A stretch of 60,291 bases of DNA from a virus (IMGVR_UViG_3300035682_000039:1-60291), one strand, 5' to 3'. Numbered from the stretch's first letter, positions 1-60,291 are shown. The notes: generated from the letters alone by a model not told the origin. A program made the numbers and translations.

Positions 1-127
1 GGTAAACCAACATAAATACCATCTGTCGCTAAAATACCTTCGCCTGGAATCAGTGTATAAAAAGCCGTAGCAGAAGAACAGTCAAGCTCAACCAAAATAC
101 TTGCGTACATCGTTACATTTCCATTAG
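1..127. repeat. Left copy of 127-bp terminal redundancy
   Basis: Bases 1-127 are identical to 60165-60291. A repeat exactly this long is what a de Bruijn assembler using k=127 leaves at the ends of a circular contig, so this is best read as an assembly overlap and not as a physical phage end. Removing one copy gives a 60,164-bp circle. Confidence 0.93.
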
Positions 128-449
128 TTGTTGCTGAAGCCACTGCAACTGTAAATGTGTTTGTGCCAACGGTAGCTACATCATACGGACCATCAGCAGC
201 AGACCCAGAGGTAAAGTTTAAATAAACCCTGTCCCCGACTGCTAACCCATGATTATTAATAGTCACAGTACAAACAGTGCTTCCTGGAACATCATAAGTC
301 CCAGACACACTGACGTTATTAGCAAAAATAGAATTAACTGTTGTAGACGCAGAAGGGGACATAAGAACCCCTTTTAAGCGAGTTCTATACCCCACCGCTA
401 CACCTGATGCGCTTGAGTGTGCTGACTTTACGTCATATTGCATTGCCAT
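1..449 (-). CDS. Beta-rich structural/fibre-like protein, N-terminal part (gene crosses the circle join)
   Basis: The start is ATG at 449 (MAMQYDVKS). The frame stays open to base 1 and, once the ends are joined, continues to a TGA at 60131-60133, giving 160 residues. The sequence is Thr/Val/Ser-rich, with a module of the type TVTINNHGLAVGDRVYL followed by DGPYDVATV and NTFTV. The C-terminus is of the form PGEGI-x5-GIYVG. It is a tandem paralogue of the protein at 59641-60126, which has the same length, start (QYDVKS) and C-terminal motif. The position among late minus-strand genes suggests a virion component, perhaps a fibre or decoration subunit. The function is inferred; the duplication is seen directly. 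Confidence 0.8.
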   Translation of the reverse strand, partial: MAMQYDVKSAHSSASGVAVGYRTRLKGVLMSPSASTTVNSIFANNVSVSGTYDVPGSTVCTVTINNHGLAVGDRVYLNFTSGSAADGPYDVATVGTNTFTVAVASATTNGNVTMYASILVELDCSSATAFYTLIPGEGILATDGIYVGL

Positions 450-451
450 AA

Positions 452-616
452 TTAATCCTCTTTATGTTCTGCTAGTGGGCGGTCTAATTCGGTTAACAAC
501 ACGTCCACCATTGCAATTGCTCCGTTAGCCTGTTGAATAAGATCTGAGTACTTTTGCCGTTGCTCAAGTGCCTGATTTCTTAAATCCAACAGGTATTCTT
601 TATCTAGCACAGCCAT
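452..616 (-). CDS. Small acidic helical protein, 54 aa
   Basis: The ATG at 616 shares one base with the stop of the upstream 186-residue gene (TAATG), and the TAA lies 2 bp before the next gene's start, so the gene sits tightly inside the late operon. The product is rich in Leu, Gln, Glu and Asp (LRNQALEQRQKY) and looks like a single amphipathic helix or short coiled coil. I do not recognise a family. Operon packing and sensible composition support it as a real gene. Confidence 0.65.
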   Translation of the reverse strand: MAVLDKEYLLDLRNQALEQRQKYSDLIQQANGAIAMVDVLLTELDRPLAEHKED

Positions 617-1176
617 TAGGTGATCTGAGTAGCGTAAAGGGGCAAGAAGAAATTGGTATTACCAACCCTAACCTTAATAGTAGCTCCTGCAGTTCCAAGC
701 GTTGTACCAGTTTGGAAAATGTGTCCAGAACCTGCTGTTACACCCTGAAGATTAAAGAACACGGCATTATCGTCAACTGCAGCTACGTTAGCGCCTTGGG
801 TTGATGCGTGGATAAAGCTCGTAAGGGTTCCAGTTGATGCACTTGCTGGAGCATTAAGTTCAATTTCAATAGGAGCATAAGTACCTGAAGAAGTGCCAGC
901 CGATAGGGTTAACTCAGCAACAAAAGCTGAACCTAGACCAGTCGTGCGACCTGTAGCACCATAGGTAACTTGAGCTTTTAGGGCGTTAGAAAACGAACCC
1001 AAAGCTACGTTGGTATCCATCTCAAACAAAGTACGTCCACCCGTGCCGCCAACACCCGTCATTGTGACAGAAGTAGTACTAGCATTGAATGTCGATGAAC
1101 CTGTTGAGGTATTTGTAATATCAGTGATAAAGCCGTTGTCGGATGCCACTGGACCCGAAAAGGTAGTACGTGCCAT
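616..1176 (-). CDS. Beta-rich virion protein, 186 aa
   Basis: The ATG at 1176 is preceded by GGAGAATTATT, a good ribosome site. The protein is rich in Thr, Ser, Gly and Ala (MARTTFSGPVASDNGF), with alternating hydrophobic residues as in fibre or decoration proteins. The segment FFNLQGVTAGSGHIFQ resembles tail or head fibre proteins of marine phages. It is the first gene after the coat-protein terminator at 1282-1310, so it probably starts its own late transcript. The exact role is unknown; a structural role is inferred from composition and position. Confidence 0.75.
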   Translation of the reverse strand: MARTTFSGPVASDNGFITDITNTSTGSSTFNASTTSVTMTGVGGTGGRTLFEMDTNVALGSFSNALKAQVTYGATGRTTGLGSAFVAELTLSAGTSSGTYAPIEIELNAPASASTGTLTSFIHASTQGANVAAVDDNAVFFNLQGVTAGSGHIFQTGTTLGTAGATIKVRVGNTNFFLPLYATQIT

Positions 1177-1281
1177 AATAATTCTCCATACAGAGTTAAG
1201 CTCATTAGTCTTGTATGCGTCTGCTGGGGCAGTCTAATAAGCTGGTTTACCCAGATATTTAAATCTTACTACAAATAAAAC

Positions 1282-1310
1282 AAAAAGGGGAGTTTTTGGC
1301 TCCCCTTTTT
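1282..1310 (-). terminator. Rho-independent terminator after the coat protein gene
   Basis: The stem GGGGAG/CTCCCC has a TTTTTGG loop and is flanked by A5 and T5, so on the minus strand the hairpin is followed by a T-run 8 bp after the coat-protein stop. The symmetry means it could also act on the plus strand, but no plus-strand gene precedes it. Confidence 0.85.
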
Positions 1311-1317
1311 AGCACAA

Positions 1318-2232
1318 TTAAGCGCCTTGTGAACCCCACATACCGAGGGGATCAGACCAGCCAAAGCTGTAACGCTCACGAGACTTGTAACGTACGTTAC
1401 CAGTATCGAAGTCACCGTCCATGCTGTTGCTCAAAGGAGTACGAATGAAATGCTTCATACCGTTTGGAACATCAGTACAGAGGAAGTAAGCATTTGGGTC
1501 GGTCAGGTAGTTATTTACTGAATAACCATCTGGGATCGAACCATTGTTTACGATAGCGTTAATGTCGTTGTCTGCGGTAGCAACACGAAGCTGGGTCTCT
1601 AAGAGACGGGTAGCAACGAACTGCAATGCAGGTGGAACGATTAACTTCTTAGGTTTAGCAGCGATTAACAAACTACGCTCATCTGTCCAAGCAGCGATCT
1701 GAATAACGGCAGCTTCCAAGGAAGTTTCGTTCAAATCAGCAGGGGTAGATTGAGTGTTGCTGTTTACACCACCAGAAACCAAAGGATGCTGGGTAGAGAA
1801 CAAAGGTACACCGTCACCACCGTAATAAACGGCAGAGTTAGTGAAACCGTTATTCAACACAGCAGCGGCTTTAACCTGTTTGGTATAAGCCATAGCACGA
1901 GCCAAAGCCTTGGTATAACGAGCTGATAGGCTGTCATACAAGTTGTCCTCGATTGCCTCTTCCGTTAGGGAGAAGCCAAGGGCGATGGTTTCGTGGTTAT
2001 AACGTGCTGTGAATGCCTCTTGTGCATTGTCATAAGCGATGGCAGAGCCTTCGTTTTTGACTGGTGCAGCAGAGAAGCCAGACAGTTTAGTTTCTTCTTC
2101 GAACGAACGCTCAGAGGTCTCAGTATCGTAGATCTCTTTGTGTTGTTCGCCATATGTTGCATACTCAAGACCAAACAATGCGTTCAATCCAGGGAGCAAC
2201 TCTTTCAGTAGTTGTGCGCGTGAAATAGCCAT
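1318..2232 (-). CDS. Major capsid protein (HK97 fold, Mu gpT-like)
   Basis: The 304-residue protein carries features of the gpT-like coat family. They include STQHPLVSGG at about residues 146-155, LNETSLEAAVIQIAAWTD at about 168-185, KKLIVPPALQFVA at about 193-205, DVPNGMKHF near 260, and a C-terminal GNVRYKSRERYSFGW. Coat monomers of this kind form the icosahedral head. It follows the decoration-type protein and scaffold in normal head-operon order, ends at a strong terminator, and is probably the most highly expressed gene. No long N-terminal propeptide is obvious, which fits the separate scaffold encoded upstream. The family call is from memory of conserved motifs. Confidence 0.92.
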   Translation of the reverse strand: MAISRAQLLKELLPGLNALFGLEYATYGEQHKEIYDTETSERSFEEETKLSGFSAAPVKNEGSAIAYDNAQEAFTARYNHETIALGFSLTEEAIEDNLYDSLSARYTKALARAMAYTKQVKAAAVLNNGFTNSAVYYGGDGVPLFSTQHPLVSGGVNSNTQSTPADLNETSLEAAVIQIAAWTDERSLLIAAKPKKLIVPPALQFVATRLLETQLRVATADNDINAIVNNGSIPDGYSVNNYLTDPNAYFLCTDVPNGMKHFIRTPLSNSMDGDFDTGNVRYKSRERYSFGWSDPLGMWGSQGA

Positions 2233-2243
2233 TTAATTGCTCC

Positions 2244-2858
2244 TTAAGCTGCAGTTGCGACAGGTGTTGCACTGTAATAGGTATGTACGCCAAAGTTGAA
2301 TTTAACGATTACCTCAGTGAAAGATCCAAGCGCATTAACAGTCTCTGGTACACCCGCAATAATACGGAATGGAAGAGTGGTTGTTGACGAGCTGGTACTG
2401 TTTAAAACGCCTTCGTTTGAATCGCCAGAAGTTGTAGAACCAACGGTTGTCAAGATTGATACGTTGTTGCCAACGTCAGTCTGAGTTAAACCACCAATGG
2501 TGGTTGAGGTTGCTAATACTGCTACTTTGAAAAGTCCATCTGGATCGTCAGCTACAAACGCAGTAATATCCGAAGCGGTAATAGCGCCTGGATAGAATTG
2601 CTGTTGTAGCAACTGTTTGGTAGTTGGGTTTGTGAACTGACAACCCATAAAAATACCAACGGCATCGGTTGCGGTAGCTGTGGTTGAAACACGGCTCAAA
2701 GCACCATCAGTATTCAGACGTACAACATCACCAAAGAAAATGGCGGTTGTAGAACCTGAAATGATGGGAATTGAACGAGTTTGACCAGCAAATACCTGAC
2801 CACCGATCAAATTGATCGGTCTGAACCCATAAGGTCCGTCTACGGTAGGATAAGCCAT
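2244..2858 (-). CDS. Head decoration/cement-type protein, 204 aa
   Basis: The sequence starts MAYPTVDGPYGFRPI, with GFRPINLIGGQVFAG and later FRIIAGVPETVN, a pattern I associate with conserved proteins encoded beside coat genes in environmental podoviruses. Its centre is Thr/Ser-rich and beta-like. The location, 11 bp upstream of the coat gene in transcription order, suggests an accessory capsid protein that binds the shell. No enzymatic motif is visible. A fibre or vertex protein is an alternative. Confidence 0.75.
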   Translation of the reverse strand: MAYPTVDGPYGFRPINLIGGQVFAGQTRSIPIISGSTTAIFFGDVVRLNTDGALSRVSTTATATDAVGIFMGCQFTNPTTKQLLQQQFYPGAITASDITAFVADDPDGLFKVAVLATSTTIGGLTQTDVGNNVSILTTVGSTTSGDSNEGVLNSTSSSTTTLPFRIIAGVPETVNALGSFTEVIVKFNFGVHTYYSATPVATAA

Positions 2859-2877
2859 TTAAAACTCCTAATTAAGT

Positions 2878-3324
2878 TTAGTTACCTTTACCAAAAGTCA
2901 CCGTAGATTTCTTCTCATTAAAGAGAGGCATCCTTGGGTCATTCTGGCGCATTAAATTATTGTCTACAGCATCCATCTGACTTTCGGCTTGAATTCGGTA
3001 ATGTTTATTACGTTGTTCAACGAACTCTTCTGGAGTTTTGCAAAGCAATAACCCGCCAATCTCAATGTTGTCCTTAAAACGACTATTGGGATCAACTAGC
3101 AGTTGGAATTTGGGTTGTTCTTCAAGTGCCACAGGCTCCCAACCTTCTCTTAGTTTCCCAGAGAGATTGCGGGGATCCGCCTGATTTAGCGTTGAAGTAC
3201 GAATCCAACGATACTTATACCCAGCCTGTTTGTCGGGTTCAGGCAGCAATTCCGCTGGCGCCCACTGCTGAGGACGTTCACTTGTTGCACGGGTTTCTGA
3301 TTCTCTATCTAATTTCTTAGTCAT
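2878..3324 (-). CDS. Conserved head-operon protein, 148 aa
   Basis: The protein is charged and mostly hydrophilic. It has PQQWAPAELLPEPD near residues 19-32, then YRWIRTSTL, and GLLLCKTPEEFVEQRNKHY near 90-108. It lies between scaffold and decoration genes with 1-20 bp gaps, so it is co-transcribed with them. Its place in the head operon suggests a role in assembly or as a minor head protein. No catalytic motif was recognised. Confidence 0.7.
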   Translation of the reverse strand: MTKKLDRESETRATSERPQQWAPAELLPEPDKQAGYKYRWIRTSTLNQADPRNLSGKLREGWEPVALEEQPKFQLLVDPNSRFKDNIEIGGLLLCKTPEEFVEQRNKHYRIQAESQMDAVDNNLMRQNDPRMPLFNEKKSTVTFGKGN

Positions 3325-3325
3325 T

Positions 3326-4249
3326 TTAATTCTCCATTTTTAAAAGTTCACGGGCGTATTGCTCATTTGTAAGTCCCAACTTCTTAGCGATATTTTGCTG
3401 CGAAGTAGTCAGCTTTATCTTTTTCGAAGATGTGCTGCGACTTGCTGGAGCGACTACAGTACTCGGTTTCGAACGAGGTTTTTCGTCTTCTACGTCCTCG
3501 AAATTTTCGGGGAATCGTTTACGTATTGTTTCGTCAATACGTTTGTAATACTCGTCAGTCGTGGCGTAAGCCATCCCATTTTCCTTGACTAGCTTTTCGT
3601 GCAAACCAAGGGCGAGACTCGTCATCTCATCATCTTGACCAAACCAAGAGTTTCGCTCTTGCCAAGCCGAAGCTTTTTGGTCACGAACAGGTTTTTCAGA
3701 CTGTTGCGGTATTTTTACATCATTTTCCTCTTCTTGTAAAGAGGCCCGATGATTAATATTTTCAGCGTAGTTAGAAGCTTTTTCCATCTTCATCTTAGCG
3801 GACGTCATTTTTTCTTGAGCGTCCACTAGTTTATCGGCATCACCCGACTCATACGCATCCTTATATTCCCGCTTTGCCATATCTAATTCACGCTCTGCGG
3901 AAGTCTTAAAGGAATCAACGGCTACCTTTTCGCTGTTATTGACTTTACCTTTGAGAGCTTTGTTTTCCTCATAAAGCTTTTGGGCAATGGAAATGGCTTC
4001 TTTCTGCTCTCGCAAAGCCTGTTCTTTTTCCCGTCTTTCATCATGGTAAATCTTTTTAAAACCAGCGATTTTCTGCTTTACATCGTCTGAATATTCTTCT
4101 AATTCGTCTTTTTCGAGACTTTCGACATACTCAGGTTGAGATTTGGTCTTACCTTTATCTTCTGGTGGGGTGTCGTCTTCCACCTCGATATCGATCTTTT
4201 CCTCATCTGGAAAGGTGTATTTTTCCATTTCTTGTTTATTTTCAGACAT
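3326..4249 (-). CDS. Capsid scaffolding protein
   Basis: The 307-residue protein is very rich in Glu and Lys, with a long predicted coiled coil from about residue 65 to 170 (EREKEQALREQKEAISIAQ). An acidic N-terminus precedes it, and the C-terminal helix-turn-helix-like tail is basic (RSTSSKKIKLTTSQQNIAKK then LGLTNEQYARELLK). That layout matches phage scaffolds, whose basic C-terminus binds coat protein during procapsid assembly. The neighbours (portal upstream, coat downstream) support the call. Sequence identity to a named scaffold was not tested. Confidence 0.85.
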   Translation of the reverse strand: MSENKQEMEKYTFPDEEKIDIEVEDDTPPEDKGKTKSQPEYVESLEKDELEEYSDDVKQKIAGFKKIYHDERREKEQALREQKEAISIAQKLYEENKALKGKVNNSEKVAVDSFKTSAERELDMAKREYKDAYESGDADKLVDAQEKMTSAKMKMEKASNYAENINHRASLQEEENDVKIPQQSEKPVRDQKASAWQERNSWFGQDDEMTSLALGLHEKLVKENGMAYATTDEYYKRIDETIRKRFPENFEDVEDEKPRSKPSTVVAPASRSTSSKKIKLTTSQQNIAKKLGLTNEQYARELLKMEN

Positions 4250-4258
4250 TTATGGCTC

Positions 4259-4669
4259 CTATTTACGTTTAATACCACGGGGGTCGTCTACTATGCCTTC
4301 TACAGAATCATCGTTGATAATGCGGAATTCACGCCCATGGATTACCAAACGAGTTCCAGCATTGGGGCGTACAAGGACAAAGTCTCCTTTTTTACACCAT
4401 GCTCCGCTGGGAAAACGGTCTTTGTCTTTATAGCAATCAGGCCCTAAATCAACTACAAATAGGACTGTTGTTAAAAGTTCATCAAATCGGACAGCTTCGT
4501 CTGTCTTTATGATGCCGCCTTCGTACTCCCGCTCCACGTCTGGTATGGCACATAAAATGCGATATCCAGATGGTTTAGGTAGTTGTTTTGCCTTCTGTTC
4601 GTCCGTCTCAGGCAATACGGTCACATCATTTACATCATCGGTGGTCGATCCGATTAGTAATTCAGTCAT
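4259..4669 (-). CDS. GroES-like co-chaperonin
   Basis: The core resembles Cpn10. RILCAIPDVEREYEGGIIKTD corresponds to the beta-strand and mobile-loop region near residues 36-55. It is followed by VLFVVDLGP and by KKGDFVLVRPNAGTRL near 90-105, then a C-terminal strand with GIVDDP. At 136 residues it is longer than host GroES (about 95), with an N-terminal extension of about 35. GroES-family proteins cap GroEL and set its folding chamber; T4 gp31 is the phage precedent, needed for folding its coat protein. Placement between portal and scaffold fits a coat-folding job. The family call is fairly firm; the substrate is inferred. Confidence 0.8.
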   Translation of the reverse strand: MTELLIGSTTDDVNDVTVLPETDEQKAKQLPKPSGYRILCAIPDVEREYEGGIIKTDEAVRFDELLTTVLFVVDLGPDCYKDKDRFPSGAWCKKGDFVLVRPNAGTRLVIHGREFRIINDDSVEGIVDDPRGIKRK

Positions 4670-4847
4670 TCAATCTCTCCATTTTGTCTTTGAGGTCTAA
4701 TATGTAACCCTTTGCAATGAGCAGACCTCTAATCTCTCCGCAAACTCGTTGATACTGTATGTGATCCATATTGCCAACCACCACAGCATTCTTTAATTGG
4801 TCAGTTTTTTCGTCTATCTGACCCATTAAAACGTCTATTTCTGTCAT
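4662..4847 (-). CDS. Small conserved head-operon protein, 61 aa
   Basis: The start overlaps the portal stop by 4 bp (ATGA) and the end overlaps the GroES-like gene by 8 bp. The product is an amphipathic, acidic-to-basic helical protein (MTEIDVLMGQIDEKTDQLKN then RLND at the end). The overlaps on both sides imply translational coupling with portal and chaperonin. No family was recognised. Confidence 0.65.
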   Translation of the reverse strand: MTEIDVLMGQIDEKTDQLKNAVVVGNMDHIQYQRVCGEIRGLLIAKGYILDLKDKMERLND

Positions 4848-7318
4848 TGTTTACCTTTCATCATTTGAGCTAAGACTTGGGCTTTTTGAACATTTGTCTG
4901 GTCTTTCTTATGAGCCATGTCGATGCCCATCTTCGTACCTTCGATCTGTTCTTTTCTATTCATCTCGTCTTTTTCTTTGGCGATCTTGGCTCCCAACTTC
5001 GTGCCTTCTAATTCGCCTTGGATTTCAACTCGCTCACGGTCAATGTCCAACTGCTCTTGTCGTAGAGTGGCGTCCATTTGATCCTTCTGTATCTTGCGTT
5101 GAACTTCCTGCTGCTTAATTTGAAGCTCTTGCATCTGCATTTGGATGATCGGATCTTGCATTTGTTGTTGAGCCTGCTGTTGAGCTGCTTGAGCTTGATT
5201 TTGTTGAAGAAGCTGAGTGGAGGCTTGAGCCACCAGACGGGAGATCTGGACTTCGTACTCTTCAGGGATTGTGTCTTCCTCATCCTTAAGATAAGGTAAT
5301 GGCGCACCCAACTGTTGCTCAATCATCTGGCGGTACTTAAATCCGAAGTGTTCAGCAATGTGAGCCTGTAACCCAGCCGTGATTTGATTTGCCATAGGAT
5401 TTTGCCCGATAACAGCCGCGGTGGTTGGATCCTGTAGGAAGTTCGTATGAGCCATGATATGGGCGTCTTGATCTTGGTAGATAAAGGCTTTTAAGGGCTT
5501 GCCCATCAATACGTCCATGTTTTCCGAAATAGGATCTTTCGGCTTTTGGTCATCCTGAAGCGGGATAAGTTTTTGCGGGTTGCGGATCCCCAAGACATCA
5601 AGCATCTGCCTGTGTAGTTGGGGTAGATTATAAATCTGTGGCGCACCTTGGGCCAGCTGGAGAACTGCTTGGTACTGTACGATCTTTTGCGCCATCGTTG
5701 CTGCATTAGGGTCGCTGACAGGAATGACTGTGACCAAGTCATAGTCCGACTGTTTCGCACGAGGGCTGCCTTCTTCAGGTTCATAGTTGTAGTCAGGTGG
5801 TGTGTAATCTCGAATAATCTCTTTTAAGAGTTTTAATTCCTGTTTCATTGAGTAATGAATACGGGACTGCACCGCAGACATGACTTTAAGGGTTCTCTCC
5901 AGAATTGCTAAAGTCGTGCCGACAGGGGCGTTGGCTGACATATCCGCAATCTTCATATCGCCTGCGGAGGCAAATCTTCGTCCTTCTTCTACGATTGTGC
6001 CTAACAAGGAATACAAGACTTGGCTGGGTTCCTTGTAAGGAAGCGTCATTAAGTTGTCTTTAATGGCTCCCGAAGGGACATCTACGTCTCTAAACTCACC
6101 TGGCGAGATGGGGGTGTCGTCTCCTTTAACTCGCAAACCTCGGGTTTTAAAGCCACCTGGCAGATTCGATAATGTGCCTGCGTCCACAAGTTGTCTGATA
6201 AGAGAAGTACCAGACTTAGCAAAAGCACCGACAAGGTGAATAAGGCCAAAGCAGTAAAAACCAAAGCCTGGAACGTATCCATAATGGACGAAATGGTTTC
6301 TTTTTTGATGAGTGTCATCTTCTGGTCTCCAATTTCTACGGATAGACAGAATAGTCTGCGTACCCTTTTCAATCGTTACGACATACGGAAGAGCGATGCC
6401 TGTCTTTTCTCCGTCTTCTTCATCTTCGTATCCCGGAAGGTCTAGGTCTACGTGCATTTCTAAAAGCTTGTAGCGGTCATCCGAAGTCGCCCGAAAACCC
6501 ATCTTTTCGGCAATTTTTTTCTCGACTTCGTCTAAAGCTCCACTAGGTTCTTGAAGTTCTACATCCCTGTAAAAACCTGCAAACTGAAGTCTCTTGACTT
6601 CATTCTCAGTCTTTCGCATGACGTGGGTTACACGGGGAGACTGCTCTAGACTAGAAGCTCCGTAAGGAACAACGATGTCTTCCGCAGGGATAAACATCGA
6701 CACTTGGCGGTCTAAGGCGGGGTCAAAGTAGACTTTCTTAAAGGCGTTACCTGAGAGTCCCAATCCCCAAATCATTCTTTCATGCTCAGGGCGGTACTCC
6801 GTCATCACGTCTGTCAGTTGATAATTCATATCATCCTGAACACGTTGCGCTGCGTCTTTCTTTTCTTGAGTTTCTTTACCGATAATTAAAGTCTTTACCG
6901 GCCCAGCGGCAGGGAAAGTCTCCATAATAGTCTCGGCTTGGAACTTGACGAGTGCTTCGGAGAGGAGGGGGTGATAGACACCACAGGCTCCTTCCCAAGG
7001 TTCGGTTCGTTCCTCAATCTTCATTCCGAGAAGTTCTAGTCCGTCTACATAGGTCTGGATCCAGTCTTTACGGGCAGAGATGTCATCTTCAAAGTCTCCC
7101 AATAAATCCCCGGCGATTTCGGTCATATCCCCTTCGGACATATATTCCGCAAGGTTAGCGTCAAAGTCTTCGTCTGAAGGCTCGGCAGGTTCTATCTCAA
7201 TCTCCATACCGTCAATCCCAATCTTGACTGACTCTGGATCTTCGATCTCAATCTCGATATCTGGAGCCGCTATCGACTCAATCCCTACGGGTGCTTGGTA
7301 TAGACTTTTTTCAATCAT
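4844..7318 (-). CDS. Portal protein
   Basis: The 824-residue protein has the features of large podoviral portals. An acidic N-terminus is followed by DWIQTYVDGLELLGMKIEER and the PLLSEALVKFQAETI clip/stem-like region, RNHFVHYGYVPGFGFYCFGL, and the GTTLAILERTLKVMSAVQSR helix near residue 470. A long Gln-rich coiled coil spans roughly 680-800, as in the P22 portal barrel. The dodecamer sits at one vertex, binds terminase and is the DNA channel. It lies directly after the large terminase gene, the usual order. The large size points to a P22/N4-like portal, not a short HK97-type one. Confidence 0.92.
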   Translation of the reverse strand: MIEKSLYQAPVGIESIAAPDIEIEIEDPESVKIGIDGMEIEIEPAEPSDEDFDANLAEYMSEGDMTEIAGDLLGDFEDDISARKDWIQTYVDGLELLGMKIEERTEPWEGACGVYHPLLSEALVKFQAETIMETFPAAGPVKTLIIGKETQEKKDAAQRVQDDMNYQLTDVMTEYRPEHERMIWGLGLSGNAFKKVYFDPALDRQVSMFIPAEDIVVPYGASSLEQSPRVTHVMRKTENEVKRLQFAGFYRDVELQEPSGALDEVEKKIAEKMGFRATSDDRYKLLEMHVDLDLPGYEDEEDGEKTGIALPYVVTIEKGTQTILSIRRNWRPEDDTHQKRNHFVHYGYVPGFGFYCFGLIHLVGAFAKSGTSLIRQLVDAGTLSNLPGGFKTRGLRVKGDDTPISPGEFRDVDVPSGAIKDNLMTLPYKEPSQVLYSLLGTIVEEGRRFASAGDMKIADMSANAPVGTTLAILERTLKVMSAVQSRIHYSMKQELKLLKEIIRDYTPPDYNYEPEEGSPRAKQSDYDLVTVIPVSDPNAATMAQKIVQYQAVLQLAQGAPQIYNLPQLHRQMLDVLGIRNPQKLIPLQDDQKPKDPISENMDVLMGKPLKAFIYQDQDAHIMAHTNFLQDPTTAAVIGQNPMANQITAGLQAHIAEHFGFKYRQMIEQQLGAPLPYLKDEEDTIPEEYEVQISRLVAQASTQLLQQNQAQAAQQQAQQQMQDPIIQMQMQELQIKQQEVQRKIQKDQMDATLRQEQLDIDRERVEIQGELEGTKLGAKIAKEKDEMNRKEQIEGTKMGIDMAHKKDQTNVQKAQVLAQMMKGKQ

Positions 7319-7326
7319 GATGGTTC

Positions 7327-8814
7327 CTAGTAGTAAGCTGCTTTGCGTCTAAAGTGAATGGGTTCATCGGGTTCATCGCTGGGTAAACTAACAAATCCAC
7401 CTTTTCTGTATCTAATTAATGCTTGGGTTGAAGAGTCCACCAAGTCATCGTGTTCTGAATTTGGAAAGGCAGCCATCTCTTCGATGACTTCTTCAGCCCA
7501 CCTACGTGGTGGCGCCCAGACCTTCCCAGAAGAGAATAAGTCTGTCACCGAATTCATACGAGCTATCTTATCATTACCCCTTGTCGGAGTAAACTCTGAG
7601 ACTGGAATTCCCATTCTCCTTAATTCAAAAATTAACGGACTCCCAGCGGCTTTTGCTTCGACTACGAAAGCGTCTGGCTCCCACTCCTTATACATCTCTA
7701 ACGCTTTTGCCTTTAGTTCAGGGAATTCTAACCGTTGTTTCAAAGCGTCTAAGAGAATAATGTTTGGATCGTCTTGGTTTTCATTTAAATAAAAGACTCC
7801 CCAAGTCGTACAGGCGGAATAGTCCGACCGCTCGTTCTTTGTAAAGGCGGTATCCCAAGACTGAATAATAAATTCACACCGAGGTGGGTCTTCTTTCTCC
7901 CAAATCTTCCACCATTCCCGTTTGACCATCGCCCCCGCTTCGGAGGTCGGGGACTGCATATACTGGGCGTTCCACTTCGATACAGGAAGTTCAGTCTTTA
8001 GGGCGAGTAATTCATTAATCGGCCAGAACTCAGGCCAGAGAGAATTTCCCGAAGGCAGGATCGCAGGGAACTCAATAATCTCCCACTCTTCGCCCTCTCT
8101 TTCAATCGAGCTTTTAAGGATCTTCCCCACTAAGTCTCGCTTAGACCACCGAGTCATAATGACTACGATGGCTCCTCCGGGCTGGAGACGTTGTCTTGGA
8201 CCCGAGGAGTACCACTCAAAGACTTTATCGTAGACTTCGGGGTTAGTCGCCGCAATCGCAGCCTCTTGTTCTGAGTGTGGGTCGTCAATTATTAAGAGAT
8301 CGGCTCCTTTACCTGTCACCGTACCCCCTACCCCAATCGCAAAGTACTCTCCATTGGCATTAGTCGACCACCGTCCCGCGGCTTTCGAGTCTGACCTCAG
8401 AGTCACGTCAGGGAATATCCGTGCATATTGCTCAGAACCCACCAGATTTCGCACTTTTCGACCAAATCCGACCGCTAATTCAGCAGTATTGGAGGTCTGG
8501 ATAATCTTTTTGTCCGGGTATTTACCCAAAAACCACGCAGGCAGGAGGTAAGAAGCAAACTCCGACTTCGTATGTCTAGGTGGCATATTGATAATCAGTC
8601 TTTTACACGTCCCATTGGCGATTTCTTCGAACTTTTTCGCCATAATCTTATGATGACGTCCGTCTATAAAGCCGGGCCACATCTCATGAGCGAACGTAAT
8701 GAAGTCATTTTGGGCAGTTTCCCGTGTCAAAGAGCTTAAATACTCCTGAGCCACCTCTAAGAAGGCGTCCTGATCGATAGGGTCTAGCGACTCAATGATT
8801 TTTGCGAGATCCAT
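7327..8814 (-). CDS. Terminase large subunit
   Basis: This is the DNA-packaging motor with ATPase and nuclease domains. The Walker-A-like motif is MPPRHTKSE near residue 75 (a Thr where most relatives have Gly), and Walker B is LLIIDDPHSE near 170. The RNase-H-like nuclease has SWDTAF, VVEAKAAG and a final NSEHDDLVDS. I chose the ATG at 8814 (MDLAKIIESL, 495 aa) over an upstream TTG three codons earlier. The portal follows after 8 bp. The reading frame is intact, so packaging should be functional. Confidence 0.95.
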   Translation of the reverse strand: MDLAKIIESLDPIDQDAFLEVAQEYLSSLTRETAQNDFITFAHEMWPGFIDGRHHKIMAKKFEEIANGTCKRLIINMPPRHTKSEFASYLLPAWFLGKYPDKKIIQTSNTAELAVGFGRKVRNLVGSEQYARIFPDVTLRSDSKAAGRWSTNANGEYFAIGVGGTVTGKGADLLIIDDPHSEQEAAIAATNPEVYDKVFEWYSSGPRQRLQPGGAIVVIMTRWSKRDLVGKILKSSIEREGEEWEIIEFPAILPSGNSLWPEFWPINELLALKTELPVSKWNAQYMQSPTSEAGAMVKREWWKIWEKEDPPRCEFIIQSWDTAFTKNERSDYSACTTWGVFYLNENQDDPNIILLDALKQRLEFPELKAKALEMYKEWEPDAFVVEAKAAGSPLIFELRRMGIPVSEFTPTRGNDKIARMNSVTDLFSSGKVWAPPRRWAEEVIEEMAAFPNSEHDDLVDSSTQALIRYRKGGFVSLPSDEPDEPIHFRRKAAYY

Positions 8815-8872
8815 ATTTCCCAATATATTCTTTGATTAACATCCCAAGGGCGATTATCACGGCAAAAGTCAT
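8792..8872 (-). CDS. Possible 26-aa membrane peptide overlapping the terminase start
   Basis: The ATG at 8872 overlaps the stop of the LexA-like gene (ATGA), and the frame ends inside the start of the large terminase gene in another frame. The peptide has a hydrophobic stretch (MTFAVIIALGMLI) followed by a basic tail, like a tiny single-span membrane protein. It could be a real coupled gene or simply a re-initiation bridge to the terminase. Its length makes the call uncertain. Confidence 0.4.
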   Translation of the reverse strand: MTFAVIIALGMLIKEYIGKYGSRKNH

Positions 8873-9093
8873 TCAATATCCCTCACTCTCATATAAGACG
8901 GGCGGATACTCCTAGCCTGTCTAGGGAGCATCTTGCAATGCCCTAATTGGCAGAGTACTTTATAAATTCGGTGGATATTGGACTTACCTTTATCGCCCGT
9001 GTGTTTCATGACATCTTCCATAGACGGTGCAAAGCCGTACATCTTCCACCACTCCTCAATAATCTTATACACAATCGCTTGTTTCTCAGTCAT
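8869..9093 (-). CDS. LexA-type winged-helix DNA-binding protein without peptidase domain
   Basis: The 74-residue product matches the LexA N-terminal domain: TEKQAIVYKIIEEWWKMYGF, then APSMEDVMKHTG as the recognition helix-turn-helix, then NIHRIYKVLCQLGH and the wing. The C-terminal Ser/Lys autoprotease of LexA is absent, so it cannot self-cleave. It probably works as a repressor or small terminase-like DNA binder. It is packed by 4-bp overlaps between a 52-aa gene and the terminase region. Two related palindromes at 9351-9375 and 21409-21432 are candidate operators (inference). Confidence 0.75.
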   Translation of the reverse strand: MTEKQAIVYKIIEEWWKMYGFAPSMEDVMKHTGDKGKSNIHRIYKVLCQLGHCKMLPRQARSIRPSYMRVRDIE

Positions 9094-9248
9094 CGTATAT
9101 AGGAAGGCTTCTCAGTCTTCTTCTCTAGAAAGGCTAACTTATCTAATAAGGGTTCTTTCATCTCTTTCTTAATCTTCTTCATAAGTCTCTCCCACTTGCG
9201 CCTGTTCCACTCAGTAGCCTCATTGTGTTTACCTGAAGTTAATTTCAT
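9090..9248 (-). CDS. Small basic protein, 52 aa
   Basis: Starting at ATG 9248, the frame gives 52 residues rich in Lys, Glu and Trp (EWNRRKWERLMKKIKKEMKE) and ends in a TGA that overlaps the LexA-like gene's start by 4 bp. Spacing to the gene upstream is 6 bp. Composition suggests a nucleic-acid-binding or coiled helix. No family was recognised. Confidence 0.65.
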   Translation of the reverse strand: MKLTSGKHNEATEWNRRKWERLMKKIKKEMKEPLLDKLAFLEKKTEKPSYIR

Positions 9249-9254
9249 ACCCCC

Positions 9255-10133
9255 CTACCCCTTTTCTACTGAATTCATAAGGGGGGGTGTTTCCATATGC
9301 GACATCGTGTCGTTTTCGTCTAAATTTGTACCCCCACCCCCTTCTTTTTCTATCCTCAAACGGTTGGAGGATAGCGATGTCTTTGATTTCATTGACTTTT
9401 CACTCTTTTTAGGGGGGGTCTGTTGAGAATCATTCTCATCTAGTGATTGTTTGAGTGGAATACTATGTAGTATATGACGCACATCCGACTGCTCAATTGG
9501 GGGGTCACCAGGGAGTGGGTCTGCTGCCAGGGCCTTGTCCTCTAAATCTTTTTCTTGTTGCGTTGCGTCAAAACTATTTGAGCTTATCTCTTCTAATAGA
9601 CTCATGGCATCTGTATCAATCGTCCGCTTCTGATCTTTAATAGCTTGCTGGAGCTTCTGTAATAGATCCGCCTTAGCCGATGTGCTATCCCTGATTGTCC
9701 GCACCTCTTTACGCTCAACGAACACACCCAGCTCGGCAACATTACCCAGAGCTTTAAGAGCAGAGATACGCTCGCTGGCTTTGCTGGCTGGGTTTAGGGC
9801 TTCTTGTGTGAGCTGGGAGATCACAATGCTCTTCAACTGTCGGGCTGAATACGACTTCTCGAACTCAATAGCCCGTTTTTGGGCTTCGGTTTCCATTTGG
9901 ATTCTAGTATTTTTATTCATCTTATTGACATTCGCTCCTATGCTCTTCGGGTTACCCTTTGATTGGTACGCTTCTCTATATGCCTGATTGAATGGCTTAC
10001 CTTCTGCTACCTTCTTACAATAGCTCTTCTGCTTAGTAGTGAGTGATCTCACGGGAACATGGAGGATCTCTTCTATCGGAGTATTGGCGATCTGCTCTCT
10101 TATCTGCTTACGGGTTAATCTGGGTGTTTTCAT
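9255..10133 (-). CDS. Probable terminase small subunit
   Basis: The N-terminal third has the small-terminase pattern LTTKQKSYCKKVAEG, FNQAYREAY and a run of Asn/Lys residues (ANVNKMNKNTRIQMETEAQK), followed by a long helix and a low-complexity hydrophilic tail. Small terminases recognise viral DNA and load the large subunit. The gene is upstream of the large terminase in the same operon. I chose the ATG at 10133 (MKTPRL); an ATG at 10148 and a TTG at 10175 are also in frame, and none has a clear ribosome site. The tail is encoded by G/C homopolymer tracts that could be slippage-prone. Confidence 0.65.
   Translation of the reverse strand: MKTPRLTRKQIREQIANTPIEEILHVPVRSLTTKQKSYCKKVAEGKPFNQAYREAYQSKGNPKSIGANVNKMNKNTRIQMETEAQKRAIEFEKSYSARQLKSIVISQLTQEALNPASKASERISALKALGNVAELGVFVERKEVRTIRDSTSAKADLLQKLQQAIKDQKRTIDTDAMSLLEEISSNSFDATQQEKDLEDKALAADPLPGDPPIEQSDVRHILHSIPLKQSLDENDSQQTPPKKSEKSMKSKTSLSSNRLRIEKEGGGGTNLDENDTMSHMETPPLMNSVEKG
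9351..9375. promoter_or_regulatory. Palindromic site, copy 1
   Basis: The arms TATCCTC and GAGGATA flank AAACGGTTG, giving a 7-bp perfect dyad. A near-identical sequence occurs at 21409-21432. Here it lies inside the 3' part of the small-terminase gene. It may be an operator for a phage regulator; this is inferred from the recurrence. Confidence 0.4.
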
Positions 10134-10437
10134 ATGTGAACAATCCATGAACTTAATTTGCCGAAGTATAGGCAATCGCCCGAAATGTGCAACTCATAGG
10201 GGAATACTTCACAACCAAGTATCACCAGAACCCAAAGCACCGCCCTCTAGATCGCTCTGCAACCCTTATAAACACTCGAAAAAATTATTTTTTGCCCGCA
10301 GCAAAATCGCCTGGAAAATTTTTGACCTCAAAAATGCCACACCCAGACACACTTTTTTTTAATAATGACCCTCACCTTTTACGATTTGGATCGTCTCTAT
10401 TGATAGGGAATGTCTCCCGACTAACTAAGGAATAATC
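10134..10437. promoter_or_regulatory. Divergent control region between packaging genes and a small plus-strand gene
   Basis: About 300 bp hold no convincing gene. The stretch is A/T-rich with homopolymer runs and contains a 16-bp palindrome with arms TTTTTGA/TCAAAAA at 10319-10334. It separates the leftward small-terminase operon from a rightward 56-aa gene, so promoters in both directions are expected. No consensus promoter could be assigned with confidence. Confidence 0.5.
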
Positions 10438-10608
10438 TTGAACTCAAAACTCAAAAACGCTTTGAATATCTGCAACGATATGTTTTCTGATGATCTGGAT
10501 TGGAATAAGCTCCCAGACTCCAGCAAGCTAATATTCGCTCAGGCTTTAATAACCGCCCACGAAGAGATAAAAAAAATCCCAGCCGTAGCTGGGACTAAAA
10601 CCCAATAG
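10438..10608 (+). CDS. Small protein, 56 aa, with TTG start
   Basis: The TTG at 10438 sits 6 bp after AAGGA, a good ribosome site. The frame gives a 56-residue acidic helical protein (ICNDMFSDDLDWNKLPDSSK then AQALITAHEEIKK). Its last codons coincide with the hairpin that terminates the opposite-strand operon, so the gene converges with and overlaps that terminator. No family was recognised. The ribosome site and normal composition support it. Confidence 0.5.
   Translation: MNSKLKNALNICNDMFSDDLDWNKLPDSSKLIFAQALITAHEEIKKIPAVAGTKTQ
10569..10594 (-). terminator. Terminator of the amidoligase/amidotransferase operon
   Basis: On the minus strand, TCCCAGC-TACG-GCTGGGA is followed directly by eight T residues, 24 bp past the stop of the amidotransferase gene. 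This is a textbook intrinsic terminator. On the plus strand no T-run follows. Confidence 0.88.
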
Positions 10609-10617
10609 GGAAGGGTT

Positions 10618-11592
10618 TTAAGCTATGACTCGCTTCAGAGTCGGAAATGACTCTCTAGCGAGCTTATAGTCAGTCATAACACGCTTAAACCAATCTATAT
10701 CCAACTCCCCAGAGATCGCATAATCCACCAGATCAAGGAAGCTCTCTAGCCCGAATTCATCAACGAAATTCAAGCCCTGATCGATTGAGACATCATGCTC
10801 CCCGATGATGTAGTTTAGATCATCAAGATTTACTTCGACTTCTCTCCGATGATCTGCTGGCTTCTCATAAGCATATGCTGGATATAGATAGCTCCCCGAA
10901 TAATCCTCATAACCTCCGAAATAATTAAACCCAGAGGATTTATAGGAATATTTTTGGGGAGCTTCTAGCACTTGCTTTTTAGCTTTTTTCATATTCACGG
11001 GATGATTCTTAGCCGACTTGCTGGCACTCCACGCATAGGTATTAGAAAGCCACAACCCACCCCAATAAACCCCTGAACCTTCATTAATGACAGTTTGCCG
11101 ACCCTCATTGTCCATAATGACAAACTTATTCGACACCCCGATATGATCCTCAATAAGTGCTTTAAAGCTCGGATGAAATGCGAAATCTGGATTACCGGAG
11201 AGCATAGGTTTTAGGTAATTCTGGATATAGTGCCAAGTATCCGATTTAGTGGTATCCGCTTTATTACCCGTAGATAACACCCCATTATGCATAAGCCACA
11301 AATCCAGCCCATGTTGAGCTTTATTAAGGATTTCGTAAGGATGACAATTCAGAAGATCGATATCCCCGTGTGTCCGCATTCTTAGGTGAAAAGCACAATC
11401 TCGCCCAGCGATATTTTCCCGATAAAAATCGATAAACTCCTGAGCAGTATTGGGGATGATTTTCTTAATGATTAGCTCCCCATGGTGAGCAAACATAACC
11501 CCGACACCATCACCATTAAAGCTATAAAAATCCGATAGCCACGCATCGGAGAGGATCGGGGAAGATTTGGATTGAGTAAGTAATAAGCACAT
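10618..11592 (-). CDS. Class II glutamine amidotransferase-like protein
   Basis: The start MC places a Cys at position 2, the N-terminal nucleophile of class II (Ntn) glutaminase domains. Supporting motifs are HLRMRTHGDIDLLNCHPYE at residues 69-87 and LMHNGVL at 100-106, which bind glutamine, and SDTWHY at 117-122. The domain covers about 1-190; the C-terminal third (Tyr/Gly-rich, then acidic) is unassigned. Such domains release ammonia from glutamine for a partner enzyme. The partner is most likely the COOH-NH2 ligase encoded 2 bp upstream in the same operon, a pairing known from comparative genomics of amidoligases. The substrate is unknown. Confidence 0.85.
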   Translation of the reverse strand: MCLLLTQSKSSPILSDAWLSDFYSFNGDGVGVMFAHHGELIIKKIIPNTAQEFIDFYRENIAGRDCAFHLRMRTHGDIDLLNCHPYEILNKAQHGLDLWLMHNGVLSTGNKADTTKSDTWHYIQNYLKPMLSGNPDFAFHPSFKALIEDHIGVSNKFVIMDNEGRQTVINEGSGVYWGGLWLSNTYAWSASKSAKNHPVNMKKAKKQVLEAPQKYSYKSSGFNYFGGYEDYSGSYLYPAYAYEKPADHRREVEVNLDDLNYIIGEHDVSIDQGLNFVDEFGLESFLDLVDYAISGELDIDWFKRVMTDYKLARESFPTLKRVIA

Positions 11593-11594
11593 GA

Positions 11595-12887
11595 TTAAGC
11601 CCTTTTCTTGAATAGGTGAACATTAGACTCGGGCATTGAAAAGCCCTTAGATTTGAGAAAAGCTCTGAGAAATTTCGTATCCTTTTTATTCTCATTAGCA
11701 CAAATAAACTTCAGGAAATAATCGACTGTCAAATTCTTGGTGCTGGCTTCCCGACAAAAGAACCATGTCGCATAGGTGAACTCTAAACACGCCATGATCG
11801 TATCGTATTTAAGTGAACCCTTAAATAATCTGAATTCGACTGTCCGGTCATTCTGAAAATTAAGAGCTTCATAACGATCCCGATTTAATCTCCGAAGCTG
11901 GGAACGCTTCCCGTTTACTTCAAGAGACTCTTTTAACCACCCTTTATCATCTTTTTTATTCTTAATTGACCCATAAGAACTATCTCTCCGAGCAATCGCT
12001 TTAATGAGTGATTGATTCGCCTGATCGTTAATGAAGAGGATCATTTTCGCACCATGCAAAGTAGTCATTTCTGATTTGCAGATATGCACATGAAGCCCAC
12101 AGGTATTGGTATCGTGAGACTTTGCACCCTTCAATGGTTTATAGAGATCATCTTTAAAAAACGATAATTGCTCCTGATGCACATCCAAACCCGTATATGC
12201 AGTAACCATTTCGAAACCATGATCCAGACTTGCGTCACCCTCACAAAGGGCATATGTCTCACCCTTATACTCTCCAAGCCCGTTTAAGAGCTTCTTAGCC
12301 GTTTCTGTGCGATCGCTTTCGACTTCTATTTCCAGCTCCAGCCCTAACAAGACTCTGGGCTTACGATCATCATACGCAGATGCAATATGACCCAGACGAT
12401 GCTTAGAGGAATGATACTCACCGATAATGCTATTCGAGGTTAAATCCTCTTCCCGAACATAAGTATCCTGATCTTCATCCCATTCGTAATTGTCTTCACG
12501 GCATGATTCACACACCAAATAATCATGATAGCAACGGGAAGAATTATCTCTATGCTCGATTACATTGCAGTCATTACAACGGAAAAGCTCGTTTTGGGCA
12601 TCTGGGAATTTCTCTTCTATGAAATCAATCCAATCACTCTGGAAACGCACCGAGTCATTAGCCAATTCAAGGATATGCGAAATACTTTGATCCCTGATAG
12701 CTATACCGACAGAAGCTCCAAAACGATTAAAAGAATTTCGCTGATTTTGGATATTATCCAATCTCACATGATCCCAGCGACTCGATCTCCGACCCGTTAA
12801 ATGGGTTTTAATTTCCCTCTTAATAATTTCCCTTCTGTAATCCCTTCTATGGCTGGAATAATCATTCCACAATCTTAAAATATTCAT
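11595..12887 (-). CDS. COOH-NH2 ligase (amidoligase) with zinc-binding insert
   Basis: The 430-residue protein shows the glutamine-synthetase-like amidoligase signature. GLELEIE at 182-188 and the acidic CEGDASLDHGFEMVT at 216-229 are present. CGLHVHI at 263-269 and RTVEFRLF at 348-355 supply the likely ATP/metal-binding Glu, His and Arg residues. A Cys cluster (C104, C107, C119, C126, C129) forms a probable zinc ribbon. The family joins a carboxylate to an amine using ATP, modifying peptides or small molecules. With the adjoining amidotransferase it forms a two-gene unit with its own terminator. The target could be a host or phage protein, cell-wall peptide or metabolite; the sequence does not say which. 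Confidence 0.8.
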   Translation of the reverse strand: MNILRLWNDYSSHRRDYRREIIKREIKTHLTGRRSSRWDHVRLDNIQNQRNSFNRFGASVGIAIRDQSISHILELANDSVRFQSDWIDFIEEKFPDAQNELFRCNDCNVIEHRDNSSRCYHDYLVCESCREDNYEWDEDQDTYVREEDLTSNSIIGEYHSSKHRLGHIASAYDDRKPRVLLGLELEIEVESDRTETAKKLLNGLGEYKGETYALCEGDASLDHGFEMVTAYTGLDVHQEQLSFFKDDLYKPLKGAKSHDTNTCGLHVHICKSEMTTLHGAKMILFINDQANQSLIKAIARRDSSYGSIKNKKDDKGWLKESLEVNGKRSQLRRLNRDRYEALNFQNDRTVEFRLFKGSLKYDTIMACLEFTYATWFFCREASTKNLTVDYFLKFICANENKKDTKFLRAFLKSKGFSMPESNVHLFKKRA

Positions 12888-13256
12888 GCTTAAAACTCCC
12901 TATTAAATTGAATTAAACATATATTGCAAAGGGCAAAATCGCCCTATTGCATTAGACCATAGAAAACAAACCGCCAGAGAATACCTTAGTAATTTATAGG
13001 GTTATTACATCAAATAGAAATAAGCTCTATAAACGATCATTTACAGGAGCTTAAAAATACCATACCAATTTAGTCAACTAATATTATTTTTACTTGCAAT
13101 ATGGCACAATCACAAATGTATTGCGATTGGGTCAGGCTGCCAGGCCCAAGTAGTGGGTAGGGCTTGCTGGAGGGTCGGGCTTGTAGTTGGGTCAGGCTTA
13201 GGAGGGTCGGGCTTGTGAAGAGTCAGGCTTATATTTAATTTAATAAGGATCTCGAA
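12888..13256. promoter_or_regulatory. Divergent promoter region with repeat array
   Basis: No gene is seen in these 369 bp. The left part is A/T-rich and carries TTGCAATA on each strand (12922-12929 minus, 13094-13101 plus), the same octamer found in the 21.8-kb promoter region, so it may be a -35-like or operator element. A small dyad, AGGGC/GCCCT, lies near 12930-12946. The right part is the G-rich six-copy repeat. The plus-strand operon begins at 13257 after an AAGGA ribosome site. Confidence 0.6.
13129..13231 (+). repeat. Six-copy 12-bp direct repeat (iteron-like)
   Basis: Copies of GGGTCRGGCTTG or close variants start at 13129, 13155, 13172, 13189, 13204 and 13220. Five start-to-start steps are 26, 17, 17, 15 and 16 bp. 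The last four alternate between A and G forms, making a doubled unit of about 31 bp. The array is G-rich in A/T-rich surroundings and lies in the leader of the plus-strand operon. Protein-binding iterons, an origin element or an RNA structure are possible. Confidence 0.85.
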
Positions 13257-13502
13257 ATGAAAAATACAAATGATTTATGGTGTGATGTCGCCAAGAAATT
13301 ACTTCTCAATCGGAAGATTGTAGGAGTCCGCTATCTATTGGATGAAGAAATGGAATCGCTTGGATGGGATGAGCGTTCTATCGTTTTAATCCTAGACGAT
13401 GGCAATATGATTTTCCCCAGCTCAGATGATGAGGGTAATCAAGCTGGTGCTTTATTTACCAATAACCCCGACCATCCAACATTACCAACCTTACGGAGCT
13501 AA
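13257..13502 (+). CDS. Conserved small phage protein, 81 aa
   Basis: This is the first gene of the plus-strand operon, with AAGGATCTCGAA before its ATG. The sequence has IVLILDDGNMIFPSSDDEGN near residues 42-61, then AGALFT, a pattern seen in small uncharacterised phage proteins. It is acidic and probably a compact alpha/beta fold. Nothing indicates its function. Confidence 0.75.
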   Translation: MKNTNDLWCDVAKKLLLNRKIVGVRYLLDEEMESLGWDERSIVLILDDGNMIFPSSDDEGNQAGALFTNNPDHPTLPTLRS

Positions 13503-13504
13503 TC

Positions 13505-13852
13505 ATGAACTTATCTGAAAACTTATCGCAGTTTTACGGCACGGAAAATTACTACAAAACTTTTCTCTTTAATCCACGGCTAAAGCACACGGACGGAGTG
13601 CAATACTTTGCGGATAACGCCAAGGCTTTTTGGTTCTTGGATATCATCGCCACCGAGATTTATAAGCTCACATCCCAGCATGAATTTATTGCTATTACCC
13701 TTGATGTGGATAACGGGAAAGCCAAGATCACGGCTACCGATGGAAACGATAACAGGATATTTCAAAAGAATATTTCCTATACCGATTGCCCCAATGGTTC
13801 TTATAACTTTTGGATTTCTGGCGATGTCCTAATGCTTCCTTCGGAGTATTGA
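13505..13852 (+). CDS. Small protein, 115 aa
   Basis: It begins 2 bp after the preceding stop. The middle contains YFADNAKAFWFLDIIATEIY and FIAITLDVDNGKAKITATDG, suggesting an alpha/beta domain with a C-terminal WISGDVLMLPSEY. I recall similar DUF6876-type proteins in phages and plasmids, but this assignment is tentative. The operon partners are likewise small and unassigned. Confidence 0.65.
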   Translation: MNLSENLSQFYGTENYYKTFLFNPRLKHTDGVQYFADNAKAFWFLDIIATEIYKLTSQHEFIAITLDVDNGKAKITATDGNDNRIFQKNISYTDCPNGSYNFWISGDVLMLPSEY

Positions 13853-13853
13853 T

Positions 13854-14192
13854 ATGAAACTAATTGAACCATTGGTTAAGGCTTTTAGCCTTTTAGAACC
13901 CCATCAAAATAGCAAAGATATCAGGGATGCAATGACCTATATCGATGAAGCTTTGCGTATTTTAGAGAGCAGTCGTCAGCCTGATTCCCCCAAACAGTTT
14001 GAATGCTTTTGGGGTGATAACTATCGGGCTACCCATGAGAAATCTATTTTGGAATATCACACGATTGAATTTTTCACCGAGGAACGGGGCTACGAATATG
14101 ACCATAGCAAATCAATCAATGCCCTCGAAATTGGTCAACAAATCGAGTTGGGCGATCCCTTTTCGATTCATTGGGTTAGGAGGATTAAATGA
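13854..14192 (+). CDS. Small protein, 112 aa
   Basis: The gene follows the previous one by 1 bp and overlaps the next by 4 bp. The N-terminal half is helical (LVKAFSLLEPHQNSKDIRDA) and the rest is more polar, with YEYDHSKSINALEIGQQIEL and a final FSIHWVRRIK. No family was recognised. Its position in a tightly packed operon supports it being translated. Confidence 0.65.
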   Translation: MKLIEPLVKAFSLLEPHQNSKDIRDAMTYIDEALRILESSRQPDSPKQFECFWGDNYRATHEKSILEYHTIEFFTEERGYEYDHSKSINALEIGQQIELGDPFSIHWVRRIK

Positions 14193-14365
14193 TTAATGCG
14201 AATAAACGCATTACAGAAGAACAAGTGGAATGGTGGATTGGAAGCGACCACCTTTCCCCTAGCGAATTAATTGAATTATTGACCGCACTTATCAATGGGG
14301 AATACACGATCCCAAATTTTCGTGCAGATGTTTTGGAATTTTCGGAGGATACAAATCATGCCTAA
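14189..14365 (+). CDS. Small acidic protein, 58 aa
   Basis: The ATG at 14189 overlaps the stop upstream (ATGA) and is preceded by TTAGGAGGATT, a strong ribosome site. The product (EEQVEWWIGSDHLSPSELIE) is acidic and helical. It overlaps the next gene's start by 8 bp. No family was recognised. Confidence 0.65.
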   Translation: MINANKRITEEQVEWWIGSDHLSPSELIELLTALINGEYTIPNFRADVLEFSEDTNHA

Positions 14366-14864
14366 TTGGTGCTATAACAGATTGACCATTGATACCACGA
14401 CTGAGGGTGGTAAGAAGCTGGCGAAAGCTTTTGAACCGAAGTATGAGGACGGAGAGTCTAAGTTTCTTCATGCCAAGCCATTTCAAGACTTATTGCCATG
14501 CCCTCAAGAGCTTTTAGAAACCCAAGCTACTTTTTCAAAAGAGCCAACCGATCAACAAATCCGCAATAAAGAAAAGTATGGGCATACCGATTGGTATTCA
14601 TGGAATGTGGCTAATTGGGGGACTAAATGGGATGCACGAGTCGAGGACTTTGACGATAGCGATCCCAATCAGATTTATGTTTATTTTGAAACGGCTTGGA
14701 GTCCGCCTGTTGAATTTATGAAGTGGTTTGCAAGCCAATATCCTGATGCCTACTTCCGCAACGAGTATGACGAAGAGGGTATGCATTTTGAGGGCGTTAC
14801 AGAGAACAGTAAAAAAGATGGTTTTATAGACGAATGTTTTGACAAGGAAGAAGAAAATGATTGA
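14358..14864 (+). CDS. Api92-like ferredoxin-fold protein, 168 aa
   Basis: The start is the ATG at 14358, with GGAGG 8 bp upstream, giving the typical opening MPNWCYNRLTI. Similar proteins carry NWGTKWDA (here residues 88-95), an aromatic FETAWSPPVEF segment and a glutamate-rich end. They are annotated as Api92-like or DUF1281 family. They are common in phages and plasmids and have no established activity. An upstream in-frame start at 14295 lacks a ribosome site and would overlap the 58-aa gene. Confidence 0.75.
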   Translation: MPNWCYNRLTIDTTTEGGKKLAKAFEPKYEDGESKFLHAKPFQDLLPCPQELLETQATFSKEPTDQQIRNKEKYGHTDWYSWNVANWGTKWDARVEDFDDSDPNQIYVYFETAWSPPVEFMKWFASQYPDAYFRNEYDEEGMHFEGVTENSKKDGFIDECFDKEEEND

Positions 14865-15327
14865 TATTGAAAATATGAGTTTTACCGATAATCACATGGC
14901 TGTTCAAAATCCCACAGTTAGCGATTGTGGGAGGTGGACTGTTTCACCAAAGGATTACGGCTTTAGGATAGATGGGACGGGTGGCGGATGCACCGCATGG
15001 GTTAAGCAGTGCGAGAACGGCATCGTAGTCCTTACCAATGGTCATTTAAGCCACACGCTGGGAGAGTCTGGAAGTCCCTTTGTCATGTGCTTTTATGATG
15101 GCTCAGAGGATGGCGAAAACTCTTGGGGCAATCGTCTTGCTTGCACCGATCTATTTGTAGGAGTCCTACCAACCGATCTAAAAACGCCTGATGGCTGGGT
15201 GGTGGATTATAAAACTGCCGTGCAGATCATCAACCAAGTCTATAACAAAGCCGACCTCTTTATCGATGCGGATCAGGCTTTAGCGTTGGTGGATATATTC
15301 AAAAAAATTGATTTAGCGAACACTTAA
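14857..15327 (+). CDS. Unknown protein, 156 aa
   Basis: I chose the ATG at 14857 (MIDIENMSF), preceded by AAGGAAGAAGAAA and overlapping the previous gene by 8 bp; a TTG at 14839 would lengthen it without support. A Gly/Cys-rich stretch, GTGGGCTAWVKQCENG, lies near residues 42-57, followed by SPFVMCFYDG. It looks like a compact alpha/beta domain. No family was recognised. Confidence 0.65.
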   Translation: MIDIENMSFTDNHMAVQNPTVSDCGRWTVSPKDYGFRIDGTGGGCTAWVKQCENGIVVLTNGHLSHTLGESGSPFVMCFYDGSEDGENSWGNRLACTDLFVGVLPTDLKTPDGWVVDYKTAVQIINQVYNKADLFIDADQALALVDIFKKIDLANT

Positions 15328-15337
15328 GGAGAAGCAC

Positions 15338-15787
15338 ATGGGCTTAGATATGTATTTAACCGCAAAGCGGTATTTATTCAAGGTTAGGGCTGGAGATAAA
15401 GCGATTGCAGAAGCTATTGGCAAGCTTGATCTGAATCACAATGGAATGAGGGTTAAGGAAATCGCCTGCGAAGCCATCTATTGGCGTAAAGCAAATGCCA
15501 TCCATAATTGGTTTGTTCAAAATGTGCAATCAGGGGTCGATGATTGTCGGGAATATTATGTAACTCGTTCCCAGCTTCAGAGCTTATTGTCGGTGTGTAA
15601 AAAAGTTTTAGCCGAACCATCTAAATCGGAGGAGTTACTTCCCCCAATGGCTGGCTTTTTCTTTGGTTCAGCCGAAGTAAATGAATGGTATTGGGATGAT
15701 CTTAAATCTACGATTGGGGGATTGAATGACATCCTTGCAGACTCCGTAACTCAAGAGTGGGAATTTTATTATGCCTCGTCATGGTAA
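15338..15787 (+). CDS. Conserved phage protein of the MGLDMYL type, 149 aa
   Basis: The opening MGLDMYLTAKRY and the segments EAIYWRKANAIHNWFVQNVQ and DDCREYYVTRSQL match a widespread phage and bacterial family of unknown function. AAGGAGAAGCAC precedes the start. No catalytic residues are known to me. It overlaps the next gene by 17 bp. Confidence 0.8.
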   Translation: MGLDMYLTAKRYLFKVRAGDKAIAEAIGKLDLNHNGMRVKEIACEAIYWRKANAIHNWFVQNVQSGVDDCREYYVTRSQLQSLLSVCKKVLAEPSKSEELLPPMAGFFFGSAEVNEWYWDDLKSTIGGLNDILADSVTQEWEFYYASSW

Positions 15788-15989
15788 AAACCCGTTTTAC
15801 AAAGAGCGGGATAGGCTTAGACAAATAAACGAAGCGATTGATTACATGGAGTCTATGTTACCAACCACCTCCGATGCGTTAAAAGCCCTTCTTATTCGCA
15901 ATATTGACCAATCTAAAAAACAAGCTCAAACTATCTTAAATCAAATGATTTTGGATGGCTACACAGGAGAAAACCATGGACGATCTTAA
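15771..15989 (+). CDS. Small basic helical protein, 72 aa
   Basis: It overlaps the previous gene's end by 17 bp in another frame. The N-terminus is basic (MPRHGKNPFYKERDRLRQ), followed by two amphipathic helices. No family was recognised; nucleic-acid binding is possible from charge alone. Confidence 0.55.
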   Translation: MPRHGKNPFYKERDRLRQINEAIDYMESMLPTTSDALKALLIRNIDQSKKQAQTILNQMILDGYTGENHGRS

Positions 15990-16053
15990 AGCTGAAGATA
16001 TTATTTGCACCTTTTTATTTGGTATTTTTATTGTGGCGTTCTGTTTTGTATAA
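15976..16053 (+). CDS. 25-aa membrane peptide
   Basis: The ATG at 15976 has GGAGA 6 bp upstream. The peptide is an acidic head (MDDLKAEDII) followed by one hydrophobic span (CTFLFGIFIVAFCFV). It is the last gene of this operon and its end overlaps the convergent primase-like gene by 26 bp. Likely a small inner-membrane protein; the role is unknown. Confidence 0.5.
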   Translation: MDDLKAEDIICTFLFGIFIVAFCFV

Positions 16054-16825
16054 GGCTGGATAATGATTCCCCAGCCGTTTCCGCTCCAACCCGAAGCTCG
16101 TAGTCGTTGAAGTCCTCCCCCTCATTGGGCGATACCCAATAGGGGAGGGATGACTGTTTAGCTACCCTGATACCCACAATGTCATGGTCAGCCACTATGA
16201 GCGAGTCAGGGTAAGCCTTTGCCATTTCGGATAGGTTAGATGCTGAGAAACATACTACGATCTTGTAGCGTGTTTTAATCGTTTTCAAAGCCCTACGGAT
16301 CGATAAAGCCGTGGCATATCCTTCACACAAAATAACCTGTCCTTTGTTATCAAAGATCGCAGAAGCGTTCTTGGTTTTCTGTCCGCTTAAAAACTTCTTA
16401 TTGCCCTCTGGATCGATCAATTGACATCCAACCAAATCCCCATTAATCCGCATTGGGATTGCCAGCACCTCGTTCCAAACCCATCCCTTTTCTTCTGGAA
16501 AGCCCTTTTTCACTAAGTAAGGGTGAGGCTTTTTGACGGCATTATTTAGGATGTATGCTGCCTTACCGCTTGCCCTGGAATTGTTCTTGGCAACATCGAT
16601 CACAACTTTTGGCTTTCGGATTACTTGTAAAGGGTCATGCTTGCCACGAAAGCTAATAGGTTTCTCGTGGACTGCCCAATTCTGCACCGCACCCGTTATC
16701 CCATCGAATATATACGAGCCATTCTTTTTGTTTGGCTTATCAACAGTCCTACATCTTGTCCATTTATCGTGAACCAAGTGATCGATGATTAGTCCATGCT
16801 TCTCTGCAAACGATTCAAAATTCAT
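16028..16825 (-). CDS. Toprim-domain primase-like protein
   Basis: The C-terminal half carries a Toprim fold. The catalytic Glu is in VILCEGYATALSIRRAL near residues 165-181, and the metal-binding pair is in DSLIVADHDIVG near 208-219, followed by EGEDFNDYE. The N-terminal half has WTRCRTVDKPNKKNGSY and NWAVHEKP, as in plasmid and phage primases of the TraC/DUF7146 type. At 265 residues it has Toprim but no helicase domain; a separate helicase is encoded two genes upstream. It likely makes primers or processes DNA in phage replication. Confidence 0.78.
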   Translation of the reverse strand: MNFESFAEKHGLIIDHLVHDKWTRCRTVDKPNKKNGSYIFDGITGAVQNWAVHEKPISFRGKHDPLQVIRKPKVVIDVAKNNSRASGKAAYILNNAVKKPHPYLVKKGFPEEKGWVWNEVLAIPMRINGDLVGCQLIDPEGNKKFLSGQKTKNASAIFDNKGQVILCEGYATALSIRRALKTIKTRYKIVVCFSASNLSEMAKAYPDSLIVADHDIVGIRVAKQSSLPYWVSPNEGEDFNDYELRVGAETAGESLSSLIQNRTPQ

Positions 16826-18057
16826 AGCATTCCCTTTTCTACCATTTCAACCCGCTCTCCAATCCATTTCATGCATGGGACTGCCATCGAATTACCCATC
16901 GCTTTATACCGAAGACTGTCGGGAGATTCGGGCTTGCCTCTCCAAGCGATGTTCGTATAGTTATCTGGGAATCCTTGGAGTCTTTCGCATTCGACAGGGG
17001 TTAGCCTACGAACCGCCATTTGCTGGGCAATAAAAGTTTGAGCATGATGACTTTGGACGGAGGGTCGGAGTGCTTGGAGGGCTGGGGTTACTTCCAAAGG
17101 GGTGGCACTAAAGTTACCCGCTATTGCATCTTCCCGAATGGAATACGCCACTCCTTGAGTAGCGGCCGCATCAAGGGTATACATCAAACCTTCATCATTC
17201 CAACCACGCCCATTCTGGGCCTTATCTCTGCCTGAGATATCCTGTAATGCAATCGGCACATTACCACCACCCGTCCCCCAGCGAGAGGTTACAGTCTGGC
17301 AAACATCACCCATCTCTCTTACTCGGGAGTCTGCTGGGTGAGTTTCATACACACAAGGGATTAGTCTTCCGCTGTATGCGTCTTGTCCGCTATAAGCTCC
17401 GGGGTGGGTATCTGCACAGAGTGTTCCAACTGTTCTTTGGATGCCGTTGCCATCAAAGCGTCCTTGAGAACTGTTGGAAGTTTTTTCCCTCGATTTTCTG
17501 CTCTCCTCAGTATCCCTTGACAAGCAATCTGGCTCAAAAAGAACCTTTGATGCAGAGACCCAGTCTCCAAGACATCCGACAACAAAGACTCTTCTGCGTC
17601 TTTGGGGGATTCCGAAATACTGAGCGTCAAGCACTCGGTATGCGAACCCATACCCGAGTTCTGCCACCGCCCCGAGGAAGGAACCAAAATCCCGTCCACC
17701 ACTTGAACTGAGGACACCTGGGACGTTTTCCCAAACAAACCATTTGGGTTTGAATCGATCAAGAATTCCAGTATAGACAAGGGTGAGGTTTCCTCTTGGG
17801 TCTTCGAGTCCTTTCCTAAGTCCTGCGACTGAGAATGCTTGGCATGGTGTTCCTCCAACCAAAAGTTCAACTGTTCCATTGATGTTCCACTCCTTATATT
17901 TTGTGATGTCCCCAAGATTTGGGACTGTTGGGTAATGATGATTTAAAACTGCCGATGGGAAGGTTTCGATCTCGGCATAGCCAATCGGATCCCAGCCTAA
18001 GGGATGCCAAGCAACTGTTGCTGCCTCCACCCCCGAACACACTGATAAGTATTTCAT
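16822..18057 (-). CDS. C5-cytosine DNA methyltransferase
   Basis: Classical motifs are present: SVCSGVEAATVAWHPLGW (I), GGTPCQAFSVAG with the catalytic Cys72 (IV), ENVPGVL at 110-116 (VI), QRRRRVFVVG at 152-161 (VIII) and a C-terminal YKAMGNSMAVP (X). The target-recognition segment lies at roughly 180-340. The enzyme methylates cytosine C5 in double-stranded DNA. No cognate restriction endonuclease is adjacent, so protection of phage DNA or regulation is more likely than a restriction system. It overlaps the primase-like gene by 4 bp. Confidence 0.93.
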   Translation of the reverse strand: MKYLSVCSGVEAATVAWHPLGWDPIGYAEIETFPSAVLNHHYPTVPNLGDITKYKEWNINGTVELLVGGTPCQAFSVAGLRKGLEDPRGNLTLVYTGILDRFKPKWFVWENVPGVLSSSGGRDFGSFLGAVAELGYGFAYRVLDAQYFGIPQRRRRVFVVGCLGDWVSASKVLFEPDCLSRDTEESRKSREKTSNSSQGRFDGNGIQRTVGTLCADTHPGAYSGQDAYSGRLIPCVYETHPADSRVREMGDVCQTVTSRWGTGGGNVPIALQDISGRDKAQNGRGWNDEGLMYTLDAAATQGVAYSIREDAIAGNFSATPLEVTPALQALRPSVQSHHAQTFIAQQMAVRRLTPVECERLQGFPDNYTNIAWRGKPESPDSLRYKAMGNSMAVPCMKWIGERVEMVEKGML

Positions 18058-18230
18058 CGTATTTTCCTTATTTTTTGTTTTATTAGTTCTACATCTTCTT
18101 CTGCATTAAGCTGGTCAATAATATTTTTCCAGCCTCTCCTTCTGCCCACGCCTAGATACCAATTTGCCAAATAGGTAATCCGCTCCTCTGGTGTGTTTAG
18201 TCTGCACTTAGCCCATGGATCTTTTTTCAT
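18054..18230 (-). CDS. Small basic protein, 58 aa
   Basis: The gene is linked by ATGA overlaps to the helicase stop on one side and to the methyltransferase start on the other. The product has NTPEERITYLANWYLGVGR followed by a basic GWKN segment and a charged helix. The tight double coupling suggests it is made together with helicase and methyltransferase. No family was recognised. Confidence 0.65.
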   Translation of the reverse strand: MKKDPWAKCRLNTPEERITYLANWYLGVGRRRGWKNIIDQLNAEEDVELIKQKIRKIR

Positions 18231-19708
18231 GCCTGAACCCTCGCTTTAGACTTACTGTAAGCAATGATGCGACTCTTAATCCATTTCATGGTTGGAGCAG
18301 ATGTAGGTAATGGTTCTACTCGGATGCCATTGGGGTACACGGAAAACTTCTCTTTGTATTTCATGGCAGCCCACCCGTCCTTATATCCCTTTAGCTTGCC
18401 GTAATACATCAACTCAGCATAGAACTGGCGGTTGTCAATCTGGAGCTTGCGGTTAGTTTCTGCAAGTTCTTGGAGTTCGCCCGGTATGGTTAGGATTTGC
18501 TTTAGCGGACGCTCGTAACCGCACTCGCCACAGATATTGCTTTTGAATGTCCATAACGCTTTGCACTTCGGGCAGACTGCTTCTTTCTTTTCCCGCTCGG
18601 TAGGTTCTTTCTTAGCCTTCTCTTCGGAGCTATCTAAAGTCTTAACTCCTTCGGTATACAGATTGTCCCAGTCGCTTCTAAACCGCAAGAAATTACCCGA
18701 GTGATCAAGCCAAAGACCAAACTCTTTACCTTCGTGCGGACGCATGACTCTACCCATCTGTTGCACATGGGATGAAAAAGACTTTGAGAATGGTCTAGCA
18801 GATACTCCGATCATTACATCGGTTACATCAAACCCTCTAGTAAGAATGTCAGTCGCAATCAATCCATGAATTTCGGTGTCTGGTTTAGAGAACTCCTCAA
18901 TGGTTAAACGTTTGTAGTCATCGTCTTCTTTATAGGATATGGACTCAAACCGATAGCCAGCCTCGGCAAATCCCTTGACTAGGTCTCTGCCATGATCTAC
19001 GCCCGAACAGAATACGATTGTCTTTCTTGGGCCGCCAAAGATTTCATGCGTCTTTTTAATCCATTCGTTGACTACATCGCCTGTAATTGCCATGCCACGT
19101 TTGGAAACTTCAGCTTCTTTCCATTCGCCAAATGAGTTCTTCTCAGCTCCTGTCATGTCAATCTCTTTGGCTACAAATACTTTCAAAGGGACTAACCAAC
19201 CTTTCTCTACCAAGTCGCCAGTCGGAGTAGCTCCTACCACATGGGTATAGATATCTCCTAAGCCTTTAGTAAATGGGGTGGCAGTTAATCCAATAGCACG
19301 GATGTGTGGATTTTTATTGAGGAACTCAACTGTTTTCTTACGGACGATATGACACTCATCCAAAATAATAAGGTCGATGTCTGGGAATGAATCCCTTCTC
19401 TCAAGGGTCTGTGCAGAACAAACTTGGATTCGCTCCGATGGTCTTTCTCTCCAATGACCAGCTTGCATAACTCCATGCTCGATGCCGTACTTAGACAGTC
19501 TGGCACTCGTCTGGTCAACTAAGACTATCCGATCTACAATCATGGCGGCTTTCTTGTACCCTTCGGATACTCGCCTCATGATCTCCATCGCTACCTCGGT
19601 TTTACCGAAGCCTGTGGATGCATACAGTAGTTGTCTTATGTGTCCTTGTTTGAAGCCTTGCTTTATTTGCTCCACCACTTCTTGTTGGTGTGGTCTTAAC
19701 TCTAACAA
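18227..19708 (-). CDS. SF2 DEAD/DEAH-type helicase
   Basis: Helicase motifs appear in order: Q-like LRPHQQEV, Walker A ASTGFGKT near residues 30-37, LDECH (motif II), GLTATP (III), a second RecA-like lobe with IVFCSG, and QMGRVMRPHEGK (VI). The C-terminus has a Cys4 zinc element (CPKCKALW then CGECGYERP). I chose the TTG at 19708 because AAAGGAGATAAAG directly precedes it; a longer frame from a GTG at 19813 is open but lacks such a site. Proteins like this unwind duplex DNA in replication or recombination. Confidence 0.9.
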   Translation of the reverse strand: MLELRPHQQEVVEQIKQGFKQGHIRQLLYASTGFGKTEVAMEIMRRVSEGYKKAAMIVDRIVLVDQTSARLSKYGIEHGVMQAGHWRERPSERIQVCSAQTLERRDSFPDIDLIILDECHIVRKKTVEFLNKNPHIRAIGLTATPFTKGLGDIYTHVVGATPTGDLVEKGWLVPLKVFVAKEIDMTGAEKNSFGEWKEAEVSKRGMAITGDVVNEWIKKTHEIFGGPRKTIVFCSGVDHGRDLVKGFAEAGYRFESISYKEDDDYKRLTIEEFSKPDTEIHGLIATDILTRGFDVTDVMIGVSARPFSKSFSSHVQQMGRVMRPHEGKEFGLWLDHSGNFLRFRSDWDNLYTEGVKTLDSSEEKAKKEPTEREKKEAVCPKCKALWTFKSNICGECGYERPLKQILTIPGELQELAETNRKLQIDNRQFYAELMYYGKLKGYKDGWAAMKYKEKFSVYPNGIRVEPLPTSAPTMKWIKSRIIAYSKSKARVQA

Positions 19709-19970
19709 CTTTATCTCCTTTACTATCAGGAAACCGCCTGATGTCGGTACAAAATAATGGGCGGGGGTGGCTGGCGTTGATCTCCAGCTTCTGGAAAATG
19801 TTTTGTTCGCCACCCTATCCGAAGTGTGTGGAAAATAAGGTAAACCACACTACTTTTTCAAACGCAAACAGCACACCCTCGTATCAACCTACGAATTCAC
19901 CCCCATAAGTCTGGTGAGGTACTTACGCTCCGTATGTGAAGCGGAAAATCGTGCGTTTTCCCTCATTACG
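19709..19970 (-). other. Gap between helicase and ParB-like genes
   Basis: About 260 bp have no recognised gene. The part nearest the helicase is open in the helicase frame (35 extra codons from GTG 19813) and might encode a short separate peptide or an N-terminal extension. A 25-codon frame is listed separately. A dyad GGAAAA/TTTTCC occurs at about 19942-19960. Confidence 0.45.
19889..19966 (-). CDS. Possible 25-aa peptide after the ParB-like gene
   Basis: The ATG at 19966 lies 4 bp after the ParB-like stop. The frame encodes a basic peptide (ARFSASHTERKYLTRLMGV) and ends at TAG. The ribosome site is weak, so this may be re-initiation or chance. Confidence 0.3.
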   Translation of the reverse strand: MRENARFSASHTERKYLTRLMGVNS

Positions 19971-20804
19971 TTATGCAGCTTTTGAGACTTGCTTCTTCCA
20001 GTAATTCACTTGCTTTAATAATTCCGCATTCTTCTGCTGATAAGCGTCTCGAGAAGCAGTTAAGCCTTTGATCTGTGCTTCTTGGCTCTTGATGGTGGCA
20101 CGAAGCTCATCAATTAATTCTTGTGCAGATTGCTTATCTTCTTCGGACGCATCCATGCCTTTGACTGCTAACTTCGCCTTGAGTTCTTCGTTCTCCTCCG
20201 CTATGGCTTGGAACTCAGTTGCCATCTCTTCAATCTTTTGTTCCTTCTCATCAACGACTGGATCGGGTGGAGTCTCTGGTTTGGCTTTTTTTGTTCGACC
20301 CATCTTCGATGTGTCCATCGTATACTCAACACCGCCACGAGTTACTTTACGAGCTGTTGGTTGAGGAGTGTTCATTTCCTTACGAATCTTATCTACGAAT
20401 GTCGCTGATACACCGCAAACTTCTGCGATCTTGATATTGTTCCACTCGCTCCATTCAAAATCTTCCAAAAGAACAAGAACGGATCTGCGTTTATCGGCAT
20501 TGGTTCTGCGTAATCCGTGCTTATCGTTGGCACTGACGGCAAATAGAATCGCATCTCTGCGTGAACCATCATGGACTTCGGCTTCAATTTCTGCAAATGC
20601 TGCTTGTTTGTGGGCAAAGAAACGATGCCAGCCGTCTGCTAGGTGGTAGGTCTTACCATCAAAAAATACTGTTACTGGCGGCATCTTGCCACCTTCACGG
20701 ATTACTTCTGCGTATTCTCTGACGGCATCTTCAATGATCTTGTCACGAACCTGCAAATCGCCATCTACATTGATTTTTTCTAACCTTATTTTTTCTAGTT
20801 TCAT
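19971..20804 (-). CDS. ParB-like nuclease-domain protein with coiled coil
   Basis: The N-terminal 100 residues show the ParB/Srx fold: LQVRDKIIEDAVREYAEVI, PPVTVFFDGKTYHLADGWHR with the conserved GWHR, then a region with RRTNADKRR. A helix-turn-helix-like stretch follows (NNIKIAEVCGVSATFVDKIR). The last 90 residues are a coiled coil of Glu, Lys and Gln. ParB-fold proteins bind CTP and DNA. It opens the replication/modification operon and lies next to the stem-loop region, so DNA binding there is a reasonable inference. An AAGAGGAAACA ribosome site precedes the ATG. Confidence 0.85.
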   Translation of the reverse strand: MKLEKIRLEKINVDGDLQVRDKIIEDAVREYAEVIREGGKMPPVTVFFDGKTYHLADGWHRFFAHKQAAFAEIEAEVHDGSRRDAILFAVSANDKHGLRRTNADKRRSVLVLLEDFEWSEWNNIKIAEVCGVSATFVDKIRKEMNTPQPTARKVTRGGVEYTMDTSKMGRTKKAKPETPPDPVVDEKEQKIEEMATEFQAIAEENEELKAKLAVKGMDASEEDKQSAQELIDELRATIKSQEAQIKGLTASRDAYQQKNAELLKQVNYWKKQVSKAA

Positions 20805-21045
20805 TGTTTCCTCTTTTAGTTATTACTACTCTTATATGACACCCGTTCCTCTTTTGGTGGACGCACCTCGCCTACCCAGTGCGTCCTTCAACTGCTTCCT
20901 CCTTTGGAGCCACAGCACCCGACAGTCGTTCGTAGAGTCGGCACTATCTTCGCCACCGACCTTGCACTATTACATCTACTTACCCCCAGTAGTGCTTGTA
21001 TTTATCCCGCTGGTGTACTCAAAGCCGTCCAGGATAAACCTACAA

Positions 21046-21064
21046 AAGAAAAACCCCTTGGGGT
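21046..21064 (-). terminator. Terminator-like hairpin upstream of the ParB operon
   Basis: On the minus strand AACCCC-AA-GGGGTT is followed by TTTCTTTT. The same bases also pair with a second arm 48 bp upstream (21119-21135), so two alternative or nested hairpins can form. It could end RusA transcripts or attenuate the ParB operon. Confidence 0.6.
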
Positions 21065-21408
21065 TGTTCTAAGGTGAAGTTGCTTAATAAATGGATCTCG
21101 ATCATTTACTAAACACTCAGAACAACCCGAAGGGGTCTGGTCGAAATCAACTTACCACACGGACTTCACTCCGCCATAAAACTTTAACACAAAAGAGCCA
21201 AACAAAATATGTAATTTACGCTTGGCTCTAACTATCTTTATCCGATAACGATGGAAGGTAGTTGAAATAAATATAACACAAAAATAAAAAAAGTGGGCGG
21301 CACGTGAGAGGAGACTAAACCGCCCATAAGAACTACCAAGGAAAAAACAAAGAAACAGGACAATTGTACTGTATAAATAAACAGCATTAGTTGCCTATTT
21401 TTTAAGCG

Positions 21409-21432
21409 CATCCTCAAACGTTTGGGGATAGC
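21409..21432. promoter_or_regulatory. Palindromic site, copy 2
   Basis: The sequence ATCCTCAAACG-TTTGGGGAT is nearly self-complementary over 10 bp per side and shares ATCCTCAAACG and GGATAGC with the site at 9351-9375. It lies just past the stop of the RusA gene, without a T-run, so it is more like a protein site than a terminator. Confidence 0.4.
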
Positions 21433-21439
21433 TAAGTGT

Positions 21440-21769
21440 TTACCCTAATACTATCTTTACCATTCCACCAGTCTCGTCTGCTCGTTCTACCGTGATCTTT
21501 TTAAAGCATCGGTCATTGACCCCCAAGGCTAGAGACATCCCGTCTAACCCCGCTTTCATGCTTGCTAGGAGGTTATCAAGGTCGTAATGTCTTTTACTGG
21601 GTGGGTAAAAGATAAGATGCAGTTCCGAGTATTCCTTGGTCGGGATCTTCTGTTCCTTGGTTAAATAAAAACACATTTCCTTATATTCTTTAGTGGCTTT
21701 AGCCTTTGTAGCCCAGTGGGTTTTGACATTGGGCTTTAGTGGAGCTGGCGGCCAAGGGAAGGTAAGCAT
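21440..21769 (-). CDS. rusA: RusA-like Holliday junction resolvase
   Basis: The 109-residue protein matches RusA. PWPPAPLKPNVKTHWA at the start is followed by RHYDLDNLLASMKAGLDGMS near residues 61-80, containing the catalytic Asp cluster, and by LGVNDRCFKKITVER. RusA dimers cut four-way junctions symmetrically. In phages it resolves recombination and replication intermediates, which fits the ERF annealing protein and nuclease encoded in the facing operon. It is transcribed leftward from the divergent promoter region at 21770-21857. Confidence 0.9.
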   Translation of the reverse strand: MLTFPWPPAPLKPNVKTHWATKAKATKEYKEMCFYLTKEQKIPTKEYSELHLIFYPPSKRHYDLDNLLASMKAGLDGMSLALGVNDRCFKKITVERADETGGMVKIVLG

Positions 21770-21795
21770 CAGGGTTTGCCTTATTAAAAAATATT

Positions 21796-21832
21796 TTGCA
21801 ATACTTGAGAGACAATGTGTACAATCTATTGT
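21796..21832 (+). promoter_or_regulatory. Predicted promoter and palindrome of the long plus-strand operon
   Basis: TTGCAA at 21796-21801 and TACAAT at 21820-21825 are separated by 18 bp, a fair sigma70-type match. The palindrome ACAAT-CT-ATTGT covers 21821-21832 and overlaps the -10 element, so a repressor bound there would block initiation. The assignment is by consensus matching only. Confidence 0.5.
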
Positions 21833-21857
21833 ATATTAATAAAAAACGAGGAATTCA

Positions 21858-21905
21858 ATGCAGCAGATACTAATTCTATTATGCACCCCAGGGGTATACA
21901 AATGA
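21858..21905 (+). CDS. 15-aa leader peptide upstream of the nuclease gene
   Basis: The ATG at 21858 follows ACGAGGAATTC, a better ribosome site than that of the nuclease gene. The short frame (MQQILILLCTPGVYK) ends in a TGA that overlaps the nuclease ATG. This geometry suggests translational coupling, so the peptide may act as a leader and not as a protein in its own right. Confidence 0.45.
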   Translation: MQQILILLCTPGVYK

Positions 21906-22780
21906 TTATTACTAATAAATATGGACTGCCACAAACATTTGTGAATGTCGTAGAGCGTCCTACGTATACCAAGGGCAAAGCCCATATGTCGGTTACGGAG
22001 CTGTTAAACAGCCCACAGATTGTGCAATTAAAGGCTAAGTACTCCGAACAGATTGAAGTCGATGTGACCGATATGATATGGGCTGTATTTGGTACGGCAG
22101 TCCATCATGTCTTGGAACAGGGCAAAGATCCTAACCATATCGTAGAACAAAGACTCCATGCCGATATAGACGGCTGGCATATCTCAGGAGCTATTGACCT
22201 TCAGGTCGTCCACGAGGATGGCATTGAGGTTAATGACTACAAGACTGTCGGAGTATGGGCGGTCATGAATGAAAAGAAGGAATGGGAACAACAGCTCAAT
22301 ATTTATGCGTGGCTCGTTGAGACTGTCAAAAAGACCCCAGTAAATAAGCTAAAGATTATTGCCATCATCAGGGACTGGAGTGCTAGGGATGCTGAGAATC
22401 GGGAAGGATACCCTGAGAAACAGGTAGCTACCTTGGATATCAAGCTTTGGTCGATGGAAGAGCGAGAAGCTTTTATTAAAGAGCGTATCCACCTTCATAG
22501 TGAAGCCCTGTTTGCAACCGATACCAACGAAGACCTACCACCCTGTACTCCAGAGGAATGTTGGGAAAAACCAACAACTTATGCGGTTAAGAAAGAGGGT
22601 GGAGTTCGCGCGAAGTCTGTCCATACCACGAAAGAAGAGGCGGAATTGGCATTAGAAAGTACTGGTAAGGGATATTTTTTAGAAGTCCGAGCTGGTGAAA
22701 GAACTCGTTGTGCCAAGTTCTGTCAGGTTTCTCCTTGGTGCAAGCAGTACAAAGACTATTTGGAGGAGCAAGCCAAATGA
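21902..22780 (+). CDS. PD-(D/E)XK exonuclease, Cas4/RecB-like
   Basis: From ATG 21902 the protein has 292 residues. The core is GTAVHHVLE near 64-72, GAIDL with D99, and EVNDYKT with E109 and K114, the PD-(D/E)XK triad. A QLNIYAWLVE helix resembles motif QhXXY of RecB/Cas4 nucleases. Four Cys (one near 220-226, then C270, C274 and C280) could bind an Fe-S cluster as in Cas4 and AddB. It probably resects DNA ends for ERF-mediated annealing. There is no cas1/cas2 or CRISPR array nearby, so a CRISPR role is unlikely. Confidence 0.82.
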   Translation: MIITNKYGLPQTFVNVVERPTYTKGKAHMSVTELLNSPQIVQLKAKYSEQIEVDVTDMIWAVFGTAVHHVLEQGKDPNHIVEQRLHADIDGWHISGAIDLQVVHEDGIEVNDYKTVGVWAVMNEKKEWEQQLNIYAWLVETVKKTPVNKLKIIAIIRDWSARDAENREGYPEKQVATLDIKLWSMEEREAFIKERIHLHSEALFATDTNEDLPPCTPEECWEKPTTYAVKKEGGVRAKSVHTTKEEAELALESTGKGYFLEVRAGERTRCAKFCQVSPWCKQYKDYLEEQAK

Positions 22781-23004
22781 TAGACGCTAAGTACTATAAC
22801 AACGGCAAGATCAAGATTGGATCTGAGCATTACCTTAATCCGTTAAGGAAAAAATACATTGAAGAAGATCACGATATGTTGGAGATACAGAAGTATTTAA
22901 TTCATGATCCAGCCATTCTTAATCGTCAGTATTGGAATCAAAAAATTTTATTGCTTATTAGTTGTTTTGTTTTATTAGTTGTTTGTTTGAAAGGAATGAA
23001 ATGA
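22777..23004 (+). CDS. Small protein with C-terminal membrane span, 75 aa
   Basis: The ATG at 22777 overlaps the nuclease stop (ATGA); GGAGG lies 10 bp upstream. The N-terminal 50 residues are polar and charged, and the C-terminus is a membrane span (ILLLISCFVLLVVCL) with a short basic tail. It would be a tail-anchored protein facing the cytoplasm. No family was recognised. Confidence 0.65.
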   Translation: MIDAKYYNNGKIKIGSEHYLNPLRKKYIEEDHDMLEIQKYLIHDPAILNRQYWNQKILLLISCFVLLVVCLKGMK

Positions 23005-23222
23005 GTGCAAACGATACACAGGTTGGTGGCAATCATTACGCCAAGCAGGAAATACAGACTTGGGACTATATTGCGGCCAACCAAATTGGGTACTTTGAAG
23101 GGAATGTTATTAAGTATGTATCAAGATGGAAGCAAAAAGGTGGGATAGAGGATCTACGGAAAGCACAGCACTACCTTAGTAAGTTGATTGAAATTTCATT
23201 AAACACACAGGAGAAAGTATGA
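23001..23222 (+). CDS. DUF3310 family protein, 73 aa
   Basis: VGGNHYAKQEIQTWDYIAAN followed by FEGNVIKYVSRWKQKGGIED and LRKAQHYLSKL is the DUF3310 signature, nearly the whole family length. These small proteins are frequent in phage early operons; some are annotated as nucleotide kinase-like, without good evidence. The ATG at 23001 overlaps the previous stop. Confidence 0.88.
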   Translation: MSANDTQVGGNHYAKQEIQTWDYIAANQIGYFEGNVIKYVSRWKQKGGIEDLRKAQHYLSKLIEISLNTQEKV

Positions 23223-23362
23223 AAAAGATAATCGCTGTTTTATTTATTGCCATGATGTCTACAAGTGTTATGGCTCAGGTTAAATGTGAATCCGATGGTC
23301 GTGGCGGTATGTGCTGTTGGGATATAGGTAAGCAAGGACCATGGAGACCAATTGGTTGTTAA
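23219..23362 (+). CDS. Secreted Cys-rich peptide, 47 aa
   Basis: The N-terminus is a signal peptide (MKKIIAVLFIAMMSTSVMA) with a probable cleavage after the Ala in VMAQ. The mature part is about 28 residues with four Cys, including an adjacent pair, able to form disulfides in the periplasm. The ATG overlaps the DUF3310 stop and has GGAGAAAGT upstream. The function is unknown; an envelope or superinfection-related role is only a guess. Confidence 0.65.
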   Translation: MKKIIAVLFIAMMSTSVMAQVKCESDGRGGMCCWDIGKQGPWRPIGC

Positions 23363-23371
23363 GGAGAAATT

Positions 23372-23527
23372 ATGGAAACATCACAGGAATTAACTTTAAA
23401 GTTTATGTTGGCATTGGCATCAAACCCAGCATACACAAGCCCAGACGAAGACTGGGAAACGGACGCTTTTAATATTTACACAATGGCACAAACATTAACT
23501 CACCTATATTTAGGGAAAATCGCATGA
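23372..23527 (+). CDS. Small protein, 51 aa
   Basis: AAGGAGAAATT precedes the ATG at 23372, and the TGA overlaps the ERF start by 4 bp. The sequence is helical (ELTLKFMLALASNPAYTS then IYTMAQTLTHLYLGK). Coupling to the ERF gene suggests a shared time of expression. No family was recognised. Confidence 0.65.
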   Translation: METSQELTLKFMLALASNPAYTSPDEDWETDAFNIYTMAQTLTHLYLGKIA

Positions 23528-24204
23528 GCGTATATAAAAAATTACAACAAGCTAGGGTAGCTTTACAAGGAAAGAAACTAACCAAGTCGGGTAAGAACAA
23601 GTTTGCTGGCTACGAATACTTCGAGCTGGGAGACTTTCTACCTACGATCCAAACAATCTGCAATGATGTTGGGCTATGCGGGGTATTGTCATTTAACAAC
23701 GAGATGGCGTACTTGCAGATTAACGATGTTGTGGACGGCACATCCATCATGTTTACCTCACCCATGAGTTCGGCTGCTCTCAAAGGTTGCCATGATGTAC
23801 AGAACCTAGGTGCGGTGCAGACCTATCTTCGTAGGTACTTATGGACTAACGCATTTGAGATTGTGGAGCATGACGCTCTGGACGCTACCTTGGGAAAGGA
23901 TGAGCCACCCAAAAAGATAGAAGCCAAGGTTGAAAAGATCGAGCCAAAGATTGAGAAACCAAAGCCAACCAACGGCCCATGGCAAATATCCTTGGCAGAC
24001 AACGAGGATATCGGTGCGTGGATGGATACCCTCGGAGCTGGGTGCGATGCCCTTCTGTCTTTAACTACCAGCGTGGACGATGTGGCAACAATCTTTAAGA
24101 CCAATCGCTCTGTCTTTGACAAGGCAAAGGCATTGGATGAGGTCGGCTATTCCAAGCTCATGGAAAAGTTTTCAGCAACCAAAAAATCATTAACAAAGGC
24201 ATAA
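23524..24204 (+). CDS. erf: ERF-family single-strand annealing protein
   Basis: The N-terminal 130 residues match the ERF superfamily. They begin SVYKKLQQARVALQ, then KNKFAGYEYFELGDFLPTI, DVVDGTSIMFTSPMSS, and the characteristic LGAVQTYLRRYLWTNAFEI with the aromatic-Arg motif. A Lys/Pro/Glu-rich linker leads to a C-terminal helical domain. P22 Erf-like proteins anneal complementary strands to circularise and recombine phage DNA. Neighbours, a nuclease upstream and a possible ssDNA-binding protein downstream, complete an end-resection and annealing set. Confidence 0.92.
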   Translation: MSVYKKLQQARVALQGKKLTKSGKNKFAGYEYFELGDFLPTIQTICNDVGLCGVLSFNNEMAYLQINDVVDGTSIMFTSPMSSAALKGCHDVQNLGAVQTYLRRYLWTNAFEIVEHDALDATLGKDEPPKKIEAKVEKIEPKIEKPKPTNGPWQISLADNEDIGAWMDTLGAGCDALLSLTTSVDDVATIFKTNRSVFDKAKALDEVGYSKLMEKFSATKKSLTKA

Positions 24205-24205
24205 C

Positions 24206-24478
24206 ATGGAATATTTAAATACTGGTGGTTTATTTGTATCAACAATTCGTACGACAGAAAAGTCTCCCGATTACTTTGGCAGTATCAAAGTGGATCGCTC
24301 TTATCTAAAGTTTCTTATGGAACAGCACGATGAGGATGGCGTTGAAATTAAGCTGGGTGGCTGGAAAAAGCAATCTCCCAAAACAGGAACTAAGTTTATT
24401 TCCCTATCAGTTGATACCTATGTCAAGAAAGACGAAGCCAAGCCAGTTATCAACGATAAGGACGAGTGGGAAATCTAA
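24206..24478 (+). CDS. Possible ssDNA-binding or DUF736-like protein, 90 aa
   Basis: The sequence runs NTGGLFVSTIRTTEKSPDYF then GSIKVDRSYLKFL, KLGGWKKQSPKTGTKFISL and an acidic end (DKDEWEI). A small beta-rich domain ending in an acidic tail and encoded next to a strand-annealing protein recalls phage SSBs, but the match is by pattern only; DUF736 is an alternative. Confidence 0.55.
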   Translation: MEYLNTGGLFVSTIRTTEKSPDYFGSIKVDRSYLKFLMEQHDEDGVEIKLGGWKKQSPKTGTKFISLSVDTYVKKDEAKPVINDKDEWEI

Positions 24479-24894
24479 TGGAAACCAGTCAATTTGAAGC
24501 TAAAAAAATAGCCTTGAAGCAGACAAAGGATGGTCATGTGTTGAATCTGGCTATCCATCCAGACGAGATCCCCGATGAGATCCTTCGGGACTTTGTGGGT
24601 GCTAGGTATATGGTGGTGATGGTTCGCCTAGCGGATACCGAAGTTCCCATGGTTCGGTCTGAGGAATACGCTGGTGCTAGGCTAGTCAAACAGGCTGGAA
24701 TGATATGCCGGGATCAGAAGTTTTGGGATTTCTTACACGACCAAGGATATATTTTTGATCGTAAAGAAACAGTGGCGGTAGATTGGCTATGTAGTTACCT
24801 CAATGTTGCGTCCAGAGCTGAACTCAAGACAAATGAAAAGGCGCAATATCTTTTTGAACAAATAAATGCAGAGTATAAAAAATGGAAAAACTAG
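24478..24894 (+). CDS. Conserved phage recombination-operon protein, 138 aa
   Basis: I chose the ATG at 24478, overlapping the previous stop in TAATG. The N-terminal half is beta-rich (KIALKQTKDGHVLNLAIHP, then GARYMVVMVRL). The C-terminal half is helical, with ICRDQKFWDFLHDQG and a Trp/Cys motif, VDWLCSYLNVASRAEL. Similar proteins occur next to ERF or RecT genes in environmental phages as far as I recall. No activity is assigned. Confidence 0.65.
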   Translation: METSQFEAKKIALKQTKDGHVLNLAIHPDEIPDEILRDFVGARYMVVMVRLADTEVPMVRSEEYAGARLVKQAGMICRDQKFWDFLHDQGYIFDRKETVAVDWLCSYLNVASRAELKTNEKAQYLFEQINAEYKKWKN

Positions 24895-25172
24895 TCCCCT
24901 ATTCACTTTACCTCCCAGAGGCACACATTAAAAAGCTGAAGTCTATGGCGAAGAACCGTAAAGCATCTAGTTTTATTCGAGATGCTTTGATTATGGCGTT
25001 GGATAAGACCGATGAGTATTCCAGTGGCTATAACAAGGGTCTCAAGGATGCCTGTGGAATTATCAAAGACAATCCCGAGGCTGGCTTGATTGCCGTCCGT
25101 GGAAAATCTTTAAATGACATTCTTGTTAAACAGATTGAAATATTGAGGCACGAACCAAAATGCCAAAAATGA
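24882..25172 (+). CDS. Ribbon-helix-helix regulator
   Basis: VPYSLYLPEAHIKKLKSMAK then SSFIRDALIMAL at residues 4-41 is a ribbon-helix-helix DNA-binding fold of the CopG/Arc type: a beta strand and two helices. The C-terminal half (YNKGLKDACGIIKDNPE) is a separate helical domain, perhaps for oligomerisation. It probably represses or tunes this operon or another early promoter; the palindrome at 21821-21832 is a candidate site (inference). Confidence 0.75.
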   Translation: MEKLVPYSLYLPEAHIKKLKSMAKNRKASSFIRDALIMALDKTDEYSSGYNKGLKDACGIIKDNPEAGLIAVRGKSLNDILVKQIEILRHEPKCQK

Positions 25173-25378
25173 ATCAAGAAACCGTATTGGATTTAGTACG
25201 TGAGATAGAAAAATTAATGATTGAGGAGCAGGCTGAATATGTCAATGCTTTTGCGGCTTCCTTGTATGTTGCCTGCGTTTCGGCTAACAATCTAGGAATG
25301 GCTAAAGAAACATTTTTGGCTAACTGTGAAACATTATTTGATAGCGATAAAAAAGAACAGATGAAGGAACTTCAATGA
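25160..25378 (+). CDS. Small helical protein, 72 aa
   Basis: It overlaps the regulator gene by 13 bp. The product is an all-alpha acidic protein (ETVLDLVREIEKLMIEEQAE, then FAASLYVACVSANNLGM). No family was recognised. Confidence 0.6.
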   Translation: MPKMNQETVLDLVREIEKLMIEEQAEYVNAFAASLYVACVSANNLGMAKETFLANCETLFDSDKKEQMKELQ

Positions 25379-25548
25379 ACGACCAAGACAGAAGAGATTG
25401 TTTTGCCTTTATGTTAACCGTTGGGTTTGCCATGAAAGGTGAAATAAATCCCAAAGCAATATGGGAGATGGCAGATATGCTTGTCGAAGCCCGTAATGCA
25501 CCCCCAGAGGAGGGGATTGTTGCGATTAAAAGGAAAACTAAGAAATGA
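25375..25548 (+). CDS. Small protein, 57 aa
   Basis: Joined by ATGA overlaps on both sides. It contains RRDCFAFMLTVGFAMKGEIN then PKAIWEMADMLVEARN and a basic tail (IKRKTKK). Likely a short helical protein. No family was recognised. Confidence 0.6.
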   Translation: MNDQDRRDCFAFMLTVGFAMKGEINPKAIWEMADMLVEARNAPPEEGIVAIKRKTKK

Positions 25549-25742
25549 AAGAACCAATTCCATTCGCTGGATATGTTGAGATTGACGAAGACACAAAGAA
25601 GTATTGCTCGTCTTGCATGAACTATAAGTCTTTTGAAAATGGCAAGATTGTCCAGACCGCCAATAAAAATATTAAACGTTTTAAATGTTTTGATTGTTTG
25701 GCAAAAGCCAGTGTTCGTAGATACGCTAAGGAGAACGCATGA
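25545..25742 (+). CDS. Zinc-ribbon protein, 65 aa
   Basis: Two CxxC pairs (CSSC near residue 21 and CFDC near 48) separated by about 25 residues form a probable zinc ribbon, with a basic C-terminus (KASVRRYAKENA). It may bind nucleic acid or act as a small adaptor. It is coupled by 4-bp overlaps to both neighbours. Confidence 0.65.
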   Translation: MKEPIPFAGYVEIDEDTKKYCSSCMNYKSFENGKIVQTANKNIKRFKCFDCLAKASVRRYAKENA

Positions 25743-26089
25743 ATCCTACACACATTAGTAAGTCGATGGATGGCATGATGGCCAAGTCCCACAATTGTTT
25801 TCCTATCGGGCCAAAGGCGTCTTCCAAACAAGCATGGCTAGAAGATAAAGACTTGTACCTTGGGGATGTAAGTGGCATGGAACGGATACTAACACCAGTC
25901 ATTCTTGATACCGATATGCATCAAAAAATATATCTCATGGATGCCATTACTGGGACTCTTTATAAAATTCAAGGCGGTAAGTGCATGAGTTCTGATCAAC
26001 TGCATCTAAAACGATTTAAACAAGACAATAACCTAGCCAACAGACTTATGAAGGTAAAGGGTGATCAATTAAGTGGGGATATATTATGA
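25739..26089 (+). CDS. Unknown protein, 116 aa
   Basis: The sequence includes HNCFPIGPKASSKQAWLED near residues 18-36 and a beta-rich segment (QKIYLMDAITGTLYKIQGGK). It overlaps genes on both sides by 4 bp, so it is part of the coupled operon. No family was recognised. Confidence 0.6.
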   Translation: MNPTHISKSMDGMMAKSHNCFPIGPKASSKQAWLEDKDLYLGDVSGMERILTPVILDTDMHQKIYLMDAITGTLYKIQGGKCMSSDQLHLKRFKQDNNLANRLMKVKGDQLSGDIL

Positions 26090-26517
26090 GAGAGCCAACA
26101 CAAAGATTCTGGGATGCCATGATTATTAAGTCGTGGCAAAACTTTGATAGTTGCTACAAGCTCAACATATGGGCAAGGGAAGAGTTTGGTAAGTATCCTC
26201 AACATTTAGAATTAAAACGTACACAAAACTGTTTTGGTAGCGGGACTCAAGGGGTGCGTGTTTGGGTGGCTCAATATATGCCAGCTTTAAGTGAGCAGTT
26301 ATTTGCACTACCCAAGGAAAGACACATAGAGTTATTGGATTGGCTTGCAAAGAGCAAGGTTGATTCTTTGTCTTCCAAAGGTTCAAAAGTCAGCAAGTAT
26401 TACCATGCAGCCAGAAGTGCAATGAAAGCCGCAGAAAGAAGAGCAACACAAAAAACTTGGTCAGATAATTTAGAGAAAACTCTTAATCGTAATAATCGAT
26501 GGACAACAGTTAAATGA
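26086..26517 (+). CDS. Unknown basic protein, 143 aa
   Basis: A mainly helical basic protein with FWDAMIIKSWQNFDSCYKLN, WVAQYMPALSEQLFALPKER and a Lys/Arg-rich C-terminus (ARSAMKAAERRAT). The charge pattern suggests DNA or RNA binding, but no motif supports a specific role. Overlaps of 4 bp join it to its neighbours. Confidence 0.6.
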   Translation: MREPTQRFWDAMIIKSWQNFDSCYKLNIWAREEFGKYPQHLELKRTQNCFGSGTQGVRVWVAQYMPALSEQLFALPKERHIELLDWLAKSKVDSLSSKGSKVSKYYHAARSAMKAAERRATQKTWSDNLEKTLNRNNRWTTVK

Positions 26518-26687
26518 TGGTCACAATGCTTAATATGTTTGCTTTGTTCGTAGCCACCTGTGCTGTGCTTATCTTTGCCGTGGTCTTTGCCTTCTTCCTG
26601 TTCATTATGTATGCCTGTATACACATTGGGTGGAGAGAGATTAAAGGAATATCGATGTCTGAGTTATGGGAGAGGATTCAGAAATGA
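26514..26687 (+). CDS. Single-span membrane protein, 57 aa
   Basis: A hydrophobic span (LFVATCAVLIFAVVFAFFLF then IMYACIHIG) is followed by a charged helix with ISMSELWERIQK. Two ATG codons in a row start the frame at 26514. It resembles small inner-membrane proteins of phage early operons; the role is unknown. Confidence 0.6.
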   Translation: MMVTMLNMFALFVATCAVLIFAVVFAFFLFIMYACIHIGWREIKGISMSELWERIQK

Positions 26688-27334
26688 CATTCTTAGTTGC
26701 TAACATACCACCAGTCAAATGCTTTGTGCGTAGAGAGTTTCTTTACAACCACGAGTCAGGGCATGGAGAACTAGAGCCATGCGTATGGATGACTGCCAAG
26801 GCGATCAAGGGTCAAGCGTTTCGCATAGAGTCGATGCTAACTAACTATGGGGCGTTGTACGACAAGCTACCAATCCATGCCTATGTATGGAAAGAAGTAG
26901 CCGAGCCGTTGCCGTTAGATCATTTACAGATATGGGATTGCCTATCATATGACATGGCGGTGATTGAGAAGTCAAACCTACGTGGGCTAAAGGTCAAGTT
27001 CTTTGGTAAAGACAAACAGTTTCACTTTGGCAACTACCTGTTTACCATTGACTTTGCCTCGCCCGAATCTAACAGACTAGATACTAGCTTTTCAGAGGGT
27101 GTTGAGGAGCATAAGTCGTATAACTTTATACGCCTAGATAACGGGCAGTTTGCCTGCCAGCCCAACAATCGTTGCTTATGGTATGACGTATCGCTTGTGC
27201 CTGCTGTCTTAAAGACCCCTGACTTCAAGATACCCACCGAGGTATATAGCGTTGAGAACCACGCTAAGTGGAGTGCTAAGGATGAATGGTTTTATAACTT
27301 TGAAAATATAGAAGAAAAACAGGGGATTCAATGA
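26684..27334 (+). CDS. Unknown protein, 216 aa
   Basis: The ATG at 26684 overlaps the previous stop (ATGA); an upstream start at 26666 is less likely. The sequence contains VKCFVRREFLYNHESGHGEL near residues 11-30, CVWMTAKAIKGQAF and WDCLSYDMAVIEKSNL, and ends with a Trp-rich segment. It appears to be a soluble alpha/beta protein. Nothing ties it to a known activity. It is directly upstream of the DpdA-like gene, so a link to deazapurine chemistry is possible but unproven. Confidence 0.6.
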   Translation: MTFLVANIPPVKCFVRREFLYNHESGHGELEPCVWMTAKAIKGQAFRIESMLTNYGALYDKLPIHAYVWKEVAEPLPLDHLQIWDCLSYDMAVIEKSNLRGLKVKFFGKDKQFHFGNYLFTIDFASPESNRLDTSFSEGVEEHKSYNFIRLDNGQFACQPNNRCLWYDVSLVPAVLKTPDFKIPTEVYSVENHAKWSAKDEWFYNFENIEEKQGIQ

Positions 27335-28068
27335 TTCATTATCATGGGTTGCCTATTACACCAGCAACAGTTGCAAACTATGCGGTGCAAGCTGGTCATG
27401 CATTTGTGTCTTTTGCTCACCCTGACCAAATTGGAACAGCCATTGAAGTATGCCAATCATTTGCTTTAGACAATGGTGCGTTTAGTGCTTGGAAGTCAGG
27501 CAAGCCCATTAAAGATTGGACTGAGTTCTACGATTGGGCATTAAACCTTAAAAAAGTACCATCGTGTGATTTTGCTTGTATTCCAGATGTAATTGATGGA
27601 ACAGAAGCTGACAATAATGCTTTGCTAAAAGATTGCCCATTACCACATTGGTTTGGTTCTCCTGTATGGCATTTGCATGAATCTTTAGAAAGATTAGAGC
27701 AGTTGGCTAATACCTATGTTCGGGTCTGCTTGGGTAGTTCAGGCGAATATGCCACAGTTGGCACTAACGCTTGGTGGTCAAGAATGGGTGCTGCTATGCG
27801 AGTTATTTGCGATGATATGGGAAGACCTATATGTAAACTACATGGGCTTAGAATGTTAGACCCCGCAGTATTTACTAAGTTTCCATTTAGCTCTACAGAC
27901 AGCACAAACATTGGCAGAAATGTAGGCATAGATAAACATTGGAAGAATGGTAATTATCCACCTCCCACTAAAGAAGCTAGGGCGCAAGTAATGAGATCTA
28001 GAATTGAATCTCATAATGCCCCGCCAGTATGGAACTTTATGCAAGTAGAACAGGATGGTTTATTTTGA
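27331..28068 (+). CDS. DpdA-like (tRNA-guanine transglycosylase-related) protein
   Basis: The 245-residue protein has a TIM-barrel pattern of TGT-related enzymes: LDNGAFSAW at 46-54, a CIPDVID strand with Asp at 83-89, PVWHLHES and YVRVCLGSSGEY, then HGLRM at 171-175 and FSSTDSTN at 186-193. Phage DpdA proteins exchange guanine in DNA for a 7-deazaguanine, hiding DNA from restriction enzymes. The next gene encodes a QueD-like enzyme of the same precursor pathway, which supports the call. It is shorter than bacterial TGT (about 375 aa) and lacks an obvious zinc site. Confidence 0.72.
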   Translation: MIHYHGLPITPATVANYAVQAGHAFVSFAHPDQIGTAIEVCQSFALDNGAFSAWKSGKPIKDWTEFYDWALNLKKVPSCDFACIPDVIDGTEADNNALLKDCPLPHWFGSPVWHLHESLERLEQLANTYVRVCLGSSGEYATVGTNAWWSRMGAAMRVICDDMGRPICKLHGLRMLDPAVFTKFPFSSTDSTNIGRNVGIDKHWKNGNYPPPTKEARAQVMRSRIESHNAPPVWNFMQVEQDGLF

Positions 28069-28436
28069 AATTAACTCAAACTTTTTTCTTTGATGCTGCA
28101 CACACTTTAAACAGAGCAGTTAATGTTTATGACCATATCAAGTCTAAAAACATACATGGACATACCTACCACGCTAGTATTTCGATAGAGGGTGAACCAA
28201 ACAAAAATGGCATGGTTAAGGATTTTAAGGATATAAAACAAGCTGTAGATGCTATTCGCTACGCTTTAGACCATGAACTACTAGACAATGTCCCTGAACT
28301 TGGTATTCCAACCTTAGAAAACCTTTGCTTGTTTATTGCAAAAAAACTTAAAAGTATTAATGTTTGCGAAGTAACTGTAGAACGAAAAGCTTTAGGTGAT
28401 AAATGTACTTATACATTAGAAAAGGAAGAAAAATGA
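28065..28436 (+). CDS. queD: QueD-like 6-carboxytetrahydropterin synthase
   Basis: From the TTG at 28065, overlapping the DpdA-like stop, the 123-residue protein has FDAAHTL with zinc ligand H13, HGHTYH with H31 and H33, DHELLDN and PTLENLCLFI, all of the PTPS/QueD fold. QueD makes 6-carboxytetrahydropterin on the path to preQ0. In the usual C-x3-HGH motif the catalytic Cys precedes the first His by four residues; here Ser27 occupies that place, so activity may be altered. QueC, QueE and FolE are not visible and would be supplied by the host. Confidence 0.85.
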   Translation: MKLTQTFFFDAAHTLNRAVNVYDHIKSKNIHGHTYHASISIEGEPNKNGMVKDFKDIKQAVDAIRYALDHELLDNVPELGIPTLENLCLFIAKKLKSINVCEVTVERKALGDKCTYTLEKEEK

Positions 28437-28654
28437 CTAATTGGACTACCAAAGATCGTTATAATACATCACCCCCACACATTGTTGATAGCGGAGCAAG
28501 CCCGAAAACCTTGTCGGATTTTATTGCCCAAGAGCAACGTTTAGAAATGCTAAGAGACCATATCCACAAACTCTATGAAGAAATTCATAGGTTAAGGGAC
28601 GAGAACGCTAGACTTAAAAGAGAAATAGAGAATTGGATGGACGGAAGATGCTAG
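28433..28654 (+). CDS. Coiled-coil protein, 73 aa
   Basis: The ATG at 28433 has AAGGAAGAAAA upstream and overlaps the QueD stop. The N-terminal half is polar; the C-terminal half is a clear coiled coil (LRDHIHKLYEEIHRLRDENA then RLKREIENW). No family was recognised. It overlaps the following 36-aa membrane gene. Confidence 0.6.
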   Translation: MTNWTTKDRYNTSPPHIVDSGASPKTLSDFIAQEQRLEMLRDHIHKLYEEIHRLRDENARLKREIENWMDGRC

Positions 28655-28758
28655 AACTTATGCAAACTTTGTTAGCCGTATTTGGAGTTGGCATCGCTCT
28701 GGCTTTGGTTTTATTTTTATTGGTGTATTTAATGATGAAGTTTTTTCATCTCAAATGA
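28648..28758 (+). CDS. 36-aa membrane peptide
   Basis: The ATG at 28648 overlaps the end of the coiled-coil gene. Almost the whole peptide is one hydrophobic span (TLLAVFGVGIALALVLFLLV) ending in a basic KFFHLK. It could be a small membrane regulator; pinholin-like function is possible but the lysis cassette lies elsewhere. Confidence 0.5.
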   Translation: MLELMQTLLAVFGVGIALALVLFLLVYLMMKFFHLK

Positions 28759-28759
28759 A

Positions 28760-29047
28760 ATGTACCGTAACCAAAAACTTTTAGAGATAGTTCGTAATTC
28801 TCCATGCCAGAATTGTGGTTCTCAGAACGGCACAGTCTGCGCGGCTCACTCTAATCAGCTCCGTGACGGCAAGGGTAGATCCCTCAAGGCTCACGATTTT
28901 CGGGTAGCGGCTTTGTGTTTTCGTTGTCATTCCAATCTGGATCAGGGATACCAGATGGATAAGGAAGAACGCAGGGAATTATGGGAAGAAGCCCACCGCA
29001 AGACGATTGCCTGGCTATTTGAGAACGATCACTTAGTCGTCAAGTAA
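28760..29047 (+). CDS. HNH-like / DUF1364-type zinc nuclease
   Basis: The motif set CQNCG near residues 16-20, CAAHSNQLRDGKGRSLKAHD and ALCFRCHSNLD is close to the DUF1364 group of small phage zinc endonucleases, with two Cys pairs and His residues as metal ligands. It is the last gene of the plus-strand operon; its stop touches the stop of the convergent 1,978-residue gene with no base between them. Likely roles are recombination or DNA processing. Confidence 0.72.
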   Translation: MYRNQKLLEIVRNSPCQNCGSQNGTVCAAHSNQLRDGKGRSLKAHDFRVAALCFRCHSNLDQGYQMDKEERRELWEEAHRKTIAWLFENDHLVVK

Positions 29048-32000
29048 CTACTTAGACTTACGGATGTCTTCCATCTGTTTGGCAATGTCCGACATTAGGA
29101 TCTTGATACGGTTCATCTCAGCCCGTTTGTCATCGGTATTAATGTCTTTACTATTCTCAATAATACGGCTTTGTTTGCGTAACTCAGCCAACTGTTTGGT
29201 AGCTTTGTCATAGACTTTGGACAGGGCAATCTTGTCACCCTTCTCTTCCATAATCTTGGTGACTTTCTCCATATCTCCCAGCTCGGCATAGTGACGCATA
29301 TCCGCCAAAGCAGACTGTAGCCTGGCGTTATTCTCATAAAACTGAGTCATATACTTAGATTGGGTCTCTGGCTCGGTTTTAATAAATCCCATAGCCAAGG
29401 TATCAATCACAGGCTTACGAACCCGTGTACCCTCTCTAAATGGCTCTACGGCTAGATCTGCGGTGGACGCTGCGGTAGCACCCATCCATCCTAAATAGGA
29501 CTTGATAAAGTAATCCATCTGGACTGGAGAAATACCCTGTGCGTCTGGGTTAAATGTCAAAACTTTTGCGGCTCCTTCGGATACACCGCCCAGTGTTTGA
29601 GCTATAACACTAGTCCTATTGGTCATACGCTCTTGCTTAGACAGTCTTTCCATACCAGCAGATTCAATCGGCGCCCCTGTGAAGCTGTCCTTATTTGCAT
29701 AGATGTCAATCAAAGGCTTAATCATCTGTGGCATTGGGTTTAAAGAGAAGGTGTCCATGAGGATGTGATTTAAGCGTTCTGCAAAGACCTTACCTTCTAC
29801 GCCCTCGTCAGCCAACTGTTCGTAGGTTCTCTCGGCAATCGTCCCCAAAGCACCAATCTCAAATGGCTTAGGAATACGGAATGCCACATCACCAATCTTG
29901 AACCACCAGAAGTTATCCCGATCCCAACCTTCCCGTCTTTGGAAGTCTTCATCGTCCTTGTAGATTCCATAGAGGAGAACCGATGCCAGCATGATGGCAC
30001 TGGACATGGTCATAAAGCGTTGGGCTTTTTGCTTATCAGACAGGCTTGTTTCTTTGCCAGTCGTGGCGTTATAGATTAAACGATAGGTTGGTGTGATACC
30101 GTCTCTTCCAAGTTTATAAAGACCTTGTAAACGGGCGTTAAAGAAGGGAACTAACGAAGCAATGACTTTGACAGTACGGAACTGCCCTTGCATCGAGAAG
30201 TCCATTAAGTCTCTGGCTGCAAAGGATGCTTCAAGATGGGACTTACCGCTGTCCCGTAATTTTCTATATAGAGCTAGACGGTTGGCGTTCTCAAACTTAT
30301 TACCTAATTCGTTATAGTTATTTAATAAGTCTTGGAACATCCCTTTAATTTTTTCAGGGCTATCAAGAATGGTTGTTTCTTTAATGCCCTTGTCGATTAA
30401 TCGCTTAATCATCTTAGCCTGGTCGCCTTCGTGAGCTGTACCCATCTCAAAGATACCGCCACCAGCCAACGCTGCCATAAAAGTTGGATCGCCCTTTTTA
30501 GACATCCGTAAGCCGTTATATACGTTCTCAATCATATTCGGGCCTAACTCTGATACTGCGGCAGAGGACATCGAATCACGGATTAAGTTGCGGATCTTAT
30601 AGGCTGGGGATAGGGTGACACCATACCGTAAGGCATTTGTAAACCCTTTGGCAATATCCAAGAACGCACTCTTAGGACCTAGATAGGAAATTGTAGAGAT
30701 AGCGTCTACTAGATCTGGATCGGATAAGGCGTAGTGAACGGTCTTACCATTCTCCATAAACTTAATAGTATTGGGAGGGTACTTGCCATCCATAGGCTTA
30801 ACCTTCTCCGCGGCTCCCATAGATTCCGCATCGTTAATGGTTTGATTGGTTGCCTGATTTTTCATCGAAGCAGACAGGATGTGAGACCAATTCAAAAGCA
30901 CATTCTCCATGAGGTCGTTGACCTTCTTCTCCCCGCCTTTTAAAGCCTTGGAGAAGTACTGGCCTGTTAATTTAGAGGATGCGTTAACGGCATCTACACT
31001 ACCGTCTTCCATTTGTTTATAGAATGGGATGTAGTAAATGTCGTTAGAGAAAACCTGATAGGCAGCGTTATCAATTAAACCTGTCTCTCTTGCAATATCC
31101 AAGACCGACTTGTTTAATTGATTTTCTTCCTGTAAGGCTTTGTCATAGAGTTCTTTACGGGATTTACCATTTAACTTGCCTTGGGATAATTTATCCCGCA
31201 ACTGAATGGTAGCGTCATCAAATGACCGTTTATCAGGAGGCATCCGTGCATCACGATTCAGAGCTTTCCACATTTGATATTGGTCTACCTCAGTGCCTAA
31301 TGGCTCTAGGATTGCCAGCAAGCCTTTTGTATTGGGACGAATATCTAACGCTCCGTCCTTCAAGTAAACCTGACCATGCTCTAAAAGTCCCTGTAAACCG
31401 CCATCGATGGACTTCGATAAACGAGCCATCATATAGCCTTCGGTTGAGTACTTTTTGATTGCTCGGAACTCGTCAAAGACACCCGTAATAAACCGCTCAA
31501 AGAAGTTATCTTTTAGATTCTCAAACTTCTGTCCTACGGTAGCCTCTTCTTGAACAAACTGTTTACGCAGTAAGTTCTTTTCATCTTCAGTCAGCCCTTC
31601 AAAGGTACCCTTCATTTCTTTTTGAAATAAAGTTCCTTGACCAGATGCGCCCTTTTTGCCCGTTGGTTTCTGACCAAAGCTATATCCTCTAGATATAATC
31701 CGATCGCCAATCATATCAATATCTTCGCTAAGAACAGACTCAGAAGTTCTGATCAAACGATCTAAGGCAGATTCGTAGTCCTTGTTGATGCCAAGAATCT
31801 CTCTAATTAACTGTACTAATTTGGTAAATGCGGTCTTCTCGCCAACTTTAATCTCGCTCAAGAAGGTTTGCATATCCTTATCGGTTAATCCCCAAGAAAC
31901 TAACTCATCAATGTTGCGTAATGCGTTAATTTCTTTGTTATATATCCGTTGCATAAACGGAGTAAGTTCCTTCTTTGCAATTTTTTCGTTGTAGTATTTG

Positions 32001-34984
32001 ACAACCTGATTGCGTAAATCGTTTAATTCAACCACCAATTTATCGTTCTTAGACTCCGTGAATAGTTGACCGCTGGTGGCAACGTGCAACAACTCATGCA
32101 AAATAGTTGTATAGTTCATGCCAGATGGATAGCCAAATTGATTGTCTAATATGGCTGCACCATTGAGATTTAACTCTATATTGGCTAATATGTTGGCAGA
32201 ATAATCAAAGTTTACAGAACCTTTAGCTTCCATCATTTTGACTGGTCTTTTACTACCAGAATGAATAACAAAGCTCAACTTAATGCCACGGGCTTCGATC
32301 TCTTTGATCCGCTTGTTTACCATTTTGGCAATTACTTTAGCAAACTTATTAGGTGCGTTCTTGACAGACCAGTCAGATACCTCGGTAATTGTTTTGCCAG
32401 TTAATTCTTTTTCAAGAAGTTGATCTTCTTTGGAAATCTTAGATGGTTTGCCGCCTTCCCGAGACTCTAAAGTTCCTTTTCCTTCAGCGTCTCCCTTAAA
32501 CTCTTCTGCAATAGCCTCCTCTGGAGCGCCTTTTAGCTTGTTCTCTAGGTATTCAATGTTGTTTTGAATGGACTCCAAATCCCTTATGACACGAATGTTT
32601 TGGGGCGTTGGCACGAATCCACCATCAACCGATGTGCGGATTAGTTCTCTAAAGTCACTAACACCACCGTCTACGCTATTTAGATCTACATCGGCTGCCG
32701 TTAGGATGTTTTGCTCAATAGCAATCCTTAATAAATCATCAAGGAACATACCGCCCTTGCGGAATAGACGATTGGGAATCCGTTTATCAATACCAATATC
32801 AGCCCTCTCGGACGGATCAATTCCAAAGCCCATCATCCATTTCTTAAATTCATCTGGCTCTTTTTCAAGTTTTTCTTTGCGTTTATACAGCTCTAGTATT
32901 TCTACTTGATCGGGATTTGGATTAACAAGAACATTTTCGGTTAACTCCCTTTCGCCATCCTTGTACTTGGCAAAACGTTTTTTGCCCTTTTGAACAATGG
33001 TTCCGTATTTAGTCTGGATGTTTCCCTCTGGATCAATGAACACAAACTGTTCTTGACCTTCCGCCTTACCTTCTATTTCTAGGGGAGGATTGAGGATGTC
33101 ATAGATATATTGAGGGGTAAGGAACTCAGTACGATTTAGATAAGTGTCAATATTGTCTTTAACTATCTGGCTCTTTGATTGATCCTTAAATGCCATCAAC
33201 TTAGCACGGACTCGATCGGCATTCTCAGGGACGGATAAGTCGGCATTAAGTACTTCTGGATCTTGATAGATTGTAGCGACTGGGTTAATGCCTAAGCCTT
33301 TTAAGACTTCTGACGAAACAATATTATTAAACGCAGACAGGGCGGCTTTATCTACATCTTTAGACTGTATAAACTTGTCATATTCATCGTAAATCTTCTT
33401 GATCTCTGGGCGGTCTTTAAAGCCTTTAATCATGCGGTCACGAAGAGCCTTAGCATCTGCCTCTGGAGTGGTCGTAGCCTCGGTAATCTGGGTAGGCGTT
33501 TCCGATACAGGCAGAGGTTGGAACTCGGGCCTTGTTAGGTAGTCTTCAATATTCTTACGAATCGTAGGATTGGCTTTTGGATACCTTTTAAGGTAGTCCT
33601 GAAGAGCTTCTTTAACCTTAGCTGCTTCTTGTGGGTTAGCAATATCTGCACCCAAAATATCTTGGTTTTTATACAGATTAGCCTTGGGAGAGATACCAAA
33701 AGACCTAATGCGGTCGGCATCAAAAGTACGATCTTTAATCTGCTCTGGGCTGGCAATCCCATACTTCTCTCTAAAGCCCTCCTCAGACAGTTCTGAGGTA
33801 GCGGTAGGGGCAAACTGAGTACGCTCGCTAGGAAAGATCGTAGTGCCGTCAGGATTGACAATAATCGGGGTATAAACTCCGCTACCCTCTACGGTGGGGT
33901 CATAACCAATTGCTAGATTTACTTGTTGTGGTTGAAGGGTTTCGGCTGCCTTACGTTTGGCTTCTTCCAGTTGGGCTTTGGCTCTCTCTAACTCAACCGC
34001 ATTCGCTTTATTTAAAAAACTGGCAGGTAGACCAAATAAAGCACCACCAACAGCTCCAAGACCAGCGGCTGCACCTACTCCCTTAAGGACATCTGTTTCG
34101 GGTGCTACACCCTGTAATTGAACATTTGAGATTAATTGACCGCCACCCTCTTCTACGGCTTCGCTGAGGGTCTCGCCCAAGGTTCCACGGATAATCCCTG
34201 TCTTGGGGACTCCAGCCATGCCACGAGTTAAAGCTTTTTCAATGGTAGAGCCAGCTCCAAAAGATGTGCCAACTGTAAGGGCTGCGGCTTGAACGGCTGC
34301 CATACGACCACGAGATAAAGCCTCTCTCATGGCGGTTTGATCATCAACGCCCTGACTAATTAATTCGTTATAAACATTCTCATAGGTTGCTGTACCAATG
34401 TCTGCGCCTTGCATGGTAGCGCCTGTACCAATCGCACCACGAACACCCGCTTTGGCAAAGACATCATCGGTAGCGTTTTTCATGGCTACTTTGACTACGC
34501 CACGAGTCAATAAGCCACCGCCCATTGTTCCAATTAGGTTGGGAATTTGTTCAAAAATAAAGGAGCTAAGTAAAGCTGGATCTTTAAGAGTCTGCCCAAT
34601 AGCAGTACCAGCCTCATCTAAAAGACCTTCTGCTTGGGAAATCTTTTGACTTCTTAGAGTTTCTTTAGCTCTTAATGCAGGCGACTTGGCTTCTTCGGAA
34701 AATGCTTCAAGCCGTTTACCAACTCCTTGAAGTCCCGTGGTTTCATCTGGACGTCCTGTGATAAGACCAGAAACTTGCCCCGGAATCTGAAGCAATGAGC
34801 CAATTCCTTTACCAATTGGAGCTACAACATCGGTAGCCATTTCACCAATGGTTCTGCTTTGTTTGGCTAATATCTCAGGAAATTGGGGGAGAATATCTCG
34901 CTCAATGGCATTTTTAATTTCTTCAGGCGCCATTGTGTCAGGGAAACTAACCTGACCGACCCCTTCGACATTGACAATCGGCAT
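29048..34984 (-). CDS. Giant internal/ejection-type protein with metallopeptidase motif and LPD38 region
   Basis: The 1,978-residue protein starts MPIVNVEGVGQVSFPDTM, a beginning shared by other giant phage internal proteins. It has Ala/Gly-rich hydrophobic helices at about 130-330. A zinc peptidase motif HELLH sits at residues 963-967, in a TTILHELLHVATS context. Toward the C-terminus, SAIMLASVLLYGIYKDDE and IPKPFEIGALGTIAERTYEQ match the large polyvalent protein-associated domain 38 as I remember it. The family is packaged in virions and injected with DNA. The protease could act on host proteins or peptidoglycan, or be needed for processing (inference). Confidence 0.8.
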   Translation of the reverse strand: MPIVNVEGVGQVSFPDTMAPEEIKNAIERDILPQFPEILAKQSRTIGEMATDVVAPIGKGIGSLLQIPGQVSGLITGRPDETTGLQGVGKRLEAFSEEAKSPALRAKETLRSQKISQAEGLLDEAGTAIGQTLKDPALLSSFIFEQIPNLIGTMGGGLLTRGVVKVAMKNATDDVFAKAGVRGAIGTGATMQGADIGTATYENVYNELISQGVDDQTAMREALSRGRMAAVQAAALTVGTSFGAGSTIEKALTRGMAGVPKTGIIRGTLGETLSEAVEEGGGQLISNVQLQGVAPETDVLKGVGAAAGLGAVGGALFGLPASFLNKANAVELERAKAQLEEAKRKAAETLQPQQVNLAIGYDPTVEGSGVYTPIIVNPDGTTIFPSERTQFAPTATSELSEEGFREKYGIASPEQIKDRTFDADRIRSFGISPKANLYKNQDILGADIANPQEAAKVKEALQDYLKRYPKANPTIRKNIEDYLTRPEFQPLPVSETPTQITEATTTPEADAKALRDRMIKGFKDRPEIKKIYDEYDKFIQSKDVDKAALSAFNNIVSSEVLKGLGINPVATIYQDPEVLNADLSVPENADRVRAKLMAFKDQSKSQIVKDNIDTYLNRTEFLTPQYIYDILNPPLEIEGKAEGQEQFVFIDPEGNIQTKYGTIVQKGKKRFAKYKDGERELTENVLVNPNPDQVEILELYKRKEKLEKEPDEFKKWMMGFGIDPSERADIGIDKRIPNRLFRKGGMFLDDLLRIAIEQNILTAADVDLNSVDGGVSDFRELIRTSVDGGFVPTPQNIRVIRDLESIQNNIEYLENKLKGAPEEAIAEEFKGDAEGKGTLESREGGKPSKISKEDQLLEKELTGKTITEVSDWSVKNAPNKFAKVIAKMVNKRIKEIEARGIKLSFVIHSGSKRPVKMMEAKGSVNFDYSANILANIELNLNGAAILDNQFGYPSGMNYTTILHELLHVATSGQLFTESKNDKLVVELNDLRNQVVKYYNEKIAKKELTPFMQRIYNKEINALRNIDELVSWGLTDKDMQTFLSEIKVGEKTAFTKLVQLIREILGINKDYESALDRLIRTSESVLSEDIDMIGDRIISRGYSFGQKPTGKKGASGQGTLFQKEMKGTFEGLTEDEKNLLRKQFVQEEATVGQKFENLKDNFFERFITGVFDEFRAIKKYSTEGYMMARLSKSIDGGLQGLLEHGQVYLKDGALDIRPNTKGLLAILEPLGTEVDQYQMWKALNRDARMPPDKRSFDDATIQLRDKLSQGKLNGKSRKELYDKALQEENQLNKSVLDIARETGLIDNAAYQVFSNDIYYIPFYKQMEDGSVDAVNASSKLTGQYFSKALKGGEKKVNDLMENVLLNWSHILSASMKNQATNQTINDAESMGAAEKVKPMDGKYPPNTIKFMENGKTVHYALSDPDLVDAISTISYLGPKSAFLDIAKGFTNALRYGVTLSPAYKIRNLIRDSMSSAAVSELGPNMIENVYNGLRMSKKGDPTFMAALAGGGIFEMGTAHEGDQAKMIKRLIDKGIKETTILDSPEKIKGMFQDLLNNYNELGNKFENANRLALYRKLRDSGKSHLEASFAARDLMDFSMQGQFRTVKVIASLVPFFNARLQGLYKLGRDGITPTYRLIYNATTGKETSLSDKQKAQRFMTMSSAIMLASVLLYGIYKDDEDFQRREGWDRDNFWWFKIGDVAFRIPKPFEIGALGTIAERTYEQLADEGVEGKVFAERLNHILMDTFSLNPMPQMIKPLIDIYANKDSFTGAPIESAGMERLSKQERMTNRTSVIAQTLGGVSEGAAKVLTFNPDAQGISPVQMDYFIKSYLGWMGATAASTADLAVEPFREGTRVRKPVIDTLAMGFIKTEPETQSKYMTQFYENNARLQSALADMRHYAELGDMEKVTKIMEEKGDKIALSKVYDKATKQLAELRKQSRIIENSKDINTDDKRAEMNRIKILMSDIAKQMEDIRKSK

Positions 34985-34990
34985 GGATTT

Positions 34991-36700
34991 TTACTGTCCT
35001 AGTGATCGTGTCTGTGGATTGTATTTGATTACTGATGTTCTAGGTGCAGATATGTTTGAAATCCTTGCGTCTTTATATAGCTGTTGATAGATTGGATCCG
35101 TGCTAATAAATTTTGTATATGCTTCTTCTTGTTTGGCTGTTCTAGGAACTCCTTCCATAAAGAAACTTTTTAATACTCTATCGTTATAGTTTTTAAAGTT
35201 ATCTCTTGCCCTATCTAGATCTACAGACTGTTGAGCAAGATTGCGTCTTTTTATTTCTTCACCATAGTACAAACCTTCTACTTCTGATTTGTTTAATGCA
35301 CTCATTTCAGCAGCCCGTCTAGCCTTCGATGCGGCTAAAGTCTCTACGCCCTTAGCACCGCCAGCACCAATGTTAGTAAACGCATAAGGCGAAGTTCCAC
35401 CTAACATTCCAAGTCCAGCTGCCAATAAAGCTAAGTTACGATCTTCGGCAGCACTCTTTTTAATGGCTTCCCTATCTTCTTTGCGTTGAGCAACTATTTC
35501 AGCAAAGATATCTCGCTCGGCTGCTTTAGGAGGATTGGTATATTGAGCTATTTCTTCTGGGGTTAGGGCTGGCGCGGCTGGTGTAGCAGGCTCTTTCTTG
35601 GCGGTTTCTTTCTTTTTAGATGGTTGACTATACCCACTAAATGACGTTTGACCAGACGCTGGATCAATTACATCACTGAGGTCTGGACGAGGAACAAAAA
35701 TATCATCAGGAGGTAAATCTTCAAAACCACCCATCGTGCTACCGCCATATTGGAAGTGCTTAACCTCACCGCCAGAAGCAAGACCAACCATATAGTTTCT
35801 AGTCTCTCGTGGTAGATTGCCAATACCGCCTTCTGATCTCAAAGCACGATCTAATCTGCCCGGACCTGCGTTATAGGCTGCCGCTGCCAACGCTGGATCT
35901 TGGTATTTGTTGTACATTTTCTTTAAGTAGGAAATACCACCTTGGATATTTTCCATAGGATCTAAAGGATTAACCCCTAACTCTTTAGCGGTTCCAGGCA
36001 TCAATTGCATAACGCCTAATGCACCAGCTTTTGATTTAGCGGACTCTGGGTTAGCTAGATTACCTGTTTCTTTATACAGCACATGGACAGCTAACCGAGG
36101 ATCTACACCTTGACGGGTTGCCTCTTGAATAACCAAATCCTCATACTTATGACTACCCTTTTTGACTGCTGGCATGGATGCTGTAGCTGGAGCGTTTTCA
36201 ACAGGAATCCCTGCTTTTGCTCGTTCAGCAGCAAATGATTGAGGAATAATTTCTTTTACTTTGCTTGGAATGTTGGAGAGCATTGCGTATAACTGCTCTA
36301 CAGGCACACCAAACGATTCCATACGAGACTTGCGAATACGATCTTCTTCATCATCTTCTACATCACCGCCTTCATCAAAGGCAATAATTCCACCGCCAGC
36401 GTACTGTCTTTCAGGAACGGGGATTTGAGCAACGCCCATGTTGTCAACTGCTGGCTGTTCTGCCATAGCATTAGTAGCCATGACTTGCTCTAGTACAGAA
36501 GGCTGTGGCTGATTACCACCCTGTAGGGCTTGCATACGAGCAACGGCTTCTGCCATCTCTGCCTTACGCCCAAGGATCGGGGCAAGCATATCTTCACGGA
36601 TTTGACCCTTTTGAGCCATCTGCATAATCAGGATTTGTGGAAGTTTTGCTAAGTCGTCAATAGACTCAGTTTGTTGTTTTAGTGCGCCTAATATGCTCAT
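34991..36700 (-). CDS. Internal virion protein with lytic transglycosylase (SLT) domain
   Basis: Residues about 185-295 form a Slt-type lysozyme fold: DPRLAVHVLYKETG with catalytic E211, AGALGVMQLMPGTAKELGV, IQGGISYLKKMYNKY and AAYNAGPGRLD. Upstream is an acidic linker with AGGGIIAFDEGGD, a short Gly-rich motif common in such structural proteins. The C-terminal 200 residues are Ala- and Lys-rich helices. It probably opens the peptidoglycan locally during DNA entry, as T7 gp16 does. It is encoded 6 bp upstream of the giant internal protein. Confidence 0.88.
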   Translation of the reverse strand: MSILGALKQQTESIDDLAKLPQILIMQMAQKGQIREDMLAPILGRKAEMAEAVARMQALQGGNQPQPSVLEQVMATNAMAEQPAVDNMGVAQIPVPERQYAGGGIIAFDEGGDVEDDEEDRIRKSRMESFGVPVEQLYAMLSNIPSKVKEIIPQSFAAERAKAGIPVENAPATASMPAVKKGSHKYEDLVIQEATRQGVDPRLAVHVLYKETGNLANPESAKSKAGALGVMQLMPGTAKELGVNPLDPMENIQGGISYLKKMYNKYQDPALAAAAYNAGPGRLDRALRSEGGIGNLPRETRNYMVGLASGGEVKHFQYGGSTMGGFEDLPPDDIFVPRPDLSDVIDPASGQTSFSGYSQPSKKKETAKKEPATPAAPALTPEEIAQYTNPPKAAERDIFAEIVAQRKEDREAIKKSAAEDRNLALLAAGLGMLGGTSPYAFTNIGAGGAKGVETLAASKARRAAEMSALNKSEVEGLYYGEEIKRRNLAQQSVDLDRARDNFKNYNDRVLKSFFMEGVPRTAKQEEAYTKFISTDPIYQQLYKDARISNISAPRTSVIKYNPQTRSLGQ

Positions 36701-36703
36701 AAT

Positions 36704-37639
36704 TTATTTTCCAAACATATTGTAAAGACCAAGTCCTGTTATGCCCATACCAGCTAATTGACTAGCAAAACTAGGTGGAGGCGTAGTCTGAGACCCAGAG
36801 CTTGCGGTCTGTGTTAATGGTACACCACGGGCTAAGTTGCTCATAGTCTCAATACTGGTTAATGGATAGTTCAATCTAGACATTAAGTCTTGATACTGAG
36901 CATCTAATTGTTGTTGCTGAACGCCACGCTGGAGGTCACCATATGCACCTTGAGTCTTAATACGGTCAATGTCTGAAGCTTGTTGAGCAGTACCTAAAGC
37001 ACCGTAAGTTTGACCCAACTGACCATAAGTTTGACCTAGTTGACCGTAACCAGCAGCTTGAGCCAATTGCGCTTTTTGTGCTGCTTCAAAGGCGTTCTGC
37101 ATTCCTGTAGCTTGGATGTTTCCTAATTTATTCTGTAGATTACGTTCTTGTTCAGTTTGCGAAAGTAACTGTCTAGCGCCACCATAAGTACCTTGACGGG
37201 CTGCGGCTAAATTACCAGACATTAAACCTTTTTGTGCATCCCTTGTGGCTTCTGCTTTGTTAACGTCAATAACATTTTGAGAGTAAGGAGACATATACAT
37301 AGCGGTTTGCTCTGGGCTTAACATAGAACCCAACGCACCCAAACCTAAAGCGGTAGAACCAACACCTAACTGAGCCGCACCCGTACCTGTACCAAACTGA
37401 GTAGGTGTTGCCATCTGCCCTAACTGAGTTCCTATCTGTTGCTGCATAGGAGACAAACCAGCCACACGACCTGACCCTGCTAGACCAGCTTGTTGTAACG
37501 GAGCGCCATAGGTAGTTTGATAGTCTTTAGATAAAAGAGTCTGTGCCGTAGGAAGCACACCACCAGCACCAGTAATATACGGGCGTAAGACCTCTGGGAC
37601 GTCTGTTAGTGCTGTTGATATTGAGGTAGAAGTTGCCAT
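36704..37639 (-). CDS. Internal/ejection-type structural protein, 311 aa
   Basis: The protein is rich in Gln, Ala, Gly and Leu. It has a tandem GQLGQTYGQLGQTYG segment at about 195-215 and a C-terminal hydrophobic stretch (LAGMGITGLGLYNMFGK). Glutamine-rich helices and a hydrophobic end fit proteins that form a trans-envelope channel during DNA ejection. It lies between two other internal-protein genes with gaps of 3-9 bp. A specific homologue was not identified. Confidence 0.7.
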   Translation of the reverse strand: MATSTSISTALTDVPEVLRPYITGAGGVLPTAQTLLSKDYQTTYGAPLQQAGLAGSGRVAGLSPMQQQIGTQLGQMATPTQFGTGTGAAQLGVGSTALGLGALGSMLSPEQTAMYMSPYSQNVIDVNKAEATRDAQKGLMSGNLAAARQGTYGGARQLLSQTEQERNLQNKLGNIQATGMQNAFEAAQKAQLAQAAGYGQLGQTYGQLGQTYGALGTAQQASDIDRIKTQGAYGDLQRGVQQQQLDAQYQDLMSRLNYPLTSIETMSNLARGVPLTQTASSGSQTTPPPSFASQLAGMGITGLGLYNMFGK

Positions 37640-37648
37640 ATTAGTCCT

Positions 37649-39379
37649 TTACGCAGGAAGATACTTGCGTGGGTTGATTTGTTTGCCTTGCTTTGGGTTG
37701 CCTGTACGAGCTTTGCGTATCTTATCCATCATAGAATATAACTGTTTTGCACCAGCCTTGGAAGAACCATTACCTAAATGACTAACCACATCGGCAGGGA
37801 TAACAAACTCCCCATCTGCTAAACGGGCTGGTTGCTTATCGTTAATTGTGGCAGGGATAGAGTCTGACATTCCATCTCCACCACCTGATAAAAATCTAGG
37901 AGTGCCACCTTCAGCAAACTGCTGCATACCACCTACAGCACCTTCATTAAAAGCTGGCTGAGAGAGTCTACTTAGGGCTAGATTTGGCATACCGCCAAAA
38001 GCATATCCCATACCAAATAAACCCTTTTGGAGATTGCCCTGATCCATGCCCATAGCAGAGTAATCACCGCCTAGTTCATCATCTACTTGACCGCCCATAG
38101 CGTACAAAGTACTTTGTGAGGTAGGCAAACGAGCATATAGATTTTCACCTTCTCCGCTACGACCATAAAAGGTCTCACCAATAGATACATCACGGCTTGG
38201 ATTAGGATTAAATTGATTTTTGCTAACCACATCAGCGGCATAATCTCTTTGGCTAATAATGCTTGCCATAGCTCGGTCATATTCAGCTTGGCTAATTGCG
38301 TTAGCTCGTTTTGCTTCTTCAAGGTATTTACGTTGCTCTTCCATACCAGCAAGGGTTGATTCACCAGCAATAACTATTCCAGCCATTTTCATTGGATCTA
38401 TGCCTGTTTTGGCTGCTAATTTAGCTGCTTCTTTAGCTGTCATTTCTCCAGCACCAAGCAAGTTTTGAATACCCTCACCAGTTCTTGCTACTTCCGATAC
38501 CCCAGTTGTAGGAAGTTCAGTAACGTATTTAGCAGTCCCACTCACTGCATCGCCAGCTTTTGTTCCCATCCTGTCCAAGAAAGAAGGTGGTGGTGGAGGG
38601 GCAGGGGGATTATATACACTAGGCAAGCCAGGATCTACATCAAAATATCCAGGATCAATATTTGGTGTTATAGGTGGTGGCGGAGCTACATTACCCAACT
38701 CTACTAACGGTTCATATGGCACTGAATTTAATAATTCTGGAGCAGCTTCTTTAGCTACTGCCTCAGTTAAAGATTGTGTTGTCCCTTCAGTACCAGGAGG
38801 TACAGCGCCACGCATATAATCACCTAGTTCTGCACTAGCATAAGCTGTGGCGCCACCTATTACAGCACCTTTAAGGTCAGCTCTTTGAAGAGAAGAACCT
38901 GTACGCATTAGTCCAGCACCTCTAGCTGCACCGTAACCTACTTGTAACGGTACTGGAGCGCCTGTTGCTGCAAGAGCTACTTGACCAACAGTTGACCAAC
39001 CACCCGGAATTGTCTTTGCTACCTGTTTATCAAAATCTGCTAATCCACGACTAGTAGGTTGAACAATGGCTTTTTCTATAGGTTGAAATATCTGTGTGCC
39101 TAACTTATTAGCAGCTTGATTAATATCACCAATAATAGGAGTAGTATTAATTGTTTTGTTTAGACCACTGCCAGGATTAAATGGGTTAATAGATGCAATT
39201 GCAGGGCTAATATATTTTTTATAAAAGAATTCGGGTAAACCCGTATCTGGGTTTCTTGTTCCTGATCCGCCTAAAGCTTTTAAGATGCCTGCTTCTTGAG
39301 GATTAATATGGGCGAGGATAGTATCGCCATAGCGACCTTTGCTTTGAAGTTCTTTAGCGAGTGTTTTTAAGCCTGCCAT
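37649..39379 (-). CDS. Large structural protein with conserved C-terminal module, 576 aa
   Basis: The C-terminal 100 residues contain SGGGDGMSDSIPATINDKQP, ARLADGEFVIPADVVSHLGN and AGAKQLYSMMDKIRK, a module conserved in many podovirus internal or tail proteins. The N-terminal half has Gly/Ala-rich helices (GWSTVGQVALAATGAPVPLQ). A Pro-rich linker and the AMGGQVDDELGG motif separate the two parts. It is probably part of the ejection complex. Exact role unknown. Confidence 0.72.
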   Translation of the reverse strand: MAGLKTLAKELQSKGRYGDTILAHINPQEAGILKALGGSGTRNPDTGLPEFFYKKYISPAIASINPFNPGSGLNKTINTTPIIGDINQAANKLGTQIFQPIEKAIVQPTSRGLADFDKQVAKTIPGGWSTVGQVALAATGAPVPLQVGYGAARGAGLMRTGSSLQRADLKGAVIGGATAYASAELGDYMRGAVPPGTEGTTQSLTEAVAKEAAPELLNSVPYEPLVELGNVAPPPPITPNIDPGYFDVDPGLPSVYNPPAPPPPPSFLDRMGTKAGDAVSGTAKYVTELPTTGVSEVARTGEGIQNLLGAGEMTAKEAAKLAAKTGIDPMKMAGIVIAGESTLAGMEEQRKYLEEAKRANAISQAEYDRAMASIISQRDYAADVVSKNQFNPNPSRDVSIGETFYGRSGEGENLYARLPTSQSTLYAMGGQVDDELGGDYSAMGMDQGNLQKGLFGMGYAFGGMPNLALSRLSQPAFNEGAVGGMQQFAEGGTPRFLSGGGDGMSDSIPATINDKQPARLADGEFVIPADVVSHLGNGSSKAGAKQLYSMMDKIRKARTGNPKQGKQINPRKYLPA

Positions 39380-39401
39380 ACAAGCCTCTTAGAGTTAAAG
39401 T

Positions 39402-39701
39402 TCATACAATAGTCACCGTTACAGTCCCCACACTAGCTGTGGCTGATACTCCAAATAGATAAGAAATATAAGGTACAACAATTCGCAAGTCTTCGCCAAC
39501 CTGAAATACAGTGCCGTCTGGCAAATTGTACCCCGATGTTGGTAGATTTAATAGCCGTAAGCCGTCCATTTGTAAAGGAGTATTGGAGTCGCCTTGCGCA
39601 AAGTAAAGCCTTAATGCCCCAATTAACTGCGCCATGTGCTGTTGGTCGTATTCGACTGGAGCCAGAGGTAACGCTGGCGCACGGAACCGTTGCATTCCCA
39701 T
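39402..39701 (-). CDS. Small tail-associated protein, 99 aa
   Basis: Starts [19 protein letters not shown], then HMAQLIGALRLYFAQGDSN, and ends in a beta strand ASVGTVTVTIV. The VGxVTV ending also appears in several fibre-like proteins of this genome. It shares one base with the tail-hub gene (stop/start overlap), so the two are likely co-translated. Similar short proteins follow the hub gene in related phages, as I recall. Confidence 0.7.
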   Translation of the reverse strand: MGMQRFRAPALPLAPVEYDQQHMAQLIGALRLYFAQGDSNTPLQMDGLRLLNLPTSGYNLPDGTVFQVGEDLRIVVPYISYLFGVSATASVGTVTVTIV

Positions 39702-41749
39702 TATCTACGCCCATCTGGTCTGCCATCCAATCTAGGACTGCCTAACTGCCATTGGACGTTTAAGTCAGATGATTGAATCTGAATAGCCATCTGTCTAGCC
39801 CTAGCCCGCATAAAGATTTGCTCAGTATATACGTCTACCGAGGTCTCAATAACCTGCTGAGATTCTGTATTGGAATATGCGTTGCCAGGAAAGTTTCGTG
39901 GTTTTATTAACATTGTGACCGCAGGCAAGGTGGCAGTCGATCCCGCAAAGTTAAGGTCAGGGATAATCCGTTTGGTCAGGATAAACTGATCCCCGTCCAC
40001 AAGATCAAAGTCTGACGAGGCAATATAAGAGGTCATTGCCGTTGTGTCATCGTTTAAACCCTGCTCGTGGTTATAGATAATACTGTCGGCAATCATTGCG
40101 GTCTGGACTACTAGCTGGGAGATATTAACGGTATAAGTGCCTATTCCGCCTGTACCCGTTCCTAGAGCAGTAATCTTAGTGCCTGTGGCTACTCCAGTAC
40201 CCGTAATGACTGAGCCTACTTGCAGGGTTCCTGTGGATATTGCAGTCACATTGAGGGTTGTACTGTTATTAAGAGAGCCTGTAAAAGACGTTGTGGTAAC
40301 TGCTTGAGGATATTCCCTTAGAGACGAGTCTGACCATGCAGTGCGATCTATTGTGCCGTAGTACCAAATCTTTTCTAAGTGGTTATAGATCACATAGGCG
40401 TTATTAATTTGACTGTCTGCCGTTGGGTAAAACCACCAGATTTCATTCCAGCCTTCGTTTGTTCCTGAGATAATCTGATCGGCTTGATTGTAGTTAAGGT
40501 TCTCAAATACGTGGTTTCTTAGGGTACATGGGAGGGTCTCTACCCGTCCGCCATAGGCATAGAACTTATCATGCCCCATCCAATAAGCCGTGTTATTAAC
40601 AGTAACGACCGCCCGTGGACTAAGGATTGAAATGTTATCAGAAAGCTCTTGAAGACCGAATACGTCCGTAGTGCCTAGGAACTGTAAAGAATTAAGGGTT
40701 CCTTCTGTATATACAAGGATCTCCTGACGAGTTGCTACGGCACAGACTATGGCAGAACCACGGGATACCCGTAAGAATCCTGCTGAATTGGTAACTAACG
40801 GAGTCCAGACATTAGGTTGATCTTGGGTGGCAAAACGGATTAATAAGGGGTCTGACGTTCCTCCACCAAACGGTGTACAGCCAAAAGCCAACAAGTGTTT
40901 ATCGTTCTGGGAAACTAATACCTGCATTGCCTGAGTAGGTACATCAGCAGGAGCAACACCGTCTATGGTTGTAGCAGACAACAAAGCGGCTCTAGTCGCC
41001 ACACCACCAGAATACTTCCAATAGTAGATTGCTCCATCACGGATATTAGCTACTAGGTCATCGTCAAAATTTTGTAAGAACCAATCCCTCTGTGGTGCAT
41101 AAGCAGGAGTAGCAGCTCCTAAACCCCAACCAACCGTACCCCATGAACCTGCGCCCCAACCGTATCCAGCAATACCGCCATCGTTGCCTACATTGATTTG
41201 GAAGGCGGCTGAAACAGATGTTCCTCCACCAGAGGTTGAAGATGTAGCTGCTGTAGCTGCGGTAATCCTAAAAGAGTTTGAATCTACATAAGTAATAATA
41301 AATTCAGTATTTAAGTTTGGTGCTGTAATCCCACCTACCGCTACAGCACCAGAAAACGTGACATAAGACCCATCCGTAGCACCGTGGGATGAGATAGCTA
41401 CCGTAACCGTTTTAGAGCCATTAACCGTGGTAAAGCAGTTATTGGTTGCTGGAGATACAAAAGTAGCTCGTATTGGGGTAATGTCGTATAAGGTCTGTCC
41501 TGCTTCTATGTATAGTTTTCTAGAAGTTCCAAGAGCTAGGTAGTTATCTGCAACCGTGGTAATCCAATTAAAGACTTGCCGACAGGTTCCCACAACAGTA
41601 AATAAACCATAACGAAGCCAGCCGCCCATTTTTTGAGGATAGCCTGAGCGAAAGCGGATTTTGTCGCACTCAAAGAACCCACCCTCATTGGTGTAGTTAG
41701 TCTGATCTCTGTTTAATCCTGGTTTAAATTGTAGTTTTTGCAGTGGCAT
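39701..41749 (-). CDS. P22 gp10-like tail hub / packaged-DNA stabilisation protein
   Basis: The 682-residue protein starts [20 protein letters not shown], then [20 protein letters not shown], the hallmark of gp10-like proteins, and continues as a long beta-rich propeller-like body ([34 protein letters not shown]). Two inserted Thr/Gly-rich beta modules lie near residues 105-170 and 490-550. The first resembles the modules in the tandem fibre-like genes at the circle join. gp10 homologues close the portal channel and anchor the tail fibres or spikes. Confidence 0.82.
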
Positions 41750-41760
41750 ACGGGTTTACC

Positions 41761-42237
41761 CTAGGATAAGAACAATGCTCGTTCATCGTTTCTACGAGTA
41801 ACTAAGCCTTTCAGTACTTTACCCCCAGCGAGCGTATATTTCAAGAACTCTTCTGCTGCTTCTTCCATCTCGCCCCGAAGAACTTTCTGACGGAGGGTGC
41901 TGCGCTGTAGTGTTCCCAGACCAACATTGAAAGCAAAACTAACAAGAGAATCGAACTGACCTTGAGTGAGCTTAACGGGACAGTAGCGTTCAACACCTCG
42001 CTCAAAGCGATTAAGATCGTCTCTAAGAATGTCATCTACTTCCTCCATCGAAAAGGTACGGTCATCTTTGTATTCCAGTGGGTAGGCATCCCGTTCTTCC
42101 ATCTTTAACTGAGCCTGACGGGGGTAAAGTACATGGCCCACCCCGACCGTATGCAACTTGGCGGGGCAGCGGTAGGGACGCTGGCGGACACCTTCGTGGT
42201 GCTTAATCATTTTGATTGCTTTATCGCTTACTTTCAT
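41761..42237 (-). CDS. Endolysin, GH24 lysozyme
   Basis: The 158-residue muramidase has HHEGVR with catalytic E15, then YRCPAKLHTVGVGH, with C24 where T4 lysozyme has Asp and T30 in place. The spacing E-x8-C-x5-T is exact. A Cys-for-Asp form occurs in several phage endolysins, and the equivalent T4 mutant is reported active. FAFNVGLGTLQRSTLR follows. No signal-anchor is visible, so release needs the holin encoded 4 bp upstream. It breaks peptidoglycan at lysis. Confidence 0.92.
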   Translation of the reverse strand: MKVSDKAIKMIKHHEGVRQRPYRCPAKLHTVGVGHVLYPRQAQLKMEERDAYPLEYKDDRTFSMEEVDDILRDDLNRFERGVERYCPVKLTQGQFDSLVSFAFNVGLGTLQRSTLRQKVLRGEMEEAAEEFLKYTLAGGKVLKGLVTRRNDERALFLS

Positions 42238-42719
42238 TTCTTACTAAATGCCTGAGTCCCGAACCAAAAAGATACAATTGATGCCCAGATAATCTGGGTC
42301 TCATCATCCCATAGGAGGTTAAGCGCTACGTCAAATGGCACTTCCCGATAGAATGCAAACCAGAACCCAAACAGTTCTACAAACATAAACATTATGAACA
42401 TACCGTAGGTAATGGCTGGTCTGACCATCGCCCTAGAGTTAATAACCCACTGGGACGCACCTTTGCCAATCTCGATGTCGTGAGCATACAAAGACTCCCT
42501 TTCTTGGGCTTGAGTCTGCATCTCAATCTGCTGGGTCTTAATCTCTTCTACATGGGCTTGGGCGGCAAAGCCACGCTCTGCCATCTGTAGTTCCCGTTCG
42601 GTCTGCAAACGAGCCATTTCCATCTCATGCTTCTTGTCGGACTTGTCTTGGAAGAACCCTAATAGGTTAGGCAATCCTCCTGACAAGAAGGATATAAGGG
42701 TGGTAAACAGGGTAATCAT
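42234..42719 (-). CDS. Holin, three-transmembrane (GTA-type)
   Basis: The protein has an N-terminal hydrophobic segment (LFTTLISFLSGGLPNLLGFF), a central charged coiled coil, then PAITYGMFIMFMFVELFGFW and IIWASIVSFWFGTQAFSKK, as in the three-TM holin family first named for gene transfer agents. It overlaps the endolysin start by 4 bp, giving a classic holin-lysin pair. It would form membrane lesions at lysis. Confidence 0.85.
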   Translation of the reverse strand: MITLFTTLISFLSGGLPNLLGFFQDKSDKKHEMEMARLQTERELQMAERGFAAQAHVEEIKTQQIEMQTQAQERESLYAHDIEIGKGASQWVINSRAMVRPAITYGMFIMFMFVELFGFWFAFYREVPFDVALNLLWDDETQIIWASIVSFWFGTQAFSKK

Positions 42720-42982
42720 TTTTTTGCTCTTTCTTCAAGGAGTTTGACCCGCACATGGAGATCATGCAGTTCTTTATAAAGTTCTTCACGCATCTTTGCC
42801 CGTTTTTCTGCTGATATTGGGCTGTCTGTTGGTACGCCTTCGTTGGTAATTAAGGCTGGCATCTTGCCTTCTATCTGAGTAAGGCGAGTTTGGAATGAAG
42901 ATACCTGACCGAGTAGCCAACCTAGGCAAACAACCACAATAGGAATAACCGCTTTTAAAAGGTCTTGCATATTCATTTCCAT
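42716..42982 (-). CDS. Membrane-anchored coiled-coil protein, possible i-spanin, 88 aa
   Basis: One N-terminal membrane span (VIPIVVVCLGWLLGQVSSF) is followed by a helical charged domain (MREELYKELHDLHVRVKLLE). The type II topology and its place beside the holin fit an inner-membrane spanin. No lipoprotein o-spanin with a lipobox was found, so an alternative accessory function cannot be excluded. Confidence 0.6.
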   Translation of the reverse strand: MEMNMQDLLKAVIPIVVVCLGWLLGQVSSFQTRLTQIEGKMPALITNEGVPTDSPISAEKRAKMREELYKELHDLHVRVKLLEERAKK

Positions 42983-43419
42983 CTACCCCATGTGCATTCG
43001 TAAGCAACCCAAGTTGCAAATATGTAACACAACGCCATAACGCTTTTCATTACCCGTCTATCGCTTTGCTCTAAATACTTATCACGCTTGTCTTCCCACT
43101 GCTTTCTAGCTTTAATACCCTGTATTTCTTCCCACGCTTTTTCGCCATACTTCTTAACTATTTCGTGTTTAATCTTTTCTTCAGACTGCTTGGCTAACAT
43201 CAGCCTTTGAAACTCATCTACCGCCTCAATGATGGTGGTGGTATCAGGGCTAACAACCCTTGAATTCTTCCTTGATGCTGATCTTTCTTTTGCTGCCTTA
43301 TCCGCTACCGCCAGTACGCCATCAATTGCTTTACTTAATTCTTCAGACGCCTTTACAGACTCATTAAGAGTCTTTGTGACCTGTTTCGTGCCATCTATAA
43401 TTCCAAACGGATCGGGCAT
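42973..43419 (-). CDS. Tail-anchored helical protein in the lysis region, 148 aa
   Basis: Long charged helices (KQSEEKIKHEIVKKYGEKAW) lead to a C-terminal hydrophobic span (VMALCYIFATWVAYECTW) and a basic end. It overlaps the neighbouring spanin-like gene by 10 bp. It may help time or localise lysis; similar proteins occur near lysis genes in environmental podoviruses, as I recall. Confidence 0.65.
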   Translation of the reverse strand: MPDPFGIIDGTKQVTKTLNESVKASEELSKAIDGVLAVADKAAKERSASRKNSRVVSPDTTTIIEAVDEFQRLMLAKQSEEKIKHEIVKKYGEKAWEEIQGIKARKQWEDKRDKYLEQSDRRVMKSVMALCYIFATWVAYECTWGRWK

Positions 43420-43427
43420 GATTCAAT

Positions 43428-43640
43428 TTAAAACACCTCTCCGCCAGCGGCAGGAACAGACGTAGCATGGATAGAAATATGCTGTCTTAGGTTTAAAGGC
43501 GCACCGCAGTCTGAACAGGTATCTGCCTCTAGCTCGGCTTTATCTAAGTCGTATCCACAGGCTGCACAAATAACCTCTACCTCATGGGCTGGTTCAATTA
43601 GCCCGCCCTCTAAGTTTCTAGCCTCTACAAACTGTTTCAT
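43428..43640 (-). CDS. Zinc-ribbon protein, 70 aa
   Basis: CAAC and CSDC pairs near residues 25 and 42, in a CAACGYDLDKAELEADTCSD context, form a rubredoxin-like zinc knuckle. It overlaps the start of the next gene by 4 bp. The role is unknown; it might be a small accessory factor of the neighbouring kinase/nucleotidyltransferase. Confidence 0.65.
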   Translation of the reverse strand: MKQFVEARNLEGGLIEPAHEVEVICAACGYDLDKAELEADTCSDCGAPLNLRQHISIHATSVPAAGGEVF

Positions 43641-44464
43641 GTCAGCCCCATTTCTTTGCGGATCTTGGTTGCGGATATATCGGTTATGGTTTTATCAAAA
43701 GTTTCTTGCTCAATCTTGTAGCCTACATCTCTGCCGTAGGTGATGTTTGTAATGTTAGGCACTACTTGAATCTCATACTGCCCTTGGAATAGGGGGTCTA
43801 AATCCCGCTTAATATTGTTCTTAACTTGCTCGATGGCAAATGGGTTAGAACCTTGCCAGCCCTGGCAATCACGAATCTGAATAACTACTTGACCCGTCTT
43901 GGCAATAGCTCTTTCAAACAAAGCTCTATGTCCTTCATGCCAAGGTTGCCATCTACCAAGCATCTGTACGGTTTCAGATTGCCAGTTAAAGACTGGACGT
44001 CTGCGGTTTTCAATAATGTGGTTGCCGATAAACTCAGCCCACTTCTCGCAGTTCTGCTCGGTGACACGGAAGTCATAAACTGTTGGTGGGATAAAGGCTT
44101 TGTTAGTATCCTCATACCGACCAGCATCTATGGTGTCCATCCAGACAGTCCAGTCGGCTTTAAAGTTATTACGCATCTCAACCAACGGTGCTACAAAGTC
44201 GCAGATAACATAATCACCGCCAGCTTCTAGGGCAAACTGAGCCATGCGTAAAGATTGACGGATTCTACCTTCGTTGGAAAAATCCCAGTCGTTGTACTTC
44301 TTACGAACCTCATCAGCGTTAAACCAATTAACCTGTGCATTAAAGCTAGTAAAGACTTCGCCATAATCTTTGCGAGTACCGTTTGATTCTAAATACTTCT
44401 TTAGAGCTTGGGCTAAATAAGTCTTACCTGAACCTGGCAAACCCATGATTAGTATCTTTTTCAT
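43637..44464 (-). CDS. APS-kinase-like domain fused to nucleotidyltransferase domain
   Basis: Residues 1-150 are a P-loop kinase with GLPGSGKT at 8-15, FNADEVRKKYNDWDFSNEGR at about 48-67, DFVAPL at 89-94 and WTVWMDTI, a pattern closest to CysC adenylylsulfate kinases. Residues 160-275 form a cytidylyltransferase-like domain with GRWQPWHEGH (HxGH at 176-179) and ISATKIRKEM at 263-272. CysC makes PAPS, the sulfate donor for sulfotransferases, and a sulfotransferase is encoded two genes away. The second domain may activate a sugar, polyol or nicotinamide compound. Domain calls are firm; substrates are not. Confidence 0.82.
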   Translation of the reverse strand: MKKILIMGLPGSGKTYLAQALKKYLESNGTRKDYGEVFTSFNAQVNWFNADEVRKKYNDWDFSNEGRIRQSLRMAQFALEAGGDYVICDFVAPLVEMRNNFKADWTVWMDTIDAGRYEDTNKAFIPPTVYDFRVTEQNCEKWAEFIGNHIIENRRRPVFNWQSETVQMLGRWQPWHEGHRALFERAIAKTGQVVIQIRDCQGWQGSNPFAIEQVKNNIKRDLDPLFQGQYEIQVVPNITNITYGRDVGYKIEQETFDKTITDISATKIRKEMGLT

Positions 44465-45160
44465 TTATCTCTCTAAGTTATCGTTTCTAATGGTGCTTCG
44501 GTCTGTTCCTGCTCTGTTTAATATCGTGGTATTTTCACGACTGCCTTCGTCATAAGCGTATACGCCCATCTGGTGCATTGGAAATATGTCTGCTCGTAAC
44601 ATACAGTCTAACGAACTATTAATACCGTACTTCAATACATGAGCAAGCATATTCTTTGCTACCGCTGGGTCTATGGAGTAAGCGTGCGCTCTGCACATAA
44701 AATGATAATTTGTCCCCATCGAACCATGTGGCGGTGTTGGTAACACCTGCCAGTTTTGCTTTACTTGCTCATTACAGCCTAAGTACGAAATAGAGTTATA
44801 CACAGTATGTTCACGATAAGGTGCAACCATAATAGCGTCATGCTCCAAAACAACCAACGGTACATCATCTTCTACACATTTTGCCCACAAACTAATGTGG
44901 GATAAAGCACAAGCCACTTCTGACCTAGTTAAAAAATGGTCGGCAATCTTTACCATTCTCATAAAAGGATTTAAGTTCTCTGGTGGATTAATACCATCCT
45001 TTGTTCCGTCAAACGCATCCCAATATTGGTACCTCATTCCAACTTTATCGCATGAATCTGCACATCGTTTAGCTAATGACTCTGATAGCTCGTGTCCTTT
45101 TAGTCTAATAATGTAAGCACCGCTAACCTTTACATCATAAGAAAAAAATAAGGACTTCAA
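44465..45160 (-). CDS. Glycosyltransferase family 25-like
   Basis: The N-terminal region has GAYIIRLKGHELSESLAKRC and a YQYWDAFDGTKDG motif. ACALSHISLWAKCVEDDVPL leads to VVLEHDAIM, where LEHDA corresponds to the LEDDA signature of GT25 galactosyltransferases (one Asp to His change). The 231-residue length matches the family. GT25 enzymes extend lipooligosaccharide or modify collagen-like proteins. In this operon it may modify virion proteins or the host surface together with the sulfotransferase. Confidence 0.78.
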   Translation of the reverse strand: MKSLFFSYDVKVSGAYIIRLKGHELSESLAKRCADSCDKVGMRYQYWDAFDGTKDGINPPENLNPFMRMVKIADHFLTRSEVACALSHISLWAKCVEDDVPLVVLEHDAIMVAPYREHTVYNSISYLGCNEQVKQNWQVLPTPPHGSMGTNYHFMCRAHAYSIDPAVAKNMLAHVLKYGINSSLDCMLRADIFPMHQMGVYAYDEGSRENTTILNRAGTDRSTIRNDNLER

Positions 45161-45540
45161 ATTAAAGCGTCAAGTTCGTCATGCGTAGTACAGGCATCAA
45201 TAGCAGCTTGTCTTGGTGCAACAGCATCTTTAGCAGCTTGCAGGGCTACAGGGTCATACGTAGATGGGTCGGCTGCTTGTTGTCTAAATAGCATATTAAA
45301 TGCCATTGCAGCATTTTGTTTCATGCCTTCTTTGCGGTCAGCCACAGATATATCTGCAACGCCATAAACTATTTCTACAGGGTCTTTGGTCAAATCAAAG
45401 GTATGTCCTGTGTAGTATTGACGATGTGGGGTAATGGCAGGTCTTACCTCAATAGCAGTTTTCCAGCCAGGTCTGCTATCAGGTGGGGTATCCCAAACAT
45501 CTTTAACTTCACCATTTTCAATGCGAATATTTAAACTCAT
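45157..45540 (-). CDS. Tail-fibre-assembly-like protein, 127 aa
   Basis: The N-terminus NIRIENGEVKDVWDTPPDSR is the kind of beta-turn start often found in phage fibre-associated proteins. A helical C-terminus carries VALQAAKDAVAPRQAAIDAC followed by THDELDALI. It overlaps both neighbours by 4 bp. A chaperone or attachment role is likely from context; no named family could be confirmed. Confidence 0.6.
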   Translation of the reverse strand: MSLNIRIENGEVKDVWDTPPDSRPGWKTAIEVRPAITPHRQYYTGHTFDLTKDPVEIVYGVADISVADRKEGMKQNAAMAFNMLFRQQAADPSTYDPVALQAAKDAVAPRQAAIDACTTHDELDALI

Positions 45541-47243
45541 TTGATTCTCCTAATATTTTGGTTAAACTCACCAGTCACTTTAGCTAATGGGGTATCCCAA
45601 TCGCCAAATTTCTCTTGCCTAAACAGTCTGACATTACGATACCAGATGCTTGTGTCCTTGCCATCAGCCCATAAATAATACGGGAGTATAGGGCTAATAA
45701 TCCAAGTTTCTTTACCCATTGCTGCTGCTAAATGTGCAACTGAGGTGCAAGAACTAATAACCTTGTCCACACTTTCAATAACCGCCTTGGTATGTAACCA
45801 AGTATCTAAGCAAGGTTTTTGCACATGGTCAGGGATGTTATCTATACCTACATCCCGTTGCAGACTGACTAACTCTGCTGGTATTGTAAACAATGGTGTT
45901 GGGTCAAATACTCTATTATGCTCATGCTCAAAGCGTGGGTTACCTTGCCACCGCAATCCAATCTTGCCATTAGGTTTAATCGTCTTACAAGGGATATAAG
46001 GTGCGTTATTGACTGTTAAGAAACTGAGATATCCTGACATTCCTAGTACATGGTAGTCATGGTACACACCGCCAGCAGCCCTTGATTCAACTACCGCAGA
46101 CACGCCATCAACCAACATCATTAAGCCAGCCAACTCAGGCATACAGGCAACCACACAGACACCACCACGACTGACAATTTCTCTAGCCCATCTAGCGGAG
46201 TGTATTTCGTCACCTCGACCACCTTCTAGTACCAATAAAACAACCTCTCCATTTAAAGGTCTGCCATCGTATCTTGGCATTGACGAGGGGTTTGGGTTAC
46301 CAAATATTTCTTCGTTACGACCTCTATCAAGCAATTCAAAACCTTCTTTTAAGTTGCCATGTCTTAGTGCGTACCAGCCACGATTAAAGGCTGCTCGGTC
46401 ATCATGTGGTCTTGTTTCTAAAAGAATTCTGCACATTGATTCAGCAGCCTCAAACTCACCACGCATGGCAGCTTCTACTTGGAAGTCTAGTATGTCTTTC
46501 TTAGGCTCTGTTTCGCCTTTCCAAAACTTAGGTGCGTGGAATCGATACTCAAACTCGCCTAAGACTTCTTTGGCGGATGTGCCTGTGTTCTTTAGTTCAG
46601 GCTTAATGTCGTGTAGTCCAACAATACCCCAAGCGTTCTCGTCATCCTCTGCGACTGAATTGCCGTCAATATTATTAAAGTCGTGAGCAAAAGGCTGTAG
46701 ATTCCAAAAGGCTTCTATCTTAGAAATGACCGCCTGTGGGTCTGACATTAACTCATCATATTCAACAAACAAAATGTTTTCAGGATGCTCGGTATAGCCT
46801 TGGTGTAGGGTAGCGTAAGAACCTTTTAGGTGTCCTATTAGGTGTCCATTACAGAACTCAGCAAAATTTGCAGGTTTAGCAATCTTGGCAAAAGATGCTG
46901 CACAAGTAGCCACATCCCTAACAGTCGCTACAATTCGCATTGGTGATCCTAAGACTTCACCCATTGTTTTTTGAATCTGCGGTGCTACCCAACCCCTAGA
47001 CTTGTCAACAGTAATCTTGCCGTCATCCCGCACAGGAATTAACTTCCTAAGTGTTTCGTAAAGATGCTCGTTAGTCTGCCTTTGACCTTTGGTTGATGGG
47101 TTGTTTTCCCATGTTTGAACTACAGCACCAAATATATCAATAAGTCCTGAAGTTGGAGTTACATGGATGTCGTTTCTCTGATTTAGCAACGCAGCTAAAA
47201 CAGTGGATCCTGAACGGGGTAGTCCTGATAGAAAGTACATCAT
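45537..47243 (-). CDS. Sulfotransferase-TPR-glycosyltransferase fusion
   Basis: From ATG 47243 the protein has 568 residues. Residues 1-230 are a PAPS-dependent sulfotransferase, with the 5'-phosphosulfate loop SGLPRSGST at 6-14 and the 3'-phosphate site VATVRDVATCAASF at 105-118. Residues 255-315 look like one or two TPR repeats. Residues 330-560 resemble the GT domain of TPR-type glycosyltransferases, with VLEGGRGDEIHSARWAREI and CTSVAHLAAAMGKETWIISP. The start overlaps the RCC1 gene's stop (ATGA), so the enzyme may modify that protein. Fusion of sulfate transfer and sugar transfer in one chain is unusual. Confidence 0.82.
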   Translation of the reverse strand: MMYFLSGLPRSGSTVLAALLNQRNDIHVTPTSGLIDIFGAVVQTWENNPSTKGQRQTNEHLYETLRKLIPVRDDGKITVDKSRGWVAPQIQKTMGEVLGSPMRIVATVRDVATCAASFAKIAKPANFAEFCNGHLIGHLKGSYATLHQGYTEHPENILFVEYDELMSDPQAVISKIEAFWNLQPFAHDFNNIDGNSVAEDDENAWGIVGLHDIKPELKNTGTSAKEVLGEFEYRFHAPKFWKGETEPKKDILDFQVEAAMRGEFEAAESMCRILLETRPHDDRAAFNRGWYALRHGNLKEGFELLDRGRNEEIFGNPNPSSMPRYDGRPLNGEVVLLVLEGGRGDEIHSARWAREIVSRGGVCVVACMPELAGLMMLVDGVSAVVESRAAGGVYHDYHVLGMSGYLSFLTVNNAPYIPCKTIKPNGKIGLRWQGNPRFEHEHNRVFDPTPLFTIPAELVSLQRDVGIDNIPDHVQKPCLDTWLHTKAVIESVDKVISSCTSVAHLAAAMGKETWIISPILPYYLWADGKDTSIWYRNVRLFRQEKFGDWDTPLAKVTGEFNQNIRRIK

Positions 47244-49687
47244 GGTGTTTGTATACAACCAGATGTATTTGCACCTGCTGCTGGTACAACCCAAGTAGTT
47301 AAAGCACCGACTTGAACAGGGGAAGAACGATTAGCAATATCGCCTAAGCCTAAGTCACCACGACCGTTATAACCCCAGCCCCACAGTGTTCCATCTGTTT
47401 TAAGGCATACAGCCATATTACTACCTGCTTTTGGAGTAGACCAATTAGTTAATGCACCAATTTGTTTAGGTGAAGAATAATAAGTAGTATTACCTGTGCC
47501 TGATTGACCATAAGCATTAGCTCCCCAAGACCAAAGTGTTCCATCAGTTTTAGAACACAAAGCAAAAGCTTGACCGCCATCAGGTTTAGACCAATCAGTT
47601 AATGTTCCCACCTGAACTGGTGAAGAACGAGCAACTGTATTATTTTGTCCTAATTGTCCAGCACCATTGTATCCCCAAGCCCACAATGTTCCGTCAGTTT
47701 TAGTACACATTGAAAAATTACCATTTGCTGCTGGTATTTTCCAATTTGTTAACGCCCCAACTTGAACTGGTGATGAACGATTAGCAGTATCGTTTAGACC
47801 TAATCTTCCAGAACCATTGTATCCCCAAGCCCACAATGTTCCGTCTGTTTTAGCACACAAAGCAAAACCAACACCAGAACTTATTGTAGCCCAATCAGTT
47901 AACGCACCAACTTGAACTGGGGAAGAAAGATCAGTTGTATTGTTTTGCCCTAATTGACCAGAACTATTTTTACCCCAACTCCATAAAGTTCCGTCTGTTT
48001 TAGTACAAAAAGAAATATTATTGTTGTTAGATTCTGGTGTTTTCCAATTTGTTAAAGCACCAACCTGAACAGGAGATGAACGGCTTCCAAGAGCATTTAA
48101 TCCTAATTGACCATCATAATTAGAACCCCAAGCCCACAGCTCTCCAGTAGTTTTAACTGCAAGTGTACAATTGCCTGTTGTTACTTTTTTCCAAGTAGTT
48201 AATGCTCCAACTTGTGTAGGAGAAGAACGCCTAGCTGCAGTTCCATCGCCTATCTGTCCTGTATCATTGTTTCCAACAATAAACAACTTACCACTAGGAA
48301 GAGCTGTTACTGTAGCTGTATTAGCAGAGTTAGCTGGTGTTGATCCAATACCATTTGTAGCTGTTACTACGCAACGGAGCGTAGATCCGACATCGGCTGC
48401 TTGAATTGTATAAGTGCTAGATGTCGCACCGACAATATCGCTAGTACCTCGTTGCCATTGATAAGCAAAACTAGATGGGAATTGACCCCATGTACCTGTA
48501 GTAGAAGATAGTGTTTGATCTTCTTGTGCTGTTCCTGAAACAACTGGGACTGTTAGGTTTACTGGGGCGGCGGTTCCTACTCCTTGTATACAACCAACTG
48601 TTTGTACGCCTGCTGCTGGTACAGCCCAACTCGTCAGAGAACCAACTTGGACAGGTGAAGAACGGTTAGCGGTATTGCCTATTCCTAAATGACCAGCACT
48701 ATTATTACCCCAAGTCCATATTGTTCCGTCTGTTTTAGTACAAGCACTATTTGTATTTCCAGCCTGCGGGGTTACCCAATTAGTTAATGATCCAACTTGT
48801 ACTGGAGAAGAACGATTATATACGTTCCCTATTCCTAAATTACCAAAACCACCATAACCCCATGACCATAATGTTCCATCTGTTTTAGCACATAAAGAAA
48901 ATCCACCTCCAGATGTTGGAGTTTTCCAATTGGTTAATGCGCCAACTTGGACAGGTGAAGAACGAGATACAGTATCACCAGTTCCTAATTGACCACTAGA
49001 ATTTAGACCCCATGCCCATAATGTGCCATCGGTTTTAATACATAAAGACAGACTGCCACCAACGGATGGTGTAGCCCAAGTAGTCAGAGAACCAACTTGG
49101 ACAGGTGAAGAACGATTGGCGGTGTCACCTAATCCTAATACACCATTAGTATTTCTACCCCATGCAAAAAGTTTGCCATTGTCAACAGCTAAAGCATTAT
49201 AAGCATTTGCTGCTGATACTGCAGTCCATGTTGTTGATGATCCAATTTGAACTGGGGAAGAACGATTAGCAGTATCGCCTAATCCAATTTGACCAAATTG
49301 ATTTCTACCCCATGACCATAAAGTTCCATCTGTTTTAATACAAAAAGATATATTATCGCCACCAACAACAGGTGTTTTCCAGTCTGTCAAAGCACCTACT
49401 TGAACAGGAGATGAACGAGCAATTGTATTATTGTGTCCTAATCCACCATAATTAGCAAAACCCCATGTCCATAAAGTTCCGTCTGATTGAGTTGCAATCG
49501 TGTGGTTACCTGTTGATAATTTTGTCCAAGTAGTCAAAGCTCCTACTTGAACTGGTGAAGAACGATATATTACGTTTCCTGTGCCTAATGCACCAGCAAA
49601 ATTATCAGCCCACATAAACAACTTACCGCTAATAATAGCGGGACCACCAGCACTTTTAGCAAATAAGAAATTACGAGAACCGAACAT
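47240..49687 (-). CDS. RCC1-repeat protein: two seven-bladed propellers joined by an Ig-like domain
   Basis: The 815-residue protein contains 14 copies of a repeat of about 50 residues of the form TDGTLWSWG-GQLGLGDTA-RSSPVQVG-LTTW, seven before and seven after a central domain (TLSSTTGTWGQFPSSFAYQW then STYTIQAADVGSTLRCVVTA) that resembles bacterial Ig-like modules. Each set ends in a similar PAAG-x3-xGCIQ segment. RCC1 repeats form seven-bladed propellers, so two complete propellers are predicted. In phages such proteins are probably tail-tip or fibre parts binding host surfaces (inference). Confidence 0.88.
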   Translation of the reverse strand: MFGSRNFLFAKSAGGPAIISGKLFMWADNFAGALGTGNVIYRSSPVQVGALTTWTKLSTGNHTIATQSDGTLWTWGFANYGGLGHNNTIARSSPVQVGALTDWKTPVVGGDNISFCIKTDGTLWSWGRNQFGQIGLGDTANRSSPVQIGSSTTWTAVSAANAYNALAVDNGKLFAWGRNTNGVLGLGDTANRSSPVQVGSLTTWATPSVGGSLSLCIKTDGTLWAWGLNSSGQLGTGDTVSRSSPVQVGALTNWKTPTSGGGFSLCAKTDGTLWSWGYGGFGNLGIGNVYNRSSPVQVGSLTNWVTPQAGNTNSACTKTDGTIWTWGNNSAGHLGIGNTANRSSPVQVGSLTSWAVPAAGVQTVGCIQGVGTAAPVNLTVPVVSGTAQEDQTLSSTTGTWGQFPSSFAYQWQRGTSDIVGATSSTYTIQAADVGSTLRCVVTATNGIGSTPANSANTATVTALPSGKLFIVGNNDTGQIGDGTAARRSSPTQVGALTTWKKVTTGNCTLAVKTTGELWAWGSNYDGQLGLNALGSRSSPVQVGALTNWKTPESNNNNISFCTKTDGTLWSWGKNSSGQLGQNNTTDLSSPVQVGALTDWATISSGVGFALCAKTDGTLWAWGYNGSGRLGLNDTANRSSPVQVGALTNWKIPAANGNFSMCTKTDGTLWAWGYNGAGQLGQNNTVARSSPVQVGTLTDWSKPDGGQAFALCSKTDGTLWSWGANAYGQSGTGNTTYYSSPKQIGALTNWSTPKAGSNMAVCLKTDGTLWGWGYNGRGDLGLGDIANRSSPVQVGALTTWVVPAAGANTSGCIQTP

Positions 49688-49698
49688 TATCGAATCCC

Positions 49699-50553
49699 TT
49701 ATGAAAGGTTTTGAATAGCACTACCATACCAAGTAGAACCAACCGCTATAAAGCTGATGAGGTCTACTGCCGATGCTGTGGCTGTGATTGTAGGAGCTGT
49801 ACCGCCAGCAAATTGAACACCTGTAAAGGTTGCCGTTGTCATGCCTGTAGCTGCTTGGGTAAGTCTTAGGATAAACGATGTACCAGCAGTAGCCGTTGGC
49901 ATCGTAAAGGTACAAGGTGTCGATGCAGTCAATGTAGCGGTTTGGACTGTACCTGTAGTAATAACGAATGTATGCGATGCACCAACTGTACCGATAGCTA
50001 CGACTGTTTCTGTGTAGCCTGTAAGGGTAGAAGTAATGATGGTTGGTGATGTACTTAATACGACTGCCGTAGAACCTGTCGATGCAGTAACACCTGTACC
50101 GCCAGAAGCTACTGGTAGGGCTGAACCAAGAGTCAAAGAACTTAAATGAGTGATTGCATCCACTACGTTTGTACCGTTATTAAAGACAAACATTGACTTA
50201 CCAGCAGGGACTGCAATTCCAGTACCAGACGTGTTCTTTACTGTAACGGCATCTGCTAATCCGTTGTTAATAAGGTACAACTTCTCAATTTGACAACCTG
50301 AACCAAGGATTAAGTTCCTTGCCCCGCCAGAAGTTCCTGTAAGGTTTAGTCGTAAGTTACGAGCTGTTTGAGCCGCATTGCTATCCGTAAGGGTAACTGT
50401 AACGTCTGCACTAGAAAAAGCGACATCCGCAGATCCTGTGATTGCTTCGCTAATTGCGACAGAGAAGTTGTTGTTGGTCGTGGTTCCCCATGTACCTGTC
50501 TGGTCACCTGTACCAATCAGCTCTATTTTAAGATCACTATATGTCGATGCCAT
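49699..50553 (-). CDS. Tail fibre-like protein, 284 aa
   Basis: It starts MASTYSDLKIELIGTGDQTG then TWGTTTNNNFSVAISEAI, the beginning of a conserved fibre-type protein of marine phages. The body is beta-rich Thr/Gly/Ala repeats, with LPVASGGTGVTASTGSTAVV and a C-terminal SFIAVGSTWYGSAIQNLS. The GGTG motif is common in fibre shafts. It is probably part of an adsorption fibre; no receptor domain is identifiable. Confidence 0.78.
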   Translation of the reverse strand: MASTYSDLKIELIGTGDQTGTWGTTTNNNFSVAISEAITGSADVAFSSADVTVTLTDSNAAQTARNLRLNLTGTSGGARNLILGSGCQIEKLYLINNGLADAVTVKNTSGTGIAVPAGKSMFVFNNGTNVVDAITHLSSLTLGSALPVASGGTGVTASTGSTAVVLSTSPTIITSTLTGYTETVVAIGTVGASHTFVITTGTVQTATLTASTPCTFTMPTATAGTSFILRLTQAATGMTTATFTGVQFAGGTAPTITATASAVDLISFIAVGSTWYGSAIQNLS

Positions 50554-50586
50554 AATTTGTCCTTACTTTATTTAATAATATCCATT

Positions 50587-50952
50587 TTACGCTGCTATTT
50601 CAACCCAATTCGGGGTCTGGTTGTCATTAATGGTGATCCAAACCGTTACCGATGTGACACTAGCCGTACCGCTAACACCCACCACATTTACAGGTGTAAT
50701 AACATTTACATTAACCGTTCCAACAGACCCTGTAGCTTGCAGACCCGTAACTGGGGTATTAGCTGCTCCTGCTACAGAAACTGATCCTACAAAAACTGTA
50801 CCCGCTACGCCTGTAACTTCTATGGGATTTAGTATAAAAGTCACAGAACCTACTGCTCCTGTGGCTACAACTGATACATTCCCCTCCCCCCAAGCTGCGC
50901 TTCCCCACCCCTGACTACCAAACCCGCCTAGGGCTATAGTGACATCGCTCAT
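50587..50952 (-). CDS. Short repeat fibre-like protein, 121 aa
   Basis: A Trp/Gly-rich start (GGFGSQGWGSAAWGEGN) is followed by three to four 22-residue beta repeats ending in VG and by a SVTVWITINDNQTPNW tail. The same start and tail frame the longer paralogue at 50949-51968, which it overlaps by 4 bp. The pair looks like a duplication with repeat loss or gain. The predicted product is a fibrous beta-helix or stack. Confidence 0.75.
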   Translation of the reverse strand: MSDVTIALGGFGSQGWGSAAWGEGNVSVVATGAVGSVTFILNPIEVTGVAGTVFVGSVSVAGAANTPVTGLQATGSVGTVNVNVITPVNVVGVSGTASVTSVTVWITINDNQTPNWVEIAA

Positions 50953-51968
50953 GCTGCTGTCCTAATTAATGTCCAATTTGGGTTCTGACTATCATCAATT
51001 AAACTCCAAACCAAAACACTTCCTACTTGTCCTGTGCCTTGTACTCCCGTTACGCTTATGTTAGCAGAAGCAATAGTTGTTACGCTACCTACACTAACCG
51101 TACCTGCAACGCCTGTAACTAAAACTTCAATACTGGGGGTAACTACTACCGTCCCTACTGCCACAGTCCCTGCTACGCCTACAACGTCTACAACTGCCGT
51201 ACCTGTTACAGAAGCCGTACCAAGCGCAACTGTTCCAGCAACTCCTACGACAAAGACGCCAACACCTTCTTGAACCGTTACTGAGCCTACATTGCCTGTC
51301 GCAGATACTCCTGTAACCGCAACATCAGCCCCAGCTTGTGCTACAACAGAACCTACATTTGCTGTACCAGAAACCCCAGTAACATCAACTAAAAGCGACC
51401 CATCAATTTCTACACTGCCTATCGCTCCAAAACCGCTAACTCCCGTTACAGCAACATTTGCTCCAGCCGTTACAGTAACCGACCCTACCGATCCTGTGCC
51501 TGACAACCCAGAAACTGAAACATCAGCACCAGCCTGTGCGTTAACAGAACCTACAAAACCTGTTCCAGAAACCCCTACAACTGCAACACTAGAACCTTCC
51601 TGAACCGTTACTGAACCAATCTGTCCTGTACTGGTTACTCCAGTTACATCTACAACTGCCGTTCCCGTTACCGTTGCGCTGCCTAGCTGCCCTGTACCAA
51701 AAACACCTACTAAATTAACGTTTACATTTTCAGTAGTCTGAACAGTTACAGAACCAAGCTGCGTTGTGCCTACTACACTAGCGCTACCTTGACCCCAAGG
51801 GCTTTCACCCCATCCACCATAACCCCAGCCACCTAATATAACTACTACATCAACGTATGCTTCGCCCCACGGACCGCCACCCCAGTCGCCTCTACCCCAA
51901 CCAGTATTGAGGTCTCCCCAAGCATCAGCGCCCCATGCGCCTTCACCCCACCCATAATTGGTTGACAC
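50949..51968 (-). CDS. Long repeat fibre-like protein, 339 aa, 11 beta repeats
   Basis: The Trp/Gly-rich N-terminus (GWGEGAWGADAWGDL then GWGRGDWGGGPWGEAY) precedes eleven near-identical 22-24-residue repeats of the type SVTVQEGSSVAVVGVSGTGF-VG and a SVLVWSLIDDSQNPNW tail. The repeats alternate hydrophobic and small residues as in beta-solenoids. The equal repeat length of about 66 bp makes unequal recombination likely. A fibre or surface-adhesive role is inferred. Confidence 0.8.
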   Translation of the reverse strand: MSTNYGWGEGAWGADAWGDLNTGWGRGDWGGGPWGEAYVDVVVILGGWGYGGWGESPWGQGSASVVGTTQLGSVTVQTTENVNVNLVGVFGTGQLGSATVTGTAVVDVTGVTSTGQIGSVTVQEGSSVAVVGVSGTGFVGSVNAQAGADVSVSGLSGTGSVGSVTVTAGANVAVTGVSGFGAIGSVEIDGSLLVDVTGVSGTANVGSVVAQAGADVAVTGVSATGNVGSVTVQEGVGVFVVGVAGTVALGTASVTGTAVVDVVGVAGTVAVGTVVVTPSIEVLVTGVAGTVSVGSVTTIASANISVTGVQGTGQVGSVLVWSLIDDSQNPNWTLIRTAA

Positions 51969-51978
51969 CTAACCATTC

Positions 51979-52416
51979 CTAGGCAATGCGGATAATTGCG
52001 TTGCTTGCGTCTGCTGTTGGGAACACAATCGTAAACGTACCTGCTGTGGAGGTTTTAGCACCGCCAAAATCAAGGATACATACTGAAGGATCGCCAGCTG
52101 CTGTGTCGTTATAAATCATTGCACCAAATGCTGTAATGGTTGCAGATGTAAATGACAAGTCAGCAAAGTCGGTAAACGCTGTAGTTCCTGACGATGTTGG
52201 TGTAACGTTAGTCAGCGTACCGCCACCAGCAGAATAAGTACCAGAAGCAGCTACTTCGTTTGTGGCTGTATACGCAGTAGTCGCAGCCGTGAATGACGCT
52301 GAGTTGTCATACATTGCTAATTTAAAAGTATTACCAGTACCAGTTGTAAAGTTGTGCGTTGCTGTCATTAGCTGTACTTTGAAGCTAGTACACATAAAGT
52401 TGCCTGTAAATGCCAT
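51979..52416 (-). CDS. Beta-rich structural protein, 145 aa
   Basis: It starts MAFTGNFMCTSFKVQLMTAT, then FKLAMYDNSASFTAATTAYT, and ends TFTIVFPTADASNAIIRIA. I recognise the pattern as a conserved phage tail or virion protein of environmental podoviruses. Ser/Thr/Ala-rich, no catalytic motif. It sits between the neck genes and the repeat fibres. Confidence 0.75.
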   Translation of the reverse strand: MAFTGNFMCTSFKVQLMTATHNFTTGTGNTFKLAMYDNSASFTAATTAYTATNEVAASGTYSAGGGTLTNVTPTSSGTTAFTDFADLSFTSATITAFGAMIYNDTAAGDPSVCILDFGGAKTSTAGTFTIVFPTADASNAIIRIA

Positions 52417-52425
52417 TTTGGACTC

Positions 52426-52713
52426 CTATTCGTCTAAAAGTTTAATTAATTCAGGATGACCAGCTTCCCTTAGCTTGTGAGCTAGTGTTACACGATCAAA
52501 TTTTACTACTTCATTCATGTAAAAGACTAGAACTTCCCGAATATGATTACGAAAAGCAGTCGCCTGCTCCCGAACCAAGGGATGAGACTGATCTCCCACC
52601 TGAATGATTTTGTCTAATGCCCGTTCAGCAACTTCCTCTGGAGTAAAGCCACCGTGGTCTTTTGTAAATACTTGAATCCCGCTAGACTCGCCTAGCCCTT
52701 GTACACTAATCAT
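52426..52713 (-). CDS. Small conserved neck-region protein, 95 aa
   Basis: The N-terminus ISVQGLGESSGIQVFTKDHG precedes a helical acidic domain with EVAERALDKIIQVGDQ and REVLVFYMNEVVKFDRV. It overlaps the neighbouring gene by 4 bp. It is found next to neck genes in related phages, as I recall. The function is unknown. Confidence 0.68.
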   Translation of the reverse strand: MISVQGLGESSGIQVFTKDHGGFTPEEVAERALDKIIQVGDQSHPLVREQATAFRNHIREVLVFYMNEVVKFDRVTLAHKLREAGHPELIKLLDE

Positions 52714-53369
52714 CTGACTGGATACCTTACTTGTCCACTTCTGTAGGCGTCTTGACGGTTCTTACCATCGCCTAATTGCTTGAGTTCTGCCATTGCATCG
52801 TCATAACGGGATTTATAGACCGTCATAGTATCAGCGTCCGACTTCATAAATAAAGCTGCTTCTAATAAAGACCCATAAAGGAGCGCAGAGTCAAAGTTTG
52901 TTCCAAGCCAAGTTGTACCTGCCGTCACAATAGACTCTGGATAGTAGAAATAATGCAGTTCTACGGCATAGTTTGCGTCTGGGGTAGGTCCAAGAATAAA
53001 GGTGTTGTCGTCAAATACAGCGTAATACTCTGGTTTGGCGTAGAAGGCTGCATCCGTGTCTGGGTAGGATTCACGGATAAAGTTAACGTCTTTATTCAAT
53101 AGGTAGTGGTACTCGTTTGCCGTATTAATTACTGCAAGGCTAAAGGTAGATAACCAGTCAGAAGGAGTTGCTAAGTACTTATTGCCCGTGGTAAGACCAC
53201 CCGTAACGTTCTTGCGGATAGCAGGTAACTGCACCATGTTATAGATGCGTTGCTCCGCCAACTGTACAAACCTAGCAATCTGCTCGGCAGACGTAAACGA
53301 CCCGACTGTCGCTGGGAAGTCATTCTCAGCAAAGCCTTTAATGGCAGTAGTTAACTGCGTGTAATTCAT
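52710..53369 (-). CDS. Neck/head-tail adaptor-like protein, 219 aa
   Basis: The N-terminal helices (MNYTQLTTAIKGFAEND and EQIARFVQLAEQRIYNMVQL) and the C-terminal helix, with DALLYGSL-type residues and YKSRYDDAMAELKQLG, flank a beta-rich middle with LATPSDWLSTFSLAV and VELHYFYYPESI. This order resembles the phage adaptor family that connects portal and tail. It overlaps genes on both sides by 4 bp. Confidence 0.7.
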   Translation of the reverse strand: MNYTQLTTAIKGFAENDFPATVGSFTSAEQIARFVQLAEQRIYNMVQLPAIRKNVTGGLTTGNKYLATPSDWLSTFSLAVINTANEYHYLLNKDVNFIRESYPDTDAAFYAKPEYYAVFDDNTFILGPTPDANYAVELHYFYYPESIVTAGTTWLGTNFDSALLYGSLLEAALFMKSDADTMTVYKSRYDDAMAELKQLGDGKNRQDAYRSGQVRYPVR

Positions 53370-53635
53370 CCCATCTTCCCACTAGACATACGACCTTTAG
53401 TTGCTGCACCAGCACCACGCATCTCAATCTTGCCGTATTGGTTTATAGGTTTACCCTTAAACTTACTAATCCCGCCAACAGAAATATCCATAGTAGCCAT
53501 TTCTTCTGCGCCAGTCATACCTTTGGAAGTTAGTCCTTTAGCAGAGATTGTCTTGCCCTTCATTGTATGGGGAGTAGCATAGACTTTAGCGTCTCCAACT
53601 TCCTTGCCCATAACTTTTTTAGAGAACTTAGCCAT
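53366..53635 (-). CDS. Small basic virion-type protein, 89 aa
   Basis: A Lys/Gly/Met-rich protein with KFSKKVMGKEVGDAKVY and ISVGGISKFKGKPINQYG. Its C-terminus, KIEMRGAGAATKGRMSSGKM, is a degenerate form of the basic C-terminal peptide found in the following gene cluster. It overlaps its neighbours by 1-4 bp. A DNA-binding internal virion role is inferred from charge. Confidence 0.65.
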   Translation of the reverse strand: MAKFSKKVMGKEVGDAKVYATPHTMKGKTISAKGLTSKGMTGAEEMATMDISVGGISKFKGKPINQYGKIEMRGAGAATKGRMSSGKMG

Positions 53636-53844
53636 TATCGACCTCTTCCTGCGGATTTACGCATCATTTGGTTTTGGACTTTTGCTAAACCACGTCCAAT
53701 TTTCTTCATTACCATCTGGTCTTTACCGCCCATCTTTGGCTTTGCCTTCATGCCCAAGACTGTAGGACCTGAGTCACCTAAATTCTTGCCTTCAGTCTTG
53801 CCTTTTTTAGCAATTCCATCTGCGCTTTTCTTAAACATTTTCAA
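53635..53844 (-). CDS. Small basic protein, 69 aa
   Basis: Here a KSADGIAKKGKTEGK motif occurs at the N-terminus, not the C-terminus, resembling the shared peptide of the 55.7-58.9-kb cluster. The rest is Lys/Met/Gly-rich and ends MMRKSAGRGR. Likely nucleic-acid binding from charge. The ATG has GGAGTTGAAA upstream. Confidence 0.62.
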   Translation of the reverse strand: MKMFKKSADGIAKKGKTEGKNLGDSGPTVLGMKAKPKMGGKDQMVMKKIGRGLAKVQNQMMRKSAGRGR

Positions 53845-53848
53845 CTCC

Positions 53849-54271
53849 TTATGTTGTTGTTACCGTTACACTACCTACCTGACCTTCTGGGGCTAAGTTG
53901 TTGGGGGTTAATCCATCATCTCTAGACCCACCAACAGGGTTCCATCCCCACTGGAAAATCCTACTACCGCCCTCTGGAAAACCAACACCAGCTTCAGTAT
54001 TATCGTTGCTTCCGTTAAGTTGTAAACCGCTTGTTCCAGATACTGTATAGCTTACATCAGGGCGTGGTTCCCGTACAGCCTGTGGATCGTCCACTGGGTA
54101 CATACCTAACGACAACTGTGGCTGATCTGGATCCCAACAGCTAGGGCAAACCTTAATATTTTTTACTTGCTGCTTAACAATTAACTTTCTAAGCTCTTTT
54201 AGCTTATACCGCTGACCGCATCGGTCACATTCGGCAATCGCAAATTTTCCACTACTAAATTTATTAGGCAT
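53849..54271 (-). CDS. Zinc-finger structural protein, 140 aa
   Basis: Two Cys pairs (CDRC near residue 15 and CPSC near 42) form a zinc ribbon. The C-terminal half is Gly/Asn/Pro-rich, with PEGGSRIFQWGWNPVGGS and a last strand EGQVGSVTVTTT that matches the repeats of the fibre-like proteins. Similar proteins accompany neck genes of related phages. It probably binds within the tail or connector; function inferred. Confidence 0.68.
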   Translation of the reverse strand: MPNKFSSGKFAIAECDRCGQRYKLKELRKLIVKQQVKNIKVCPSCWDPDQPQLSLGMYPVDDPQAVREPRPDVSYTVSGTSGLQLNGSNDNTEAGVGFPEGGSRIFQWGWNPVGGSRDDGLTPNNLAPEGQVGSVTVTTT

Positions 54272-55190
54272 AGAAGGTCGTCCTAGGAACGAACCTAGAA
54301 GCGGCTTTTTCTCTGTCCTCCGTAGAAGCCATGAGCCACTGCTCCTCGTATTCTTGCTTTAAAAATTGCACTCGTGCCTGTCCATCTGGTAGCTTTTGAG
54401 CCATATAGAAAGCCAATCCTGCCACCATACAAGGTAATAGGCGAAAGGGAATATCAGGCTCTACCGCTCCATTAGATCCAGCATCTTGAATCCTACGCAA
54501 CCTCCAGTACACAAAGGTATAAGGACCACCACCAGCATCGGGCGTGGGCCAAACGTTAATAGAAGGAAGGTTCTGTATCGTAATAGCCGCACCTGTTGTA
54601 TGAGCAGCCGCTGTAGTGCCGTTTTGACCACGGTAGCAGTTGGTTAATACATTTCCTACTACGTTAGCGTAGCTGATTGTCTCATTGTCAATTTTGACAA
54701 ATCCACCGATTGGAAGGGCGCTGGCGTCACTAACGGTGATAGATGTGGTCACAGCATCAATCGTGCCGTTTAAGGTCACAGCGGTCGAATTAGACTGTCC
54801 TGTCTGGCGGTTAAACCAAACTTGAATAGGACGCCCAGTAGTTAGCTTATTAGGAATCGTAGAGTAGGTAGACTCTGAAATACGGCTAATATTGATGTCA
54901 ATCTGATTGCTGGTAACACCGTTATTCTGACGGACTACATGGTCTAATAGATCAATTGTGTTGACTGGAATAGGATAGATACCTTGCCCAGTAACCATTG
55001 CAATTTGACCCTGCTCGATTGTCCAGAGGTTAATACCACGGTTAGCCCATTCAACCGTCAATAGGTTCAGGGATCTGCGGGCAGTTCGCATATCGTAACC
55101 AGTACGCAATTCCGTACCACAACGCTCAAAAGCCTCTTCAATGAGGTTATTAAGGTCTAGATTAAACGCAGAAGTTCCTGAAGTACTCAT
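54264..55190 (-). CDS. P22 gp4-like head-to-tail adaptor with inserted beta module
   Basis: NLIEEAFERCGTELRTGYDM then RRSLNLLTVEWANRGINLWT and an IAMVTGQGIYPIPVNTIDLL region match the adaptor family under the portal. FRLLPCMVAGLAFYMAQKL near residue 255 is the second helical core. Between them, roughly residues 135-205, lies an inserted beta domain (TAVTLNGTIDAVTTSITVSD then NCYRGQNGTTAAAHTTGA) of a type seen as a mobile module in phage proteins. It follows portal function in assembly. Confidence 0.8.
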   Translation of the reverse strand: MSTSGTSAFNLDLNNLIEEAFERCGTELRTGYDMRTARRSLNLLTVEWANRGINLWTIEQGQIAMVTGQGIYPIPVNTIDLLDHVVRQNNGVTSNQIDINISRISESTYSTIPNKLTTGRPIQVWFNRQTGQSNSTAVTLNGTIDAVTTSITVSDASALPIGGFVKIDNETISYANVVGNVLTNCYRGQNGTTAAAHTTGAAITIQNLPSINVWPTPDAGGGPYTFVYWRLRRIQDAGSNGAVEPDIPFRLLPCMVAGLAFYMAQKLPDGQARVQFLKQEYEEQWLMASTEDREKAASRFVPRTTFYA

Positions 55191-55435
55191 ATTTTCCTAT
55201 ATGGTTTTACTTTTGCTTTTACCTTTTTGGGCTGTGGCACGAACTGTTTTCCCTGTGCTTTGCCCGCCCGCTTTGCTCGTGTTGTTGCTGCGTACTCGGC
55301 TGGGCTTAGTGCCTGTATTGCTTTTTTTGGCAGGTATCTTTCGCCCGTCTCGGACGACTTCTTCCCTGACTTGGTTGTCCATTTCTGTTCTCCCCAAGCC
55401 TTTAAAGAACGCTGAGATTTTGCCAATCCACTCAT
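55187..55435 (-). CDS. Conserved basic phage protein, 82 aa
   Basis: MSGLAKSQRSLKAWGEQKWT followed by TKSGKKSSETGERYLPKKAI and ALSPAEYAATTRAKRAG is a strongly conserved sequence that I recognise from many phages, with a DUF5872-like composition. It is basic and probably binds nucleic acid or packs in the virion. A second reading frame over the same DNA (55197-55445) is also open but lacks such conservation. It overlaps the adaptor gene by 4 bp. Confidence 0.78.
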   Translation of the reverse strand: MSGLAKSQRSLKAWGEQKWTTKSGKKSSETGERYLPKKAIQALSPAEYAATTRAKRAGKAQGKQFVPQPKKVKAKVKPYRKI

Positions 55436-55704
55436 TTATAGCCACCGCCAGCTGCCTTATATTTTTTAGCTACCAACTGCGCTTTTCTAGCTGACCACTG
55501 ACCTGCGCCAGTACCATGTGTTGCAGCTGCTTTTACCTGAGAAACAATCCGTTTACGTAAACTGGGTTTAGTGTAATTACCCGCAGCATTGACTTTACCG
55601 CCTTCTTTGTATTGAGTAAAGTCAGTATCGTCCCTACGAGCTTTCTTAACTCCTCTGCCCATTTTGGTTGGCATAATTGCCCCCATCCCACGACTTGGTC
55701 TCAT
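55432..55704 (-). CDS. Conserved basic phage protein, 90 aa
   Basis: The C-terminal half NYTKPSLRKRIVSQVKAAAT then GAGQWSARKAQLVAKKYKAA is a conserved motif seen in small basic phage proteins. I kept the ATG at 55704, which overlaps the previous stop (ATGA); an ATG at 55674 is an alternative. Very Lys/Arg-rich. Position suggests a packaged or structural protein. Confidence 0.72.
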   Translation of the reverse strand: MRPSRGMGAIMPTKMGRGVKKARRDDTDFTQYKEGGKVNAAGNYTKPSLRKRIVSQVKAAATHGTGAGQWSARKAQLVAKKYKAAGGGYK

Positions 55705-56222
55705 GCTCTTGTCTTTCCTCTAATTGCTATACCGTCTGCTCGTTTAGAAGCCATGCCACCAGCTTTCATTTTCTTGGCTGAAAATAGTTTCTCAACCATA
55801 GATATTCTCTGGGGTTTAGTTGTTGCTTTACTGACAATCTTTTCTCGTTCTGACTTAGTTGTGCCTTTTGCATAAAAACCAGCACTTTTCAATACTTTAG
55901 AAACTTTGCCACCAGCTTTAAACGGTTTATCTAGACCCTTCATACCAGTAAAATCACCACCGCCACCGCCACCAGTAGGCTTAGATAGTCTGCCCATATC
56001 TTGTAGCCTTTCGGTATAAGTGCGTGGGCTTTCAGCTTTAGCTTTAGCTCTTTGCTCTTCTGCCATTTTACTTGCTTCAGCCTTAGCTTTTTCGTTATTT
56101 TGCTTCACTTTTTCTGCCGCCTTATCGTACTCGCTAGGGCCGAACTTTTCCTTGGGAGGAGTGTATTTATCACTCTTACCATCTCCAACCTTTTTAGAGG
56201 GGTCAATAGGCTCTATTGGCAT
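55701..56222 (-). CDS. Basic protein with shared C-terminal RADG peptide, 173 aa
   Basis: A charged coiled coil (EYDKAAEKVKQNNEKAKAEA) is followed by a Gly-rich linker and a basic domain. The C-terminus ends ASKRADGIAIRGKTRA, the shared peptide of this cluster. The rest of the protein is unlike its neighbours. It overlaps genes on both sides by 1-4 bp. Suggested: virion-packed protein carrying a common targeting tag (inference). Confidence 0.7.
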   Translation of the reverse strand: MPIEPIDPSKKVGDGKSDKYTPPKEKFGPSEYDKAAEKVKQNNEKAKAEASKMAEEQRAKAKAESPRTYTERLQDMGRLSKPTGGGGGGDFTGMKGLDKPFKAGGKVSKVLKSAGFYAKGTTKSEREKIVSKATTKPQRISMVEKLFSAKKMKAGGMASKRADGIAIRGKTRA

Positions 56223-56944
56223 TACGCTCTAGTCTTTCCACGAATAGCAATACCATCAGCTCGCTTAGATGCTGAAGATACTTTACCGCCTTTTTTCATA
56301 CCCATTTCTTGCTCAAAAGATGATTCACCCTCAGAGTATCTTGGATATTTTCTGGCCATACTTACCGCATCTTTGGCAATTCTACCTTGGGGCGTCATAT
56401 CCATAAGCCTTTTTCCAGCAGCCATAGCGGTACTTTTTACTTTTTCAAGTGCTTGATTTCTGCTTCTTTCTGCTGGATTACGCATTTGCGAATCCACAAC
56501 CTTACGATAATCTTCTGATCCTGGTTCTAAGCCGAATCTCTGTGCTTTATCATGTGCTTGTGGAAAACTAGATGCTTTTTTACCAGATAATGTTTCTACT
56601 GCACTTTCATAGTCTGGAGTACCTTTTTTAAATCCAATACTTAAAGCACGTTGCTCTGGTGTTCTTTCAGAAGTAAATCCACCTTCGTCAAATTTACGCA
56701 TCTTTTTCACTTTTCCACCCTTTTTGTAACCAGCACTTTGATATGCTTCGCCTTCTCTGGCAGAAGCAGGCACAGTTTCCCGTAAGGCTTTGCCAGCCCT
56801 TATTTGGTCACGAGCATCTTTAGCCATCGTTGTTGAAATTTTGGAAAGAAGATCCTTTTCACCCTCAATACCCTCAACCATCATTTTACGTGATTTGTTG
56901 AGCTTCTCAGTCTCTTTGTCAGTAGGTTTACGATAATTAGGCAT
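56222..56944 (-). CDS. Basic protein with shared C-terminal RADG peptide, 240 aa
   Basis: I chose the ATG at 56944 (MPNYRKPTDKETEK), which overlaps the upstream stop as TGATG; the longer frame to 56983 has no ribosome site. The protein is rich in Lys, Arg, Ala and Gly, with AGYKKGGKVKKMRKFDEGG near the middle and a C-terminal GKVSSASKRADGIAIRGKT. It shares only the last 25 residues with its neighbours. No enzymatic motif was seen. Confidence 0.72.
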   Translation of the reverse strand: MPNYRKPTDKETEKLNKSRKMMVEGIEGEKDLLSKISTTMAKDARDQIRAGKALRETVPASAREGEAYQSAGYKKGGKVKKMRKFDEGGFTSERTPEQRALSIGFKKGTPDYESAVETLSGKKASSFPQAHDKAQRFGLEPGSEDYRKVVDSQMRNPAERSRNQALEKVKSTAMAAGKRLMDMTPQGRIAKDAVSMARKYPRYSEGESSFEQEMGMKKGGKVSSASKRADGIAIRGKTRA

Positions 56945-57591
56945 CACACCATCCTTCCACGAGTTTTGCCTTTGATTGCGCAACCATCGGCACGTTTAGA
57001 AGCAGAGGATACTTTTCCACCGCTTGCCATCTTTTTAACTGAACCGCCCTTTTTCATACCTAATTTTAAATTATCACGGCTTAATCTTGGAACAGGAGGC
57101 TTAGATAACTTAGGAGTCATAGCCTCAAATTCTGAAGCTGTGTATGTTTTCATACGGGGTTTCATGAGACCAGTAAGACCTTTACGGATCATCCCTTTAA
57201 CCATGCCAACTCCCGGAATATAGTCTTCAGGGCTGACATTTATTAAACCTTGATTTTTCTCTAACTTAGCCAAACGATCTTTCTCTTCTTGAGGCATCGT
57301 TGGTGGTGTAGATGGTTTTGTCGTAGGCTTGGAAGTAGGCTTAGGAGCAGATACACGAGTTACAGTCTTTTTTATTTCTGCAAACTCTGGCAATTCGTTT
57401 TGCTCTCCATAGCCAGATTTACCAGCAGGAGAATCATCACCAACTTCGGTGGTTTTCGTACCCACACGATCAGGAACAGCTTTCCGCATACGAGCCAAAA
57501 TGTATGGATCTGTGCGGTCAGCACCGCCTAACCATTCCTCTTGTTCGGCACTAAAACCACCCTCTTGGAATTTACGGACTTTCTTTTTCAT
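56944..57591 (-). CDS. Basic protein with shared C-terminal RADG peptide, 215 aa
   Basis: The N-terminus KKKVRKFQEGGFSAEQEEWL is followed by a Pro/Lys/Thr-rich linker and a C-terminal GGKVSSASKRADGCAIKGKT ending GRMV. The FQEGGF motif recurs as FDEGGF in the neighbouring gene. The tag is near identical to that at 58244-58561, although the bodies are unrelated, indicating cassette exchange or selection on the tag. Confidence 0.72.
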   Translation of the reverse strand: MKKKVRKFQEGGFSAEQEEWLGGADRTDPYILARMRKAVPDRVGTKTTEVGDDSPAGKSGYGEQNELPEFAEIKKTVTRVSAPKPTSKPTTKPSTPPTMPQEEKDRLAKLEKNQGLINVSPEDYIPGVGMVKGMIRKGLTGLMKPRMKTYTASEFEAMTPKLSKPPVPRLSRDNLKLGMKKGGSVKKMASGGKVSSASKRADGCAIKGKTRGRMV

Positions 57592-57592
57592 G

Positions 57593-58003
57593 TTAGCAAG
57601 TTCTCCCGCCTGATTTCATTTTAATCATCTTGCCTTTAGTCTTGCCTTTGATCTCAATGCCACCGCCTTTAGCCATGCTGTGCATACGCTTCTCATGACC
57701 TTTAACGGCTTTAGCAGCAACCTTCTTCATCATTGGTTTATCTTTAGAAATATCTGAATGTTTCACGTTACCACCTTTTTTCATATAGCCCATTTTGTTG
57801 CGTACTTCTGTGGGCAGTTTGGATAATCCTGGGTTGCTATCAGAATCAACTTCTTTTAAGCCACCAGCTCTGAATTTACGTCCTTTATCTGCTTTCATAA
57901 ACTCTTCTCCTACGGATTTAGATACGCCAACCTTTTTGGCAAATTTTGGATTGTTAGCGACAGCAGCCATAAATCCGTGTTGTTTTTTTGAAACACTAGG
58001 CAT
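57593..58003 (-). CDS. Small basic protein with tag-like C-terminus, 136 aa
   Basis: The start MPSVSKKQHGFMAAVANNPK then FAKKVGVSKSVGEEFMKAD is conserved in phage proteins I have seen. The C-terminal part carries GGGIEIKGKTKGKMIKMKSG, a variant of the shared peptide. It is Lys-rich throughout. It overlaps the membrane-protein gene by 8 bp. A DNA- or capsid-binding role is likely. Confidence 0.72.
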   Translation of the reverse strand: MPSVSKKQHGFMAAVANNPKFAKKVGVSKSVGEEFMKADKGRKFRAGGLKEVDSDSNPGLSKLPTEVRNKMGYMKKGGNVKHSDISKDKPMMKKVAAKAVKGHEKRMHSMAKGGGIEIKGKTKGKMIKMKSGGRTC

Positions 58004-58247
58004 TTATTTTCCCCTGAATAAGCTGGTCAATCTTGCTTTCAAGTTTGTTAAAGCGTTGATCAATGTGCTGCATAATGCGGTCAACTTCTGCTTGAGTAAC
58101 GTTTTCACGAGCTACCTCCTCACGAGTCTTGTTTAATAAAATCCCTATACGGGCGAGTTCAGCAGATTTTTCTTTTGCCCATAAACCCACGAGAACCCCC
58201 GCTAATGATAGGATTGCATTCCATAAAAGTAACATTTCTTGGCTCAT
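57996..58247 (-). CDS. Membrane-anchored coiled-coil protein, 83 aa
   Basis: A single N-terminal span (LLLWNAILSLAGVLVGLWA) is followed by a coiled coil with RIMQHIDQRFNKLESKIDQL. It overlaps its neighbours by 4-8 bp and stands out as the only membrane protein in this cluster. The layout resembles the spanin-like gene at 42716-42982, to which it may be functionally related. Confidence 0.65.
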   Translation of the reverse strand: MSQEMLLLWNAILSLAGVLVGLWAKEKSAELARIGILLNKTREEVARENVTQAEVDRIMQHIDQRFNKLESKIDQLIQGKINA

Positions 58248-58561
58248 ACCATCTTACCTTTGGTCTTACCTTTAATAGCACAGCCATCAGCACGTTTAGA
58301 AGCAGAAGATACTTTGCCACCTGACTTGTAATTCTTAGTGATGTCTCTATTTGACTTAGGCATTGCTCCGCCGCCGCCTGTTGGGGTATTGCGTTGGACA
58401 ATATCACTATATTTTTCGGCTGAATACCTATGTGATCCATGTTCTAAATTTTTACGCTCTGCGGTTTTGTTTGCCGTTGCTTCTGAAGCGTACTCTTTTT
58501 GATTTACAAAAGCACGTTCTTTATTGTCGTATAGTCTGTAGGGTTCGTTTTCGTCAATCAT
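58244..58561 (-). CDS. Basic protein with shared C-terminal RADG peptide, 105 aa
   Basis: The body is polar (EPYRLYDNKERAFVNQKEYA), then a SGGKVSSASKRADGCAIKGK tag ending KGKMV. The last 25 residues match those of the gene at 56944-57591 almost exactly. It overlaps neighbours by 4 bp. The body has no recognised family. Confidence 0.7.
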   Translation of the reverse strand: MIDENEPYRLYDNKERAFVNQKEYASEATANKTAERKNLEHGSHRYSAEKYSDIVQRNTPTGGGGAMPKSNRDITKNYKSGGKVSSASKRADGCAIKGKTKGKMV

Positions 58562-58878
58562 ACGATTTTCCCTTTAGTTTTGCCACGAATCTCGCAGCCA
58601 CCACCACGAACTGATCCGCCTTCTTTGCAGTTCCAAGCCCGTAAAGACTTGTTAATGCGTGAGTCTGGATCGTTAGCGGTTTTAGCAGATGTGAGCTTTT
58701 TCTTCATACCTGACATTCTGGCGCAAAATGACTTCTTTCTTGAACCGCCTTCTGGCTGAGGACGTTTTAAGCCAGGTTTGCCAGGATTTGCTGCATTGTA
58801 GGAGGCACGACCTTTAGCGTTTAAACCACCTTCAGGGTTTTTACCTTCCTTACGAGTCCATGCAGGGGTCTTAGCCAT
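58558..58878 (-). CDS. DUF6321-type basic protein with tag-like end, 106 aa
   Basis: AWTRKEGKNPEGGLNAKGRA, then SRKKSFCARMSGMKKKLT and NDPDSRINKSLRAWNCKEGG, is a conserved phage protein signature I know as DUF6321. The C-terminus adds GGGCEIRGKTKGKIV, the same tag type as the neighbouring genes, so a conserved domain has acquired the common end. It is strongly basic. It overlaps neighbours by 1-4 bp. Confidence 0.75.
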   Translation of the reverse strand: MAKTPAWTRKEGKNPEGGLNAKGRASYNAANPGKPGLKRPQPEGGSRKKSFCARMSGMKKKLTSAKTANDPDSRINKSLRAWNCKEGGSVRGGGCEIRGKTKGKIV

Positions 58879-59648
58879 TATGCAACATCCTTTTTAGCAT
58901 CAAGAGGTCTAATAAGAGGATAGAGATACTCTTCTCCAAAAGAACCTGCAAACTCTTCCATTCCTAGATGACCTAGCTTAATGGTGGGGTCAATCCATAC
59001 TTCGTAACCGTGAGCCGTAGCACGATCACAGAAAAGATAATCCTCGCCTACATAGCCTTCTGGAGTGGATTTGAAGTCAAAGAATGAATAGCAAAACTTG
59101 TCTGGGTGCCCGTCTACTACTCGGTCATCGTGGTATTTCCACTCAGGATGGTTGTCTCTGAGGGTCTCAAATACGTCTTTACGAATCAACATAAAAGCGG
59201 TAGCAATCCGTTTAGCCTTAACTAATCCGTAGGAATTCATATAAATCCCGCCATCAGCATCTTGCTCTAAAGTCGATATATAGACCTGACCTTTTTTACG
59301 GGCAACAGGAACTCCGCCTACGATACCCTTCTTAGGGTCAGTATTCCACGCCATTAGACGGAAGATGTCTTGTGGGTTAAACGTAATGTCCGAATCAATA
59401 AACATTAAGTCTGTGCAGTCTGACGCTAAGAAGTCTTTAGCAATTAAGTTTCTGACACGAGACACAACTGAGCATCCAGAGATGTTGCAAATCTGAATAT
59501 CAATTCCGTGCTTAGGAGCTTCTACAGCAAACTGAGCCATAGCAATAGCCAGTTTGACTGAGACTTTAAAGTCATAAGCGGGAAGACCAAGCATGACCTT
59601 CCTACCTACTAAGTTAAAAGAACCTTGAGCTTGCGTTGGATTATCCAT
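58878..59648 (-). CDS. GT-A fold glycosyltransferase
   Basis: The 256-residue protein has KVMLGLPAYDFKVSVKLAIA at the start, LMFIDSDITFNPQDIFRLM (the DxD-type motif SDI, residues about 80-98), and FDFKSTPEGYVGEDYLFCDR then ATAHGYEVWIDPTIKLGHLG, a standard pattern of phage GT2-like enzymes. These transfer a nucleotide sugar to an acceptor. It overlaps the fibre-like gene upstream by 8 bp, so it may glycosylate virion proteins (inference). Confidence 0.82.
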   Translation of the reverse strand: MDNPTQAQGSFNLVGRKVMLGLPAYDFKVSVKLAIAMAQFAVEAPKHGIDIQICNISGCSVVSRVRNLIAKDFLASDCTDLMFIDSDITFNPQDIFRLMAWNTDPKKGIVGGVPVARKKGQVYISTLEQDADGGIYMNSYGLVKAKRIATAFMLIRKDVFETLRDNHPEWKYHDDRVVDGHPDKFCYSFFDFKSTPEGYVGEDYLFCDRATAHGYEVWIDPTIKLGHLGMEEFAGSFGEEYLYPLIRPLDAKKDVA

Positions 59649-60126
59649 ATATCACCGTTGCTGTTACGCTTGGACCAACCCCAACATAAATCCCGTTAGG
59701 GCAGTAAATACCTTCGCCTGGAATCTTAACAGGTAAACCTACTGTATTAAATGTATCAAGTTCAACATAAATATTTGTGTACATTGTTACTGTACCAGTA
59801 GCAGATCCAGATGTAACGGAAGTTACTGTAAATGTATTAGCTGTTACGTTAGATACTTCGTATACCCCATCACGCATGGTTGTTCCAGCCGCAACATCTA
59901 AAAATACTCGTTGACCATTTACCAAACCATTGCCATTAATTGTCACCGTAACCGTTGTTCCAGTTCTACTCCAAGTACCTGACTTTGAAACTGCTGGGTC
60001 TGCAACCGCCATGTTTCTTGCCGATACCGTACCGCTAGTAACTGTTACATTTTTTAGACGAACAGACTCTGTGGTGGCAGTACCAGATGCTGAAGCATGA
60101 TACGATTTAACGTCATATTGCTGCAT
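59641..60126 (-). CDS. Beta-rich structural/fibre-like protein, tandem copy, 161 aa
   Basis: It starts MQQYDVKSYHASASGTATTE and contains the same module as its neighbour across the join (TVTINGNGLVNGQRVFLDV then DGVYEVSNVTANTFTV), ending PVKIPGEGIYCPNGIYVGVG. The tandem pair indicates a gene duplication within the fibre region. It lies upstream of the glycosyltransferase gene by an 8-bp overlap, making it a plausible substrate. Role inferred. Confidence 0.78.
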   Translation of the reverse strand: MQQYDVKSYHASASGTATTESVRLKNVTVTSGTVSARNMAVADPAVSKSGTWSRTGTTVTVTINGNGLVNGQRVFLDVAAGTTMRDGVYEVSNVTANTFTVTSVTSGSATGTVTMYTNIYVELDTFNTVGLPVKIPGEGIYCPNGIYVGVGPSVTATVIYG

Positions 60127-60130
60127 AGTG

Positions 60131-60291
60131 TCATCCGTAAAACAGAGTAGTTGTTACAGAAGCGGGTAAACCAACATAAATACCATCTGTCGCTAAAATA
60201 CCTTCGCCTGGAATCAGTGTATAAAAAGCCGTAGCAGAAGAACAGTCAAGCTCAACCAAAATACTTGCGTACATCGTTACATTTCCATTAG
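60131..60291 (-). CDS. C-terminal part of the junction-spanning fibre-like gene
   Basis: This segment reads into the circle join. The frame continues from base 1 of the window and stops at TGA 60131-60133 after VTTTLFYG. The first part of this gene is at 1-449, and 127 bp of it are present at both ends. Together they encode 160 residues. Confidence 0.8.
   Translation of the reverse strand, partial: NGNVTMYASILVELDCSSATAFYTLIPGEGILATDGIYVGLPASVTTTLFYG
60165..60291. repeat. Right copy of 127-bp terminal redundancy
   Basis: Identical to bases 1-127 on direct comparison. It indicates a circular contig with one k-mer overlap. Confidence 0.93.

What the first reader, a model, noticed from the sequence alone, without database searches (positions are those of the whole stretch)
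43637..47243. Possible sulfation-plus-glycosylation module in the tail region
An APS-kinase-like domain fused to a nucleotidyltransferase, a GT25-like enzyme and a sulfotransferase-TPR-glycosyltransferase fusion lie in one overlapped operon. CysC-type kinases make PAPS and sulfotransferases use it, so donor synthesis and transfer are linked. The fusion of sulfotransferase and OGT/GT9-like domains in one chain suggests a sulfated glycan is built on one target. Coupling to the RCC1 gene by ATGA makes that protein, or the host surface, the likely target.
Basis: partly seen in the sequence, partly recalled or inferred. Interest (0 to 1): 0.82.

Follow-up and report, generated by a model that had tools for sequence, protein, structure and literature searches.

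The report
Phage sulfation module with compact PAPS synthase
This phage carries, beside a tail-region gene, its own enzymes to activate sulfate and attach it to a probably sugar-bearing target; one half of the activating enzyme looks like an unrecognised, very small ATP sulfurylase that also seems to fill a missing step in the sulfur metabolism of SAR11, the ocean's most abundant bacteria.

Summary
Overlapping minus-strand genes (47243-43637) in a podovirus-like tail/lysis region encode a sulfotransferase-TPR-GT9/OGT-like fusion, a 127-aa unknown, a GT25 and a kinase-nucleotidyltransferase, coupled to an RCC1 gene. The kinase-nucleotidyltransferase recurs beside sulfotransferases in unrelated phages, Bradyrhizobium, Chelatococcus and SAR86. 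The main new result concerns the nucleotidyltransferase (NT) half. A stand-alone 129-aa relative (59% identical) sits before aprM-aprB-aprA in two SAR116 genomes, exactly where a close relative (AprA 97% identical) has sat; seven of seven NT-less SAR116 apr loci have sat there. In SAR11, NT (151/197 genomes) tracks AprB (152/197, both 138), while Sat is in 10. NT is therefore most likely a compact ATP sulfurylase, and the phage protein a 275-aa PAPS synthase. Activities, host and sulfated target are not shown. Weak points: the kinase lacks the CysC lid segment, and Casjensviridae relatives sit beside a NADAR gene with no convincing sulfotransferase. The PAPS-sulfotransferase coupling is supported; the target is undecided.

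The parts
43637..44464 (-). P0001: APS-kinase-like + HxGH nucleotidyltransferase protein, 275 aa (proposed compact PAPS synthase)
   Evidence: Pfam; profile vs PDB; AF2 pLDDT 87; Foldseek
44015..44464 (-). APS-kinase-like domain, aa ~1-150 (P-loop GLPGSGKT aa 8-15 at 44420-44443; D51, R54, F62, R67 invariant in family)
   Evidence: alignment A2; PDB matches 2yvu 4.9e-16 and PAPSS1
43640..44002 (-). NT domain, aa ~155-275: GRWQPWHEGH (HxGH at 43928-43939), YGRDVGY, ISATxxR; proposed compact ATP sulfurylase
   Evidence: A2/A4; 59% identical to the stand-alone NT in the sat position of SAR116 apr operons
44465..45160 (-). P0002: GT25-family glycosyltransferase, TTG start
   Evidence: Glyco_transf_25 2.5e-15
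45157..45540 (-). P0003: 127-aa protein of unknown function, conserved in related operons
   Evidence: no family; homologues 29-93% identical in related loci
45537..47243 (-). P0004: sulfotransferase-TPR-GT9/OGT-like fusion, 568 aa
   Evidence: Pfam; AF2 pLDDT 88; Foldseek
46509..47243 (-). sulfotransferase domain aa ~1-245: 5'-PSB GLPRSGST (47202-47225), 3'-PB R109...S117 (46893-46919)
   Evidence: Sulfotransfer_3; motif conservation in A3; TPST2 with PAP 2.6e-7
45540..46256 (-). GT9/OGT-like glycosyltransferase domain aa ~330-568 (TPR linker aa ~251-315 at 46299-46493)
   Evidence: Foldseek WaaC 8e-5, TibC 1.6e-4, bacterial OGT 2.7e-4; a separate gene next to ST in L038, L040, L057, L063
47240..49687 (-). 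P0005: RCC1-repeat protein (14 repeats), coupled by ATGA; candidate acceptor only
   Evidence: Pfam; present near ST/kinase in most related loci
43428..43640 (-). 70-aa zinc-ribbon-like protein coupled to the kinase gene by ATGA
   Evidence: weak zinc-ribbon matches

Best explanation
The cluster is a phage sulfation-plus-glycosylation module. P0001 makes PAPS from ATP and sulfate: its C-terminal HxGH domain (NT) acts as a compact ATP sulfurylase (ATP + sulfate to APS + PPi) and its N-terminal APS-kinase-like domain phosphorylates APS to PAPS, the same domain order as in animal PAPS synthase. The sulfotransferase domain of P0004 uses the PAPS; the fused GT9/OGT-like domain and the GT25 protein add sugars, so the acceptor is probably a glycan or glycoprotein. 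Shown here: domain content, homology, retained PAPS- and APS-binding motifs, recurrent adjacency of kinase-NT with sulfotransferases, and the replacement of sat by NT in apr operons. Inferred: catalytic activities, order of steps, and the acceptor (a tail-region protein such as RCC1, or the host surface).
For: Kinase: a profile of 31 homologues matches APS kinases above all other solved kinases (2yvu 4.9e-16); Foldseek ranks 1-9 are APS kinase/PAPSS; D51, R54, F62, R67 invariant. Linkage to sulfation: ST-ST-kinase operons (L111, L113, L117, L120, L123) and ST overlapping kinase (L177, L164) in distant phages; DUF2061 neighbours; two TPR-ST genes before it in three Bradyrhizobium, an ST in Chelatococcus, an ST immediately upstream in two SAR86. 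NT as ATP sulfurylase: in SAR116 L284/L285 NT occupies the exact place of sat in L277 with the same flanking genes and AprA 97% identical; 7/7 NT-less apr loci have sat directly upstream of aprM. A. vinosum sat is co-transcribed with aprMBA (PMC3779200). SAR11: NT 151/197, AprB 152/197, both 138 (Fisher 8e-16), 41 genomes with NT 1.1-2.7 kb from aprB, Sat in 10. SAR11/SAR86 genomes carrying the family: no CysD, Sat in one, full-length canonical CysC in one, yet all ten SAR86 genomes have sulfotransferases. NT shares GR[D/G] and IS[A/G]TxxR with Sat. ST: motifs, fold. ST and GT are separate but adjacent in relatives.
Against: No activity is measured. The kinase lacks the CysC lid segment (Pfam matches stop near position 94 of 152), the N83 equivalent is Q and FISP is FVAP. 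NT has no QxRNP motif and no PUA domain, and its nearest solved relatives are NadM NMN adenylyltransferases, not Sat. In Casjensviridae the gene is paired with NADAR and no convincing sulfotransferase is found. Many kinase-bearing viral contigs show no recognised sulfotransferase, though most are fragments. SAR11 co-occurrence is inflated by shared ancestry and incomplete genomes. I could not check whether the two NT-bearing SAR116 genomes have a sat elsewhere. Foldseek TM-scores are moderate.
Confidence: 0.7

Rival explanations
1. P0001 is a NAD-salvage enzyme (NadR-like: a kinase plus an NMN adenylyltransferase) that restores NAD during infection; its position next to sulfotransferases is incidental.
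For: The NT profile is closest to NadM-type NMNAT (2qjt 1.7e-10; PRK01153 3.7e-6). Casjensviridae relatives are paired with NADAR (the same neighbour).
Against: The kinase matches APS kinases, not nicotinamide-riboside kinase. The NadM match ends after the first half, so the acceptor-binding part does not align. NT replaces sat in apr operons and tracks AprB in SAR11; the kinase recurs beside sulfotransferases.
Confidence: 0.1
2. Only the kinase is a sulfation enzyme; NT makes an ADP- or CDP-activated sugar for the GT9-like domain (HldE-like logic).
For: GT9 heptosyltransferases use ADP-heptose, and kinase plus HxGH adenylyltransferase resembles HldE (general knowledge); GT genes are frequent neighbours.
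Against: NT stands alone in place of sat before aprMBA with no sugar genes and is found in 151 of 197 SAR11 genomes; the kinase is APS-kinase-like, not an HldE-type sugar kinase.
Confidence: 0.08
3. NT works on APS but not as a sulfurylase, for example as an APS:phosphate adenylyltransferase or APS hydrolase that removes APS, while the phage kinase uses host-made APS.
For: Co-occurrence with APS reductase only shows that APS is the shared metabolite; apr contexts consume APS while sulfotransferase contexts need it.
Against: Sat is reversible and serves both directions (PMC3779200); a one-for-one swap with sat in the same operon favours the same reaction; fusion to an APS kinase needs an APS-forming activity.
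Confidence: 0.1
4. The module is as described, but it acts on host surface polysaccharide (superinfection exclusion or receptor masking) instead of a virion protein.
For: GT25 is an LPS-type family; SAR11 relatives lie among polysaccharide-type genes (L191, L194, L195).
Against: Late tail/lysis location and translational coupling to RCC1; sulfotransferase fold closest to protein-tyrosine sulfotransferases and GT half close to the protein glycosyltransferases TibC and OGT, although fold matches do not fix the acceptor.
Confidence: 0.35

Closest known systems
Bifunctional PAPS synthase (PAPSS1/2) and bacterial Sat-CysC fusions
   Same: APS-kinase-like domain plus an HxGH-superfamily nucleotidyltransferase in one chain, kinase first as in animals; Foldseek rank 1 is human PAPSS1
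   Different: 275 aa; the NT half has no detectable sequence match to the Sat catalytic domain and no PUA domain; the kinase lid segment is missing
Sat-type ATP sulfurylase (PF01747/PF14306) in sat-aprMBA operons
   Same: Same genomic slot before aprM in SAR116; HxGH, GR[D/G] and IS[A/G]TxxR motifs
   Different: About 125 aa against about 390 aa; GRxQP replaces QxRNP; no Pfam Sat match
NadM-type NMN adenylyltransferase
   Same: GRxQPxHxGH and the NPF region align
   Different: Alignment ends after the first half; genomic contexts concern APS and sulfation
Bacterial and cyanophage sulfotransferases (Sulfotransfer_3; TPST fold)
   Same: PAPS motifs and fold; cyanophages S-SKS1 and S-SRM01 carry annotated sulfotransferases
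   Different: Here fused to TPR-GT9/OGT-like domains and operon-linked to a probable PAPS-making enzyme
Virion glycosylation in mycobacteriophages (Freeman 2023, as cited in PMC12619734)
   Same: Phage virion proteins carrying glycans
   Different: The passage read mentions no sulfation or PAPS synthesis; the acceptor here is unknown

Membership tests
APS kinase (CysC) | P-loop kinase most similar to APS kinases by sequence profile and fold | tested here: met
APS kinase (CysC) | APS/catalytic residues equivalent to D63, R66, F75, R80 (Penicillium numbering, from memory) | tested here: met
   D51, R54, F62, R67 invariant in 31 sequences; the N83 equivalent is mostly not Asn
APS kinase (CysC) | C-terminal lid segment (KGLYKKAR...) | tested here: not met
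   Pfam matches end near profile position 94 of 152 in nearly all homologues; in its place a shorter stretch such as GRYEDTNKAF
APS kinase (CysC) | ATP-dependent phosphorylation of APS | not testable with these tools
   needs an assay
ATP sulfurylase, Sat family (PF01747) | Sequence match to Sat catalytic and PUA domains | tested here: not met
   no Sat match for P0001, for the SAR116 NT or for the NT part of the A2 profile
ATP sulfurylase, Sat family (PF01747) | QxRN and GRD loops, HxxH and SGTxxR motifs (PMC3779200) | tested here: inconclusive
   HxGH, GR[D/G] and ISATxxR present, QxRN absent
ATP sulfurylase (functional class) | Genomic position and co-occurrence expected of an ATP sulfurylase | tested here: met
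   exact replacement of sat in SAR116, tracking of AprB in SAR11
ATP sulfurylase (functional class) | Reversible formation of APS and PPi from ATP and sulfate | not testable with these tools
   needs an assay
NMN adenylyltransferase (NadM) | Full-length match including the NMN-binding second half | tested here: not met
   only about residues 4-85 of NadM chains align
Sulfotransferase (Sulfotransfer_3) | Fold and PAPS-binding 5'-PSB and 3'-PB motifs | tested here: met
GT9/OGT-like glycosyltransferase | GT-B fold of heptosyltransferase/OGT type | tested here: met
   WaaC, TibC, OGT matches; no Pfam family
GT25 | Glyco_transf_25 profile | tested here: met
   2.5e-15, above cut-off

The most novel reading that the evidence does not exclude
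NT is a third, undescribed class of ATP sulfurylase of about 125 aa that displaced sat in SAR116, supplies the missing sulfurylase step of SAR11 and, fused to an APS-kinase-like domain, forms a 275-aa PAPS synthase spread by phages to drive sulfation of virion or host-surface glycoconjugates.
Probability: 0.6. Interest if true: 0.92.

Novelty: new variant of a known kind. Interest (0 to 1): 0.84.

Why it matters
It would mean that phages carry a complete sulfate-activation and transfer line linked to tail-region genes, which suggests sulfated virions or surfaces. The NT family would fill a recognised gap: Pelagibacteraceae have core aprAB, but their sulfate pathways are described as incomplete (PMC12636525). 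A small new ATP sulfurylase would change how sulfite oxidation and energy recovery are drawn for the ocean's most abundant heterotrophs, and would help to correct automatic 'cysC' or 'NMN adenylyltransferase' labels. The question is directly testable with one 129-aa protein.

Tried and rejected
NAD salvage (NadR-like) was my first counter-hypothesis after the NADAR neighbour in Casjensviridae; rejected as the main reading because the kinase is APS-kinase-like and NT replaces sat. Sugar-nucleotide synthesis (HldE-like) was considered; no sugar genes accompany stand-alone NT in apr operons. Pfam, PHROGs and NCBIfam gave nothing useful for the 127-aa gene. Pfam does not recognise several sulfotransferase-like neighbours (L112, L153, first ST of L111) and matches the second ST of L111 only below its cut-off, so these were not counted in the distance statistic. 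Literature searches for phage PAPS synthesis, DUF2061 and a replacement SAR11 sulfurylase found no prior description, but only open-licence papers are held. A fold search of the isolated NT domain was not possible (structure jobs used). Longest-frame ORF calling mispredicts in GC-rich loci, so Bradyrhizobium positions were taken from genome searches.

Full report
Observation. The genes are present as described, on the minus strand, with ATGA/TTGA overlaps or a zero gap. The record is a 60,291-base virus contig of IMG/VR. Portal, lytic tail/internal-virion, virion structural and endolysin genes identify a podovirus-like tail/lysis region. Domains: P0001 APS_kinase 2e-7 plus an HxGH nucleotidyltransferase; P0002 Glyco_transf_25; P0003 unknown; P0004 Sulfotransfer_3 plus weak TPR plus an unassigned half; P0005 RCC1.

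P0004. In a 27-sequence alignment the sulfotransferase half keeps the 5'-PSB (GLPRSGST) and the 3'-PB arginine and serine eight residues apart. The AlphaFold model (pLDDT 88) matches tyrosylprotein sulfotransferase 2 with PAP and 3-O-sulfotransferases in the first half and WaaC, TibC and bacterial OGT in the second. In other phages (L038, L040, L055-L057, L060-L063, L070) the two halves are separate neighbouring genes, which suggests that they belong to one pathway.

Kinase. A profile of 31 homologues places the N-terminal domain with APS kinases (2yvu 4.9e-16 and about twenty others); Foldseek ranks 1-9 of the model are APS kinases or PAPS synthase. D51, R54, F62 and R67 are invariant. The lid segment of CysC is missing, so it is an APS-kinase-like enzyme and not a standard CysC.

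Context in phages. At least 589 viral stretches encode this protein, and relatives of the whole operon are common. In distant phages the kinase gene follows one or two sulfotransferase-like genes with 1-nt gaps or overlaps (L111, L113, L117, L120, L123, L164, L177) or precedes a DUF2061 gene. Where a clear sulfotransferase was found in a record, it lay within 5 kb of the kinase in 15 of 16. Most such records belong to the window's own lineage, so the simulated probability overstates independence. Counter-example: Casjensviridae pair the gene with NADAR and show no convincing sulfotransferase.

Context in bacteria. Homologues occur in SAR11, SAR86, SAR116, Bradyrhizobium and others. Three Bradyrhizobium genomes have two TPR-sulfotransferase genes immediately before it, Chelatococcus has one, and two SAR86 genomes have one immediately upstream. 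In SAR86 and many SAR11 the two domains are separate adjacent genes. Among 33 genomes searched, the SAR11 and SAR86 ones have no CysD, Sat in only one (G048) and a full-length canonical CysC in only one (G084), although all ten SAR86 genomes encode sulfotransferases. Single-cell genomes are incomplete; the SAR86 chromosome of L247 is labelled complete.

NT as ATP sulfurylase. In SAR11 L186/L187 the kinase-NT gene is in line with aprM-aprB-aprA; in SAR116 L233 a stand-alone NT directly precedes aprM. In 197 Pelagibacterales genomes NT is found in 151, AprB in 152, both in 138 (Fisher 8e-16, not corrected for ancestry or completeness), Sat in 10; in 41 genomes NT lies 1.1-2.7 kb from aprB, in same-strand, convergent and fused arrangements. 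In SAR116 nine of 121 genomes have AprB; seven have sat directly upstream of aprM, the other two have NT there. L277 and L284 share the flanking gene order on both sides and AprA at 97% identity, and differ in sat versus NT; Pfam confirms Sat in L277 and L282 and APS_kinase downstream. The sat-aprMBA operon and its Sat are characterised in Allochromatium (PMC3779200). The replacement NT is 59% identical to the phage NT. NT keeps HxGH, GR[D/G] and ISATxxR, comparable to HxxH, GRD and SGTxxR of Sat, but has GRxQP in place of QxRNP. It is not a member of the Sat family by sequence; the claim is that it works like an ATP sulfurylase.

Mechanism. Inferred chain: ATP + sulfate to APS (NT), APS to PAPS (kinase), PAPS to a sulfated acceptor (P0004 N-half), with sugars added by the P0004 C-half and the GT25. 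The acceptor is open. RCC1 is the usual neighbour and is translationally coupled, which makes a tail-region protein the leading guess, with the host surface next. A host without CysDN, as in SAR11, would make a phage-borne sulfate activation step useful, but the host of this phage is unknown.

Novelty. I found no paper describing a phage PAPS synthase, this NT family or a replacement sulfurylase in SAR11; recent work calls SAR11 sulfate pathways incomplete, and a SAR116 survey reports aprABM with sat (PMC8547437). The library is limited to open-licence papers, so prior description elsewhere is not excluded.

Noticed in passing
L284:4906-5295, L285:7388-7777, L272:3596-3976; SAR11 genomes: Stand-alone NT gene in the place of sat before aprMBA, found in most Pelagibacterales. 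It may be the missing sulfurylase of SAR11, an issue larger than this phage.
   Followed up: yes
L063:7037-7999: An oxygenase-like N-terminal region (by eye) joined to an APS-kinase-like domain with a degenerate P-loop (GSSRSS), overlapping a sulfotransferase gene and followed by the intact kinase-NT gene; no Pfam match.
   Followed up: no
L100:5559-6735; L102 and L104 from 3559: In Casjensviridae phages of Stenotrophomonas, Xanthomonas and Clavibacter the kinase-NT gene overlaps a NADAR gene; the metabolic link is unexplained.
   Followed up: partly
L145:6755-7000, L151:6870-7073: DUF2061 small membrane proteins follow the kinase-NT gene in several phage lineages; possible role in sulfate or PAPS handling.
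   Followed up: partly
47240-49687: The RCC1 protein has two blocks of repeats separated by a Hoc-like segment (about aa 380-466).
   Followed up: no
29048-34984: 1978-aa protein matching only PHROG families of unknown function, next to a lytic tail/internal virion protein gene.
   Followed up: no
11595-12887: Amidoligase-like protein.
   Followed up: no
L284:9734-10339, L285:2344-2949: A canonical cysC lies downstream of the NT-aprMBA operon in SAR116, so NT there coexists with an ordinary APS kinase.
   Followed up: partly
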